A DNA stretch of 64,000 nucleotides, from the NCBI GenBank assembly GCA_902588835.1, contig CACIQQ010000001.1, forward strand, positions 62,001 through 126,000, written 5' to 3'. The notes under the pieces were generated by a model that made no database searches, had not been told where the DNA came from, and worked only from the letters and a program-made list of their open reading frames with translations. This document shows positions 1 through 64,000 of the stretch, one piece after another; position 1 is the first letter of the stretch; each line of letters begins with the position of its first letter. The DNA is from an uncultured Pelagibacteraceae bacterium (GTDB taxonomy: Bacteria; Pseudomonadota; Alphaproteobacteria; Pelagibacterales; Pelagibacteraceae). The position numbers and the translations under genes are program-made.

Positions 1-1638
1 AGTCACACTTCTGCAGCACAAGGTGGCATCTCAGCAGCTCTAGGTAATATGGGTGAAGATGATTGGAGATGGCATATGTACGATACAGTCAAAGGTTCAG
101 ATTGGTTAGGTGATCAAGATTGTATCGAGTATTTGTGTAAAGAAGCTCCAAGAGCAGTTTTAGAATTAGAAAAATATGGTGTTCCTTTCAGCAGGACTGA
201 AGATGGAAAAATATATCAGCGTCCTTTCGGAGGAATGACAAAGAATTATGGTAACGAGCCTGTTCAAAGAACTTGCGCTGCTGCAGATAGAACTGGCCAC
301 GCTATTTTGCATACCTTATATGGTCAGGCTTTAAAACATAACACAGAATTTTTCATTGAATATTTTGCATTAGATCTTTTAATGAAAGATGGTCAGTGCA
401 AAGGATTAATTGCTTGGAATTTGAATGATGGAACTATTCATAGATTTAGATCTCACATAACAATAATTGCAACGGGCGGTTATGGAAAAGTTTATTACTC
501 AGCAACTTCAGCTCATACATGCACTGGAGATGGAAATGCTATGGTGCTTAGAGCAGGCTTACCTTTACAGGATATGGAGTTCGTCCAATTTCATCCAACA
601 GGAATTTATGGTCATGGAACTTTAATTTCAGAAGGTGTGAGGGGCGAAGGTGGTTATTTAGTAAATTCCAAAGGCGAAAGATTTATGGAAAGATATGCTC
701 CAAAAGCTAAAGATCTTGCCTCAAGAGATGTTGTAAGTAGATCAATTGCGGTTGAAATTAATGAAGGTAGAGGGGTTGGAAATGAAAAAGATCACGTGCA
801 CTTACATTTAAACCATTTAGATCCAAAAGTTATAGAAGAAAGACTACCAGGTATATCAGAGTCCTCAAGATTATTTGCGAATGTAGACGTAACAAAAGAA
901 CCTATACCAGTAGTTCCAACTGTCCATTATAATATGGGAGGTATCCCTACAAATTATAAAGCTGAAGTTTTAACTTTAAATGGATCAGAAAAAACTGTTC
1001 CAGGATTAATGGCAATTGGTGAAGCAGCTTGTGTGTCTGTTCATGGAGCTAACAGGCTCGGATCAAACTCTTTAATTGATCTAGTTGTTTTTGGAAGAGC
1101 TGCAGCTAAGCGCGCAGCAGAGTTGGTAAAACCAGGTACACCCCATGAGGAAATTTCACAGTCTGAGACTGATAAATGTTTAGAAAGATTTGATAGACTT
1201 AGAAATGCATCTGGCACAAATAATACTGCAGATTTAAGATTAGCAATGCAAAAAACAATGCAGTCTAAGTGTGCTGTTTTCAGAACTGAAAAAACTTTAA
1301 AAGAGGGCGTAAATGAAATTAGAAAACCTTTTGAGGGTATGGATGACCTTTCTGTAAAAGATAAGTCTCTAATTTTTAATACTGATCTTGTAGAAACATT
1401 AGAATTCGATAATTTGATTAGACAAGCGATAACTACAATGGACTCTGCTTATCACAGAAAAGAAAGTAGAGGAGCTCATGCTAGAGAAGATTTTCCAAAG
1501 CGAAATGATGAAAAATTTATGCAGCATACATTATCTTGGTGTGATGGCAAAAAAACTAAGATTGACTATAGACCTGTCCACAGATCTACACTATCAAATG
1601 ATGTACAGTACTTTCCCCCACAAGAAAGAGTTTATTAA
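1..1638 (+). CDS. sdhA: Succinate dehydrogenase flavoprotein subunit (5' truncated)
   Basis: Catalytic subunit of membrane-bound respiratory complex II; oxidises succinate to fumarate and passes electrons via FAD to SdhB. The frame is open from base 1, before the ATG at 49. The first residues read [16 protein letters not shown], the family's flavin site, so the covalent FAD histidine is codon 2 and only about 40-50 N-terminal residues are missing. Also seen are [21 protein letters not shown] (dicarboxylate site, about residue 198), HYNMGG (about 309) and [11 protein letters not shown] (about 350). The stop overlaps the sdhB start (TAATG), implying translational coupling. The ATG at 49 is internal and not the true start. 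SdhC and SdhD would lie to the left. Confidence 0.97.
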
Positions 1639-2408
1639 TGGTTCAGATAAACTTGCCACAAAATTCTAAAGTTGAAAAAGGCAAGTATTTTAAGGATAAA
1701 ACCGGTTCCAAAAATATTCGTAAAGTGAACATATATAGATGGGATCCATCTACAGGAAAAAATCCAAGGATCGATACTTATGAAGTAGATATGGATAATT
1801 GTCCTTCAAAAGTTTTAGATTTGTTGAACAAAATTAAAAATGAAATAGATCCATCAATTGCTTACAGAAGATCATGTGCACATGGAGTATGTGGATCATG
1901 CGCTATGAATATGGATGGAAAAAACGGGTTAGCTTGTACGAAGCCACACGCTGAAATTAAAGGAGATATAAATATCTATCCATTACCACATTTAAAAGTT
2001 TTAAAAGATTTAATTGGGGACCTCAGCACTTTATATAAACAATATGAGTCTGTGGAACCGTGGTTAAAAACAACCTCAAAAACTGAAAAAGAGAATATTC
2101 AATCCAAAGAAGATAGAGCTAAACTTGATGGGCTTTACGAGTGTATAATGTGTGCATGCTGCTCAACATCTTGTCCAAGTTATTGGTGGAATGGCGATAA
2201 ATATTTAGGCCCTGCCGTTCTTTTACAAGCTTACAGATGGATAATTGATTCAAGAGATGAAGACAGAAAAGAGAGATTAAAAAAAGTTGCAGATGAACTT
2301 AAGCTATATAGGTGTCATACTATTATGAATTGTACTAATGCTTGCCCCAAAGGTTTAAATCCAGCAAAAGCAATAGCCTCAATTAAGAAAATGCTTGCAA
2401 CTAGCTAA
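1638..2408 (+). CDS. sdhB: Succinate dehydrogenase iron-sulfur subunit
   Basis: Electron-transfer subunit of complex II, carrying electrons from SdhA to the quinone site. All three cluster motifs are visible: 2Fe-2S as CAHGVCGSC with a fourth Cys at residue 100, 4Fe-4S as [12 protein letters not shown] (about 169-180), and 3Fe-4S as [14 protein letters not shown] (about 226-240). At 256 residues it is normal in length. The start codon overlaps the sdhA stop by one base, which fixes the start. mmsA follows after 24 bases. Confidence 0.97.
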
Positions 2409-2432
2409 TTACTTAATTAAATAATTTCGCCG

Positions 2433-3926
2433 ATGAATTTAATTCAACATTATATAAACGGTAAGATCTATAAAGGATCGTCGTCGAGAAAAGGGAAGGT
2501 TTTCAACCCTGCAACAGGTGCTCAAGAGTCAGAAGTAATACTTGGAACAAAATCTGATTTGGACCATGCAGTAGAAAACGCAAAAACAGCTTTCGAAAAA
2601 TGGTCTCAAGTTACTCCTCTTCAAAGAGCTAGAATAATTTTTAAATACAAAGAATTAATTGAAAAAAATTATGATGAATTGACCAAACTAATTGTTTCAG
2701 AACATGGAAAAGTTTATGAGGATGCAAAAGGTTCTCTTACAAGAGGTCTTGAAATAGTTGAGTTTGCATGTGGTATTCCTCAAATGCTTAAAGGAGAATT
2801 TACTGAGAATGTTGGAACAAATATAGATAGCTGGTCTATGAGACAGCCTCTAGGTGTTTGCGCAGGAATCACACCTTTTAACTTCCCTGCAATGGTTCCA
2901 ATGTGGATGTTTCCAATGGCAATTGCCTGCGGAAATACTTTTATTTTAAAACCATCTGAAAAAGATCCTTCATGCTCTATTCGTCTCGCTCAACTTTTTT
3001 CAGAAGCTGGTTTACCCGATGGGGTTTTAAATGTAGTAAATGGTGATAAAGAGGTAGTTGATTCAATATTAACAAATAAAGATGTAAAAGCTGTAAGTTT
3101 TGTAGGTTCAACACCAATAGCAAAATATATTTATGAAAATGCTGCGAAAAATGAAAAAAGGGTGCAAGCATTGGGTGGAGCAAAAAATCATTGTGTAGTA
3201 ATGCCAGATTGCGATATGGATCAAGCTGTCAACGGTCTTATGGGAGCAGCTTATGGTTCTGCAGGAGAAAGATGTATGGCTCAATCTGTTGCAGTAGCAG
3301 TAGGAGGGATTGGTGACAAACTTGTAGAAAAATTATCAAAAAAAGTTGAAGCTTTAAAGGTTGGTCCGGGCCTAGATAAAAATTCTGAGATGGGACCTTT
3401 AGTTACAAAAGAGCATTTGGAAAAAGTAAAAGGTTATGTTGATTTAGGAGTAAAAGAAGGCGCAAAATTAGTTGTGGATGGTCGAGACATTAAACTTCAA
3501 GGATATGAGAATGGTTTTTTCATTGGTGGTTGCTTGTTTGATAATGTCACAAAAAATATGAGAATTTATAATGAGGAAATTTTTGGTCCAGTGCTTTCTG
3601 TCGTAAGAGTTAAAGATTTTAATGACGCGATTAAATTGATTAACGATCATGAATTCGGTAATGGGACAAGCGTTTATACCAGAGATGGAGATGTAGGAAG
3701 AACTTTTGCAAATAAAATTAAAGTTGGGATGGTAGGCATAAATATACCTATTCCTGTCCCTGTTGCATTTCACAGTTTTGGAGGATGGAAAAGATCTTTG
3801 TTTGGGGACTTACATATGCATGGACCTGAAGGTGTAAAGTTTTACACTAAACTAAAAACTATCACATCACGTTGGCCGTCAGGGATTGGTTCAGATCCTG
3901 AGTTCGTAATGCCAACAATGAAATAA
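2433..3926 (+). CDS. mmsA: CoA-acylating methylmalonate-semialdehyde dehydrogenase
   Basis: Aldehyde dehydrogenase superfamily enzyme that converts methylmalonate semialdehyde (and usually malonate semialdehyde) to propionyl-CoA (acetyl-CoA) with NAD and CoA. Seen are [15 protein letters not shown] (about 145-160), LKPSEKDP, and the catalytic Cys region [12 protein letters not shown] (Cys about 281). The C-terminal [23 protein letters not shown] is characteristic of the MMSDH branch. At 497 residues it is full length. It lies between sdhB and mdh in a TCA-cycle operon, which suggests constitutive use in valine, inositol or C3-semialdehyde breakdown; the physiological substrate is inference. 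Confidence 0.9.
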
Positions 3927-3939
3927 CATAAAGGAAAAT

Positions 3940-4902
3940 ATGAAAAAAATAAGTTTGATTGGAGCAGGACAAATTGGTGGAACTTTAGCTCACTTGATAG
4001 GGGTTAAAGAATTAGTGAATGAAGTAGTTCTTTTTGATGTAGCTAGTGGTATTGCTAAAGGAAAAGCTCTTGATATTGCACAATCATCCTCAGTTGATGG
4101 TTTCAATGTAAAATTTTCAGGGACGGATAAATACGAAGATATTAAAAACTCTGATGTCATAATTATAACAGCTGGGGTCCCTAGAAAACCTGGTATGAGT
4201 AGAGACGATTTACTAGGTATCAATCTTAAAATAATTAAACAAGTTGCAGAAGGAATTAAAAAAAATTCTCCAGAAGCTTTTATAATTTGTATTACAAATC
4301 CTCTCGATGTTATGGTAATGGCTTTCCAAAAATATTCTCAGCTTGAAGCCAAAAAGGTCGTTGGTATGGCGGGAATATTAGATAGCTCGAGATTTAAACT
4401 TTTTTTATCAGAAGAGCTAAAGGTTCCAGTAAAAGAGATAGATGCAATGGTCATGGGGGGCCATGGAGATACGATGGTACCTATGCCAAGATTCACTAAA
4501 GTATCTGGAAAACCTTTATTAGATCTTGTCAATTCAGGTGTTATTTCAAAAGAAAAACTCGAAAGCATTAATCAACGAACAAGAGACGGTGGAGCTGAAA
4601 TTGTAAAATTTTTAGAAAAAGGCTCCGCATATTATGCGCCAGCTGCTTCAGGAGTACAAATGGCTGAAGCATTCTTGGGTGATAAGAAACTGCAACTACC
4701 TTGCGCCGCGCACTTAGAGGGTCAATATGGCTTTAAAGGAATTTACGCAGGTGTTCCAGTCGTTATAGGAAAAAATGGAGTAGAAAAAATAGTTGAAATT
4801 GAACTTGATGAAAAAGAAAAAACAGAATTTGTTAATTCTGTCAATGCTGTGAATAAGCTTTGGGAGGCAGCACTAAAAATTGACCCTAGCTTGAAAAAGT
4901 AA
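3940..4902 (+). CDS. mdh: Malate dehydrogenase (LDH-like type)
   Basis: NAD-dependent malate to oxaloacetate step of the TCA cycle. The N-terminal Rossmann motif is GAGQIGGT (8-15), followed by substrate-binding [17 protein letters not shown], and the catalytic His loop [13 protein letters not shown] (about residue 175). At 320 residues it matches the LDH-like MDH group common in alphaproteobacteria rather than the longer E. coli type. A purine-rich aaaggaaa lies just before the ATG. The stop overlaps the sucC start (TAATG). Confidence 0.96.
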
Positions 4903-6062
4903 TGAATATTCACGAACACCAGGCTAAACAACTTTTAAAAAAATTTGGCGCCATAGTTCCTAACGGAGAAGCTTGTTTTACTGTACAAGAAGTTTTAGAA
5001 AAAGCAAAAAAACTCAATCTTAAAAAATATGTTCTTAAAGCACAAATCCACGCTGGTGGGAGAGGTAAGGCCGGTGGAGTTAAAATATTAGATAATTTAG
5101 TTGACCTCGAAAAAGCTGCAAAAGATTTATTAGGAAAAAAATTAGTTACTCATCAGACAGGACCTAATGGCAAGGAAGTTAAAAGACTTTATCTTGAAGA
5201 GCCGTCAAATATTAAAAAAGAATTTTATTTATCCTGTCTTATTGACAGAGCAAGTTCCAAAATAGCTTTTATCTCAAGTGATCAGGGCGGGATGGACATA
5301 GAGGAGGTTGCAAAAAAAGATCCAAGCAAAATCAGCACTATCAAAATTAATTTTTCGGGGGATATCAAAGATGAGGATTGTAAAAAAATAGTTCAAAATT
5401 TTAATTTAGATGATGACGCCAACCTAAAATGTATCAAGATTATAAAGTCAATTTATAAAACATTCATTTCAACTGATGCTAGCTTAATTGAAATCAATCC
5501 ACTTATACTTACAAAAGAAAATAATATTGTTTGTCTTGATGCAAAAATCAGTTTCGATGATAACGCAATTTTTAAACATCCAGAATTATTAGAATTAAGA
5601 GATTTGAATGAAGAGGATCCTACAGAAATAGAGGCAAGTAAACATGATTTAGCTTATATAAAATTAGATGGAACTATTGGATGTATGGTAAACGGAGCAG
5701 GATTGGCAATGGCTACAATGGATATAATTAAATTACATGGTCAAGAACCAGCAAATTTTTTAGATGTAGGGGGTGGCGCATCTAAAGAAAAAGTTTCAGC
5801 AGCATTTAAAATAATTTTATCTGACAAAAATGTTAAAGGAATATTGATAAATATTTTTGGCGGTATAATGAGATGTGATGTCCTTGCACAAGGTATTGTT
5901 GAGGCCGCAAAAGAAACTAAAATAGATATACCACTTGTAGTAAGACTCGCCGGAACAAATTCTGAGGAGGGTAAAAAGATATTAGACGAATCTGGATTAA
6001 AGATAATCTCTGCAAGTGATTTAGGAGATGCAGCAAAAAAAATTGTAAAACAAGTGAAATAA
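4902..6062 (+). CDS. sucC: Succinyl-CoA synthetase beta subunit
   Basis: ADP/GDP-forming beta subunit; with SucD it interconverts succinyl-CoA and succinate with substrate-level phosphorylation. It begins [16 protein letters not shown], has the ATP-grasp glycine-rich region [12 protein letters not shown] (about 50-61) and the C-terminal ligase part with LDVGGGAS and [11 protein letters not shown]. The 386-residue length is standard. The start overlaps the mdh stop by one base and sucD follows one base after its stop. Confidence 0.96.
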
Positions 6063-6063
6063 A

Positions 6064-6939
6064 ATGTCAGTTTTAATTAATAAAAATACTAAACTTATAT
6101 GCCAAGGGTTTACAGGTTCTCATGGAACCTTCCACTCTGAACAATCAATTAAATATGGAACAAATCTTGTTGGGGGCGTAACTCCAGGCAAGGGTGGACA
6201 AACACACTTAAATAAACCTGTTTTTAATTCTGTTAAAGAAGCAAAAGAACAGACTAATGCGAACGCAACAATGATTTATGTGCCCGCAAAATTTGCTGCT
6301 GCGGCAATAATAGAAGCAATTGAAGCTAAAATTGAATTGATAGTTTGCATAACTGAGGGAATTCCAATCTTGGATATGTTAAAAGTTAAAGAAAAATTAT
6401 TAAATTCAGCATCAAGATTAATTGGACCAAATTGTCCAGGAATTATTACGCCAGGTGAATGTAAGATTGGTATTATGCCAGGCAACATTCATAAGAAGGG
6501 ATCTGTTGGGATAGTCTCAAGATCAGGGACTTTAACTTATGAAGCTGTTGCACAAACAACTGAAAATGGATTGGGACAGTCGACGTGTATCGGGATAGGT
6601 GGCGATCCAATTAATGGAACTAATTTTATTGATTGTTTAGACTTATTTTTAAACGACCCAGAAACAGAGTCTATTTTAATGATCGGTGAAATTGGAGGAA
6701 CTGCAGAAGAAGAAGCAGCAGAATTTGTTAAAAATCATAAAATCAAAAAGCCTATGGTAGGATTTATTGCCGGTATAACAGCACCCCCTGGACGAAGAAT
6801 GGGACACGCGGGAGCAATAATTTCTGGTGGAAAAGGTGGAGCTTCAGATAAGATCGATACAATGACAGATGCAGGTATTATCATTGCAAAATCTCCTGCG
6901 GAAATGGGAATTACATTAAAAAATAAATTGGGTCTTTAA
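6064..6939 (+). CDS. sucD: Succinyl-CoA synthetase alpha subunit
   Basis: Alpha subunit carrying the CoA-binding domain and the phosphorylated histidine. The CoA-binding N-terminus has [13 protein letters not shown] and [12 protein letters not shown], then [20 protein letters not shown]. The phospho-His is in [16 protein letters not shown] (about residue 247). At 291 residues it is full length. It sits one base after the sucC stop. A 31-base gap with no clear terminator precedes sucA, so read-through is likely. Confidence 0.96.
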
Positions 6940-6970
6940 TATTTTAATGTTAATACTATAATAATCTTAA

Positions 6971-9829
6971 ATGAGCTCTTCGAAAAATTTAGAATTTAAG
7001 CAACAGTCTTTTCTTAATAAATCTAACAGCCAATTCATAGAAGAAATGTATGTTAGATTTATAGAAAATGACCCTGAATTACCAGATAGTTGGAAAAAAT
7101 ATTTTAGTGATTTGAATGAAGATTTAAACTCAGTTACGAAAGAGATAACAGGCCCTACATGGGGTCCAAAAAAAATATCGATTGATCCAAAAAGGAATAG
7201 AAAATTAGAGGAAAACCTTAGTGGTTCAGAAAAAGAAAAAGTTGATTCAATCAAAGCAATTGCGTTGATTAGAGCATACAGAATAAGAGGCCATCTTATA
7301 GCAAACCTTGATCCCCTTGGATTAATGAAACGAGATTATCTTTATGAATTACATCCAAATGACCATGGATTTAAATCAGAAGATTTTGATAGAAAAATAT
7401 ATCTTAATTCGTATATGGATGTCGGCTACGCATCAGTAAATGAAATTATCGCAAAATTAAGAAAGGTATATTGCTCTTCAATAGGTGCAGAATATATGCA
7501 TATTACGAACCCGACTGAGAAAGTTTGGTTTAGGGAAAGAATGGAAAAAGACGAAAATCAAATTAATTTTACTGAAAAAGGTAAGGACGCGATTTTAAAT
7601 AAGATTATTCAGGCGGAGGGTTTTGAAAAATTTTTAGCGAAAAAATATGTTGGCACAAAGAGATTTGGTCTAGACGGCGCAGAGTCCTTAATACCTGCTT
7701 TAGAGCAAATAATTAAAAGAGGGGGTCAACTAGGGGTTAAAGAAATTAAAATTGGAATGTCTCACAGGGGAAGATTAAATGTTTTAGCGAATGTTCTCCA
7801 AAAATCTTATAAAAGAATTTTTAACGAATTTGCAGGTGAATTCGTATCATCCAGCGAAGATTCTACTGGCGATGTAAAATATCATTTAGGTGCCTCTTCA
7901 GATAGAACTTTTGATGGCAATTCAGTTCATGTAAGCCTTACAGATAACCCATCTCATTTGGAGGCAGTTAACCCTGTTGTTCTTGGTCAAACAAGAGCAA
8001 AACAATATTTTCATAATGATAAAGAGAGAAAAAAAGTAATACCTTTACTAATTCATGGAGATGCTGCATTTGCTGGCCAAGGTGTTGTTGCAGAGTGTTT
8101 TGCTATGTCAGGACTAAAAGGTCATAATACAGGTGGAACGATCCATATAATTGTTAATAACCAAATTGGATTTACAACAAGCCCAAGATTTGCAAGATCA
8201 AGTCCATATCCATCTGATTTAGGAAAAATTGTTGAGGCACCTATTCTACATTGCAATGGTGATGATCCTGAGGCGGTTGTTCATTGTGCGAAAATTGCTA
8301 TTGAGTTTAGACAAAAATTTAACAAAGACGTAGTTATTGATATGATTTGTTACAGAAGATTTGGTCATAATGAGGGAGATGAACCATCATTTACTCAACC
8401 TTTAATGTATAAGAAAATAAGGTCTCACCCATCAACTTTAAACATTTATGGAAAAAAACTTATTGAGGAAAATAGTTTATCTGAGGAAAAATTTAAAAAT
8501 AAGATAAATGATTTTAAAAATCTTTTAGATGACCAATTCAAAAATGCAAATGACTATAAGCCAAAATTAAATTGGTTCGAGGGAACCTGGTCTAGATATC
8601 AGCCAAAAAAAGGTAAAGATAAAAGAGGACAAACTGGGGTTGATATACCTAAATTAAAGAAACTTTCTGAGAAAATTAACTTTCTTGGTCCAGAGCTTAA
8701 TATTCATAAAACCATTCAGAAAATATTTATAAATAGAAATAAATCTGTTCAAGAAGAGAAAAATATAGATTGGGCTAATGCAGAAACACTTGCATTTGCT
8801 ACATTACTTCAGGAAGGATATCCTGTAAGATTAGTGGGTCAAGATAGTGGCCGTGGTACTTTTAGTCAAAGACATTCGGTGTTGAGAAATCAAGAAGACA
8901 ATTCAAGGTATGTACCATTAGACCATGTATCTTCTAAACAGAAAAAATTTGAGGTAGTAGATAGTTTCTTGTCTGAGCTTGCAGTACTTGGATTTGAATA
9001 TGGTTACAGTCTAGTAGAACCAGAAACTTTGACAGTATGGGAAGCTCAATTCGGTGATTTTGCAAACGGAGCTCAAGTTGTAATTGATCAATTTATAGCA
9101 TCTGGAGAAAGAAAGTGGTTTAGAGCTTCAGGCCTAGTTCTTTTACTTCCTCATGGTTATGAAGGTCAAGGACCTGAACACTCATCCGCAAGACTTGAGA
9201 GATTTTTACAACTTTGTGCACAAGAAAATTTACAGGTATTAAACTGCACAACACCTGCCAATTATTTCCATGCGCTTAGAAGACAAATTCATCGAGAATT
9301 CAGAAAGCCTCTTGTGATTATGACACCAAAATCTTTATTGAGAAATAAATATTGTGTTTCTAACATTGAGGATTTTGGAAAGAACAACTCATTTCACAGA
9401 GTTTTAGAAGATCATGCTTTAAATAAAAAAAATAAATTAATTGAACTCAAAAAACCAAAAAAAATACGTAAAGTAGTTATTTGTTCTGGAAAAATATATT
9501 TTGATCTTTTAGATGCCAGAGAGAAAGCAAAAGTCGATGATGTTGTTTTAATAAGAATAGAGCAACTTTATCCGTTTCCTATAAGGTCTTTGACAAAAGT
9601 TATTAAACCATATGCTGAATACGCTAAATTTATTTGGTGCCAAGAAGAACCAAAAAATATGGGCGCTTGGTTTTCTGTAAGGGATTATATTCAATGGACT
9701 TTAGATAATTTAGAGGTTAAAAAGAAATTAAAGTTTATTGGTAGAAATCCTTCAGCTTCACCAGCTACAGGATATGCGAAAAGACATGCCAAACAACAAA
9801 AAGAAATTATAGATAAGATTTTAGAATAA
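6971..9829 (+). CDS. sucA: 2-oxoglutarate dehydrogenase E1 component
   Basis: Thiamine-diphosphate E1 subunit that decarboxylates 2-oxoglutarate and succinylates the lipoyl group of SucB. The N-terminus ([23 protein letters not shown]) matches the E2-docking helix of SucA proteins. Further motifs are [15 protein letters not shown] (about 258), the ThDP-binding [14 protein letters not shown], and the transketolase-like [15 protein letters not shown] (about 620). At 952 residues it is full length. Its stop overlaps the sucB start (TAATG), as expected for complex subunits. Confidence 0.96.
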
Positions 9830-11151
9830 TGTCAGACAAAATTGTAGTCCCAGTTTTAGGCGAAAGCATAACAGAAGCAACAGTAGCCAAATGGTTAAAA
9901 AATAAAGGTGATAGTGTTGAGGCTGACGAACCTGTCGTAGAACTTGAAACTGATAAAGTAAATTTAGAAGTTCCATCTCCATCAGATGGAGTGCTAAGCG
10001 AAATAAATGCACAAAATGGATCAACTGTTGAAGTGGGTGCTGTTCTTGGATCAATAATTGGTGGAAGTTCTCAAAAAGAGGTTAGTGAAGATGAACCAAA
10101 AAAAGATGAACCAATTAAAAACGAGGATAATGTTGTTAGTTTAAAAAAAGAAGCAGAATCAAAAGAAGTTGAAACAAAACTATTTGATAAAGAGGAAGAA
10201 ATTTCAGAGCCCCAAGATGATACAAAAAAGGAAGAACCATTAGTTCTTACTGAAGAAGTATCATCAAAAAAAGAGAAATCAAAAAAAACAATAGATTTAT
10301 CAATTTCCCCAGCTGTAAGAAAGATTGCTGCAGATAATAAAATTGATCTAAAAAAAATTCAAGGAACTGGCAAAGGTGGAAGAATTTCTAAAGGTGATCT
10401 ATTAAGCTTAATGAATGTAAAGCCGGCTCCTTCTGAGCGAAAGATAAAATTTGGCCAAGAAGAAAAAATAAAGATGACAAGGCTAAGGCTAACAATTGCT
10501 AAAAGACTTAAACAAGCCCAAGATAATGCTGCAATGCTTACAACTTTTAATGAAGTTGATATGAGTGGTATAATTGAGATGAGAAAAGAAAATCAAAATG
10601 ATTTTCAAGATAGGTTTGGGATTAAACTAGGATTCATGTCATTTTTTGTAAAAGCTTGCATTGAAAGTCTAAAACTCTTTCCAGCAATTAATGCTGAAAT
10701 CGAGGGAGAGAACATAATTTATAAGAACTATTATAATATAAGTTTTGCAGTAGGCACCGAAAAAGGTCTTGTGGTTCCGGTCTTAAAAAATGCAGATGAA
10801 ATGTCTTTTGCAGAAATAGAAAAGAAAATTAAAGAATTGTCTGATAAAGCAAGAGATGGAAAGATTACAATTGACGATCTTCAAGGCGGAACATTTACTA
10901 TCAGTAACGGCGGTGTCTATGGGTCAATGTTATCAACACCTATTTTAAATTTACCTCAATCCGGAGTTTTAGGAATGCATAATATTGTAGAAAGGCCGCA
11001 TGTGGTAAATGGTGAAATTAAAATAAGACCAATAATGTATATAGCTTTATCGTATGATCATAGAATAATTGATGGAAAAGAAGCGGTTTCTTTTTTAAAA
11101 AATACAAAAGATAACTTAGAAGATCCAAGAAGATTATTTTTAAATTTATAG
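9829..11151 (+). CDS. sucB: 2-oxoglutarate dehydrogenase E2 (dihydrolipoyl succinyltransferase)
   Basis: Core acyltransferase of the 2-oxoglutarate dehydrogenase complex. There is a single lipoyl domain with [14 protein letters not shown] (lipoylated Lys about residue 43). A long charged Lys/Glu linker follows (about 78-155), then an E1/E3-binding domain ([27 protein letters not shown]) and the catalytic domain ending in [13 protein letters not shown]. At 440 residues it is normal; the linker is acidic/basic rather than Ala/Pro-rich, as expected at this base composition. lpdA follows after three bases. Confidence 0.95.
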
Positions 11152-11154
11152 TTT

Positions 11155-12555
11155 ATGACAGAAAAATTTGACTCAGTAGTGATCGGTGGCGGACCTGGTG
11201 GATATGTTTGTGCTATAAGGTTAGCTCAGTTAGGTCAAAAAACTGCTTGTATAGAAGCTAGAGGTGCTCTGGGTGGAACTTGTTTAAACATTGGATGTAT
11301 TCCTTCAAAAAGCTTATTAAATTTGTCTGAGAATTTTAAAAAGGCTAAAAATTTTTCTAAACTTGGAATTGAAACAGGAGACGTAAAACTTAATTTAGAT
11401 AAGATGATGAAAAATAAGGAAAAAGCAGTTTCAATTTTGACCAAGGGTGTTGAATTTTTATTCAAAAAAAACAAAGTAACTTACTTAAAAGGTTTCGGCA
11501 GTTTTGTTTCTGACAAAAAAATATCAGTAAAAGGTGAAGATGGTAAAAAAAAAGAAATTGAGGCAAAAAACATTATTATTGCGACTGGATCTGAGGCAAT
11601 GCCCATGCCCAATGTAGAATTTGATGAAAAAACAATCGTCTCTTCGACAGGTGCCCTATCTTTAAAAGAAGTTCCAAAAAGTCTAGTTGTCGTTGGTGGG
11701 GGTTATATAGGTTTAGAAATGGGTTCTGTCTGGTCTCGTTTAGGGGCTGAAGTAAATGTAATCGAATTTTTAGATCATATAACACCTGGGATGGATAGAG
11801 AGATTTCAGAAGAGTTTATGAAAATATTGAAGAAACAAAATATAAAGTTTCACTTAAATAGAAAAGTAACTAGCATTAAAAAAACTAGCAATGGGGTACA
11901 AATTTCAACGTCAGATAAGAATGGAGACAGCAAAGAATTTAATTGTGACGTAGCCCTGATATCAATTGGAAGAAAACCGTTTACATCTAATTTAAATTTG
12001 AGTTCTGCAGGAGTAAAATCAGATGAAAAAGGAAGGATTAAAATTGATAAAAAATTTCAAACTTCAGCAAAAAATATTTACGCTATTGGGGATGTAATTG
12101 ATGGTCCAATGTTAGCTCACAAAGCTGAAGAAGAAGGGATCGCAGTCGCAGAAATAATTGCAGGTCAATCTGGTCATGTAAACTACGATTTAATTCCGGG
12201 AGTAATTTACACTACTCCTGAGGTTGCAAGTATAGGTTTAACGGAAGAGCAACTTAAAGAAAAGAATAAGTCTTATAAAATTGGAAAGTTTCCTTTTATG
12301 GCCAACTCAAGAGCTAAAGCAATTGATGAGCCTGAAGGATTCGTAAAAATCTTAGCCGATAAAGATACTGATAAAGTTTTAGGAGTACATATGATAGGGC
12401 CTCATGTAGGAGAAATGATCGCAGAAATGGCAGTCGCAATGGAATTTGGAGCAAGCTCTGAGGATATCGCACGAACGTGCCATGCCCATCCAACATTTTC
12501 TGAGGCAATAAAAGAGGCAGCTTTATCTGTTGAAAAAAGACAAATTCATTCTTAA
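11155..12555 (+). CDS. lpdA: Dihydrolipoyl dehydrogenase (E3)
   Basis: FAD flavoprotein that reoxidises dihydrolipoamide with NAD in 2-oxoacid dehydrogenase complexes. It has the FAD fold GGGPGGYVCAIRLAQLG (about 8-24), the redox disulfide GGTCLNIGCIPSK (about 39-52), the NAD fold VVGGGYIGLEMGSVW, and the C-terminal catalytic HAHPTFSEA. At 466 residues it is full length. Its position after sucA-sucB suggests service to the 2-oxoglutarate complex; other complexes may share it. Confidence 0.96.
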   Translation: MTEKFDSVVIGGGPGGYVCAIRLAQLGQKTACIEARGALGGTCLNIGCIPSKSLLNLSENFKKAKNFSKLGIETGDVKLNLDKMMKNKEKAVSILTKGVEFLFKKNKVTYLKGFGSFVSDKKISVKGEDGKKKEIEAKNIIIATGSEAMPMPNVEFDEKTIVSSTGALSLKEVPKSLVVVGGGYIGLEMGSVWSRLGAEVNVIEFLDHITPGMDREISEEFMKILKKQNIKFHLNRKVTSIKKTSNGVQISTSDKNGDSKEFNCDVALISIGRKPFTSNLNLSSAGVKSDEKGRIKIDKKFQTSAKNIYAIGDVIDGPMLAHKAEEEGIAVAEIIAGQSGHVNYDLIPGVIYTTPEVASIGLTEEQLKEKNKSYKIGKFPFMANSRAKAIDEPEGFVKILADKDTDKVLGVHMIGPHVGEMIAEMAVAMEFGASSEDIARTCHAHPTFSEAIKEAALSVEKRQIHS

Positions 12556-12573
12556 AATTTTTTTCATTACAAA

Positions 12574-14529
12574 ATGAAAGTACCAGTACTATTACCGAAC
12601 ATTTTTGATCACCCATTTACATACACCTCAAAAGAAAAACTTAAAATTGGCGATTATGTAGAAGTACCTTTTGGTAAAAAAAAAATGATAGGTATTATCT
12701 GGGATAATTTTGAGGAAGGACCTAAAAAAAAATTTAAGATTAAAGAAATTATAAAGAAATTTACAAAAGATCCTTTAGAAAGTAAAACAATAAAATTTTT
12801 AAATTGGTTTTCTGATTATAATATTGTCCCCAAAGGTATGGCGTTAAAACTTCATCTAGTAAACAATTCTATAGAAGAAGATTATAAAACAGACACTTAC
12901 GATCAGTTTAATGAAAAATACCCAATTAAAGACTACAGGCTTAACACTCAACAAAAAAAAAGTTTATCTGAAATAGAAAAGGGGGATGAAAATTTTAGAG
13001 TTCATGTATTACAAGGAACTACAGGTTCAGGAAAAACAATAGTTTACTTTAATGCAATAAAAAAAAAATTAAATGAAGGTTATCAATCTTTAATTTTACT
13101 TCCTGAAATTGGCCTTACAAAAGAATTTGAAAAAAATTTCATTTCTTTTTTTGGTTTTAAGCCAGCTGTTTGGCATTCATCAATTACAAAAAAAAATAAA
13201 AAAATAATTTGGAGTGGTTTGAAATCAGGAAAAATAAAAGTTGTCATAGGAGCAAGGTCGGCTTTATTTTTACCTTTTAAAAAATTAGGTCTTATTACCA
13301 TAGATGAAGAACACGACCAATCTTACAAACAAGATGAGGGTGTAAACTATCATGCTAGAGATATGGCAATATCCAGAGCATCATTTGAAAATATACCTAT
13401 CAACTTGATATCTGCTGTTCCATCTATAGAAACTTATAAAAATATTAAAGGAAAAAAGTTTCATTCATCAAGGTTAACTGAGCGATTTAGAGATGCAAAG
13501 TTGCCAGATTATGAAATTATAAAAATAAAAAATAGTGAAAAAAAAGGAACATTTATTTCAGAGGAATTGATTGAAAAAGTAAAAGATAATTTATCTAGGA
13601 ATAATCAGGTTTTATTTTTTGTAAATAGAAGAGGTTACTCGCCATTTGTATTATGTAAAAACTGTTTGAAAACTTTTGACTGTCCTTTTTGCTCAATCAA
13701 TCTAGTTTATCATAAGATAAGAAATAAAGTTTTGTGCCATTATTGCGGTTATTCCGCAGAGATGAAGCGAGACTGTTCCTCAAAAGACCTCCAATGTGAT
13801 TTTAGCTTTAGTGGTCCAGGTGTTGAAAAAATACTCGAGGAAATAAAAAAGATTTTTCCTGACAAAAACACTTTAATTTTCTCAAGTGACACCATGAATA
13901 AAAAAAACTCATCTTCTAAAATCCAAGAGATAATAGATAATAAAATTAATATTTTAATTGGTACTCAACTGATTTCAAAAGGTTTTCATTTTCCTAATCT
14001 GAACTGTATTATTGTATTGGATATTGACTATTCCTCTCGAGGTTACGATTTAAGAAGTGCTGAAAAAACTGTACAGCTTTACCACCAATTATCAGGTAGA
14101 GCCGGTCGAGAAGGAAAGCCTTCAAAAGTTTATTTCCAAACAATGAATTTAAACTCAGATTACATATCACAAATCGTAAATCCTGATCCTTATATTTTTT
14201 TGGATAAAGAATTAATTCTGAGGGAAAAAAATTTATTGCCTCCTTTTGAGAGATTTATATCAATAATAGTTAGTGCTCAAAATAGCAAAAAATCCGACCA
14301 GGCATCATTTGAATTGTCAGAATTTTTAAAAAAAAACCTTAAAGTTAAGATTCTTGGACCAGTAAATGCTCCGATCTATAAAGTAAGAGGAAATTACAGG
14401 AATAGGATTTTATTAAGATCTGCAAAGAATATTTCAGCTCAGAAAAACTTAAAAATGGCTCTTAAAAGATTTGATATCCCAAAAGGAATAAAACTTTCAG
14501 TTGATGTTGATCCAATAAATTTCAATTAA
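12574..14529 (+). CDS. priA: Primosomal protein N' (replication restart helicase)
   Basis: SF2 3'-5' helicase that reloads the replisome at stalled forks. Seen are Walker A GTTGSGKT (about 147), the Walker B/aromatic loop DEEHDQSYKQDEGVNYHARD (about 243), a cysteine block CKNC-x5-CPFC...CHYC, and C-terminal helicase motifs GTQLISKGFHFPN and QLSGRAGREGKP. At 651 residues it is somewhat short. The last zinc-ligand pair, normally CPxC, reads CSSKDLQC (spacing 6), see findings. It starts 18 bases after lpdA on the same strand, so it may be co-transcribed with the TCA block. Confidence 0.93.
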   Translation: MKVPVLLPNIFDHPFTYTSKEKLKIGDYVEVPFGKKKMIGIIWDNFEEGPKKKFKIKEIIKKFTKDPLESKTIKFLNWFSDYNIVPKGMALKLHLVNNSIEEDYKTDTYDQFNEKYPIKDYRLNTQQKKSLSEIEKGDENFRVHVLQGTTGSGKTIVYFNAIKKKLNEGYQSLILLPEIGLTKEFEKNFISFFGFKPAVWHSSITKKNKKIIWSGLKSGKIKVVIGARSALFLPFKKLGLITIDEEHDQSYKQDEGVNYHARDMAISRASFENIPINLISAVPSIETYKNIKGKKFHSSRLTERFRDAKLPDYEIIKIKNSEKKGTFISEELIEKVKDNLSRNNQVLFFVNRRGYSPFVLCKNCLKTFDCPFCSINLVYHKIRNKVLCHYCGYSAEMKRDCSSKDLQCDFSFSGPGVEKILEEIKKIFPDKNTLIFSSDTMNKKNSSSKIQEIIDNKINILIGTQLISKGFHFPNLNCIIVLDIDYSSRGYDLRSAEKTVQLYHQLSGRAGREGKPSKVYFQTMNLNSDYISQIVNPDPYIFLDKELILREKNLLPPFERFISIIVSAQNSKKSDQASFELSEFLKKNLKVKILGPVNAPIYKVRGNYRNRILLRSAKNISAQKNLKMALKRFDIPKGIKLSVDVDPINFN

Positions 14530-14628
14530 CTGTTATTTTTGTGGCTTTTTTTAAAGCTCATACTTGATCGTTACTTGCCTATATGTTAATTAATCTGGAA
14601 ATTTATCAGCAAATACAAAGGATCTAAC
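14530..14628. other. Intergenic region upstream of the atp operon
   Basis: A 99-base gap before the ATP synthase operon. It contains a small inverted element (gcttt / aaagc around 14544-14557) that lacks a convincing U-tract, and TTGATC at 14564-14569 as a possible -35 box without a good -10 box at 17 bases. An atp promoter is expected here from context, but I cannot place it with confidence. Confidence 0.35.
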
Positions 14629-15177
14629 TTGTCTAATTCCCAAACTAAAGCAACAAACAGTTATTCTCAGTCTTTGTTTGAGCTTGCAAAAGAGAATAGT
14701 GTGTTAGATGAAATCGAAGCTCAGGCAAACTCCTTATACAGCGTAATTAAAGATTCTCAGGATTTCTCAACTTTTATAAAAGACCCTACATTCAAACAAG
14801 ATAAACAGCTTGAGATTTTTAGCGCAATTTTTAAAAAAGTAAAATTGAACAGCTTATTTGTTAAGTTCATAAAATTTCTTATTCATAAAAGAAGAATATT
14901 TTTTTTAAAAAATATCTTAAACGATTTTATCACCTATTGTTCAATTCAAAGAGGAGAAGTTAGAGCTGAGCTTGTATCTTCAAAAAAATTAGATAACTCT
15001 GAGATAGAAAAAATTAAAGAGGAAATGACTAAAGACTTTAATTCAAAAATTAACTTAAGTTATAAGGTTGATGAGTCATTGCTTGCTGGAGTAAAAATAA
15101 AAATTGGAAGTATTATGATTGATAATTCTTTAAAGAATAAATTAATGAAAATGAAAAACTCAATGAAGGAAGTATAA
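14629..15177 (+). CDS. atpH: ATP synthase F1 delta subunit
   Basis: Peripheral-stalk subunit connecting F1 to Fo (OSCP homologue). The N-terminal [23 protein letters not shown] and the C-terminal [21 protein letters not shown]...[16 protein letters not shown] match the family; 182 residues is normal. The start is TTG at 14629, preceded by aaagga about 8 bases upstream; no ATG lies nearby in frame before the conserved helix. The stop overlaps the atpA ATG. It heads the F1-only operon atpHAGDC, the split arrangement typical of alphaproteobacteria, with Fo genes elsewhere. Confidence 0.93.
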
Positions 15178-16712
15178 TGGATATTAACCCATCAGAAGTA
15201 ACAAAAATATTAAAAGAACAAATCAAAAAATTCGGAGATAAATCTGAAGTTACAGAAATTGGTCAAGTTTTATCTGTAGGAGACGGAATAGCAAGAATTT
15301 ACGGACTCGACAATGTTCAAGCTGGTGAGATGGTAGAATTTGCTGACGGTTCTAAAGGTATGGCGTTGAACTTAGAAAGTGATAACGTTGGAGTAGTTAT
15401 TTTTGGTGATGATAGAGCAGTTAAAGAAGGTGATACAGTCAAAAGAACTGGAGCGATTGTTGACACACCAGTTGGTAAAGAATTACTTGGAAGAGTTGTT
15501 GATGGATTAGGAAACCCAATAGACGGCAAAGGAGCTTTAGACAAAAGTATTAAACGAAGTAGAGTCGAGGTGAAAGCACCAGGAATTATTCCAAGAAAAT
15601 CTGTCAGCGAACCAATGCAAACAGGTTTAAAATCAATTGATAGTTTGGTTCCGATAGGTAGAGGTCAAAGGGAATTAATTATTGGAGATCGCCAAACAGG
15701 AAAAACTGCTGTTGCTATTGATGCGATAATTAATCAAAAAAAGATAAACGAGTCAGGTGATGAAAAACAAAAACTTTATTGTATTTATGTTGCAATAGGT
15801 CAAAAACGATCGACTGTTAGACAGATAGAGAAAACTTTAGAAGAGGCTGGAGCTATGGAATATACAACAATTGTTGCGGCAACAGCTTCAGATGCAGCTC
15901 CATTACAATTTTTAGCTCCATACACTGGATGTGCTATGGGTGAATATTTTAGAGACAATGGAATGCATGCTTTAATTATTTATGACGATCTTTCAAAACA
16001 AGCAGTAGCCTACAGACAAATGTCACTTCTTTTAAGACGTCCTCCAGGAAGAGAGGCATATCCAGGAGATGTTTTTTATTTACATAGTCGATTACTTGAA
16101 AGAGCAGCAAAATTAGGTGACGAACATGGCGGAGGATCATTAACTGCGTTGCCAATCATCGAAACTCAAGCAGGAGACGTATCAGCTTACATACCTACTA
16201 ACGTAATCTCAATTACTGATGGACAAATATTTTTAGAGACAGAACTATTCAATCAAGGAATAAGACCTGCAATTAATGTTGGCTTATCAGTTTCAAGGGT
16301 AGGATCTTCTGCTCAAACAAAAGCTATGAAAAAAGTTTCTGGATCTATGAAACTTGAACTTGCTCAATATAGAGAGATGGCAGCTTTTGCACAGTTTGGA
16401 TCTGACTTAGATGCGTCAACTCAAAAGCTTTTAAACAGAGGAGCAAAATTAACTGAATTATTGAAACAAAAACAATATTCTCCAATGACAGTAGCTGAGC
16501 AAGTTATTTCTGTCTTTTGTGGTGTAAAAGGTCACTTAGACGATATTCAACAAAAAGATATATCAAAATTTGAGAAAGATATAATTGAGAAATGTAAATC
16601 TGAACAACCAGATTTGATAAATTCAATAATTTCATCAGGAAAACTTGAAGAAGATAATGAGAAAAAATTAACGAGTATTATTTTGGATTTAAAGAAAAAT
16701 TTCGATAAATAA
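15177..16712 (+). CDS. atpA: ATP synthase F1 alpha subunit
   Basis: Nucleotide-binding, non-catalytic alpha subunit of the F1 hexamer. It has the P-loop [13 protein letters not shown] (about 170), [24 protein letters not shown], and the ATP synthase signature region [17 protein letters not shown]. At 511 residues it is full length. Its start overlaps the atpH stop and atpG begins two bases after its stop, so the operon is tightly coupled. Confidence 0.98.
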
Positions 16713-16714
16713 TT

Positions 16715-19009
<2,295 letters not shown>

Positions 19010-19010
<1 letters not shown>

Positions 19011-19402
19011 TGTCAGATTCGTTTAACTTGGAAATTGTTAATCCAGAAAAATTATTCCTTTCTTTAGATAATGTATCTGAAGTAGTGGTACCTGCATTTG
19101 AAGGTGATATGGGCATTTTGAAAGATCACATATCTATAATTTCATTTTTAAAACCTGGAATAGTTAAGGTTTTTACAGGCAATGAAGTAAAAGAATTATA
19201 TGTTGAAGATGGAATTATAGAATTTAGTGAAAATTCTTTATCAATTCTTACCAGCAGAATTATCGACATAAAAGAAATAAAAAAAGACGATTTAAGCTCA
19301 ATGATTAATGAGGCCAATGAAGCTTTAAAAGATGAAAATTTAGACGACCAAAAAAGATTTTTAGCAAATCAAAAAATTGATGTTTTGAATAGACTCAATT
19401 AG
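19010..19402 (+). CDS. atpC: ATP synthase F1 epsilon subunit
   Basis: Rotor-stalk subunit with a regulatory role in F1. The N-terminal beta-sandwich is recognisable (FNLEIVNPEKLFLSLDNVSEVVVPAFEGDMGILKDHISII), with a short helical C-terminus. At 130 residues it is in the normal range. It ends the operon and converges on rppH with one base between the stop codons, leaving no room for a separate terminator. Confidence 0.95.
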
Positions 19403-19403
19403 A

Positions 19404-19880
19404 TTATTTTAAAATATCCAGCACTTTTTTTTTGACTTCATTATAAACGTCTAATTTGAAATCAACCACATTTTTGGTAATATCTTCAAGGTTTATCCAT
19501 TTCCACTCTAAGAACTCAGGCTTTTTGGTTTTTATATTTATTTCGTTATCACTACCTAGAAATCTCATACAAAACCACTTTTGTATTTGACCTTTGTATT
19601 TTCCTTTCCATATAATTCCTAAAAGATTTTGAGGAAGCAGATAAGTTTGAAAACCGTCCAACTCTTTAATCAATTTAACATTTGTTATACTTGTTTCTTC
19701 TTCTAACTCTCTTGTAGCTGCATCAAGATAATCCTCATTTTCATCAATTCCACCCTGAGGCATTTGCCAATAATTGTTTGGATTATCTATTCTTTTTGCT
19801 ACAAAGACTTCGTTATTTTGATTAAGTAAAACAATGCCCACTCCTTTTCTAAGTGGCAACTTTTTAAACTTTTCGAGCAT
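19404..19880 (-). CDS. rppH: RNA pyrophosphohydrolase (Nudix)
   Basis: Nudix hydrolase that removes pyrophosphate from mRNA 5' ends to trigger decay (older name: dinucleoside polyphosphate hydrolase). The N-terminus PLRKGVGIVLLNQNNEVFVAKR and the Nudix box GGIDENEDYLDAATRELEEETSI are clear, as is the WQMPQGG motif typical of RppH. At 158 residues it is full length. It is the last gene of the rplU-to-rppH operon, starting directly after ctpA ends. Confidence 0.93.
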   Translation of the reverse strand: MLEKFKKLPLRKGVGIVLLNQNNEVFVAKRIDNPNNYWQMPQGGIDENEDYLDAATRELEEETSITNVKLIKELDGFQTYLLPQNLLGIIWKGKYKGQIQKWFCMRFLGSDNEINIKTKKPEFLEWKWINLEDITKNVVDFKLDVYNEVKKKVLDILK

Positions 19881-21008
19881 CTATCCTGCTAAAAGTTTAC
19901 GAGCAAAATTTAATTGATTATCGGTTTCTGTATCAATTCGAAAATCACTCTCTTCTTCTTCAATTGATATATCTGGAGCTACACCAACCTCTGAAATTGA
20001 TTTTCCTGAGGGTAAATAATATTTTGAAATTGTTAGTCTAATTGCTCCCTCATTTTTAAGAGGAATTATTGATTGAACAGAACCTTTACCATATGTACTT
20101 TCACCAACCAAAACTGCTCTTTTGTGATCCTTTAATGCTCCCGCAACTATTTCTGATGCTGATGCAGACCCATTATTAATTAAAACTACAAGAGTTTTAC
20201 CGTTTATTAAATCTCCACTACTTGCAAACCATTTTCTATTTTCACTTTTTTGTCGGCCCTTAGTCGATACAATTTCTCCATCCTCAAGAAAAAAATCTGA
20301 TATTTTAATTGCTTGAGATAATAATCCTCCAGGATTATTTCGTAAGTCAAGGATGTAGCTTTCAATTTTTTTATCTCTTTTAAATTTTTTAATCTCAGTT
20401 TTGATTTGACTACCACTATTTTCATTAAATGACGTCAATCTTAAGTAACCAATTTTCTTATCATAAGTCTTTGATTTCACTGATGCGATTTGAATAATTT
20501 CTCTTGTAATATTGAATATTAATGATTTCTTTTTCCCAACTCTTCTAACTGTAATTTCGATACTACTTCCAACTGGTCCTCTCATTAAATCAACAGCTTC
20601 AGTCAATGTCTTTCCTTGTACCTGCGTGTCATTTATTTTCACTATGTAATCACCTGCTTTAACACCAGCTTTGTCAGCTGGAGAATTATCTATTGGAGAT
20701 ATTACTTTTACAACACCTGCTTCCATACCGACTTCGATTCCTAATCCCCCAAATTTACCGCTTGTTTCAGTTTCCATTTGTTTAAGATCCTCTGGTGATA
20801 AATATGCAGAATATGGGTCAAGCGATCTTAAGACTCCATCGATTGCAGCATCCATTGCTTCAGCTTGATCTATCTCTTCAACATATTCTTTGTTGACTTT
20901 ATCAAGTACTTCTCCAAATAAATCTACTTTATCGTAAATGTTATCATTATTTGAAAATGCAAGTGTAAATGTATGAAAAATTATAATTACAAAAATAATT
21001 ATTCTCAT
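19881..21008 (-). CDS. ctpA: Carboxy-terminal processing protease (S41 family)
   Basis: Secreted or periplasmic serine protease of the CtpA/Prc family. The N-terminus has a short hydrophobic signal (MRIIIFVIIIFHTFTLAFS). A PDZ domain follows (FGGLGIEVGMEAGVVKVIS...GDYIVKINDTQV, about 85-165), then the S41 catalytic core with nucleophile Ser in NGSASASEIVAGAL (about 290) and catalytic Lys in GESTYGKGSVQS. At 375 residues it is slightly short. Its start overlaps the rsfS stop (TAATG). In many alphaproteobacteria rlmH and a LytM/EnvC-type gene lie between; they are absent here. Confidence 0.93.
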   Translation of the reverse strand: MRIIIFVIIIFHTFTLAFSNNDNIYDKVDLFGEVLDKVNKEYVEEIDQAEAMDAAIDGVLRSLDPYSAYLSPEDLKQMETETSGKFGGLGIEVGMEAGVVKVISPIDNSPADKAGVKAGDYIVKINDTQVQGKTLTEAVDLMRGPVGSSIEITVRRVGKKKSLIFNITREIIQIASVKSKTYDKKIGYLRLTSFNENSGSQIKTEIKKFKRDKKIESYILDLRNNPGGLLSQAIKISDFFLEDGEIVSTKGRQKSENRKWFASSGDLINGKTLVVLINNGSASASEIVAGALKDHKRAVLVGESTYGKGSVQSIIPLKNEGAIRLTISKYYLPSGKSISEVGVAPDISIEEEESDFRIDTETDNQLNFARKLLAG

Positions 21009-21358
21009 TAAACAATAACTTTCTCTTTTGGAATTAACTCAGACCAAATTTTTTCTAATTCATAAAATTTTCTTTTCTCTGGATTAAAAATGTGAACTAC
21101 AATGTCTATTCCATCTACCAGTTTCCACTCAGCACTATCTTTTCCCTCAATTTTACAATTTTTTAATCCATTAGTTTTAAACTTTTCCAAAACTTGTTCA
21201 GAAAGAGACTGGATATGTCTAGAAGACGTTCCACTTGCAACAATCATATAGTCAGCTATTGAGGATTTATCTTTAAGATCTATAGATACTATGTCTAAAG
21301 CCTTATTACTATCGAGTGTTTTGATGATGATTTTTTTTAAGTCTAAGTTTTCGGCCAT
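21008..21358 (-). CDS. rsfS: Ribosomal silencing factor
   Basis: Binds ribosomal protein uL14 and blocks 30S-50S joining under starvation. It carries the family core KALDIVSIDLKDKSSIADYMIVASGTSSRHIQSLSEQVLEKFK and the C-terminal EGKDSAEWKLVDGIDIVVHIFNPEKRKFYELEKIW. At 116 residues it is normal. It lies between nadD and ctpA as in the widely conserved nadD-rsfS pair. Confidence 0.95.
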   Translation of the reverse strand: MAENLDLKKIIIKTLDSNKALDIVSIDLKDKSSIADYMIVASGTSSRHIQSLSEQVLEKFKTNGLKNCKIEGKDSAEWKLVDGIDIVVHIFNPEKRKFYELEKIWSELIPKEKVIV

Positions 21359-21373
21359 TAATTATTTACCTTA

Positions 21374-21907
21374 TCAAATATTTCTTATTTGAGAAGATGA
21401 AATATTTACCTTATTAAAACTTATGTATTTAAGACCCCTTTTTTTTAAGTTCTTATAAGCCATTGATTCCTTTGATCTTTTTTTGTACCCGCTTCTATCA
21501 AAAACTAAAATTTTTGCTAACTTTCCAATTTTAGACCAATTGTTCCATTTATGAAAATTTATGAGATTATCAGCTCCCATTATAAAAAATATTTCGTTAC
21601 TGCGATTCTTTTTAAAAAATTTTATAAGCTTAATTGTCTTATTAGATTTAATTTTTTTTTCATAAAAACCCACAGTCACATACTTTGTTTTTTTTGTTAA
21701 ACTCTTTGCAATTTGGACTCTTTTTTTAAGGCTATAAAAACTTTTACTTTTAAAAGGGTTTTTTTCAGTGATAGCCCATACAATTTTGTCTAATTTGAAT
21801 AATTTTTTGGCAACTTTAGAAATTTTTAAATGCCCTTTGTGAGCAGGATCAAAAGTTCCGCCAAGAATACCTAGTCTAACTTTTTTTTTAAGATCGTATT
21901 TGGCCAT
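21374..21907 (-). CDS. nadD: Nicotinate-nucleotide adenylyltransferase (short C-terminus)
   Basis: Transfers AMP from ATP to nicotinate mononucleotide in NAD synthesis. The nucleotidyltransferase signature GILGGTFDPAHKGHLKIS (about 13-30), FIMGADNLINFHKW and the late motif ISSSQIRN are present. The protein stops one residue after SSSQIRN, whereas most NadD proteins continue 20-30 residues (typically RYLVP...). At 177 residues it is short. The start overlaps the proA end by 20 bases; the chosen ATG puts the signature at the usual position. Confidence 0.9.
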   Translation of the reverse strand: MAKYDLKKKVRLGILGGTFDPAHKGHLKISKVAKKLFKLDKIVWAITEKNPFKSKSFYSLKKRVQIAKSLTKKTKYVTVGFYEKKIKSNKTIKLIKFFKKNRSNEIFFIMGADNLINFHKWNNWSKIGKLAKILVFDRSGYKKRSKESMAYKNLKKRGLKYISFNKVNISSSQIRNI

Positions 21908-23134
21908 TTCCTATTACTTCATATTTATAAGATACAAGTTGATTTAAACCAACAGGACCTCTAGGTGGTAATTTATTAGTTGATATACCTACTTCGCCAC
22001 CAAAGCCAAGTTCAGCTCCATCTGCAAATTGAGTCGATGAATTATGAATTAATATTGAACTTTTCACATTTTCAAAAAAGTATTTTGTATTTTTTTTATT
22101 ATTAGAAATAATTGCCTCAGTATGTGAGGTACCATACTTATTAATATGTTCGACGGCATCCTCTACATTGTTGACTTTTTTTACAGAAATTTTTAATGAC
22201 AAGTATTCGGTCGACCAATCTTTTGATGTTGCTTTATGAATTTTTTTTGGAGAAATTTTTCTGATAGTGTCGTCAGCATATATTTCGCAATTATTGTTTA
22301 ATAAGTCATTAATAATTAAATTGATTTTTTCGCTAGATAGTTTTCTATGAACAAGTAATGTCTCTGTAGCACCACAAATTCCAGGGTTTCTTAATTTTGC
22401 ATTTAATATAATTTTACTTGCCATTTTGTGATTTACGTTTTCATCTACAAAGGTATGACATAAACCTTCAAGATGTCCTATGGTGGGTATATTTGAATAT
22501 TTTTTTACCTTTTTTACTAGATTTTTACCGCCTCTTGGAATTATTACATCAATGTAAGACTCCATTTTAGACAATAAAAAATCTACCACTTTTCTATTTT
22601 TTTTTTCAATAAATTGAACAAAATTTACATCTACCTTATTTTTCTTAAGAGCTTTTCTAAATAAGTTTGAGATAATTTTATTAGAATTAAAAGCTTCTGA
22701 ACCTCCTTTTAATATTACACTATTTCCAGATTTAAAACATAAAGAAGAGACGTCTGAAGTTACGTTTGGTCTACTTTCATAAATAACTCCAATTACCCCA
22801 ATAGGAATAGTAACTTTTTTAACCTTTAATTTGTTAGGTCGACTCCATTTAGAAACCACTCTATTAACTGGGTCTTTAAGTTTAATTATTTCTAATACAG
22901 ATTTTCTGATACCTTCAATCTTTTTATCATTAAGCTCTAATCTATTTATTAAGTTAATATCAAGTTTTTTTTGTCTGGCTATCTTCAGGTCCTTTAAATT
23001 TTCTTTTAAAATTTTGTCATTATTTTCAGTTAATAGGCTCACATAATCTTTTAAAATTTTATTTTTTTTTTCTTTATTAATAATTTTTAATCCTGCCTTA
23101 ACTGCGTTTATTCCAATTCTATTTAAATAATTTT

Positions 23135-23138
<4 letters not shown>
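21888..23138 (-). CDS. proA: Gamma-glutamyl phosphate reductase
   Basis: NADPH-dependent second step of proline synthesis, glutamyl-5-phosphate to glutamate semialdehyde. It is an aldehyde-dehydrogenase-fold protein with IPIGVIGVIYESRPNVTSD, the catalytic Cys in KLRNPGICGATETLLVH (about 255), and the C-terminal AELGFGGEVGISTNKLPPRGPVGLNQLVSYKY. At 416 residues it is full length. It overlaps proB by four bases (ATGA), so the two proline genes are coupled. Confidence 0.95.
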
Positions 23139-25247
<2,109 letters not shown>

Positions 25248-25502
25248 TTAATTGGGTTTAACTGAAACGTAAGTCCTATCAGACTTTGATTTTTTGAAAA
25301 TAACTTTCCCTTTTATCACCGAAAAGATTGAATGATCTTTCCCCATACCAACATTTTGTCCAGGGAAAATTTTTGTTCCCCTTTGTCTAACAATAATATT
25401 TCCAGGCACCACAAACTGACCCCCATATTTTTTTACTCCAAGACGTCTTCCTGCACTATCTCTTCCGTTCCTTGACGATCCACCTGCTTTTTTTGTTGCC
25501 AT
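25248..25502 (-). CDS. rpmA: 50S ribosomal protein L27 (bL27)
   Basis: Protein near the peptidyl transferase centre. It begins [48 protein letters not shown], the universal L27 N-terminus without a cleavable leader. At 84 residues it is normal. Its start overlaps the rplU stop by one base. Confidence 0.98.
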
Positions 25503-25906
25503 TATTTAACTTTAGTTGTTGTTTTTTTTTCTTCTTTTATTTTGCTTACTTTAGTAATTTTCTCTGCCTCAGACAAGACCTTTCCATCTTTTGACATAAT
25601 TTTGTTTACTCTAATTAATGAAAATTGTTGTCTGTGACCGTTTTTTCTTCTTGAATTTTTACGTCTACGTTTTTTAAATATTAAAACAGTTCTATTTTTT
25701 GAATTTTTTAATAATTCAGCCTCAACTTTTGCACCAGAAACAACAGGGTTACCTAACTCAATATTTTTGTCATCTCCGTAAGCTAAAATTTCTTTGAACT
25801 CTATTTTACTATTTGGCTTACCTTCTGGAAATTTTTCAATTTTTAAAATTTCTCCAGCTTTGACTTTGTACTGTTTTCCACCTGTTTGTATGACTGCAAA
25901 TGACAT
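25502..25906 (-). CDS. rplU: 50S ribosomal protein L21 (bL21)
   Basis: 23S rRNA-binding protein. The conserved start is [25 protein letters not shown], so I place the ATG at 25904-25906 rather than at the ORF-track start at 25933, which adds nine unrelated residues and falls inside the -10 box. The RNA-binding stretch [26 protein letters not shown] is present, with a short Lys-rich C-terminal tail. First gene of the operon running to rppH. Confidence 0.97.
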
Positions 25907-25931
25907 AAAAGTATTTTCTAAATTATGCAGC

Positions 25932-25959
25932 AATATAGTTATAAGGTATTTATAGTCAA
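25932..25959 (-). promoter_or_regulatory. Promoter for rplU operon
   Basis: On the minus strand TTGACT (25959-25954), 16 bases, then TATATT (25937-25932). A start about seven bases downstream would give a leader of roughly 20 bases before rplU. The close match to the sigma-70 consensus and the position just before a ribosomal operon support the call. Confidence 0.7.
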
Positions 25960-25969
25960 GTTATATCGA

Positions 25970-26689
25970 TTAAAAATTATCCTTTAAATCCCTTAATTTT
26001 GAAAATTCTTCCTGATTTTTTGCTCTTAAAAAAATGTTACAATTCAATTCATCTTTTATTGTAGATGGCACAGAAGGAAAACCACTATTCAATTTTTTTT
26101 TAATATTTAGAATCTTTTTATTAAGTTCAGAATTGTTTTGATCAAATCTTTGACAAAAAATTGCATTATTTAATGTATATTCATGTCCAAAGTATATGTT
26201 TGTCTCAGGTGGTAAAACTTTTAACCTCGATAATGAATTAAACATATCTTTATAGCTCCCCTCAAAAATTCTTCCACACCCCAAAGAAAACAATGTATCT
26301 CCAGTAAAAACTGTTTTTTCGTTAAAAAAATGAAAGCATATATGTCCAGAAGTGTGCCCAGGTACATGAATTACTTTAAATTCAAATATGCCATCCTTCC
26401 AAATCTGATTATCTTTTAAGGGAATATCAATCATAGGAATTCTATCTTTATCATCCTCAAAGGCTAGAATTTTTGCGTTAAACTCTTTTTTAAGAATATT
26501 GTTACCATCAATATGATCGCCATGGTGATGAGTATTTAGAATGTATTTTAAATTTAAATTATTTTTTTTGATATACTCTAATACTGGTTTTGCCTCACCA
26601 GGATCTACCACGCAAGTATCCAGGTTTTTTTCATTGATTAGCAAATATGAAAAATTGTCAGTAAGACATTTTATTATTTCAATTTTCAC
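25970..26689 (-). CDS. gloB: Hydroxyacylglutathione hydrolase (glyoxalase II)
   Basis: Metallo-beta-lactamase-fold hydrolase that splits S-lactoylglutathione in methylglyoxal detoxification. Metal ligands are THHHGDHIDG (about residue 53), HVPGHTSGHI (about 110), FTGDTLFSLGCGR and FGHEYT. At 239 residues it is close to the usual length. It is the third gene of metX-metW-gloB, starting one base after metW ends, so it should share the SAM-II riboswitch transcript. Confidence 0.9.
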   Translation of the reverse strand: MKIEIIKCLTDNFSYLLINEKNLDTCVVDPGEAKPVLEYIKKNNLNLKYILNTHHHGDHIDGNNILKKEFNAKILAFEDDKDRIPMIDIPLKDNQIWKDGIFEFKVIHVPGHTSGHICFHFFNEKTVFTGDTLFSLGCGRIFEGSYKDMFNSLSRLKVLPPETNIYFGHEYTLNNAIFCQRFDQNNSELNKKILNIKKKLNSGFPSVPSTIKDELNCNIFLRAKNQEEFSKLRDLKDNF

Positions 26690-26690
26690 T

Positions 26691-27245
26691 TTATTTCTCT
26701 AGTATAAAAATTCCTAATTCAGAAAACAAATTCTGAAATTTTAAATTTTTTAAATTAATCTTAATATTTCTTTGCTTGCAATAATTTTCAAAATCCTTAA
26801 TTGTGCACATATGCAAGTTTGGAGTATTATACCATTCGTTAGGTAAATTTTCTGTAACCGGCATTGTGCCTTTTAAAAGTAAATGTAGCCTTACTTTCCA
26901 GTGTCCAAAATTAGGAATTGATACAATTGCTTTTTTTCCAATCCTTAGTAATTCATTCAATACATTTTCTGGATCTAAGAAAGCTTGTAAAGTTTGACTT
27001 AGAATTACAAAATCAAAAGAGTTATCTGGAAATTGCCTTAAATCTTTTTCTGCATCACCTTCAATAACAGTTAAACCTTTTTCAACACACTTTTGAACAT
27101 TTGATTTTGATAATTCAATTCCCCTTATATCTTTACTGATATTCTCAGTTATATATTTCATTAATTCGCCATTCCCACACCCTACATCTAAAATCTTGGA
27201 GTTTTTTGTCACTAAGTTTGCGATATTATAAAATTCTTTTTTCAT
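26691..27245 (-). CDS. metW: Methionine biosynthesis protein MetW
   Basis: Class I methyltransferase-fold partner of MetX. Motif I is SKILDVGCGNGELMKYI (about 14-30), followed by FDFVILSQTLQAFLDPENVLNELLRIGKKAIVSIPNFGHWKVR, typical of MetW. At 184 residues it is normal. Its start overlaps the metX stop (TAATG). Known metXW pairs are needed for full homoserine acyltransferase activity; the same is inferred here. Confidence 0.93.
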   Translation of the reverse strand: MKKEFYNIANLVTKNSKILDVGCGNGELMKYITENISKDIRGIELSKSNVQKCVEKGLTVIEGDAEKDLRQFPDNSFDFVILSQTLQAFLDPENVLNELLRIGKKAIVSIPNFGHWKVRLHLLLKGTMPVTENLPNEWYNTPNLHMCTIKDFENYCKQRNIKINLKNLKFQNLFSELGIFILEK

Positions 27246-28363
27246 TAAATTTTCTCATAAGATTTGTTTAAAAAATTCCTCACAGTGTTGAGGAAGTCTG
27301 GAACATTAAGTAAAAAAGAGTCGTGTCCTTTATCAGATGTAATTTCAACAAACCCAACGTCTTTACCAATAGCATTAAGTGCTATCACTATTTCTCTATT
27401 TTCAGATGTTGGATAGAGCCAGTCTGATGTAAAAGATATGATAAAAAATCTTGTGTCACTTTTCTCAAACGCTTTTGATAAATTGCCCCCGAACTTCTTT
27501 GTTAAGTCAAAATAATCCATAGCTCTTGTGATATATAAATAGCTATTTGCATCAAACCTATCCACAAAAACTGAGCCTTGATATCTGAGATAACTTTCTA
27601 TTTGAAAGTCAGCATCAAAGCTGAATTTTAAATCATCTCTTTCTTGAAGTTTCCTACCAAATTTTTCTTGAAGACCAGCTTTAGATAAATAAGTTATATG
27701 TGCTGCCATTCTTGCAACAGCAAGCCCCTTATCAGGCTGTTTATTTTGCTCTTCATAAAATCCATCCTGCCAATTATTATCTGCCATTATTGATTGCCTT
27801 CCTAGTTCATTTAGAGCAATATTTTGAGCAGAATGACTTGCTGTACATGCTATTGGAACAGCAGTGTGAGCCTTATTTGGAAAATTAGATACAAACTGAA
27901 GGACTTGCATTCCCCCCATGGATCCACCGATCACACTAAATAATTTTTCAATTTTAAAATATTCTAAAAGGTTATATTGAGCGTTAACCATATCATTTAT
28001 TGTAATTACAGGAAAATTAGTTCCGTAAGGTTTTTTTGTTTTCGGATTTATATCACTTGGTCCAAAAGAACCCATACAGCCACCAATAACATTAGCTGCG
28101 ATTACAAAGTATTTATCTGTATCAATAGCTTTACCAGGGCCAAGGGCATAGTTCCACCAACCGTCTTTCTTAGTAATTGGATTTGTTCCTGAAGCAAACT
28201 GGTCTCCTGTGAGTGCATGAAAAACTAATATAGCATTATCTTTTTTATCATTTAATTTTCCATATGTTTCATAAGCCAAAGGAAAATCACTGATTGTCTG
28301 ACCACAATCTAGTTTCAATGGTTTTTTTACCAATAAGGTTTTTATTTTATCTTTTTCACTCAT
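27245..28363 (-). CDS. metX: Homoserine O-acyltransferase
   Basis: Alpha/beta hydrolase fold enzyme that acylates homoserine at the start of methionine synthesis. The nucleophile elbow is IGGSMGGMQVLQF (Ser about 148), with LTGDQFASG early, and late Asp and His in SFTSDWLYPTSENREI and DKGHDSFLLN. At 372 residues it is full length. Whether acetyl-CoA or succinyl-CoA is used cannot be told from what I see. The upstream SAM-II riboswitch ties expression to SAM level. Confidence 0.94.
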   Translation of the reverse strand: MSEKDKIKTLLVKKPLKLDCGQTISDFPLAYETYGKLNDKKDNAILVFHALTGDQFASGTNPITKKDGWWNYALGPGKAIDTDKYFVIAANVIGGCMGSFGPSDINPKTKKPYGTNFPVITINDMVNAQYNLLEYFKIEKLFSVIGGSMGGMQVLQFVSNFPNKAHTAVPIACTASHSAQNIALNELGRQSIMADNNWQDGFYEEQNKQPDKGLAVARMAAHITYLSKAGLQEKFGRKLQERDDLKFSFDADFQIESYLRYQGSVFVDRFDANSYLYITRAMDYFDLTKKFGGNLSKAFEKSDTRFFIISFTSDWLYPTSENREIVIALNAIGKDVGFVEITSDKGHDSFLLNVPDFLNTVRNFLNKSYEKI

Positions 28364-28395
28364 AGTTTTTTTTGTGAATTGTGAGGAAAAAAAAA

Positions 28396-28448
28396 CTTAT
28401 TTAGCGGTTTTTTTAAAGCGCTCGCAATTCAGTTAAATCAGCGCAAAA
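28396..28448 (-). ncRNA. SAM-II riboswitch upstream of metX
   Basis: On the minus strand the leader reads GCGC-TGATTTAACT-GAATTGCGA-GCGC-TTTAAAAAAACC-GCTAAATAAG. It matches the SAM-II aptamer: a GC-rich P1 (GCGC with GCGC), the invariant UGAUUUAA just after the 5' P1 strand, an A/U-rich linker, and the conserved GCUAAA that forms the pseudoknot binding pocket. It lies 33 bases before the metX ATG and about 5 bases downstream of a predicted start. SAM binding is expected to lower metX-metW-gloB translation, the known action of this class. Confidence 0.88.
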
Positions 28449-28450
28449 TT

Positions 28451-28479
28451 CTTTTACAACATGTTACTATTTATGTCAA
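28451..28479 (-). promoter_or_regulatory. Promoter for metX riboswitch transcript
   Basis: Minus-strand TTGACA (28479-28474, perfect -35), 17 bases, TAAAAG (28456-28451, partial -10). The implied transcription start falls within a few bases of the first riboswitch stem, which supports both calls. Confidence 0.65.
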
Positions 28480-28540
28480 TTATATCCCGCAGAGGGTTAA
28501 TTTTATTTAAATAACCAGTATATTAATTATATATATCATT

Positions 28541-29620
28541 ATGCAAAAATTAAATTACAGAAAAATAAATGTGCAGAGTTATGTTCCAGGCAAATCAAAT
28601 ATTTTTAGAAAAAAAAATATTATTAAACTATCTGCAAATGAATCTGCACTCGGTCAATCTCCTAAATCCAGAAAGATAATTTCAAGTATTAAAAGGCTAG
28701 ATAAATACCCAGATAGCAAAACAAGAACTTTAAGAAGAGAAATCTCAAAAAAATTCAAATGTAACTTCGATCAAATTATTTGTGGTTCAGGATCTGATGA
28801 AGTCATACAATTATTGTGTCAATTATTTTTACAAAAAAAAGATGAGGTTATTGTTCCTCAGTACAGTTTTTTGATGTATAGAATTTACAGCAATATAATC
28901 GGCTCAAAAGTAATCTTTTCCAAGGAAAATAAATTTAAAGTTTCAGTTAAGGCAGTTCTTGATAAAGTTTCAAATAAAACAAAAATTGTTTTTTTAGCTA
29001 ATCCTAATAATCCGACTGGGACGTATTTAACAAAAAATGAGCTACTTGAATTAAGACAAAAACTTAGACAAAATATTCTCCTGGTGATTGATGATGCTTA
29101 TTATGAATACATGGTAAATAAAGACTATAAATCTGGACTAGAATTGTTTAAGAATAAAAAAAATGTATTCATTCTTAGAACTTTTTCAAAAATTTATGGT
29201 CTAGCTTCATTAAGAATAGGCTGGGGTTATGGCTCTAAAGAGATTATAAAGGAACTTCTAAAAATCAAACCACCATTCAACATAAATAAAATTGCAGAAA
29301 TGGCGGCTGTAGAAGCTTTAAAGGATAAGACTTTTATTTCGAAATCAATTAAACATAACTTAAAATGGTCTATAAGAATTAAAAAAACTTTAGAAAATTA
29401 TAAAATTAAAACTAACAAAGTTTCAGCAAACTTTCTTTTATTAGATTTTGATTATTGCAAATACTCTGCAATTAGAATAAAAAAATTACTTGAAAAAAAA
29501 GGAATACTTTTAAGAAGTTTGGAGGCATATAAGCTCAAAAATAAATTAAGGTTAACTATCGGAAATACCAAAGAAAATATTCTTCTTCTTAAAACTCTAG
29601 AAAAAATATTTAAAAAATGA
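28541..29620 (+). CDS. hisC: Histidinol-phosphate aminotransferase
   Basis: PLP aminotransferase of histidine synthesis, possibly also acting on aromatic amino acids given the next gene. Conserved regions are KLSANESALGQSPK, GSGSDEVIQLLCQLFL, NPNNPTGTYL (about 148), DDAYYEY and the PLP lysine in RTFSKIYGLASLRIGWGYG (about residue 215). At 359 residues it is full length. It overlaps the downstream dehydrogenase by four bases (ATGA). It is divergent from metX, an arrangement seen in other alphaproteobacteria. Confidence 0.93.
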   Translation: MQKLNYRKINVQSYVPGKSNIFRKKNIIKLSANESALGQSPKSRKIISSIKRLDKYPDSKTRTLRREISKKFKCNFDQIICGSGSDEVIQLLCQLFLQKKDEVIVPQYSFLMYRIYSNIIGSKVIFSKENKFKVSVKAVLDKVSNKTKIVFLANPNNPTGTYLTKNELLELRQKLRQNILLVIDDAYYEYMVNKDYKSGLELFKNKKNVFILRTFSKIYGLASLRIGWGYGSKEIIKELLKIKPPFNINKIAEMAAVEALKDKTFISKSIKHNLKWSIRIKKTLENYKIKTNKVSANFLLLDFDYCKYSAIRIKKLLEKKGILLRSLEAYKLKNKLRLTIGNTKENILLLKTLEKIFKK

Positions 29621-30513
29621 TTAACAAATTATTAATAGTAGGCTGTGGCTTAATTGGTTCATCAATATTAAAAAGAGTTTGCAAAAAAAAAATTGCAAAA
29701 AAAGTCTTTGTTTATGAGAAATCGAAAAAAAACCAAAGAATTTTAAAAAGATTTAAACTTAAATTCGAATTAATAAAAAAAATGGATAAAAAAATATCTG
29801 AAAGTGATTTTGTTGTAATATGTGCCCCATTGAGTGAATATGAAAAAATCTTTTCACTATTCAATAAATATTTAAAAAAAAATGTAGTAGTTACCGATGT
29901 GGGATCTGCTAAGAAAAGAATAATTACAAAAATAAATAAAATAAAAAGGAAAGATATTAATTGGATTTCAAGTCATCCTATAGCAGGCTCTGAAGTGTCA
30001 GGCCCTTCAAACGGAGATGAAGATTTATTTATAAATAAGTGGTCTGTAATAATTAAACAGAAAAATTCATCTAGTAGTCAGATGAAAAAAATAATGAAAT
30101 TTTGGAAATTTTTAGGTTCTAAATCAGTTATAATGGATGCTGATCAACACGACAGGATATTTGCAATTACAAGTCATTTACCACACTTGATAGCCTATAA
30201 TTTAATTTTGACAGCAACCAATTTTAAGAGTTCAAATAAAAACAACATTCTTAAATTTAGTGCTGGAGGATTGAGAGATTTCTCTAGAATTGCAGCTTCA
30301 AATGAAATTATGTGGAGAGATATTTTTTTTGATAATAAAATTAATATGCTTAAAGTTATTGATTTGTTCATAAATAACATGAAAATATTCAAACGTGAGA
30401 TTAAACAAGATAAAAAGAGTCTGGAAACAAAACTAAAAAAATTAAAAAAAGTAAGACAGAAAATTATTTTATTAAAACAAGACACATCCAAACCAGATTT
30501 TGGAAGAGCCTAG
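29617..30513 (+). CDS. tyrA: Prephenate/arogenate dehydrogenase
   Basis: NAD(P)-dependent oxidative decarboxylase of tyrosine synthesis. The N-terminal Rossmann motif is LIVGCGLIGSSILKRV (5-20), then VVICAPLSEYEKI, VVTDVGSAK and the substrate region SSHPIAGSEVSGPSNGDEDLF (about 127). The helical dimer domain has ITSHLPHLIAYNL and GGLRDFSRIAASNEIMWRDIF. At 298 residues with no ACT domain it is the short, single-function form (TyrC-like). Prephenate versus arogenate preference cannot be read here. The stop shares CTAG with the convergent sulfotransferase gene. Confidence 0.9.
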   Translation: MINKLLIVGCGLIGSSILKRVCKKKIAKKVFVYEKSKKNQRILKRFKLKFELIKKMDKKISESDFVVICAPLSEYEKIFSLFNKYLKKNVVVTDVGSAKKRIITKINKIKRKDINWISSHPIAGSEVSGPSNGDEDLFINKWSVIIKQKNSSSSQMKKIMKFWKFLGSKSVIMDADQHDRIFAITSHLPHLIAYNLILTATNFKSSNKNNILKFSAGGLRDFSRIAASNEIMWRDIFFDNKINMLKVIDLFINNMKIFKREIKQDKKSLETKLKKLKKVRQKIILLKQDTSKPDFGRA

Positions 30514-32036
30514 ATTTTTAGTTCCTTCACCAAATCTCCAACCATGTCCTTATAATTTTTGGTTGTATTAGAAACTTCTTTACTTATCGGTTTTTTTGCT
30601 TGATCAAAACTTAATGTTTTTATTATTCGTGAATTTTTGTGGTGGCTCATAACATTTTCATCCCAATCTAAATTACAAAAAGTTAAAATTTTTCTAATGT
30701 GTTTTTTGGGATCTCCCACTAAACTTTCATATTCTAAATTGTAAATATTCTTAGGAAATTCCTTTTGCCAAAAATTCATTGTTTTCTGATAAAGTTTATA
30801 AAATTTAACAATATCTAAAAAATTATTAACAAACCCAGTTTTAATTGGAAAAAAGTTTTTATAAATTGACCAACAATTATCTACTGGGTCTCTAGTACAG
30901 TTTATTATTTTGGCATTTGGGAATAAACTTAAGATTAAACCTATACTATTGAAATTTAATAATTCTTTATCAGTAAAAACAGAAGATGAGTCATTCAGTT
31001 CTGCTATTAGAGCAAGATAATCATTCCTATAATTATCTATTAAAGAAGCATCAATTTTTTTTTCATTAATTATTTTTTGAGCAATTTCTTGAATGTATGG
31101 TATTTCACCCCCACCAAAGACTTTTTTATGAGATGTGAGTATTTGTTCAACTAATGAAGAACCTGATCTTGGCATACCTACAATAAATATTAAGTCCCTG
31201 TGAGTTCCGGAGGTTTGAATTCTCTTAATCTTTTTATAAAGATCGATATTAACTTGAATTTTTTTTTCATCATTTTTAATGTCATATTTTGTTTCTATTT
31301 TTAATAGTTCATTTCCTTTTTTTAAAAATTTAAAAGCATTTTTAAAATCTTTGGTATCTTCGTAAGCTTTATGAATTCCATAATAAAGATGTATTTTTTC
31401 TAAGTTATTAAAATCATCATTATTTATTTTTTTTAACATTTCATTTAAGTGGGGGTCATCTTTGGTATATTTATGTACTAAAGAATATTGACGATCAGCA
31501 TCAGTCAATTTTTGATTTAATTCCAATATTTTTTTACAATACTTTTTTGACTCTTCGTTTTTATTTGAAATCCTGTAGACACCCACTAAGCTAAAAAGTG
31601 TTACTACTGCATCATGTTGAATACTCAAAACTTCTTTATAATACTTTATTGATTCTTCAATTTTGTTAGTTTCTCTTTTTAAATTCCCTAAATTATTAAG
31701 AATATGAAGGTTTTTATTGTCTACCTCTAAACCTTTTTTAAAATATTTTTCTGCTTCTGAAAATTTATGCAACATATAAAAACATAATCCCAAATTATTA
31801 AGAAAATCTGGATGATTAGGATTATATGTTAATGCCTCGTTCATAACATCAATTGATTTTTCAATTTTTCCAATTTTTTGATAGGCGATACATAATAAAT
31901 TAAAAAATAATTGATTCTTTCTATTTTCAAGAACTTTATTGCATCCTTTTATTACATTTAGGAAATTTCCTTTTATAAAATCACTATAAAGTTCACTATA
32001 TTTTTTTTTTAATATTTCATCTGATAGCTTATTCAT
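30510..32036 (-). CDS. TPR-repeat protein fused to sulfotransferase domain
   Basis: Two-part protein of 508 residues. The N-terminal half (about 1-265) holds tandem TPRs, for example AYQKIGKIEKSIDVMNEALTYNPNHPDFLNNLG and the next repeat. The C-terminal half (about 280-508) is a PAPS-type sulfotransferase with the 5'-phosphosulfate loop FIVGMPRSGSSLVEQIL and the 3'-phosphate motif INCTRDPVDNCWSIYKNFF. There is no signal peptide. The acceptor is unknown; TPR-sulfotransferases are common in marine alphaproteobacteria. Its start overlaps the NlpC/P60 stop by four bases, placing it in the trkH-ampG-nlpC operon. Confidence 0.85.
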   Translation of the reverse strand: MNKLSDEILKKKYSELYSDFIKGNFLNVIKGCNKVLENRKNQLFFNLLCIAYQKIGKIEKSIDVMNEALTYNPNHPDFLNNLGLCFYMLHKFSEAEKYFKKGLEVDNKNLHILNNLGNLKRETNKIEESIKYYKEVLSIQHDAVVTLFSLVGVYRISNKNEESKKYCKKILELNQKLTDADRQYSLVHKYTKDDPHLNEMLKKINNDDFNNLEKIHLYYGIHKAYEDTKDFKNAFKFLKKGNELLKIETKYDIKNDEKKIQVNIDLYKKIKRIQTSGTHRDLIFIVGMPRSGSSLVEQILTSHKKVFGGGEIPYIQEIAQKIINEKKIDASLIDNYRNDYLALIAELNDSSSVFTDKELLNFNSIGLILSLFPNAKIINCTRDPVDNCWSIYKNFFPIKTGFVNNFLDIVKFYKLYQKTMNFWQKEFPKNIYNLEYESLVGDPKKHIRKILTFCNLDWDENVMSHHKNSRIIKTLSFDQAKKPISKEVSNTTKNYKDMVGDLVKELKI

Positions 32037-32749
32037 TTTATTCCAATTACTTCAAGTTTTGCTGTTTTTTTTATCAAACTTAATGTTTTTTCAATATCCA
32101 TAATAATCACCTTTTTTTTTGGACCATAAGCATGTATCAATTTTTTTTTTGATAAACATATAGCAACATGGCCTTTCCAAAAAATAATTGAATTTTTTTT
32201 TATTGATTTAAATTTTTTAAAATATCTAAATTGAGGTCCAGTATCTCGGGGGCAAAAAAGATTGTTAAACTTATAAAACAGTTGCACCAATCCTGAACAA
32301 TCTATTCCATCAAATTTTTTTCCTCCCCATTTATACTTTACATTTCTGAAAATTTTAATTCTCTTAAAAATTTTTTCTTTGTACTTTATAGGAACAACGT
32401 CAGATTTTTGTATCCAATAGTTGTCAAAATTAAAAAATTCTTTATTGCTTGATTTGATTTGAAGTAAAGATGTAAAGCTTAATTTCATCTTAATTCTAGA
32501 ACTTTTAATAGGCTTTGAAAAAACATTTGCTTTTAATGAGGATACCTTATGAGTAGGCTTGAAAGTGAATTGTTCAAATTTTCTTTTTTTTATAAAACCC
32601 ACATATTTATCGTAGTCTGTTTTTATTTTATAAAAATCTTTGTATTTTTTAATAATTGAAAATTTCTCCCCATAGAGAATTTGAGAGGAAAGTTTAGAAT
32701 TTTTCCTTCTATTTTCGTATATATTTATACATGAGTATTTATTAATCAT
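32033..32749 (-). CDS. Cytoplasmic NlpC/P60 family cysteine peptidase with SH3-like N-terminus
   Basis: Papain-like cell-wall peptidase of 238 residues. The first about 120 residues resemble bacterial SH3 repeats (SSQILYGEKFSIIKKYKDFYKIKTDYDKYVGFI). The catalytic domain has KWGGKKFDGIDCSGLVQLFYKF (Cys about 152), WKGHVAICL (His) and LIHAYGP (third residue). No signal peptide or membrane segment is visible. Family members of this layout cleave gamma-D-Glu to diaminoacid bonds in free muropeptides (YkfC-like). The neighbouring AmpG-like importer fits this; the exact bond is inference. Confidence 0.85.
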   Translation of the reverse strand: MINKYSCINIYENRRKNSKLSSQILYGEKFSIIKKYKDFYKIKTDYDKYVGFIKKRKFEQFTFKPTHKVSSLKANVFSKPIKSSRIKMKLSFTSLLQIKSSNKEFFNFDNYWIQKSDVVPIKYKEKIFKRIKIFRNVKYKWGGKKFDGIDCSGLVQLFYKFNNLFCPRDTGPQFRYFKKFKSIKKNSIIFWKGHVAICLSKKKLIHAYGPKKKVIIMDIEKTLSLIKKTAKLEVIGIK

Positions 32750-34215
32750 TTATCTTTTACAGGTGCAATTATACCTATCCAATAAATTAAGAATAATACT
32801 GGTATTCCCAACAAAGCAGTAAGTATGAAATAATTACTATAACCCATCACGTCAACCCATGCACCAGAATATCCTGCTATAAGCTTGGGTAAAAATAACA
32901 TGATTGAACTAAACAAAGCATATTGAGTTGCAGTGAATTTTATCGAGGTTAATCCAGATAAGTAAATTACAAAAGCTGCTCCAGCAAACCCACTGGAAAT
33001 GTTATCCGCGGTTATAACCATTATTAAATAATTGATATTTGCATCAACTGTCGCTAACCAAGCAAATAATAGGTTACTTAAAGATGCTATTAGGGCGCCC
33101 AAGAATAAAGCAGTCATCGTACCTTTTTTTGATGCAAAATAACCTCCTAATAATCCACCAATGATAGTTGCAAAAACTCCAAAAAACTTCGAGTAAGTAG
33201 CTATATCTTTTATTGAGTAGCCTTTTTCTAAATAAAATATGTTTGCCATCACACCCATAACTACATCAGCAATTCTATAGAGAGAAATAAGCATAAGAAT
33301 TACTAAAGCAAATCTTCCATACTTTTCTATGAAATTTTTCACTGGGGCAATATAACTTTCAGATACCATTTTTTTCTGAACTATTTTAAGTTTTGTCATC
33401 AAAACCAAAAAAATGCCTGAGACTAAAAAACAAAAAAACAACTTTAAACAAGTCAGTATAAAAACTAAAAAATTATTATCTTCAATAGAGAAACTTATGT
33501 TTGAGTAAAGATATATGAAAACTACAACGGCAAATAATATAGACAGGAAGAAAATCAAGTGACTATTTGTTTTTTTAAAAACATTTTTTTTTACTTTTGG
33601 CTCACTCGAAGTAAGATTTGCAAAAATACCGACCACCATAAATAAAGCCATTATGCAATAAACTTTCTGCCACACAATTTGATCATAATTTTCTGATCCG
33701 AAATAAGACGCCAACCATAAACTTCCAGCTCCACTTACTAACATCCCAATTCTGTACCCTGCAATATACATGGATGATAGATATCCTTGTTTACTTTGAG
33801 AAACCGACTCAATCCTAAATGCATCAATGATGATATCTTGAGATGCGCTAAAGAATGCCAAAAAAACAATAAATATAGCTGTTGTATAGAGATTTTTTTG
33901 TGGATCAGTAATTGAAGTAAGTATTAAAGACAAAATAATTAAAAGCTGAACTAATAAAAGCCAACTTCTTCTATGACCAAACTTTTTAAAAATTGGTAAA
34001 CTGAATTTATCTATTATCGGTGACCATAAATATTTAAACGCGTAAGCAAAACCAGCCCAACTAAATAAAGTAATTGTACTTCTTTCGATGCCAGCTTTAG
34101 ATAACCAAACTGATAAAGTCGAAAATACTAATAATATTGGTAAGCCAGAAGAAAAACCAAACAAAAGCATTTTTAATGACTTTTCTTTAAAGAAGTAATA
34201 AAAATTATTTGTCAA
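32746..34215 (-). CDS. ampG: AmpG-like MFS permease (muropeptide importer family)
   Basis: Polytopic major-facilitator protein of 489 residues with about 12-14 hydrophobic segments. The N-terminus KMLLFGFSSGLPILLVFSTLSVWLSKAGIERSTITLFSWAGFAYAFKYLWSPIID is highly typical of AmpG. DAFRIESVSQSKQG and the late GFAGAAFVIYLSGLTSIKFTATQYALFSSIM also match. Known members import GlcNAc-anhydroMurNAc peptides. It starts directly after the trkH stop and overlaps the NlpC/P60 gene by four bases. Confidence 0.87.
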   Translation of the reverse strand: MTNNFYYFFKEKSLKMLLFGFSSGLPILLVFSTLSVWLSKAGIERSTITLFSWAGFAYAFKYLWSPIIDKFSLPIFKKFGHRRSWLLLVQLLIILSLILTSITDPQKNLYTTAIFIVFLAFFSASQDIIIDAFRIESVSQSKQGYLSSMYIAGYRIGMLVSGAGSLWLASYFGSENYDQIVWQKVYCIMALFMVVGIFANLTSSEPKVKKNVFKKTNSHLIFFLSILFAVVVFIYLYSNISFSIEDNNFLVFILTCLKLFFCFLVSGIFLVLMTKLKIVQKKMVSESYIAPVKNFIEKYGRFALVILMLISLYRIADVVMGVMANIFYLEKGYSIKDIATYSKFFGVFATIIGGLLGGYFASKKGTMTALFLGALIASLSNLLFAWLATVDANINYLIMVITADNISSGFAGAAFVIYLSGLTSIKFTATQYALFSSIMLFLPKLIAGYSGAWVDVMGYSNYFILTALLGIPVLFLIYWIGIIAPVKDK

Positions 34216-35661
34216 TTAATTTCTCCAAAATGATGGTAAGAAAATTACTAAAATTGCAAAGATTTCTAATCGACCCAAAATCATTCCAGCAGACAAAATC
34301 CATTTTGATGCTGATGGTAAACTTGCATAATTACTATTCGGCCCAATTTCATTTCCCAAACCGGGACCAACATTTGATATTGAAGATGCTGCTCCTGAAA
34401 CCGCTGTAATAAAGTTTAAACCTGTAAGTGTTAATAAAGCAGATATCACAAAAAAAATTATAATATAAAGATAAATAAAAGATATAATTGAAGCGATTAA
34501 TTTATCTTGAACTATATCATTGTTATATTTCAAATTAATAATTGCTCTAGGGTATATTATTTTTAGCAATTGATTCTTTAAAAAGAAATAAAGCATATGG
34601 ACTCTAAATACTTTAATACCACAAGTAGTTGATCCTGCGCAGCCACCAATAAACATAAGTAATAAAAAAAATATTAAAGGGAAATTACCCCACTGGTCAA
34701 ATTCTTTAGTAACATAGCCAGTTCCTGTTAATATTGAAACTACATTGAAGATAATCGCTCTTAATTGAATTTCAAAAATACTTTTATTTACTATTGCTAA
34801 ATAAATAAAAAGTATAAGAATTGAAAAAAATATTAATTTGAAAAATAATCTTATTTGCTCATCTTTAAATATTATTTTTTTATTACCAGATAAAAATTTT
34901 ATATATGATATAAATGGGATACTACCTAAAATTATAAAAACTATAGATACGTACTCAATTTTTGCACTTTCAAAAAATCCTATTGACTGATTGTAATTAG
35001 AGAAACCTCCTGTAGCAATAGTAGTCATCGAGTGAGTTAAGCTATCAAAGAAACTCATCCCACAAACTTTATAGAAAAATGCACAAATCAAAGTTAAAGA
35101 AAAATAAATCAGAACTAATCTTAGAGAAATTTGTTTTGATTTTGGAAGTATTTTTTCTGAACTATCTCCACTTGAAATTTTCAAAAGTTGCATACCTCCG
35201 ATGTTCATTATAGGCATCAAAGTAATTGCCATTACAATAATACCAATTCCTCCTAACCATTGGAGTATTGCCCTCCAGCTTAAAATTGCCTTAGGAGTGT
35301 CAGATAAATTGTTGATAATTGTTGCCCCAGTAGTTGTAATTCCAGACATACTTTCAAAGAAAGCATCGGTTATAGATAGGTTTAAGTCTGAAAATATAAA
35401 TGGGATAGAGCCAAATATTGCAACTCCTATCCATGATAATGCTGTGAGGAGAAATGCCTGCTGTGTGCTTAAGTTTCTGTTATGATCGATATTCGCTAAA
35501 AAAAACAAAGCACCAAAAGTAATTGTAATTATTGAAGATATTACAAAGGTAGAATTAAACTCACTATAAACTAATTGTATCGTGATAGGAACTAACATTG
35601 AAAAACCTAATACAATCAACAATACGCCTAAAGTAAAAAAAACTGTTTTATAATTGGACAT
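34216..35661 (-). CDS. trkH: Trk-type potassium uptake membrane subunit
   Basis: K+ translocating subunit of the TrkAH family, 481 residues with many membrane segments. Pore-loop signatures include SGITTTGATI, STTIATGGFSNYNQSIGFF, SILTGTGYVTKEF and AASSISNVGPGLGNEIGPNSNYA, each with the selectivity-filter glycine. GGCAGSTTCGIKVFRVHML is also typical. The regulatory partner TrkA is not in the window. It is the first gene of the minus-strand group ending at 30510 and is divergent from lysS. Confidence 0.93.
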   Translation of the reverse strand: MSNYKTVFFTLGVLLIVLGFSMLVPITIQLVYSEFNSTFVISSIITITFGALFFLANIDHNRNLSTQQAFLLTALSWIGVAIFGSIPFIFSDLNLSITDAFFESMSGITTTGATIINNLSDTPKAILSWRAILQWLGGIGIIVMAITLMPIMNIGGMQLLKISSGDSSEKILPKSKQISLRLVLIYFSLTLICAFFYKVCGMSFFDSLTHSMTTIATGGFSNYNQSIGFFESAKIEYVSIVFIILGSIPFISYIKFLSGNKKIIFKDEQIRLFFKLIFFSILILFIYLAIVNKSIFEIQLRAIIFNVVSILTGTGYVTKEFDQWGNFPLIFFLLLMFIGGCAGSTTCGIKVFRVHMLYFFLKNQLLKIIYPRAIINLKYNNDIVQDKLIASIISFIYLYIIIFFVISALLTLTGLNFITAVSGAASSISNVGPGLGNEIGPNSNYASLPSASKWILSAGMILGRLEIFAILVIFLPSFWRN

Positions 35662-35748
35662 TTAATTTGAACATTATTTTATGGAAAATAAATTTCAACA
35701 TTATATGAATTTAAATATAAGCTAATTATACAATAAATTCGTTTTTTG

Positions 35749-37317
35749 ATGAAAGAAATTAACAAACAAGACATTGAAAAATCAAACTCATGGCCAATCG
35801 TTGAGGCAAAAAAAATTTTGAAAGAGAGAAAGTCTTTTATTGAAAAAAAAGGAAAGATAGTTCTTCAAACTGGTTATGGTCCATCTGGGTTACCCCATAT
35901 AGGAACTTTTGGAGAGGTGGCACGTACATCAATGGTAGTAAATGCATTAAATTTATTAACAGACTTACCTAAAGAAATTATCACATTCTCTGATGATATG
36001 GATGGTCTTAGAAAAGTTCCAGACAATGTGCCTAATAAAAAAATTTTGACTGAAAATCTTCATAAACCACTGACTGTTGTTCCAGATCCTTTTCAAAAGT
36101 TTGGTAGCTTCGGAGAACATAATAATGAAATGTTAAAAAAGTTTTTAGATCAATTTAATTTTAAGTATAATTTTTTAAGCTCAACAAAGTTATATAAAAG
36201 TGGTTTCTTTAATGAGCCACTTAAAAAAATCCTAGAAAATTATGATGAGATAATGAACATTATAATTCCAACTCTTGGTAAAGAAAGACAAAAGACCTAC
36301 AGTCCTTTTTTACCAATATGTCCAAAAACTGGTCACGTTTTAGAAATTCCAGTTTTGGAAATAGATAAATCAAAATCGTGTATTACATTCGATAATAAAG
36401 GAGAAAAAATTAACGTCAGTATTCTTGATGGTAAATGCAAACTTCAATGGAAAGTGGATTGGGCAATGCGTTGGTATGCTTTGGATGTTGATTTTGAGAT
36501 GTATGGAAAAGACTTAATTGAAAGTGCAATCCTATCAACAAAAATTGTGAAACTCCTAGGCAAGAAAAATCCATCTGGTTTTGCTTATGAATTATTTCTA
36601 GATGAAAAAGGAGAAAAAATTTCAAAGTCAAAAGGTAATGGTGTTACGATTGAGGAATGGTTAAAATACGCTTCTCCAGAAAGTCTATCCTTATTTATGT
36701 TTCAAAATCCAAAACGAGCAAAAAAACTTTATAAAGAAATTGTGCCGAAAGCGGTCGATGAATATTTAGATTGTATAGAAAAAAGTAAAAATCAGTCAAA
36801 TAAAGAAATTTTATTGAATCCAGTTTGGCATGTTCATAATGGAAATATTCCTGATGAAAAAAAAATTATGAGCTATTCAATGTTATTAAATTTGGTTGAA
36901 ACAAGTAATGCTAATTCAAAAGATGTTTTATGGAAATTTGTAGAAAGATACGCAAAAGATCTAAATAAAAAAGACTATCCAATATTTGATAAATTAATTG
37001 AATACTCAATAACATATTTTAACGACATTGCTAAAAGTAATAAAAAATACAAAAATCCGAACAATGAGGAGAAAAAAGCGTTACTAAATTTAATTAAGAT
37101 GTTAGAGAATTCTCCAGATAACCTTGAACCAGAAGATATTCAAACAAATATTTATACTGTTGGAAAAGAAAATGGTTATAAAGAAAATTTAAGGGACTGG
37201 TTCAAATTAATATACGAAGTAGTATTCGGAGTTGAAAATGGACCTAGGTTAGGTTTTTTTATAAGCTTCTTTGGTGTAAAAAATACTATTAAATTAATAA
37301 AAGAAAAAATTAACTAA
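35749..37317 (+). CDS. lysS: Class I lysyl-tRNA synthetase
   Basis: Charges tRNA-Lys. This is the class I (Rossmann-fold) LysRS found in archaea and in many alphaproteobacteria, unrelated to the class II enzyme of E. coli. HIGH-like motif is LPHIGTFGEVARTS (about 49-62) and KMSKS-like motif is GEKISKSKGNGVT (about 285). At 522 residues it is full length. I use the ATG at 35749; the track start at 35746 is a TTG just before it. The stop overlaps pyrD (TAATG). Confidence 0.94.
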   Translation: MKEINKQDIEKSNSWPIVEAKKILKERKSFIEKKGKIVLQTGYGPSGLPHIGTFGEVARTSMVVNALNLLTDLPKEIITFSDDMDGLRKVPDNVPNKKILTENLHKPLTVVPDPFQKFGSFGEHNNEMLKKFLDQFNFKYNFLSSTKLYKSGFFNEPLKKILENYDEIMNIIIPTLGKERQKTYSPFLPICPKTGHVLEIPVLEIDKSKSCITFDNKGEKINVSILDGKCKLQWKVDWAMRWYALDVDFEMYGKDLIESAILSTKIVKLLGKKNPSGFAYELFLDEKGEKISKSKGNGVTIEEWLKYASPESLSLFMFQNPKRAKKLYKEIVPKAVDEYLDCIEKSKNQSNKEILLNPVWHVHNGNIPDEKKIMSYSMLLNLVETSNANSKDVLWKFVERYAKDLNKKDYPIFDKLIEYSITYFNDIAKSNKKYKNPNNEEKKALLNLIKMLENSPDNLEPEDIQTNIYTVGKENGYKENLRDWFKLIYEVVFGVENGPRLGFFISFFGVKNTIKLIKEKIN

Positions 37318-38354
37318 TGTTTTCTAAAATAAGACCTTTTATTTTTAAGTTAGATCCTGAATTAGCGCATGATCTTGCAATAAAAGCACTTAAAACAAAT
37401 TTAATTGTTAAAGATTATAAAAAGAATGAATTAATTCTAAAAACTAAATTATTTGGAAAAGAAATTCCAAATCCAATTGGTATAGCTGCTGGATTTGATA
37501 AAAATGCAGAAGTTTACAATCCCTTATTTAAACTTGGTTTTGGTTTTGTAGAAGTTGGTACTGTTACTCCTTTAAGTCAGTATGGTAATCCAAAACCCCG
37601 AGTTTTTAGATTAGAGGAAGATTGTGCTCTAATAAATCGACTAGGATTTAATAATAACGGGGCTGACGATGCAAGATCAAGAATAATTAAAAAAAAACCT
37701 ATAGGGATGCTCGGAGTAAACATTGGACCTAATTGGAACTCAGAAAATAAAATTGAAGATTATTTAAATTGTTTAAGGAAGTTTCATGATATTGCTGATT
37801 ATATTACAATAAATATTTCATCACCAAATACGGAGAATTTAAGAGATTTTCATAAAAATGAAGAATTCAAAAATTTGTTGGAAAGTATTCATAACGAAAG
37901 AGAAAAATTGAAAAGTGATGTTCCGATAGCCATTAAAATATCACCTGATATTAATGAGAAAAAAGTCGAGGAAATCTGTAGAACAATTTTGGATTATGAT
38001 ATTAAAGCCGTAATTGTCTCTAATACGACAGATGGTAATCGTGACAGTTTGAAAAATCACAAGAAATTTCAAAAAGGAGGACTTTCAGGAAAACCTTTGA
38101 ATGAAATATCTAATACATTAATAAACAATTTTTATAAAATATTAAATAATAAGATAGATATTATTGGTGTAGGAGGAGTGGACTCTGGTGAAACGGCTTA
38201 TCAAAAGTTTATACACGGGGCAAAGTTTGTTCAGCTTTATACAGGTATGGTTTTTCAAGGCCCAAAAATTGTTAGCAAGATTTCAGATGAGTTAAATAAG
38301 ATTCTTGAAACAAATAATATAAAAAAATTAAGTGATATTATTGGAAAAATTTAA
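37317..38354 (+). CDS. pyrD: Dihydroorotate dehydrogenase (quinone), class 2
   Basis: Membrane-associated FMN enzyme of pyrimidine synthesis that feeds electrons to quinone. The N-terminal helix for membrane contact (MFSKIRPFIFKLDPELAHDLAIKAL) marks class 2. Conserved motifs are NPIGIAAGFDKNAE, GFVEVGTVTPLSQYGNPKPRVFRL, the catalytic Ser in INISSPNTENLRDF (about 165) and the FMN-binding IIGVGGVDSG. At 345 residues it is normal. It is translationally coupled to lysS. Confidence 0.95.
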   Translation: MFSKIRPFIFKLDPELAHDLAIKALKTNLIVKDYKKNELILKTKLFGKEIPNPIGIAAGFDKNAEVYNPLFKLGFGFVEVGTVTPLSQYGNPKPRVFRLEEDCALINRLGFNNNGADDARSRIIKKKPIGMLGVNIGPNWNSENKIEDYLNCLRKFHDIADYITINISSPNTENLRDFHKNEEFKNLLESIHNEREKLKSDVPIAIKISPDINEKKVEEICRTILDYDIKAVIVSNTTDGNRDSLKNHKKFQKGGLSGKPLNEISNTLINNFYKILNNKIDIIGVGGVDSGETAYQKFIHGAKFVQLYTGMVFQGPKIVSKISDELNKILETNNIKKLSDIIGKI

Positions 38355-38363
38355 AATATCGAC

Positions 38364-38392
38364 TTGACTGACAATTAAACTACATTTATACC
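38364..38392 (+). promoter_or_regulatory. Promoter for rpmB
   Basis: TTGACT (38364-38369), 17 bases, TATACC (38387-38392). A start about seven bases later lies only about 6 bases before the rpmB ATG at 38405, suggesting an almost leaderless mRNA. The same TTGACT box occurs before rplU. Confidence 0.65.
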
Positions 38393-38404
38393 ACCTTAAT
38401 TATC

Positions 38405-38686
38405 ATGACAAAAAAATGTGAACTTACTGGTAAAAGACCTTTAAAGGGTCATAAAGTTAGCCATGCAAATAATAAAGTTAAAAGAAGATTTTTGCCCGGT
38501 ATAAAAAAAGTAAATTTTAAAAGTGATATTTTAAATAAAAGATTAAGATTAAATGTCTCGAATTCTGCTATGCGATCAATTGATAAAAAAGGGAGTTTTG
38601 ATCAATTCATGAGGGAAGTTAAATCAAAATATTTATCAGATAGACTTAAAAAAGTTAAAAAAAGTATTCTGCAAAAATCTGCATAA
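38405..38686 (+). CDS. rpmB: 50S ribosomal protein L28 (bL28)
   Basis: Ribosomal large-subunit protein. The N-terminus MTKKCELTGKRPLKGHKVSHANNKVKRRFLPGI is diagnostic, with LRLNVSNSAMRSIDKKG in the middle. At 93 residues it is the usual alphaproteobacterial length. Only one Cys is seen near the N-terminus, so a zinc-free form is likely. It overlaps the next gene by one base (TAATG). Confidence 0.96.
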   Translation: MTKKCELTGKRPLKGHKVSHANNKVKRRFLPGIKKVNFKSDILNKRLRLNVSNSAMRSIDKKGSFDQFMREVKSKYLSDRLKKVKKSILQKSA

Positions 38687-39240
38687 TGAGTAAAGTTTTT
38701 CTAACCCTTTCTTTTTTTATGGGTTTGGTGGTTTTGGCATCAAACTATCTGGTTCAATTTCCAATAAAATATTACGGTTTAGATCAATTGCTAACTTATG
38801 GCGCTTTTAGTTATCCCATAGCTTTTTTAATCACAGACTTAGCAAATAGATCATACGGTAAAATTGCAGCCAGAAAAATTGTATATTTTGGATTTGTAAT
38901 TGGAATTAGTTTTACATTATTTTTCTCAACTAATTTTGATGATTTAATATCAGTTAGAATTGCAATTGGTTCAGGATCAGCATTTTTAGTTGCTCAACTT
39001 TTGGATGTCCAAGTGTTTGATAAGTTAAGAAAAAAACGATGGTTCATTGCTCCATTAACCTCATCTCTTATCGGATCCACAGTTGATACGTTCTTATTCT
39101 TTTCAATTTCTTTTTATGCAACTGGTGTTCCTTGGGTTACTTTATCATTAGGTGATCTAGCAGTAAAAATATTTGTTGCTTTAGTAATGTTAATACCTTT
39201 TAGATTATTATTAGGCACTCTAAAGCCGGTTCAAAGTTAA
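38686..39240 (+). CDS. Queuosine precursor transporter (VUT/YhhQ family)
   Basis: Integral membrane protein of 184 residues with about five or six hydrophobic segments. The family core FSYPIAFLITDLANRSYGKIAARKIVYFGF (about 40-70) and SSLIGSTVDTFLFFSISF match the VUT/YhhQ group, which imports queuosine precursors such as preQ0. Substrate is by family, not seen. It is coupled to rpmB and converges on the agmatinase gene, sharing TTAA as stop for both strands. Confidence 0.83.
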   Translation: MSKVFLTLSFFMGLVVLASNYLVQFPIKYYGLDQLLTYGAFSYPIAFLITDLANRSYGKIAARKIVYFGFVIGISFTLFFSTNFDDLISVRIAIGSGSAFLVAQLLDVQVFDKLRKKRWFIAPLTSSLIGSTVDTFLFFSISFYATGVPWVTLSLGDLAVKIFVALVMLIPFRLLLGTLKPVQS

Positions 39241-40112
39241 TACAAAAATTTATAAGATAAAATTTTATAGACCAATTTAGCCGCAAGAAAATTATATGAA
39301 TTAAAACCCTTAATAGGCGAAAGTTCATTTAAGTCTGCACCAACAATATTCGAATTTTGCGCAGCGATCTTAAGAATATTCAATGTTTCATCCCAAAACA
39401 AACCACCAGGCTCAGGTGTACCAGTTGCCGGCATAATACCCGAGTCTAATCCATCAATATCAAAAGTAATGTAAACATTTTTATTTTTTATTAATCTTTT
39501 AAATTTATTAAAATCCCATTTACTTTTATCTTTAGCCCAAAATATTTTTATTCTTTTTGAATTTCTTTTTAAAAATGAAATTTCTTCTTTAGATATATTT
39601 CTTATACCAAAAGAAATAACAGAAACGTTTGGATAATCTAAACATCTTCGAATTGCAGATGCATGTGAAAATTTATCTCCGTTATAACTATCTCGTAAAT
39701 CTGCATGAGCATCAAAGTGCAAAAGACAAATATTCTTAAATTTTTTAGTGAAAGGTGCAATGCATCCCGGAGTAATTGAATGCTCTCCTCCCAAGGTCAT
39801 AGGGAATAATTTTTTTTCCAAGATGCCTTGATTAATTTTTGACATAACGCTGAGGGCTTTTTTAACATTTTTTTCTATTTTAAAAGGTTTTAAAGTTTTA
39901 ATTCCAATTTTCTTGAAAGGTTCACATTTTAATTCTTCATCATAAAGCTCAACTTGATGGGAGGCTTTAATAATTTCTTTTGGTCCATTTTTGGTACCTC
40001 CTCCATAGCTTACAGTTTTTTCTAGACCAAACGGAACAACAATTACTTTTTCTTTAAAATTAAATTTATTATCGATACCTAGAAAACCAATTTTGTTTGA
40101 AAGATATTTCAC
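39237..40112 (-). CDS. speB: Agmatinase-like ureohydrolase
   Basis: Binuclear manganese hydrolase of the arginase/agmatinase superfamily, 291 residues. Metal-binding motifs are GGEHSIT (about 115), CLLHFDAHADLRDSYNGDKFSHA (about 135) and ITFDIDGLDSGIMPATGTPEPGG (about 222). The pattern fits agmatinase (putrescine from agmatine) better than arginase, supported by its place with a PLP decarboxylase and a DHS-like gene. Guanidinobutyrase or a related activity cannot be excluded. Confidence 0.85.
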   Translation of the reverse strand: MKYLSNKIGFLGIDNKFNFKEKVIVVPFGLEKTVSYGGGTKNGPKEIIKASHQVELYDEELKCEPFKKIGIKTLKPFKIEKNVKKALSVMSKINQGILEKKLFPMTLGGEHSITPGCIAPFTKKFKNICLLHFDAHADLRDSYNGDKFSHASAIRRCLDYPNVSVISFGIRNISKEEISFLKRNSKRIKIFWAKDKSKWDFNKFKRLIKNKNVYITFDIDGLDSGIMPATGTPEPGGLFWDETLNILKIAAQNSNIVGADLNELSPIKGFNSYNFLAAKLVYKILSYKFLY

Positions 40113-40129
40113 TTCGGGATCCTATTCTA

Positions 40130-41173
40130 TCAAGAAAATATTTTTGAAAAATTTTTTTTCTCTCTCTTTTTCCATTCACCTTTATGATAAGCATCACTAG
40201 CAATTAAAGGCAGTACACTCGTTGCTTCAGCAAAAACCATCTGTTCTTTTGTTATGTCTACTTTTCCCCAAGAACTAGCTTCTTTAAGAGTAGAACTACT
40301 ACATGCCCCGTCTCTTGAGTCTGCAACAGTTATTTGAATTGCATATTTGTGCATATCCACTTCTTTACCTAATAATTCAGCACAAATAACTGTGTCTTGA
40401 ATGAAATTTTTTGGAACACCACCGCCTATCATAAATAGACCAGAATTTTTTGATTTAATTTTAATTTCTGTCAATTCTCTAAATTCTCTAATTGAGTCTA
40501 TAGTGATGTGTTTATTCGGACTTTTTTCTTGATGCATAACTAATCCAAATCCAGCGCTAGAGTCAGTAAAAGCAGGGCAAAAAATAGGAACGTTATTATC
40601 AAAAGCTGTTTCTATTAATGAACCTTTTTTTTTTGAATTATTTTTTAAATATCTTCCCATCTCATATATAAATTCTCTAGAGGTGTATGTCTTTGGGGGT
40701 AATTTATCAGCTATTTCACATATAATTTTATCGCACATTTGCAATTCATCCTCATCAATATAAGTATCATAAATCCTATCAATATAATTTTTTCTGAGTT
40801 CACTATCATCTTGAAATTGTGAACCTTGATAATGTTTAAAACCCAAACCCTCAAAAAAATCCATATCAACAATTGATGCGCCAGTAGCAACGATAGCATC
40901 CACCATATTGTATTTAACCATATCTTTATAGATGTTCATGCATCCCGCAGCAGATGTTGATCCTGCAAGTGTTAAAAAAATTGTGCAATTTTTATCTTTT
41001 AACATTTCATTAAAAATACTTGCAGCGTTTCCTGTTTCTCTGGAGACAAAAGACATTTTTTGCATCGACGATATAATATCTCGAGAGTCAAAAGAAGTTA
41101 TGTCAATGTGCTCAACAGGTTTGTTAAGAAATTTTTTTTTTGTATTGTGGCCTAAATTTTTCTTTTCTGACAT
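40130..41173 (-). CDS. Deoxyhypusine synthase-like protein (probable homospermidine-type synthase)
   Basis: NAD-dependent DHS-family protein, 347 residues. Seen are FLTLAGSTSAAGCMNIYKDMV, DAIVATGASIVDMDFFEGLG, and the late DSRDGACSSSTLKEASSWGKVD, whose WGK carries the lysine that forms the enzyme-imine intermediate in DHS. Bacteria lack the eIF5A substrate, and several bacterial and plant DHS homologues make homospermidine. With the decarboxylase directly upstream (one base apart) and the agmatinase downstream, an aminobutyl transfer onto a free polyamine is the likely role (inference). Confidence 0.8.
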   Translation of the reverse strand: MSEKKNLGHNTKKKFLNKPVEHIDITSFDSRDIISSMQKMSFVSRETGNAASIFNEMLKDKNCTIFLTLAGSTSAAGCMNIYKDMVKYNMVDAIVATGASIVDMDFFEGLGFKHYQGSQFQDDSELRKNYIDRIYDTYIDEDELQMCDKIICEIADKLPPKTYTSREFIYEMGRYLKNNSKKKGSLIETAFDNNVPIFCPAFTDSSAGFGLVMHQEKSPNKHITIDSIREFRELTEIKIKSKNSGLFMIGGGVPKNFIQDTVICAELLGKEVDMHKYAIQITVADSRDGACSSSTLKEASSWGKVDITKEQMVFAEATSVLPLIASDAYHKGEWKKREKKNFSKIFS

Positions 41174-42352
41174 TTATGCGACTAGAGATCCTTTATTCTT
41201 ATCTCTGTCGTACATAGTCATTATTGGTTCATCCTCAACTTCATAAATCTCGTTAGAATAAAAGCCATTAAATTGAGTTCTGAAAGTCAATCCATACGCA
41301 CCTAGTTGACCAAGTTCTATATAATCATTCTCTTTAATATTATTAGGTAAAATAAAAGGTCCTTTCATATAATCAAGGCTGTCACAAGTTGGTCCATAAA
41401 AATCAAAAGCAGTCATTTTTTTTGAAATCATTCTTCCATTTGTAATTATTTTTGAGGGATAAACTATATTTGGAACTCCACCATCAAATAAAGTTCCATA
41501 AGTTCCATCGTTTATGTAAAGCTTTTGTTTTTTTCTTAAATTCACTTTTACTATCGTTGATCCTGACTCTGCGACCAACGCTCTTCCTGGCTCACAAATT
41601 ATTTCGGGCATTTTATCTAAGTTCAATTTTTCAAGAGCTGTTTTAATCTCATTAAAATAACTTTCCAAAGATGGCGGAATTAGATCTGGATAAATAGTTG
41701 GAAATCCACCTCCAATATTTATTACATCTGGAATAATTTTTGTTTTTTTGATTATATTTCCAATTTCAGAAATACCCTTAGCATAAGAAATAGGATGCAT
41801 ACATTGCGAACCAACATGAAAACTTAAACCAATTTTTTTTGCATATTGTTTAGTTAATCTTAATAACCCGATTGCTTCAGAACTTAATGCACCAAATTTT
41901 TTTGATAAATCAATCTCGGCATGTTCATTGGAAACAGCCACCCTTACATATATCTCAAGATCCTTAGCTTGATTTGTAGACTCAATAATTTTTATTAATT
42001 CCTCTTTTGTATCTAATGAAAAACTTTTAACATTATATTTAAAATATGCGTCTCTAATACTCTCTCTACTTTTTACGGTATGCATATAAGAACATTCTAA
42101 ATTTTTGTTGATCTTTTTAATCATCTCTATCTCTTTTATTGAAGCAACATCAAAATTCTTTATTCCTGACTCTATAAGAGTTTTGACTACAAAAGGATGT
42201 GGATTAGTTTTAACCGCATATAGAATTTTGCCTGGGAAATTTTGTAAAAAAACTTTGGTAGCTTTTTTTATAGAGTTCTTTCTGATGCAGTAAACTGGAT
42301 CAGAAGGTTTGATTACATTAATTAGTTCATCAACCGTTTTAAATTTTTTCAT
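41174..42352 (-). CDS. PLP-dependent ornithine/lysine decarboxylase (alanine racemase fold)
   Basis: Fold III basic amino acid decarboxylase giving putrescine or cadaverine, 392 residues. The PLP lysine is in KILYAVKTNPHPFVVKTL (about 48). The glycine-rich PLP phosphate loop is INIGGGFPTIYPD and the active-site Cys is in YGPTCDSLDYMKGP (about 341), followed by LGQLGAYGLTFRTQFNGF. The pattern matches the alphaproteobacterial ornithine decarboxylase group; lysine use is possible. A clear GGAG lies about nine bases before the ATG. The leader holds a terminator-like hairpin. Confidence 0.88.
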   Translation of the reverse strand: MKKFKTVDELINVIKPSDPVYCIRKNSIKKATKVFLQNFPGKILYAVKTNPHPFVVKTLIESGIKNFDVASIKEIEMIKKINKNLECSYMHTVKSRESIRDAYFKYNVKSFSLDTKEELIKIIESTNQAKDLEIYVRVAVSNEHAEIDLSKKFGALSSEAIGLLRLTKQYAKKIGLSFHVGSQCMHPISYAKGISEIGNIIKKTKIIPDVINIGGGFPTIYPDLIPPSLESYFNEIKTALEKLNLDKMPEIICEPGRALVAESGSTIVKVNLRKKQKLYINDGTYGTLFDGGVPNIVYPSKIITNGRMISKKMTAFDFYGPTCDSLDYMKGPFILPNNIKENDYIELGQLGAYGLTFRTQFNGFYSNEIYEVEDEPIMTMYDRDKNKGSLVA

Positions 42353-42381
42353 TTTTTTAGCTCCGTAAAAAAAAATTTAAC

Positions 42382-42409
42382 AAAAAAAATCTGCATAACA
42401 GCTATGCAA
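42382..42409 (-). terminator. Terminator-like hairpin in the decarboxylase leader (possible attenuator)
   Basis: Minus strand: TTGCATA - GCTGT - TATGCAG followed by A and eight T residues. The stem has seven pairs (one G-U) and a 5-base loop. It lies about 30 bases upstream of the decarboxylase ATG and downstream of the likely promoter, so it would end transcription before the gene unless alternative folding prevents it. On the plus strand only a weak T-run follows. Confidence 0.55.
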
Positions 42410-42446
42410 ATTTTATTAAATTGAGCATTTAAGGGATTCTTCACCT

Positions 42447-42476
42447 AGTGTAAAGAAAATAATTGATAAAAATCAA
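42447..42476 (-). promoter_or_regulatory. Possible promoter for the polyamine cluster
   Basis: Minus-strand TTGATT (42476-42471), 18 bases, TACACT (42452-42447). A start near 42440 would give a leader of about 88 bases containing the terminator-like hairpin. The -35 box overlaps the palindrome ATTGATAAAAATCAAT (42462-42477), a candidate operator between the divergent genes. Confidence 0.4.
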
Positions 42477-42524
42477 TGTTTCCCAAGCTCTTGAAATTTT
42501 AAAAATAAACTCCATATTGATCTT

Positions 42525-43085
42525 ATGAATGTCCAAAACGTAAAAAATATAAGCCAATTTGAAGATAAATCTCTATTAATTGTGGATGACGATAATCCTT
42601 TCAGAGAGCGCTTAGCCAGAGCTATGGAAAAAAAGGGATTTAAAGTTTCACAAGCTGAAGGTGTAAAAAAAGGAATTGATGTTGTTAAAACAAATAAACC
42701 TGCTTTTGCTGTAGTGGACTTAAGGCTTGGTGATGGTAACGGATTGGAAGTTGTAAAAGAAATTCAAAATTCTAATGCAGATAGTAGAATTGTGATGTTA
42801 ACAGGCTATGGGAATATTCCAACAGCTGTTGCAGCAATTAAACAAGGTGCAATTGACTATCTTGCTAAACCAGCTGATGCTGACGATGTTGAAAAAGCAC
42901 TTCTAGCAGATCCAAATAGAAAAGCTGATCCACCAGATAACCCTATGTCTGCAGATAGAGTTAAGTGGGAACATATCCACAGAGTATTTGAATTATGTAA
43001 TAGAAATGTTTCTGAAACAGCCAGAAGACTAAAAATGCATCGTAGAACTCTTCAGAGAATTTTATCAAAAAGATCGCCTAGATAA
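42525..43085 (+). CDS. regA: Response regulator of the RegA/ActR/PrrA family
   Basis: Global redox-type response regulator of alphaproteobacteria, 186 residues. The receiver domain has LLIVDDDNPF, the phospho-acceptor Asp65 in VVDLRLGDGNGLEV, TGYGNIPTAV and the Lys in DYLAKPADADDVEKAL. A proline-rich linker precedes a Fis-type helix-turn-helix (HRVFELCNRNVSETARRLKMHRRTLQRILSKR). The sensor kinase RegB is not in the window. The 3' end overlaps the convergent bioY by eight bases. Confidence 0.92.
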   Translation: MNVQNVKNISQFEDKSLLIVDDDNPFRERLARAMEKKGFKVSQAEGVKKGIDVVKTNKPAFAVVDLRLGDGNGLEVVKEIQNSNADSRIVMLTGYGNIPTAVAAIKQGAIDYLAKPADADDVEKALLADPNRKADPPDNPMSADRVKWEHIHRVFELCNRNVSETARRLKMHRRTLQRILSKRSPR

Positions 43086-43629
43086 ACTTTTTAAAAAAAT
43101 CGACTTTTGTAGAAATTATAACTAATAGAAAGATTTTAAATAATTCTGCTAGTAAAAAAGGTTTTGCCCCTAGATCAAAAATTGGTTTATCCCAACCAAT
43201 TAAAATTCCTAACCAAATAAGTCCTAATACATAAATTGGCAAAACTGAGAAAAAAATCTTAATAAAATTTAAAAGATAGTTTTTATTATAATTAAATTTT
43301 CCAGCCACATAAACCGCTATTATAAAACCTAAAAGATATCCCATCGTTGGACCTGTAAAATAAATCATACCAACACCTTTTTCTGGAGAATTGGAAAAAA
43401 CTGGTATTCCAAATATACCTTCAATTAAATAAAGTGCAACTGTAGCTAAACCCAATTTATAACCAAAACACATTCCTAAAAATATTACGACGAAGGTCTG
43501 CATTGTCATTGGAACTGGGTAAAACGGTATTTTTAATTTTGCTGAAATCGTTAACAAAATTGTTCCTAAAAAAACAATAATAGCATTTTTAATTACTTTG
43601 TTATTTTGAATCAGCTTCACAGTTTCCAT
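43078..43629 (-). CDS. bioY: Biotin transporter BioY (S component)
   Basis: Membrane protein of 183 residues with about six hydrophobic segments, the substrate-binding component of biotin ECF transporters. Family motifs are KLKIPFYPVPMTMQTFVVIFLGMCFG (about 32-57), GIPVFSNSPEKGVGMIYFTGPTMGYLLGF and the late segment. No bioM or bioN genes adjoin it; BioY can work alone in some bacteria. It is 32 bases after the ABC ATPase gene on the same strand, but that ATPase is not of the ECF type. Confidence 0.88.
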   Translation of the reverse strand: METVKLIQNNKVIKNAIIVFLGTILLTISAKLKIPFYPVPMTMQTFVVIFLGMCFGYKLGLATVALYLIEGIFGIPVFSNSPEKGVGMIYFTGPTMGYLLGFIIAVYVAGKFNYNKNYLLNFIKIFFSVLPIYVLGLIWLGILIGWDKPIFDLGAKPFLLAELFKIFLLVIISTKVDFFKKFI

Positions 43630-43661
43630 AATTTAATGATATATTAATTTAAGCTTTTAAT

Positions 43662-44579
43662 CTAGTTATTTGTTAAATTCACAAAAACGTCCTCTAAATT
43701 TGGGTCTTCAGATTTAATATCTTTAATCACTATTCCTTGATTTTCTAATAACTTGATTATTTTTTGGATATTAAATTCTTGTTTATTATATTCTATCTTA
43801 AATTCTGAATCTGTATTGGTTAAAATATTAAAATCTTTATTGTTAATATCATCTAAAATTATTCTCTTATTAATTTCAAATTTAAGGGTTTTTGTTTGAA
43901 TCTTATTTAACATATTTTCGGTTGTGTCTAATGCTATAAGATTACCTTTATGAATTATACCTACTCTGTTGCACAATTCTTCAGCCTCTTGGAGATAGTG
44001 TGTAGTCAGAATAATTGTTACTCCAAGTTTTCTAAGAGATCTAATATTATCCCACAAATTTTTTCTCAGATCTACATCAACACCTGCGGTTGGTTCATCT
44101 AGTATAATTATAGGTGGTTTATGAACTAAAGCTTTTGCTATCAATAGTCTTCTTTTCATACCACCTGATAAATTTCTTGTATAACTATTTGATTTATCTT
44201 TTAAAGCGACTAGATCAAGTACGGTGTCTGTTATCCTATCTTTTTTTTTAACTCCAAATAAACCAGCTTGAAGATCCAATAGTTTTTTTGGAGTAAAGAA
44301 AGGGTCAACGTTTATTTCTTGAGGAACAATTCCTAGCGAAACTCTAACTTGGCGTGGATTCTTATCTAAATCAAATCCCCAGACTATTACTTCACCCGAG
44401 GTTTTATCTGTGACACCTGCAAGAATATTTATAAAAGTACTTTTTCCTGCTCCATTTGGACCAAGAAGTCCTAAAATTTCTCCTTCTTTCACCTCTAAGT
44501 TTAAATCTTTAAGTGCATGGATATTCTTTCGATAAATTTTATTTAATTTTTTAACAGAAAGTACGTTTTTTTTACTCAT
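43662..44579 (-). CDS. ABC transporter ATP-binding protein (YadG-like)
   Basis: Exporter-type ABC ATPase, 305 residues. Walker A is LLGPNGAGKSTFINIL (about 35-50), Q-loop is GIVPQEINVDPFFTP, signature is LSGGMKRRLLIAKAL, Walker B is PIIILDEPTAGVD and the switch His is TTHYLQEAEEL. The region QAGLFGVKKKDR resembles the YadG/NodI/DrrA group, which pairs with an ABC-2 permease. No permease gene is next to it in the window. A C-terminal extension of about 80 residues follows the ATPase core. Confidence 0.88.
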   Translation of the reverse strand: MSKKNVLSVKKLNKIYRKNIHALKDLNLEVKEGEILGLLGPNGAGKSTFINILAGVTDKTSGEVIVWGFDLDKNPRQVRVSLGIVPQEINVDPFFTPKKLLDLQAGLFGVKKKDRITDTVLDLVALKDKSNSYTRNLSGGMKRRLLIAKALVHKPPIIILDEPTAGVDVDLRKNLWDNIRSLRKLGVTIILTTHYLQEAEELCNRVGIIHKGNLIALDTTENMLNKIQTKTLKFEINKRIILDDINNKDFNILTNTDSEFKIEYNKQEFNIQKIIKLLENQGIVIKDIKSEDPNLEDVFVNLTNN

Positions 44580-44629
44580 TTAGATTTATAGGCTTATAAC
44601 ATTAAGGTAAATTAATAATAATTTAATAA

Positions 44630-47401
44630 ATGGCCGAATTAAATAAAAAAAAACATTTTTATCTTATTGATGGCTCTGGGTATATTTTTCGAGCATATTA
44701 TGCTCTTCCTCCTCTATCCAGAAAGTCAGATGGGTTACCAACAGGTGCTGTTGCGGGATTTTGTAATATGCTTTTTAAGTTGCTAGAGGATGCAAAATCA
44801 AAAGAAAATAAAGAGAAACCAACTCATTTCGTGGTTATTTTTGACTCTGCTAGAAAAAATTTTAGAAATGATATTTATGAAGACTATAAAGCGAACAGAT
44901 CAGACGCACCTGATGATTTAATACCTCAGTTTGAATATATTCGAAAATCTGTAGAGGCTTTTAATATTCCTGCTGTTGAAATGATTAACTATGAAGCCGA
45001 CGATTTAATTGCAACTTATTCAAAACAAATTACTAAACTTGGTTCTGATGTAACAATTGTTTCATCAGATAAAGATTTAATGCAGCTTCATGACAAAAAA
45101 GTAAGAATTTATGATCCTATGAAAAATAAATTTATCAAGAAAGAGGATGTAATCGCTAAATTTGGAGTTACTTCGGATAAGGTTATTGATGTTCAATCTT
45201 TAGCTGGTGATTCAAGTGATAACGTTCCAGGTGTTCCTGGTATTGGAGTAAAAACAGCAGCAGAATTAATAAATAAATTTGGAAGTTTAGAAGAACTTCT
45301 CAAAAATGCTGAAACAATAAAACAAAATAAAAGACGAGAAACAATTATCGAAAACAAAGATAAAGCTTTAATAAGCAAGAAACTAGTAACCTTAAAAAAT
45401 GATGTACCTGTCAAAAATAAATTAGATGATTTTTTATTAAAGGAAATTGATAAAAAAAAACTCTTCAATTTTTTAAGAGATATGGAGTTTAATAGATTGC
45501 TAAGTTCAGCGATTTCAACATATGGAGAAATTGATTTTGAAAATAAAAATAAAGAACAAGCGCAAAAGACAAAAGACAATCTCTCAAAATCAAACTATAA
45601 TTTGATAAAGAGCGAGGACGAATTAAAAAAATTAATACACAAAATAGAGGAAGTCGGAGAACTTGCTATTGATACAGAAACAAACTCTCTTAACCCGCAC
45701 CTTGCCAAATTAGTTGGTATATCTATATCTTTTAAAATAGGTGAGGCTTATTATGTTCCTTTAAATCATTCTGATGGGAAAAATTTGGATGAAAAAAATA
45801 TACTTAAAATTTTAAAGCCATTATTAGAAGATAAAACCATTAAAAAAATCGGTCAAAATATAAAATTTGATTACATAATTTTTTATCATAGAGGCATAGA
45901 AATGAAATTTTTGGAGGACACAATGTTGATGTCCTACGTTCTAGATGCCGGAAAAAATAAACATAATATGGATGAATTATCAAAAATACATTTAGATCAT
46001 CAAACAATATCTTATAAAGACTTAGTTGGAACTGGAAAAAAACAAATAACCTTTGATGATGTAGATATTGATCAAGCAAAAGACTATGCAGCCGAAGATG
46101 CTGATGTTACTTATAGGTTATACAAAAAATTTTTGAAAGATATCAAAGTAGAGAAATTAGTAAATATTTACGAGTCATTTGAAAAACCAATGATTGAAAT
46201 TTTGGCTAAAATGGAAATTAGCGGAATAAAATTAGACAAAGATTTCTTAATAAAGCTTTCAAAAAAATTTGAAAAAAAAATAGCTGAATTAGAAAAAGAC
46301 ATTTTCAAAATATCTAAAAAGAAATTTAAAATTGGTTCAACAAAACAGCTTGGTGAAATAATGTACAATGATTTAAAAATTTCAGCATTAAAAAAAACAA
46401 AAAAAGGAAGCTTTGCCACGAGTGCCAGTGTTTTGGAAGATCTGGCATTTAAAGGACATGAATTACCTAAGTTAGTCTTGGAATGGAGGCAAATTTCAAA
46501 GCTTCAAAATACATATTCAGACTCACTTCCAGAATTTATCAATCCTGTTTCAAAAAGAGTTCATACATCTTTTTTGTTGGCAGCTACAACAACTGGAAGG
46601 TTAGCATCAAGTGATCCAAATTTACAAAATATTCCAATTAAGTCTGAAGATGGAAAAGAAATAAGAAAAGCCTTTATTTCAGAAAAAGGAAATTCACTTT
46701 TATCTGCTGATTATAATCAAATTGAAATGAGAATACTTTCTGATTTAGCAGATGTGAAAGAATTAAAAAAAGCTTTTAATAATAATGAAGATATTCATTC
46801 TTTAACTGCAAGCCAAATTTTTAATGTAGAAATTAATAAAGTCACTAAAGAGATGAGGAGAAAAGCAAAGGCGATTAATTTTGGTATTATCTATGGTATT
46901 TCACAGTATGGACTAGCTAAACAAATTTCTGTTTCAACAGCTGATGCTGAAATTTTTCTAAAGGCGTATTTTAAAAAATTCCCTGAGATAAAAGACTACA
47001 TGTCGTCCACAATAAAACATTGTAGAAGAAGTGGATTTGTTAACAATATTTTTGGCAGAAAAACACACATTATAGGTATCAATGATAAAAATTTTAATAT
47101 TAGAAACTTTCAAGAAAGGGCAGCGATTAATGCACCAATACAAGGGTCAGCATCGGAATTAATGCGAATAGCGATGATAAGAATTTTTAATAAACTTAAT
47201 GATGATGCAAAATTTAAAACAAAATTATTATTGCAAATTCACGATGAACTAATATTTGAAATACCTAATAACGAACTAGATAGAATCAAAAAACTAATTA
47301 AAACAGAAATGACCAGTGTTAAATCAAGTGAGCATCACACTTTCTCTATACCTATTCTAGTAGATGTAAATATTGGGGATAATTGGGGTATGCTGCATTA
47401 A
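44630..47401 (+). CDS. polA: DNA polymerase I
   Basis: Repair and Okazaki-fragment polymerase, 923 residues with all three domains. The 5'-3' exonuclease (1 to about 290) has LIDGSGYIFRAYYALPP, NYEADDLIATY and SGDSSDNVPGVPGIG-like residues. The 3'-5' exonuclease keeps the metal ligands LAIDTETNSLNP (about 344). The polymerase has TTGRLASSDPNLQNIPIK, motif A LLSADYNQIEMRIL, motif B RRKAKAINFGIIYGIS and motif C LLLQIHDELIFE. So proofreading residues appear intact. It is divergent from the ABC ATPase gene. Confidence 0.97.
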   Translation: MAELNKKKHFYLIDGSGYIFRAYYALPPLSRKSDGLPTGAVAGFCNMLFKLLEDAKSKENKEKPTHFVVIFDSARKNFRNDIYEDYKANRSDAPDDLIPQFEYIRKSVEAFNIPAVEMINYEADDLIATYSKQITKLGSDVTIVSSDKDLMQLHDKKVRIYDPMKNKFIKKEDVIAKFGVTSDKVIDVQSLAGDSSDNVPGVPGIGVKTAAELINKFGSLEELLKNAETIKQNKRRETIIENKDKALISKKLVTLKNDVPVKNKLDDFLLKEIDKKKLFNFLRDMEFNRLLSSAISTYGEIDFENKNKEQAQKTKDNLSKSNYNLIKSEDELKKLIHKIEEVGELAIDTETNSLNPHLAKLVGISISFKIGEAYYVPLNHSDGKNLDEKNILKILKPLLEDKTIKKIGQNIKFDYIIFYHRGIEMKFLEDTMLMSYVLDAGKNKHNMDELSKIHLDHQTISYKDLVGTGKKQITFDDVDIDQAKDYAAEDADVTYRLYKKFLKDIKVEKLVNIYESFEKPMIEILAKMEISGIKLDKDFLIKLSKKFEKKIAELEKDIFKISKKKFKIGSTKQLGEIMYNDLKISALKKTKKGSFATSASVLEDLAFKGHELPKLVLEWRQISKLQNTYSDSLPEFINPVSKRVHTSFLLAATTTGRLASSDPNLQNIPIKSEDGKEIRKAFISEKGNSLLSADYNQIEMRILSDLADVKELKKAFNNNEDIHSLTASQIFNVEINKVTKEMRRKAKAINFGIIYGISQYGLAKQISVSTADAEIFLKAYFKKFPEIKDYMSSTIKHCRRSGFVNNIFGRKTHIIGINDKNFNIRNFQERAAINAPIQGSASELMRIAMIRIFNKLNDDAKFKTKLLLQIHDELIFEIPNNELDRIKKLIKTEMTSVKSSEHHTFSIPILVDVNIGDNWGMLH

Positions 47402-47416
47402 ATATTAGTGTATTGT

Positions 47417-47440
47417 CTAAATTGGGACAATTTAGTATTT
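47417..47440 (+). terminator. Weak terminator or operator between polA and chvI
   Basis: CTAAATT-GGGAC-AATTTAG (47417-47435) followed by TATTTTT gives a 7-bp A/T-rich hairpin that could end polA transcripts. A second, interleaved inverted repeat ATTGTC-N8-GACAAT covers the same bases, so an operator for the chvI-chvG genes is an alternative reading. Confidence 0.35.
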
Positions 47441-47452
47441 TTATATTAGGCT

Positions 47453-48151
47453 ATGACACAAACAATTGCACTAATAGATGATGACAGAAATATTCTTACC
47501 AGCTTAAGTATTGCCCTAGAAAAAGAAGGTTTTAAAGTCCAAACTTATTTAGATGGAGAGAGTGCACTTATAGGACTGACAAGAACACCTCCAGACTTAG
47601 CAATCGTTGATATTAAAATGCCTAAAATGGATGGTGAGGAGTTACTAAAAAAATTAAGAAAAAAAAGTTCATTACCAGTAATTTTTTTAACTTCAAAAGA
47701 TGAGGAAGTAGATGAACTTTTAGGTTTAAAGTTAGGAGCAGATGACTTTGTAAAAAAATCTGGTGGTTTTTCAATAAAAGTCTTAGTTGAGAGAATTAGG
47801 GTTCAACTTAGAAAGAAAAATATTAGTGTAGACGATAGTAAAAACATTATTACTCATGGCAAACTCAAATTAGATCCCTCACAACTTGAGTGTGAATGGG
47901 ACGGAAAACAGTTGCCAGATAAATTAACAACAACAGAATTTTTAATCGTTCAAGAACTTGCTAAAAGACCGGGGATAATTAAAGAAAGAGCGCAATTGAT
48001 GGATATTGCGTATAGAGAGGATACTGATATCGAAGATAGAACTATTGATAGTCACGTTAAAAGAATTAGAAAAAAATTTAAAAAAATTGATGCGAGTTTT
48101 TCTGCAATAGAAACAAGATATGGAAGTGGCTATAGGTGGAATGTTAATTAA
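47453..48151 (+). CDS. chvI: Two-component response regulator ChvI-like (OmpR family)
   Basis: DNA-binding response regulator of the ChvG-ChvI type, 232 residues. The receiver has [10 protein letters not shown], phospho-acceptor Asp53 in [11 protein letters not shown] and LGADDFVKK. The usual Lys-Pro pair after this region reads KKSGGFS here. The C-terminal winged helix includes [27 protein letters not shown] and [15 protein letters not shown]. It overlaps the kinase gene by one base (TAATG). In alphaproteobacteria this pair governs envelope and acid responses; the role here is inferred. Confidence 0.88.
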
Positions 48152-49689
48152 TGTTTACCTCACTCATAAAAAATCTCTCTATTCTTAAAAAATTTTTATT
48201 CATCAATCTTTTAATTTTTATATTTATTGGTACATTAACCATAATCTACCTCAATTATGTTCAACCAAACTTAATTAAAAAAAAAACATCTCTCCAAATC
48301 GAAGTAATAAATAATACAATTAATAATCTTAATAGACTAAATATTGAATTTGAAAAAAATGAGGTAAAAAAATTTTTATTGTCGACAAGATTTTTATTTC
48401 AAAATCTTGATAGGGTTATTTTTTTTAATAAGTCATTCGAGATTTTAGCAGACACAGATACACTCGATCTTGACCCAAGATCCTTTTCATCAAGAATTGA
48501 AATAGTTGAATTTGATTTACAAAATAACCAAGATAAAGAAAAATCTACAGATGAATTAATTAATTCAGAAAAAAAGAGTGAATTTGAAGAAACACTTCAG
48601 GAATATTCAATATCCGATGATTATGGTAAGCCTGTTACTTTTACAAATGAAACTTATAATAAATTTAAATTATCAACTATAAAGAATGTTTTGATTGATG
48701 ATGAAAATGTCGGGTATATTTTGATATCTCAAAACGCCAATGATGTTAAAACAGCAATCAATGAAAGAAAAACTTTTGTTATTCGAACGGCAATATTAAT
48801 TGCAGTTGTAATCTTTATTTTTTCATTAGTGTTGAATAGATATTTTTTAAAACCAATTAGAAATCTTGTTAATTACACTGAAAATATAAAAGAAAAGAGT
48901 AAAAAGAAAATAGATATTAAAAGTTTAATAAAACGAAATGATGAACTGGGAACTTTGTCATTATCTCTAGATGAAATGACAAATGAATTACAAAAACGAG
49001 TAAACACAGCTGAAAACTTCTCCACAGATTTAGTTCATGAAATTAGAAATCCTTTAGCTTCACTTAAAAGTGCATCTGAATTATTGGAAGTTACTAACAG
49101 CAACTCTGAAAAGGAAAAATTAACAAAAATTTTGACTCACGATGTAGAGAGAATTGAAAGATTAATAACTGATTATTCTCAAATGCTTAAAGATGAAGTC
49201 GCGATCACAAGGGAAAGCATGAAAATTTTAGACTTAAAAAAAATCGCTGACTCAGTTGTCGATGACTTTAACGCTATATACAATACAAAACGGGGTATTA
49301 ATATAGATTTACAGTTTAAAAATTCTGGCGAAAAATTTAATGTTAAAGGTATTGAAAATAGGATTGAACAAGTCTTAGCAAACCTCCTTGAAAATTCCAT
49401 TTCATTTAGCAAAGATAATCAAAATATCGTAGTCAAACTATCACAGAAAAAAGACGGAAAAATTTCTCTTAGTGTAATTGATGAAGGAATTGGGTTTAAA
49501 GAAAAAAATACAGATAAGATTTTTAAAAGATTTTATAGCAACAGACCAGATAAATTTGGTGAACACTCTGGATTAGGATTGAATATTGTTAAAAATCTAG
49601 TTGATCTTCATGGAGGTCAAGTAATCGCATCTAATAATGTTAATAAAAAGGGAGCAAAAGTAGAAATTATTTTTCCAAAATTAAATTGA
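48151..49689 (+). CDS. chvG: Sensor histidine kinase ChvG-like
   Basis: Membrane histidine kinase, 512 residues. TM1 is at about 14-36 and TM2 at about 210-230, enclosing a sensor region of about 170 residues that is acidic in its middle. A HAMP region follows (LKPIRNLVNYTENIKEKSKKK), then HisKA with phospho-His296 in DLVHEIRNPLASLKSASELL, N box NLLENSISFSKDN, G1 VIDEGIGF and G2 HSGLGLNIVKNLVDLHGG. It forms an operon with chvI. The usual next genes hprK and PTS EIIA/HPr are absent; ahcY follows. Confidence 0.88.
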   Translation: MFTSLIKNLSILKKFLFINLLIFIFIGTLTIIYLNYVQPNLIKKKTSLQIEVINNTINNLNRLNIEFEKNEVKKFLLSTRFLFQNLDRVIFFNKSFEILADTDTLDLDPRSFSSRIEIVEFDLQNNQDKEKSTDELINSEKKSEFEETLQEYSISDDYGKPVTFTNETYNKFKLSTIKNVLIDDENVGYILISQNANDVKTAINERKTFVIRTAILIAVVIFIFSLVLNRYFLKPIRNLVNYTENIKEKSKKKIDIKSLIKRNDELGTLSLSLDEMTNELQKRVNTAENFSTDLVHEIRNPLASLKSASELLEVTNSNSEKEKLTKILTHDVERIERLITDYSQMLKDEVAITRESMKILDLKKIADSVVDDFNAIYNTKRGINIDLQFKNSGEKFNVKGIENRIEQVLANLLENSISFSKDNQNIVVKLSQKKDGKISLSVIDEGIGFKEKNTDKIFKRFYSNRPDKFGEHSGLGLNIVKNLVDLHGGQVIASNNVNKKGAKVEIIFPKLN

Positions 49690-49731
49690 TATATTGAATA
49701 AATTATCCTTTAATGTAAAAGATTTGCAAAA

Positions 49732-51018
49732 ATGAGTGATTATAAAGTAAAAGATATCAAGCTAGCTGAGTTCGGTAGAAAAGAAATTTCTCTTGCCGAA
49801 ACAGAAATGCCTGGACTTATGGCATTAAGAAAAGAATATAAAGGAAAGTTTCCTTTAAAAGGTGCTAAAATTTTAGGCTGCCTGCACATGACAATTCAAA
49901 CTGCTGTGCTCATTGAGACATTAGTAGCTCTCGGCGCAGAGTGTAGATGGTCATCATGCAATATTTTCTCAACGCAAGATCATGCGGCTGCAGCGATAGC
50001 AAAAGCTGGAATACCCGTGTTTGCTTGGAAAGGTGAAACAGAAGAAGAGTATTGGTGGTGTGTGAAACAAACAATCGAGGGTAAAAAAGACTGGAAGCCA
50101 AATATGATTTTAGATGATGGTGGAGACTTAACTGCTCTAATGCATAAAGATTATAAACATTTAATGAAAGATATTAAGGGGTTGTCAGAGGAGACAACAA
50201 CAGGTGTTTTAGCATTGAAAAAGATGGAGAGTGAAGGAACATTATTAGTGCCAGCAATAAACGTTAATGACTCAGTGACAAAATCAAAATTTGACAATTT
50301 ATATGGATGTAGGGAAAGTTTAGTCGATGGAATCAAAAGAGCAACAGATGTGATGATGTCAGGCAAAGTGGCAATCGTTGCAGGATTTGGTGACGTAGGC
50401 AAAGGCAGTGCAGCATCATTGAGGCAATCTGGAGCAAGAGTTATGATTACTGAAACTGATCCAATATGTGCCTTGCAGGCAGCGATGGAAGGTTATGAAG
50501 TAGTCTTAATGGATGAAATGATTAAAGAGGCTGACATAGTGGTAACTGCGACTGGCAACAAAGATATTATAACAGCAGATCATATGAGAGATATGAAGGA
50601 TAGAGCGATACTATGTAATATTGGACACTTTGATAATGAAATCCAAGTTGAGGCATTAAAAAATTATAAGTGGGATGAAATTAAACCCCAAGTGCACGAA
50701 ATAGAATTACCAAGCAAAAAAAGAATTATTCTTTTAGCTGAAGGTAGACTTGTTAATCTTGGATGTGCAACAGGGCACCCAAGTTTTGTAATGAGCGCAT
50801 CTTTTACAAATCAAGTCACTGCTCAAATAGAACTTTGGAATAATTCATCTAAATATGAAAAAAAGGTTTATGTTTTACCAAAACATCTTGATGAAAAAGT
50901 AGCCATGTTACACTTAGATAAAGTGGGTGCAAAATTAACAAAACTATCAAAAGAACAAGCTGATTATATTAGCGTAAAACAAGAAGGGCCATATAAGCCA
51001 GATGCTTACCGCTACTAA
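49732..51018 (+). CDS. ahcY: Adenosylhomocysteinase
   Basis: NAD-containing enzyme that hydrolyses S-adenosylhomocysteine to adenosine and homocysteine, closing the SAM cycle. Conserved parts are [45 protein letters not shown], the NAD loop [15 protein letters not shown] (about 216) and the C-terminal KPDAYRY. At 428 residues it is full length. I see no SAH riboswitch in the 42 bases upstream. It overlaps tsaE by 17 bases. Confidence 0.97.
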
Positions 51019-51466
51019 TCGTAGCAATATAAAAATTTCAAAAGAAATTGAGTTAAAAAGATTTTCTGAGAAAACTTCTAGATTTGTAAAAAAATTTAAT
51101 ACAATTTTTTTATACGGTGAAATTGGAGTTGGGAAAACTACATTTGCTAAATATTTGATCAATAACCTGCAAAAAAAGGAAAAAACAAAGATTTCAGAAA
51201 TACCAAGCCCAACATTCAATTTAGTTTACGAGTACAAAATTAAAAAATTTAGAATTCAGCATTTTGATTTGTATAGGTTAAAAAATAAAAAAGAATGTCT
51301 AAATATTGGTCTTTTTGAAGATGATAATGTGATTTCAATAATTGAATGGCCAGAAAAAGCACATTTTAAACCCAAAAAAAGGATAGAAATTTATTTTAAG
51401 TATTTTGATAACTATAATTCAAGATTATTAAAAATTAAATTTTTTGGAAAAAATGAGGTTAAATAA
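51002..51466 (+). CDS. tsaE: tRNA threonylcarbamoyladenosine biosynthesis ATPase TsaE
   Basis: P-loop ATPase working with TsaB and TsaD to make t6A37 in ANN-decoding tRNAs. Walker A is [17 protein letters not shown] (about 38-54), then [11 protein letters not shown] and [12 protein letters not shown], and the late IIEWPEKA. At 154 residues it is normal. It begins inside the end of ahcY and overlaps amgK by 23 bases. Confidence 0.93.
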
Positions 51467-52382
51467 CAAAAAAGTAATAAAATTAGAAGGGGATGCTTCA
51501 GAAAGAAAATTCTATAGATCAAAAGATTCTATAATAATTTTTTCAAAAAAAAATAAAAAAAAAAATTTATTAATCTATGATGCAATAAATAGAATACTAA
51601 ATTCAGGGGGTATTTGTGCTCCTAGATTATTAAAAAACAATTACAAAAAAAATTTAATAGAGGTAAATGATTTGGGAGATGTTACTTTGCTCAAACTTCT
51701 TAAAAATAGAAAAAACAAAAAAAAAATTTTTATTAAAGTATTAGATTTATTATTTAAAGTTCAAAAAATAAAAAAATTTTATAATAAAGATTTTACAGGT
51801 AGAAAATACAAAATGGTAAGATATTCAAAAGATAAACTTTTAAAAGAGGCTTATTTGTTTAATGAATGGTATCTTCCTCGAAAATTTAGCAAGAAAAAAT
51901 TAAATCAATTTAAAAAAAAATTTAAGAACATTTTTTTAAGATTATCAAAGGCAATTAAATTACCTGATAATGTTTTTGTGCATAGAGACTTCCATGTTTC
52001 AAATATAATGCTTAAACAAAAAAAATTTCATTTAATAGATAGTCAAGATGCAGTTATTGGAAATCCAGCTTATGATCTTGCTTCATTAATTGATGACGTC
52101 AGACTTAAAACATCAAATAAATTAAAAGAAGAAATGTTTGACCATTTTACAAAAAAATACTCAAATAGAGATCTTAAAAAATTTGAAAATGACTTCTTAA
52201 TTTTATCAGTACTAAGAAATTTTAAGATTCTTGGAATTTTTTCAAGACTTGAAAAAAGAGATTATAAAAACAAATATCTTAAATACATACCTTATACATG
52301 GAGTCTTATTAAATTAAGAACTAAAAATGGTAAAGTATTTGATGAGTTAAGGTTTATTTTAAATAATAATAAATTTATATAA
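51444..52382 (+). CDS. amgK: Sugar kinase of the AmgK type (MurNAc/GlcNAc anomeric kinase)
   Basis: Aminoglycoside-phosphotransferase-fold kinase, 312 residues. Seen are the N-terminal KLEGDASERKFYR, the catalytic loop VFVHRDFHVSNIMLKQ (about 176) and the metal motif HLIDSQDAVIGNPAYDLASLIDD. In Pseudomonas AmgK phosphorylates MurNAc at C1 and MurU then makes UDP-MurNAc. The adjacent murU gene, 11 bases downstream, supports that role. A second ATG three codons in (51453) is an alternative start. The gene has an 11-A run near codon 35, yet the frame stays open. Confidence 0.85.
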   Translation: MEKMRLNNKKVIKLEGDASERKFYRSKDSIIIFSKKNKKKNLLIYDAINRILNSGGICAPRLLKNNYKKNLIEVNDLGDVTLLKLLKNRKNKKKIFIKVLDLLFKVQKIKKFYNKDFTGRKYKMVRYSKDKLLKEAYLFNEWYLPRKFSKKKLNQFKKKFKNIFLRLSKAIKLPDNVFVHRDFHVSNIMLKQKKFHLIDSQDAVIGNPAYDLASLIDDVRLKTSNKLKEEMFDHFTKKYSNRDLKKFENDFLILSVLRNFKILGIFSRLEKRDYKNKYLKYIPYTWSLIKLRTKNGKVFDELRFILNNNKFI

Positions 52383-52393
52383 AATTTAATTGT

Positions 52394-53089
52394 ATGAAAA
52401 AAGTTGAGGTTGCGGTGATATTAGGTGCTGGCTTTGGAAAAAGATTAACTCCAATTACAAACGAAATTCCAAAACCTCTTGTTGAAATTGGAAATGAAAC
52501 TATACTAGAAAAGACTATTAAACTTGTAAAAAAATTAAATCTCAAAAAAATTCTGATAAATGCTCATTACAAACGAGACCAGCTTAAAAATTTTATTGAA
52601 AAAAAAAACTTTGATATTGATATAGAATTATTCGAGGAAGTCCCTGAAATTCTCAATACTGGTGGAGGCATTTTAAATATGATCATGGAAAACAAAAATG
52701 AATATTTTTTAACTTTAAATCCAGATACTTTATGGAACGAAAATTATATTGATGAAATCTTACAAATGGAAAATCAGTTTTTTAACTCAAATTCAAAAAA
52801 TATTTTATTAGTGGTAAATAAGGATAAAAGCTTTGATCAAAATTTGATAGGAGACTTTAATCTTGAAGCGGACAAGCTTAACAAAACTAAGCCCTTAAAT
52901 TTTATTTACACGGGATGTCAGATACTAGAAAAGAAAATATTTAAAAAATTTAATAATAAATCTTTCCCAATGTCGGAGGTGTGGAATGATTTATTATCAA
53001 GAAATGAATTGATGGGTTTTGAAAGTAAAGTGAACTTTAAACATGTCACTAATTATGATATTTATAATAAACTTCTAAAAAGCAACTAA
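52394..53089 (+). CDS. murU: Nucleotidyltransferase of the MurU type
   Basis: Sugar-1-phosphate nucleotidyltransferase, 231 residues. The N-terminal signature is AVILGAGFGKRLTPITNEIPKPLVEIGNETILEKTI, followed by ILINAHYKRDQLKNFI, EVPEILNTGGGILN and the metal Asp in LTLNPDTLW. The length and order match MurU (MurNAc-1-P uridylyltransferase) of the cell-wall recycling shunt that bypasses de novo UDP-MurNAc synthesis. Substrate is inferred from the pairing with amgK. The 3' end overlaps gpmA by 15 bases. Confidence 0.85.
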   Translation: MKKVEVAVILGAGFGKRLTPITNEIPKPLVEIGNETILEKTIKLVKKLNLKKILINAHYKRDQLKNFIEKKNFDIDIELFEEVPEILNTGGGILNMIMENKNEYFLTLNPDTLWNENYIDEILQMENQFFNSNSKNILLVVNKDKSFDQNLIGDFNLEADKLNKTKPLNFIYTGCQILEKKIFKKFNNKSFPMSEVWNDLLSRNELMGFESKVNFKHVTNYDIYNKLLKSN

Positions 53090-53794
53090 ATTTTTGGCTC
53101 TTTCTTGATCAAGATATGTTGCAGATGAAATTTGAAGTTTGTCCTCAAAAATTATTAAAAGAGGATTTGCGGTTGGTATTTCCATTTTAGAAATTTCCCT
53201 CTCATTAATTTTAAAAAGATACTTACATAGAGCTCTTAAAGAATTTCCATGCGCTGAGATGCATACACCTTTACCATTTTGAAGATCTTTTAAGATCAAT
53301 TCATTATAACAATCCACTACCCGTTTATGTGTATCTTTTAAAGATTCGGTATCTGGAATATCAGACACTGGAATATCCTTATAGGTTTCTATATTGAGCG
53401 GATGGTAGGGGCTTTTCCTATCTAAAGCTCCAGGTTTGACATCCCATGATCTTCTAAATTGATGGATTTTCTCCTCTCCATATTTTTTTTTCATGTCTCC
53501 TTTATTTAAACCTGTAAGCTCTCCATAATGTCTTTCATTTAATTGCCATTTTCTAGTAATTAAGTTTTCATCTTCATTTAATTCTTTCATTACAATTTTA
53601 AGAGTATCATTCGCCCTTTTTTGGAAGGAGCTATAAAAAGAATCAAGTTTAATTTTTTTCCCTTTTATTAATTCACCAGCTTTTTTAGCCTCAGCTCTAC
53701 CTTTATCTGTTAATCCGACATCGACCCAACCAGTAAATCTTTTTTGTTGGTTCCACTCACTTTGTCCATGCCTTATAAGAATAAGATGTTTCAT
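53075..53794 (-). CDS. gpmA: 2,3-bisphosphoglycerate-dependent phosphoglycerate mutase
   Basis: Glycolytic and gluconeogenic interconversion of 3- and 2-phosphoglycerate. The phospho-His motif is LIRHGQSEWNQQKRFTGWVDVGLTDKGRAEA (6-36), with NERHYGELTGLNKGDM (about 86), RRSWDVKPGAL and ISAHGNSLRAL (second His about 182). At 239 residues it is the standard dPGM form. It is transcribed towards murU and overlaps its end. Confidence 0.95.
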   Translation of the reverse strand: MKHLILIRHGQSEWNQQKRFTGWVDVGLTDKGRAEAKKAGELIKGKKIKLDSFYSSFQKRANDTLKIVMKELNEDENLITRKWQLNERHYGELTGLNKGDMKKKYGEEKIHQFRRSWDVKPGALDRKSPYHPLNIETYKDIPVSDIPDTESLKDTHKRVVDCYNELILKDLQNGKGVCISAHGNSLRALCKYLFKINEREISKMEIPTANPLLIIFEDKLQISSATYLDQERAKNLVAF

Positions 53795-53839
53795 CGAAAT
53801 ATTTGATATATTAATTAATAAATAAAATAAATAAAATTA

Positions 53840-54232
53840 ATGAAAATTTTTACTAATAATCTTCAATTAATTTTCAAATTATCTAATGTTTGTTTAATAA
53901 TTTTATATCTATATCCAGGAAGTATATTAGGTTTCTTTTTATATAATGATTTTAGTAATCAACCTCAAATCACAAGAGATTTATTTCAAATATCCTCAAA
54001 TCACATTTACGCTTTTTCCCTGATTTCAATTCTTGGTCTTTTCACTTTTAAAACAAAAAAAAGATTATTTGCGTATTTGGTTTGTTTATCCATAGTCCTT
54101 GAACTTTTCCATTTGGTTATACCAAATCGCAGCTTTCAAATAGGTGATCTAAATGGTAACTTGTTGGGTGTAATAATACCTTTTTTGATTTATAAAGTTT
54201 ATGAAATCTTATTTCAAACCAAAAGAAAATAA
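53840..54232 (+). CDS. VanZ-like membrane protein
   Basis: Small integral membrane protein of 130 residues with about four hydrophobic segments. The late motif LELFHLVIPNRSFQIGDLNGNLLGVIIPFL fits the VanZ family pattern (E...P.R....D...N..G). Function of this family is poorly known outside glycopeptide resistance. The nuclease gene begins 32 bases before its stop. Confidence 0.65.
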   Translation: MKIFTNNLQLIFKLSNVCLIILYLYPGSILGFFLYNDFSNQPQITRDLFQISSNHIYAFSLISILGLFTFKTKKRLFAYLVCLSIVLELFHLVIPNRSFQIGDLNGNLLGVIIPFLIYKVYEILFQTKRK

Positions 54233-54725
54233 AATTATATATTTAATTTTTTTTATAATTTTTTTTTTAAAAACTAATTCATATTCAGAGGAAATAACAG
54301 GGTATGCAAAAGTAATAGACGGTGACACAATTAGAATAAAGGGAAATAAAATTAGACTTTACGGTATCGATGCACCTGAAAACAATCAAATATGCTCTAA
54401 GCCTTGGTTAAGTCTTAATATAATCACTTTTAATAAAGATTACGAGTGTGGGCTCAAAACTACTAATTTATTAAAAAAGTTTATTAAAAACGAAAAATTG
54501 GTATGTGAAAAGAAATCTATGGATAGATATAATAGAGTTGTTGCTATTTGTTTTAAGAAAAGACGGGATATTAATTCTTGGCTAGTAAGGAATGGTTTAG
54601 CTGTTGCTTACACTAAATATTCAAAAAAATATATTATAAATGAAAACGATGCAAAAAAAGAAAAAAAAGGTTTGTGGGCAGGAAATTTTGAAATGCCTTG
54701 GGAATGGAGAAAAAAACGTAAATAA
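54201..54725 (+). CDS. Secreted thermonuclease-like (SNase) protein
   Basis: Staphylococcal-nuclease-fold protein, 174 residues. The N-terminus has a signal or anchor (NKIIYLIFFIIFFLKTNSYSEE). The nuclease core reads GYAKVIDGDTIRIKGNKIRLYGIDAPENNQ with catalytic Asp/Arg residues, then the Glu-Arg region KSMDRYNRVVAICF and WLVRNGLAVAYTKYSKKY. A periplasmic or secreted place and a nucleic acid substrate are inferred from the family. Its start lies inside the VanZ-like gene, suggesting coupling. Confidence 0.82.
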   Translation: MKSYFKPKENKIIYLIFFIIFFLKTNSYSEEITGYAKVIDGDTIRIKGNKIRLYGIDAPENNQICSKPWLSLNIITFNKDYECGLKTTNLLKKFIKNEKLVCEKKSMDRYNRVVAICFKKRRDINSWLVRNGLAVAYTKYSKKYIINENDAKKEKKGLWAGNFEMPWEWRKKRK

Positions 54726-54739
54726 ATTATAAATAAAGG

Positions 54740-55339
54740 GTGATTCGTTTTAAATTTTTTTTATCTTTATCAATTTTTTTATTTTTGCTGAGCTGCTCAT
54801 CTATTCCAAAAAATACCTCAAGTAGTTGCTCAATATTTTCTGAAAGATATTTCTGGTATAAGCATGCAAAAAAGACTGAAGAAAAATGGGGAACACCAAT
54901 GCACATACAACTTGCATTTATTAAATTTGAGTCAGATTTCCATTGGCTTGCAAAACCTAAACGACAAAAACTTTTTAAAATAATTCCTTTTAAAAGACCC
55001 TCAAGTTCATTTGGATATTCTCAGGCTGTAAAAGGAACATGGAAACAATATAAGGAGGAACAGAATAAACCATTAGCTCTTAGAACAAGATTTAAGGATA
55101 GCGTTGATTTTATTGGCTGGTATACAAATAAATCATCAAAACTTCTAAAGATACCCAAAAACGATGCATTCAAACAATATATTGCATATCACGAAGGATG
55201 GGGAAATTATAAAAATTATAAAAAAAATGAGAAGGTAATTTCTTATGCAAAAAAAGTAAAAAAGTATTCAGATCAATATAAAACTCAGCTTATAAAATGT
55301 AAAAAAAAGCTTAACAGAAAAAAATTTATTGTTTATTGA
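54740..55339 (+). CDS. Lysozyme/transglycosylase-like lipoprotein
   Basis: Predicted lipoprotein, 199 residues, starting with GTG. Lipobox LFLLSCSS puts the lipidated Cys at about residue 19. The body contains MHIQLAFIKFESDFHWLAKPKR with a candidate catalytic Glu, then SSSFGYSQAVKGTWKQYKEE, and AYHEGWGNYKN, a layout like SLT-type lytic transglycosylases. The catalytic role is inferred. It is 14 bases after the nuclease gene and overlaps the end of the convergent RND gene by seven bases. Confidence 0.7.
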   Translation: MIRFKFFLSLSIFLFLLSCSSIPKNTSSSCSIFSERYFWYKHAKKTEEKWGTPMHIQLAFIKFESDFHWLAKPKRQKLFKIIPFKRPSSSFGYSQAVKGTWKQYKEEQNKPLALRTRFKDSVDFIGWYTNKSSKLLKIPKNDAFKQYIAYHEGWGNYKNYKKNEKVISYAKKVKKYSDQYKTQLIKCKKKLNRKKFIVY

Positions 55340-58300
55340 TTAAGTTCTTTTTCTAACTCTTTTTCAATATGATTTATACTTTTTGTATTCTTTCCTAATA
55401 ACAAATAAATTATTGGAACTACATAAAGTGTAAAAAAGGTCGAAAATATCATTCCAGCAAATATAGTAATACCAACAGATAATCTGCTCGCCTCACCTGG
55501 GCCACTACTTATTACCAATGGTAGAACTCCAATAATGGTAGATATAGAAGTCATTAAGATTGGTCTTAATCTTAGTGCTGACGATTCCAAAATTGCGGTT
55601 AATTGATTTTTCCCTTCATCTCTTAACTGATTTGCAAATTCAACAATTAATATTCCGTTTTTTGTTGCTAATCCAATTAGTATTATTAAAGCAACCTGAC
55701 TATAAACGTTAATTGAGCTACCGACGAGCAGTAGACCTATTATTCCACCAAATATTGCCAACGGCACTGTTAACATTATGGTGAATGGATGGATAAAACT
55801 CTCAAACTGAGCAGCCATCACAAGATATGCTGTCACTAAAGCCAAAAAGAATATTACATAGATCTGAAAACTTATTTCTTTTAGTTGCTCACTCTCCCCC
55901 TTGAAATCAATTCTGGCATCAGGTGTATTTTCTTGAACAACTTTTTCTAAAAAAGATAACGCATTCTGAAGGGTATAATCCCCTACAATATTTGCAGAAA
56001 TGGTAACAGCTTTTTGTCTATTATATCTTGATAGAAATGGAGCAGTTCCTCTTTCATTAATTGTCACTAAATTTGATAAAGCAATTAATTGACCAGAGTT
56101 TTTTGATCTAACATAAACTTTATTTAAACTTGAGGGTTCATTTCTATTTTTAATATCTCCCTGTAAGATAATTGAATATTCCTTACCATCCTTTGTAAAT
56201 TTTGTGACACTTCTTGAGCCAAAAATAGTTTCAATTGTTCGACCTATTTCTGAAGTAGATACGCCAAGATCTGATGCTTTCTTTTGATCTATCTTTACAT
56301 TTATAATTGGTTTATTTAATTCAAAATCGTCTTCGATATTTGCTAAATTATTATTTTTTCTTGCTTCTCTTTTAATAATCTCTTTCCACTCAATAAGTTC
56401 ATCATAGGTATTCCCTAATATTACAAATTGGACTGGTTTCTCTACACCCCCAGTTCTTATTCCCTGAGGCATAACTGGGAACGATAAAACACCGGGAACT
56501 TTTGAAATTTCTCTAAAAGACTCCATCATTATTCTGTTACCTTTTCTGTCTCTTTTTTTCCAATCTTCCAATAATACAATTATAAAAGCTGAATTTACTT
56601 GTTTGCTACTTTTTCCAAAACCTGGCACTCTCAAAATAAGTCTTCTGTATTCACCTTGCCCTACTTTTGGTAATAACAATTTTTCTATATCCTGAGTTTT
56701 AGAGGAAGTGAATTCAAATCCTGAACTTTGAGGAGCCTTCACTATTACAAAGAACGCTCCTCTATCTTCTTTTGGTATAAGTTGTTTAGGAATATAAATG
56801 AATAAACCAATGCATAAAATTAAAATTGATATTAAAAAAGTGATTATGCTTTTTTTCTTTAGTATCCAATATTTAAGTGTGTAAATGTAAAAATCTTTAA
56901 AATTATTTAATTTTTTTTCAAACTTAAGAGTAAATTTATTTCTTTTGGACTTTGCGTCTAGAACTTTACTTGCAATCATTGGGCTTAAAGATAATGCCAC
57001 AAAACTTGATATAATCACCGCAAAACTTAAAGTAACAGCAGTTTCAGCATACAATACTCCAGCTAAACCCTCTATAAAAATCAAAGGTATGAATACAGCG
57101 ACAAGAACTAAAGTGGTTGCTATAATTGCAAAAGACACTTGTCTTGATCCTTTATATGCAGCAACCAAAGAACTCTCACCTTTCTCAACTCTTCTGTATA
57201 TATTTTCCAACATAACAATTGCATCGTCCACCACGATTCCTATTGCAAGCACTAATGCCATAAGAGTGAAGAGATTTATTGAAAAATCAAAAAAATAAAT
57301 TGCTAAAAATGTTGATATTAAAGAGACTGGCAGAGCTACAATTGGTACTATTAAAGCCCTAATGTTACCTAAAAAAAGATAAATAATTAGAGTGACCAAA
57401 ATTAGTGCCACAAATAATGTTTTGTAAACCTCTTTAATTGCATTTGAGACATAATTCGATCTATCAAAAGATACCTCTAATGTAGATCCATCAGGTATAG
57501 AACTTTGTATTTCTTTAATTTTCTTTTTTACTGCTGTAGCTACCGCGATTGTGTTTGCATCTGAGTTTTGATAAATACCAATACCCACAACTTTTTTTCC
57601 ATTTCCTTTAAATAGAGTTCTTGTAGAGACTGGACCAAATTCAATCCTAGAAACATCTTCCAAAGTTGTTACAGAGCCATCGATTGCCCTCTTCAAAGGT
57701 AGTTTTTTATAGGAGTCTAAATTTTCGTAAGCGTTCTCAAGTTTAATTGAAAGATCTACATCTTTCGACTCTATTCGACCAGCAGGAAATTCTAAGTTTT
57801 CAGAATTCAAAACTTGTTCAACGTCTTGAGTAGTTAAGTTTCTAGCAGCTAGCGAAAGAGGATCTAGCCACACTCTTACAGATAGCTCCCTTTCACCACC
57901 TAATCTAACACGTCCAACTCCTTCTACAGTTGAGAAATAATCTACCAAATATCGATCAGCAAAATCAGTAAGTTCTAAATCACTCATAAAATCTGAACTA
58001 AAACTTAGCCACATTGTTGTTCTAAAACCTGCTGATTGTTTAAAAATTTCTGGTGCGCTAGCCTCTTTTGGTAAATTATCCACTACTCTTGAGATTGCAC
58101 TTCTCACATCATTGGCAACATCATCAATATCAAGATTATCTTTGAAGGTCATATCAATTCTTGACCTTTCATCTTCACTCATAGAGTCGATTGAAACGAG
58201 ACCAGGGGTGCCTCCGATAAAATCTTCAATCTTTTGTGTTATCTGAGTGTCAATAACCTGAGCTGAAGCTCCTTTGTAATCAGTCTGAACTGATACTACT

Positions 58301-58428
58301 GGTCGGTCAATATCTGGTAATTCATTAGTTGGTATTTCAAAAAAAACTAAAATACCAAACATAACCATGACTATACTCATCACCATTGAGACGACTGGTC
58401 GTTTGATTGATAAGTCTGTTAAGAACAT
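55333..58428 (-). CDS. RND efflux pump inner-membrane transporter (HAE1 type)
   Basis: Proton-driven resistance-nodulation-division transporter, 1031 residues, about 12 membrane segments and two large periplasmic loops. The N-terminus FLTDLSIKRPVVSMVMSIVMVMFGILVFFEIPTNELPDIDRP is typical. The paired aspartates of proton transfer are in ALVLAIGIVVDDAIVMLENIYRRVE (about 400). The C-terminal repeat has GLATKNGILIVEFANQLRDEG. The DD pair marks the drug/lipid exporter branch rather than metal pumps. Substrate unknown. Its adaptor gene lies three bases upstream; no TolC-like gene is near. Confidence 0.93.
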   Translation of the reverse strand: MFLTDLSIKRPVVSMVMSIVMVMFGILVFFEIPTNELPDIDRPVVSVQTDYKGASAQVIDTQITQKIEDFIGGTPGLVSIDSMSEDERSRIDMTFKDNLDIDDVANDVRSAISRVVDNLPKEASAPEIFKQSAGFRTTMWLSFSSDFMSDLELTDFADRYLVDYFSTVEGVGRVRLGGERELSVRVWLDPLSLAARNLTTQDVEQVLNSENLEFPAGRIESKDVDLSIKLENAYENLDSYKKLPLKRAIDGSVTTLEDVSRIEFGPVSTRTLFKGNGKKVVGIGIYQNSDANTIAVATAVKKKIKEIQSSIPDGSTLEVSFDRSNYVSNAIKEVYKTLFVALILVTLIIYLFLGNIRALIVPIVALPVSLISTFLAIYFFDFSINLFTLMALVLAIGIVVDDAIVMLENIYRRVEKGESSLVAAYKGSRQVSFAIIATTLVLVAVFIPLIFIEGLAGVLYAETAVTLSFAVIISSFVALSLSPMIASKVLDAKSKRNKFTLKFEKKLNNFKDFYIYTLKYWILKKKSIITFLISILILCIGLFIYIPKQLIPKEDRGAFFVIVKAPQSSGFEFTSSKTQDIEKLLLPKVGQGEYRRLILRVPGFGKSSKQVNSAFIIVLLEDWKKRDRKGNRIMMESFREISKVPGVLSFPVMPQGIRTGGVEKPVQFVILGNTYDELIEWKEIIKREARKNNNLANIEDDFELNKPIINVKIDQKKASDLGVSTSEIGRTIETIFGSRSVTKFTKDGKEYSIILQGDIKNRNEPSSLNKVYVRSKNSGQLIALSNLVTINERGTAPFLSRYNRQKAVTISANIVGDYTLQNALSFLEKVVQENTPDARIDFKGESEQLKEISFQIYVIFFLALVTAYLVMAAQFESFIHPFTIMLTVPLAIFGGIIGLLLVGSSINVYSQVALIILIGLATKNGILIVEFANQLRDEGKNQLTAILESSALRLRPILMTSISTIIGVLPLVISSGPGEASRLSVGITIFAGMIFSTFFTLYVVPIIYLLLGKNTKSINHIEKELEKELNQ

Positions 58429-58431
58429 CTT

Positions 58432-59295
58432 CTAATTAATGATTTTAATTTTGATTTTATCTCTTACTTTTGAAATTCCCTCTTTTACTATCTTATCGCC
58501 CACAGATAAACCATCAAGAATAGAAACTTTTCCATAATTTCTTTTTCCAATTTTTACTTCAATTTTCTCAATAGTATTATCCTCTAAAACTTTATAAGCA
58601 AAAGCTGTATCACCCTGTATCAATAATGAGTTTTCAGGAACTCCTATTTCTTGAGTTTCATTATAAATAATTTGAATATCTAAAAGCATCCCTGGGACTA
58701 ATTCTAAATTTTTATTGTCCACTGTGATACTTGCGAGTACTGATCTTGTGCTTGGATCTACACGAGAACTTACAGAGTCTATCTTACCATAAAATATTTT
58801 ATCAAAAGCATCTGATCTTACTTCAGCAACAAGACCTGGTTTTAAAATTTTAAGATAAATCTCGGGAACCTTGATATTTAGAATAATTGATGAGGTGTCA
58901 TCTAAAGTGAGAATAAAAGACTCAGTTCCCAAAACACCTTGTGCAATTTCTCTTTTCCCCAAAACACCTTTAAAGGGTGCGATGATAACTTCATTTTTTG
59001 TTCTTAATAAAACTTCACCCTCATTAAATACTTTTCCAATAAGAATTTTTTCATCAAGCATTTCACTTTTTTTGACTCTAAAATTTTTATTTTTTTTGGA
59101 TAGAGCAGTTCCAAATGTTTCAATACTGTCAAAAAAATTGGATGATTGAACAACCTCAACAATTACTCCTGGTGGTGGATATTTAGAAAACTTTTTTTGA
59201 AAATGTTTTCCAACAAAGTGCCTTGCTATTATCACTGAAACAATGACAATTGCCAATATTATTAAAAATATGGTAATTTTTTTTGAAGTTTTCAT
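58432..59295 (-). CDS. RND periplasmic adaptor (membrane fusion protein) lacking the helical hairpin
   Basis: Membrane-anchored adaptor, 287 residues (usual 350-400). One N-terminal membrane helix (8-27), then VEVVQSSNFFDSIETFGTALSKK. The lipoyl halves are GKVFNEGEVLL and VIIAPFKGVLGKREIAQGVLG; between them only a few residues (RTKNE) remain where typical adaptors hold a coiled-coil hairpin of 60 or more residues. Beta-barrel and membrane-proximal regions follow (IKVPEIYLKILKPGLVAEV; VPENSLLIQGDTAFAYKV). It precedes the RND gene and overlaps the end of sseA by four bases. Confidence 0.87.
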   Translation of the reverse strand: MKTSKKITIFLIILAIVIVSVIIARHFVGKHFQKKFSKYPPPGVIVEVVQSSNFFDSIETFGTALSKKNKNFRVKKSEMLDEKILIGKVFNEGEVLLRTKNEVIIAPFKGVLGKREIAQGVLGTESFILTLDDTSSIILNIKVPEIYLKILKPGLVAEVRSDAFDKIFYGKIDSVSSRVDPSTRSVLASITVDNKNLELVPGMLLDIQIIYNETQEIGVPENSLLIQGDTAFAYKVLEDNTIEKIEVKIGKRNYGKVSILDGLSVGDKIVKEGISKVRDKIKIKIIN

Positions 59296-60116
59296 GCTGG
59301 ATATTTACCATATTCACTCCAAGAACCATCATAAATTTTTGGAATATAATCGTTATTTACCATTTTATAAGCATAAGCTAGGACTGCGGCGGTAACACCA
59401 GATCCGCAAGTAAAAACTGGATCTAATCTTTTTTCTATATTTTCATTTTGATTGAAAAGTTCTCTTAATTCTCTCAAATTTTTGAACTCCCCAGTTTTTT
59501 GATTTATACATAGATTAAAAGGTAAACAAAAAGAGTTTTGAATATGTCCATTTCTTAAACCTTTCCTCGGCTCAGATACCTTTCCCTCAAATCTTTCAAG
59601 GCTTCTTGCATCAATAACATTAAAACTCTTACTTAAAATATTCTTTTTGATTTGATCAAAGCTTACTACTAAATTTTCTTTTTCATTTGTAACATAATTA
59701 CTTTTAATAATTTCTGTCGTAAGTTTAGTAATAGGTTTATTTTCAAAAATCCATTTTTTTAATCCACCATTTAAAATGTGTATTTTTTTTTCATCATGAC
59801 CAAAATATAAAAGACTAAACCATAACCTACATGAACTTTTTAAATCAGAGTTATCATATATGAGAATATCATCATTATTATTTATTCCTAAGGAGGACAT
59901 GATTTTTCCCCAAACTTCTTGTTTTGGAAGCATATGTGGAAGGTCTGTATCTTTTTCAGAGTTTTCATCTAAATCAAAAAAAACAGAATTTGGGATGTGA
60001 GCATTAAGATATTCCTCAGCGGGATTTCTTTTTTGAGCAGGCATATGCCAAGAAGCGTCTATTATTTTAAGACTATTTAAATTTGCGAGAACCCAATCTG
60101 TTGTGACTAAACTCAT
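59292..60116 (-). CDS. sseA: 3-mercaptopyruvate/thiosulfate sulfurtransferase
   Basis: Two-domain rhodanese-type enzyme, 274 residues. The first domain has WHMPAQKRNPAEEYLNAHIPNSVFFDLDE and the second YDARSLERF-like NVIDARSLERFEGKVSEPRKGLRNGHI. The active loop is FTCGSGVTAAVLAYAY with persulfide Cys about residue 237; CGSGVTA is typical of mercaptopyruvate sulfurtransferases. It is directly downstream of msrA (stop and start adjacent), and so likely in one operon with msrA and the RND genes. Confidence 0.9.
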   Translation of the reverse strand: MSLVTTDWVLANLNSLKIIDASWHMPAQKRNPAEEYLNAHIPNSVFFDLDENSEKDTDLPHMLPKQEVWGKIMSSLGINNNDDILIYDNSDLKSSCRLWFSLLYFGHDEKKIHILNGGLKKWIFENKPITKLTTEIIKSNYVTNEKENLVVSFDQIKKNILSKSFNVIDARSLERFEGKVSEPRKGLRNGHIQNSFCLPFNLCINQKTGEFKNLRELRELFNQNENIEKRLDPVFTCGSGVTAAVLAYAYKMVNNDYIPKIYDGSWSEYGKYPA

Positions 60117-60563
60117 CTAAAATTTCTTGTCCAAATATTTTTGATGATATTCTTCTGCCACACAATAATTTTTCAATAATGATAACTTAGTTACAATTTT
60201 TCCTGAAAAGTCATTGTTTTTTAATTTAATTACTTTTTCAGCAATTTCTTTTTGATTTGTATTTAAATAAAAAATTTCACTTCTGTATTGGGTGCCAAAA
60301 TCTGGACCTTGCGAATTTAAAGTAGTTGGATCATGAATTTTAAAAAAAAAATTTAAAATTTCCTCATAAGAAATTATTTTTGGATCAAAATTTATTTTTA
60401 CTACTTCAGCATGATTTGTTTCACCAGAACAAACCTCTTTATAAGTTGTGTTTTCAGTTTTACCGCCACAGTAACCTACCTCAGTCTTATAAACTCCATC
60501 GAGACTACCAAATTTTTTTTCAGGCCCCCAAAAACATCCACAAGCTAAAATTGCTATTTCCAT
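60117..60563 (-). CDS. msrA: Peptide methionine sulfoxide reductase A
   Basis: Repairs the S-epimer of methionine sulfoxide in proteins. The catalytic motif is LACGCFWGPEKKF (Cys about 10), then VGYCGGKTENTTYKEVCSGETNHAEVV and DPTTLNSQGPDFGTQYRS. The resolving Cys may be in KNYCVAEEYHQKYL near the C-terminus. At 148 residues it is a compact form. No msrB is in the window. Confidence 0.94.
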   Translation of the reverse strand: MEIAILACGCFWGPEKKFGSLDGVYKTEVGYCGGKTENTTYKEVCSGETNHAEVVKINFDPKIISYEEILNFFFKIHDPTTLNSQGPDFGTQYRSEIFYLNTNQKEIAEKVIKLKNNDFSGKIVTKLSLLKNYCVAEEYHQKYLDKKF

Positions 60564-60596
60564 TGATTATTTAAATTATTTAACTAAGTTAAACTT

Positions 60597-61478
60597 ATGC
60601 TTTCTAAAAATCAATTAGGCTTTTTGTACATGTTTTTGTCTGTTTGTGCCTTTTCCATTATGGATTTATTAGTAAAGTGGTCAGATGAATATCCATTGGG
60701 CCAAGTTTTATTTTTTAGAGGTTTTTTTGGGATTGTTATATATTTTTTTATTATACCTAAAGACAGACTAAAGAACTTTTATACCACCGAAAGACCATTA
60801 CTACATTTTAATAGGTGCTTATTTGGTCTAATAGCTTTATTATCAATCTTTACTGCATTAAGAAATCTCCCATTAGCAACAGTGGTCAGTATTTCATTTG
60901 CTGCACCAATATTCACTACTATCTTCTCAATTTTTTTTTTAGGAGAAAAAGTCGGGTATTACAGATGGCTAGCAGTGTTTGTGGGCTTCGTTGGAATTAT
61001 AATCATTACAGAGCCCGGTTATAGTTCTTTAAATATCTATTATATTTTTCCAGTAATCTTTGTGCTCGGTATGTCCTATGTTGCTATAAGCATAAGACAG
61101 TTATCTACAACTGAACCCGTTTGGCTAATCTCACTTTTTTTTTCAATAGCAATAACTCTTGCAAGTTTTTTTTCAATTCCTTGGGGTTGGAAAATGCCTG
61201 ACTTTTTAGATCTATTTCTTTTGATATTAGTAGGAGTTTTTGGTGGATTTGCTAATTTATGGCTTAGCCAATCATATAAATATTCTGAAGTTTCATTAGT
61301 GACACCACTTAAGTATTTAACTTTAGTTTTTGCGATTATTTTTGGATATTTAATTTGGAATGAAATTCCATCGATAAAAACTCTGATTGGTGCTTTTTTA
61401 GTTATCATTTCGTCTATAATTATTTTTAGAAGAGAAATTATTTTGAATAAACAAATTTTACCTGCACGACATGAGTAA
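60597..61478 (+). CDS. EamA/DMT-family transporter
   Basis: Integral membrane protein, 293 residues with about ten hydrophobic segments in two EamA repeats. Typical motifs are DLLVKWSDEYPLGQVLFFRGFFG (first repeat) and ISFAAPIFTTIFSIFFLGEKVGYYRWLAVFVGFVGIIII, with the second repeat ending LVTPLKYLTLVFAIIFGYLIWNEIPSIKTLIGAFLVIISSIIIF. The substrate cannot be deduced. It overlaps the next gene by eight bases. Confidence 0.88.
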   Translation: MLSKNQLGFLYMFLSVCAFSIMDLLVKWSDEYPLGQVLFFRGFFGIVIYFFIIPKDRLKNFYTTERPLLHFNRCLFGLIALLSIFTALRNLPLATVVSISFAAPIFTTIFSIFFLGEKVGYYRWLAVFVGFVGIIIITEPGYSSLNIYYIFPVIFVLGMSYVAISIRQLSTTEPVWLISLFFSIAITLASFFSIPWGWKMPDFLDLFLLILVGVFGGFANLWLSQSYKYSEVSLVTPLKYLTLVFAIIFGYLIWNEIPSIKTLIGAFLVIISSIIIFRREIILNKQILPARHE

Positions 61479-62097
61479 AAGACCCAAGTATTGGAATAGT
61501 GCTGTAAAATACTTATCCAAAAAAGACCCTGTGATGAAAAAACTGATATCTCAGTACAAAGATAAAACATTAACGACTAGAAAAGATATTTTTTATTCTT
61601 TATGTAAAAGTATTATTGGCCAACAAATAAGTGTACAAGCTGCTAATTCTGTCTTTAAAAAATTTGAAAAAGTTTGTAACGGGAAGATTAATCCTAAAAA
61701 AATTAATAAACTACGTCCTGGTAAACTTAAAAGATGTGGTTTAAGCAGACAAAAAGTAAAAGGTATTAAGGAATTAGCACTTAAATTTGAAAACAAATCT
61801 TTTGATCCAAAAAAAATTAAGTTTATGACTGATGAAGAGGCAATAATTTATTTATCATCGTTAAGGCAAATAGGAAGATGGTCAGCTGAGATGATATTAT
61901 TATTCACACTAAATAGACCAGACATATGGCCAGTCCAAGATATCGGGTTGTTAAGATCTATTTCTAACAATTATAAAAAAAAATATTTACCCCCTAAAAA
62001 ATTCATTGAAATTTTAAGAAAAAAATTTACACCGTATTGCTCAGTTGCAACATGGTATTTGTGGAGATCCATAGATGATGAACCTATTCAGTACTAG
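61471..62097 (+). CDS. DNA-3-methyladenine glycosylase (AlkA-type HhH-GPD)
   Basis: Base-excision repair glycosylase of the helix-hairpin-helix GPD superfamily, 208 residues. It has SIIGQQISVQAANSVFKKFEK, the HhH region LRQIGRWSAEMILLFTLNRPDIWPVQDIGLLRSI with catalytic Asp (about 157), and CSVATWYLWRS. It lacks the N-terminal domain of E. coli AlkA, as in many short bacterial forms. The start overlaps the EamA gene, and its stop is one base from the convergent GT17 stop. Confidence 0.88.
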   Translation: MSKRPKYWNSAVKYLSKKDPVMKKLISQYKDKTLTTRKDIFYSLCKSIIGQQISVQAANSVFKKFEKVCNGKINPKKINKLRPGKLKRCGLSRQKVKGIKELALKFENKSFDPKKIKFMTDEEAIIYLSSLRQIGRWSAEMILLFTLNRPDIWPVQDIGLLRSISNNYKKKYLPPKKFIEILRKKFTPYCSVATWYLWRSIDDEPIQY

Positions 62098-62098
62098 T

Positions 62099-62992
62099 TT
62101 AATCAAGCCAATCCTTAAACTTATTTTCATGAATCTGAACATATTGTGGTAGTTTATCTTTAGGATATAAGCTTAATTTTCTTTTTTTTTCAGTAAATTT
62201 ATTTTCTGTTTTATCTGCATACATGTCATAAATAGTTTCATTATTTCTCATTAATCTTGATATTTCTTTTAAATCAATATTTTCAACTTCAAAATCTCTG
62301 TGGTGTAAATAAGATTTTAATTTGATCTCAATATCAGCCGGACTTTTCAAATTTGAAAAATGCCAACCTCCGTCATTAATGAAAATTTTATTAATATATT
62401 TTGTCTCTGAAAAAATAGTATCTAGTCTCCAAAATCCAAATTTTTTGTTCTTAATGTTTCTAATCCATTGAGGTGATTTTAGATTTTTCTTTTTGCAAGC
62501 TTTTGTTCCATACCACTTGAAACCTTCAAGGTATCTATTCAACTTATAGTAAAAAATGTTTTGTTCAAAAATAACAATTTTATTTTGCACTTTTGCTACA
62601 TTTAGATCTTTTAAATCTGGTATTTCATCTACATCAGATATCATTATCAAATCATCTTCGTTTGCTTTATCTAGCCCTTTATGAATTTGATTTCTTTGAA
62701 AATTTTCTCTTTTGTGAGCATTAAAAATAAATTTATGTGATTTTAAAGCTTCATCATCCTCTTTATTAACTTTTTCTAAGTTTGGAGGTTCATCATCTTG
62801 TACAATATAAGTTATCTTATCCTTAAATTTGGGGTACTTGTTAATATCAAATTTTAAATCCCTTTTTTTACCGTTGTGGTAGAATTTACTTTCGACGATA
62901 ACGAAACAATCAACAGAATTTTTTAAAGTGTTTAGTCTTATGTCTAATACGGCCTCTTCATCATAAAACATAAAACAATCAAAGATTCGCAT
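62099..62992 (-). CDS. Glycosyltransferase family 17 protein
   Basis: GT17-like protein, 297 residues. The start MRIFDCFMFYDEEAVLDIRLNTLKNSVDCFVIVESKFYHNGKKRDLKF is diagnostic of the family, with a DxD-like metal motif in LIMISDVDEIPDL (about 118) and NDGGWHFSNLKSP later. Eukaryotic members add bisecting GlcNAc; bacterial ones are presumed to act in surface glycan synthesis. It stands alone, with no neighbouring polysaccharide genes, and is divergent from the phosphoribosyltransferase. Confidence 0.85.
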   Translation of the reverse strand: MRIFDCFMFYDEEAVLDIRLNTLKNSVDCFVIVESKFYHNGKKRDLKFDINKYPKFKDKITYIVQDDEPPNLEKVNKEDDEALKSHKFIFNAHKRENFQRNQIHKGLDKANEDDLIMISDVDEIPDLKDLNVAKVQNKIVIFEQNIFYYKLNRYLEGFKWYGTKACKKKNLKSPQWIRNIKNKKFGFWRLDTIFSETKYINKIFINDGGWHFSNLKSPADIEIKLKSYLHHRDFEVENIDLKEISRLMRNNETIYDMYADKTENKFTEKKRKLSLYPKDKLPQYVQIHENKFKDWLD

Positions 62993-63007
62993 AAAATTAT
63001 TTCTAAC

Positions 63008-63027
63008 TTATATATCTTGATATATAA
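63008..63027. repeat. Perfect palindrome in the GT17/PRT divergent region
   Basis: TTATATATC-TT-GATATATAA, two 9-base arms with a 2-base centre, 23 bases before the phosphoribosyltransferase ATG. It could be an operator or a promoter element. All-A/T palindromes are common in a genome of this composition, so function is uncertain. Confidence 0.35.
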
Positions 63028-63050
63028 ATCTAAAAATAGAAAAATTTTTT

Positions 63051-63590
63051 ATGTCTAAAAAACTTATTATTGACTGGAATGAATACAATAGATCAATAGA
63101 CGAGCTCGCCGTTCAAATAAGCGAAAGTGGGTTTAAACCATCTTTTATAATCTGCATTGCACGGGGTGGCTTGAGAGTAGGGGACATACTCAGTAGAATT
63201 TTTAAAGTAAAATGTGGTTACCTTGGAGTTGAAAGCTATTCATCAGCTGGTGAGGGAAAAGTATCCGATGTTCAAAATGAACTTACATTTGCAAGAGACT
63301 TATCCACAACAAGTAAAATTTATGGGGAAAATATTTTAGTAACTGATGATCTTATTGATACTGGTGTGACACTTGAAAAGACTTTAGATTGGCTTAAAAG
63401 ATATAAAGATTTTGAAAATAAGAAAATTACTTTTAAATCTGCTGTTCTTTACAAAAAAGAAAAATCTGAATTTAGATCAGATTATATTGTTCATAATCTT
63501 AAAGACAACCCTTGGATTGTTTTTCCTTATGAACTGCGAGAATTGATTTCAATAGAACAACTGAAAAAAGAACTAAAAAAAAAGGGCTAG
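63051..63590 (+). CDS. Purine phosphoribosyltransferase family protein
   Basis: Type I phosphoribosyltransferase, 179 residues. The PRPP-binding motif is ENILVTDDLIDTGVTLEKTL (about 102-118), with the early PSFIICIARGGLRVGDILSR. It resembles hypoxanthine/xanthine-guanine type salvage enzymes and the short PRTs often found with permeases. The facing AzgA-like purine permease supports purine salvage, though the base used is unknown. It ends in a shared bidirectional terminator. Confidence 0.8.
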   Translation: MSKKLIIDWNEYNRSIDELAVQISESGFKPSFIICIARGGLRVGDILSRIFKVKCGYLGVESYSSAGEGKVSDVQNELTFARDLSTTSKIYGENILVTDDLIDTGVTLEKTLDWLKRYKDFENKKITFKSAVLYKKEKSEFRSDYIVHNLKDNPWIVFPYELRELISIEQLKKELKKKG

Positions 63591-63613
63591 GATTTTTTAT
63601 CTAGCCCTTTTTT
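63578..63613. terminator. Bidirectional intrinsic terminator
   Basis: AAAAAAGGGCTAG - 10-base loop - CTAGCCCTTTTTT: a perfect 13-bp inverted repeat with a GC core flanked by A and T runs, so it works on both strands. It lies between the convergent phosphoribosyltransferase and AzgA-like permease genes, and is the clearest terminator in the window. The 5' arm overlaps the last PRT codons (stop at 63588-63590). Confidence 0.9.
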
Positions 63614-63624
63614 ATAATTTTAAA

Positions 63625-64000
63625 TTAAGCAACTACAAAACTTAAAACACTTAAAATAGCAATAATCCATATTGCTGGTGAAGTAGTTCCAAATTTTCCT
63701 GTAAAAATTTTAATTAAAGCATACGCTACAAAAGCAAGCGCAATACCATTGCTTATACTATACGTTAAAGGCATGGTAATCATCGCAACTATAGCAGGAG
63801 CAGACTCAGAAATATCATCCCAGGAAATATCCGTAATATTTCTCACGAATAAAACTGCCACATATAATAATGCAGCTCCATCAATTTCTTTAGGTAAACT
63901 TGTCGCTAAAGGAGAAAAAAATAAACATGACAAAAATAATACACCAATTACTAACGATGTCATTCCTGTTCTTCCACCTGCTTTTACTCCAGCTCCAGAC
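63625..64000 (-). CDS. AzgA-like purine permease (partial, runs off window)
   Basis: C-terminal 124 residues of a nucleobase permease of the NCS2/AzgA group. The frame is open beyond the track's start at 63963 to the window end, and reads SGAGVKAGGRTGMTSLVIGVLFLSCLFFSPL, matching the AzgA motif GxxAGGRTGLT. Four or so hydrophobic segments follow, with AIVAMITMPLTYSISNGIALAFVAYALIKI. Adenine, guanine or hypoxanthine uptake is likely. The Met at 63963 is internal. Confidence 0.88.
   Translation of the reverse strand, partial: SGAGVKAGGRTGMTSLVIGVLFLSCLFFSPLATSLPKEIDGAALLYVAVLFVRNITDISWDDISESAPAIVAMITMPLTYSISNGIALAFVAYALIKIFTGKFGTTSPAIWIIAILSVLSFVVA

Follow-up and report, generated by a model that had tools for sequence, protein, structure and literature searches.

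Periplasmic adaptors of RND efflux pumps typically carry a helical hairpin between the two halves of their lipoyl domain, and in MexA, AcrA and MacA an RxxxLxxxxxxS motif at the tip of this hairpin binds the tip of TolC (PMC3391258). The role of the hairpin is disputed: tip-to-tip models need it, whereas the crystal structure of the hairpin-less adaptor BesA argues that it is dispensable (PMC4446572, PMC3807786). BesA belongs to the BesABC pump of Borrelia burgdorferi (PDB: 4KKS, 4KKT, 4KKU; PMC3807786), and disruption of the besCAB operon lowers drug MICs by up to 64-fold (PMC3807786). Its outer-membrane factor BesC has been modelled with a simplified gate, and this weak gate was tied in a review to the hairpin-less partner (PMC8277102). 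Sequences similar to BesA were reported by its authors from other spirochaetes and rarely from proteobacteria, such as Legionella (PMC3807786).

The window analysed here, a stretch of 64,000 nucleotides from an uncultured Pelagibacteraceae bacterium, encodes a hairpin-less RND periplasmic adaptor of 287 aa (58432..59295, minus strand). Its assignment follows from the open reading frame and translation, from the family profile and from an AlphaFold2 model; coding on the plus strand was ruled out, as the plus reading is full of stops. The protein belongs to the TIGR01730 family (RND_mfp; 118.4 bits at a curated cut-off of 94.9), the alignment being limited to residues 101–285, which correspond to model positions 134–321. 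On the same strand, the adaptor gene is preceded by a rhodanese-like gene (59292..60116; PF00581), a conserved neighbour with a 4-base overlap with the adaptor start, and followed by the gene for its partner, an AcrB-type RND permease of 1031 aa (55333..58428, minus strand; PF00873, 943.6 bits). This gene order is the same in G012, G219 and G095 of the same genus and in G338 and G585 of a second genus. The adjacent RND permease gene expected for an RND adaptor is found in the window and in 78 of the 80 named loci inspected; the remaining two end within about 660 bases on that side. A lipoprotein-like gene (54740-55339, plus strand), convergent with the RND gene, is also present in G012, G219 and G095, and was not seen at that place in G338 or G585. 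Two pump types occur in the genus (compared at window positions 55333-58428 and at L125:6178-9303): the window RND is 63–66% identical to the second-genus RNDs (G338, G585) and just 52–53% identical to those of its congeners G012, G219 and G095, for which horizontal transfer or an old split may be responsible.

Outside the hairpin, the adaptor has the same domain order as MexA, AcrA and MacA (all in the PDB). An N-terminal helix (residues 5–36; 59188..59283, minus strand, as are all parts of the gene) is predicted to be a membrane anchor from its hydrophobic sequence and the modelled secondary structure. The first lipoyl half spans approximately residues 68–99 (58999..59094), with boundaries taken from the alignment with hairpin-bearing relatives and the modelled strand 95–99, and the second approximately residues 103–136 (IIAPFKG...; 58888..58989), with the PF16576 and PF13437 matches starting at residue 102–103. 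The half-motifs read ...FNEGEVLLRTKNEVIIAPFKG... with about 3 to 5 residues between them, so that the site occupied by the hairpin in relatives (approximately residues 97–103; 58987..59007) is here a short turn. The rest of the protein (58435..58887) was assigned by alignment to TIGR01730 and by structural similarity to adaptors including BesA.

The AlphaFold2 model, built with 30 relatives, has a mean pLDDT of 86.8 and places strands 95–99 and 103–105 on either side of a 3-residue turn; the N-terminal helix is its sole long helix. As a positive control, an adaptor of 353 aa from another alphaproteobacterial family (G411) was modelled with the same protocol and gave helices 97–125 and 131–156 with pLDDT above 90, a hairpin of about 60 residues at the position equivalent to the short turn, which indicates that the protocol would have revealed a hairpin in the window protein. 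The alignment with hairpin-bearing relatives is cleanly interrupted by a gap of about 61 columns, corresponding to the whole hairpin, and a profile of these relatives splits on the G012 adaptor into pieces 10–105 and 164–351, skipping profile positions 106–163. The SAR11 adaptor thus differs from canonical TolC-docking adaptors of the AcrA and MexA type in missing both the hairpin and its RxxxLxxxxxxS (RLS) tip motif, and the absence of the hairpin is near certain. These results bear out the sequence-only reading, which had named no strand and had proposed a deleted hairpin from half-motifs only about five residues apart and a chain of 287 residues, short by about one hairpin: the spacing is accurate, about 61 columns are missing, and prediction of the adaptor alone, a follow-up it had suggested, places no hairpin elsewhere in the chain. 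The deletion is further backed by its distribution.

By TM-score, BesA is the best PDB match (0.64–0.66 by query, none of the other adaptors listed exceeding 0.56). In both proteins a short loop, instead of a hairpin, connects the lipoyl halves, and both adjoin their RND genes, but they share just about 20% identity in the structural match. Furthermore, BesA is anchored as a lipoprotein and its loop has nine residues, whereas the SAR11 adaptor contains no Cys, has a predicted membrane helix as its anchor and a shorter turn, and whereas the BesABC operon includes the outer-membrane factor, the SAR11 tolC gene lies elsewhere, beside recA. The hairpin-less kind of adaptor is already known from BesA; what is notable here is its fixation in SAR11 together with a TolC that still looks gated. 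Since the SAR11 adaptor groups with those of other Alphaproteobacteria, its loss of the hairpin looks independent of BesA. Among the closest hairpin-bearing forms are alphaproteobacterial adaptors such as G411, G360, G369 and G534, which belong to the same adaptor family and share the adaptor–RND order, but whose lipoyl halves are separated by the hairpin of about 60 residues.

The short form is fixed across the Pelagibacteraceae. Among the genomes of the genus that are at least 85% complete (n=199), the adaptor was found in 192, and in 102 of the best 104. The survey of other SAR11 adaptors, likewise suggested by the sequence-only reading, returned the short form at all 80 named loci inspected, as ORFs of 268–305 aa without extra insertion, and the named relatives found are records of Pelagibacteraceae or Candidatus Pelagibacter (SAR11). 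Two weak adaptor matches occur in the genus. The match in G158, tried as a full-length form, is a partial copy that lies where a contig begins and covers profile positions 203–287; the other is in G144, a genome that gave no RND match either. Open frames of about 329–340 aa, similar in length to the G095 adaptor, are common in the genus; where examined, those of about 330–340 aa are not hairpin forms, and the extra length in G095 (L253:3907-4899) comes from about 43 Lys-rich residues at the C-terminus, which end in FDWLKNIFKKSEKEKK and have no counterpart in the window protein.

In a class-wide survey, full-length alignment was obtained only for the two genera of the family Pelagibacteraceae. 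Other alphaproteobacterial adaptors are longer, and their aligned part starts only near the second lipoyl half; among the matches listed, the alignments begin at profile positions 57–100 and the ORFs have at least 334 aa. When six RNDs whose partners are hairpin adaptors were included in a tree, the Pelagibacteraceae RNDs came out as one group (support 100/100); they are 35–49% identical to the RNDs from hairpin-adaptor pumps, or 38–49% with G444 and G493 aside. Orthology with the pumps of another family of the same order was rejected on an RND identity of 19–22% and a different gene order. The class-wide distribution indicates that the hairpin is ancestral; the midpoint root of the RND tree serves only its display, and the direction of change is not taken from it. 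A single loss on the family stem is the simplest reading. The in-frame loss did take a part with a known function, which is what gene decay or a sequencing error might look like, but such an origin is highly improbable: the adaptor occurs in 192 of the 199 genomes, the matches listed are free of internal stops, 40 columns are invariant over 30 relatives that are 37–93% identical to the window protein, and the RND gene is adjacent in nearly every locus.

The deletion raises the question of the outer-membrane partner. The genome from which the window derives encodes one TolC of 434 aa beside recA, unlinked to the pump genes, and TolC was found with TIGR01844 in 12 of 12 Pelagibacteraceae genomes tested. 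Two of these, G219 and G226, gave an extra weak partial TolC-type match. In G219 (L251:1-9863), the ORF of a very long repeat protein is open at the left edge and at least 1901 aa long. Three more ORFs come after it (237, 444 and 700 aa), of which the one of 237 aa has lipoyl-like sequence, and the whole looks like a secretion cluster; the weak matches in G226 lie at a similar cluster. A TolC match is absent from 28 of the 199 genus genomes. True loss in some lineages was considered and rejected: in 20 TolC-less assemblies checked, recA was unmatched in 15 and partial in 5, so that the absences look like assembly gaps. Many SAR11 drafts with an overall completeness of 85–96% lack the tolC–recA stretch (L039:6478-9004) or contain it in broken form, which makes absence from a draft weak evidence of loss. 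In the complete, single-contig genome G012, an unfiltered hmmsearch of all ORFs returned one adaptor, which is hairpin-less, and one TolC-type protein; the next matches of the full-length adaptor profile, ORFs of 1018, 419 and 144 aa, are interpreted as lipoyl domains from dehydrogenases and carrier proteins. We read the window protein as the only RND adaptor of a conserved Pelagibacteraceae efflux pump.

The retention of TolC where the sole adaptor found is hairpin-less argues for coupling between the two, short of proving it, and we favour a TolC-coupled efflux pump that works without an adaptor hairpin, at a probability of roughly 60%. The sequence-only reading had suggested a different outer-membrane partner or none, with export to the periplasm only, and the search for TolC homologues that it also proposed lends this no support. 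A two-part pump of this kind, in which the RND protein and the trimmed adaptor export to the periplasm and TolC serves another exporter, would fit the loss of the main TolC contact in solved pumps and the distance between tolC and the pump genes. It would leave unexplained why TolC is retained throughout the family genomes tested, why no other adaptor that could use TolC was found in complete G012, and why the trimmed adaptor itself is kept almost everywhere; we regard it as unlikely. Against coupling it also counts that TolC could be retained for another client missed by the profiles.

The TolC sequences themselves bear on both readings. The second tip Gly is directly preceded by T, R or S in 32 of 32 Pelagibacteraceae TolC sequences and by V, L or I in all 15 TolC-type sequences from hairpin-adaptor genomes. 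At the secondary-gate position equivalent to D374, the same 32 sequences have Q, N or S, compared to D (11), N (3) or T (1) in the 15. Primary-gate residues D153 and R367 are matched in Pelagibacteraceae TolC, and a Tyr lies at or one place from Y362; these Escherichia coli numbers are our assignment to the SAR11 positions by motif. The comparison was made by motif mapping of sequences only, with the gate as described previously (PMC8277102), and the 32 sequences form one clade and thus a single evolutionary contrast rather than 32 independent ones. The changed tip residues are as expected for a two-part pump, in which adaptor binding would no longer be selected, and the difference may also be drift. 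Because the primary-gate equivalents are kept, the SAR11 TolC is probably closed at rest. In this it departs from the simplified primary gate of BesC, which is the most unusual point of the case and counts against coupling, as a gated-looking TolC without a hairpin partner lacks an evident opener. In the two stretches of the RND docking domain that were compared, no insertion that might compensate for the hairpin was seen.

A gate that would normally need an adaptor for opening is also what might be expected if the role of the hairpin were supplied in trans by an unrecognised coiled-coil protein or lipoprotein bridging adaptor and TolC, a factor that the authors of BesA were likewise unable to exclude (PMC3807786). 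None is evident beside the pump, however, which is flanked by the rhodanese-like protein and, in the genus, by a lipoprotein without a coiled-coil look, and such a bridge appears more doubtful still than the two-part pump.

Under the favoured reading of a TolC-coupled pump, the ancestral adaptor would have been of the ordinary type, and its hairpin of about 60 residues would have been lost in frame between the lipoyl halves before the split of the two Pelagibacteraceae genera examined. The pump would drain through the only TolC of the cell, as proposed for BesABC of Borrelia, with the lipoyl domains and the RND docking domain touching the TolC tip directly and without use of the coiled-coil contact and RxxxLxxxxxxS motif of other adaptors. 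Physical coupling to TolC, its opening and the substrates are the parts of this explanation that we infer. A more specific form is put forward tentatively and is less probable than coupling as such: the RND–TolC pump would have evolved independently, a gated TolC would be opened by the transporter or by the lipoyl ring with no hairpin involved, and the TolC tips would have changed to match.

A search of the literature, judged by titles and abstract openings, found no paper on this pump of SAR11 or Pelagibacter, which may still be recorded. The Pelagibacteraceae represent a second, apparently independent loss of the adaptor hairpin, fixed across a whole family. With one adaptor and one TolC-type factor in complete G012, the question of how a hairpin-less adaptor relates to TolC can be approached here free of confounding by paralogues. 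SAR11 bacteria are among the most abundant in the ocean, and if the lipoyl ring or the transporter does open TolC, this abundant family would use a mode of coupling that tip-to-tip models exclude.
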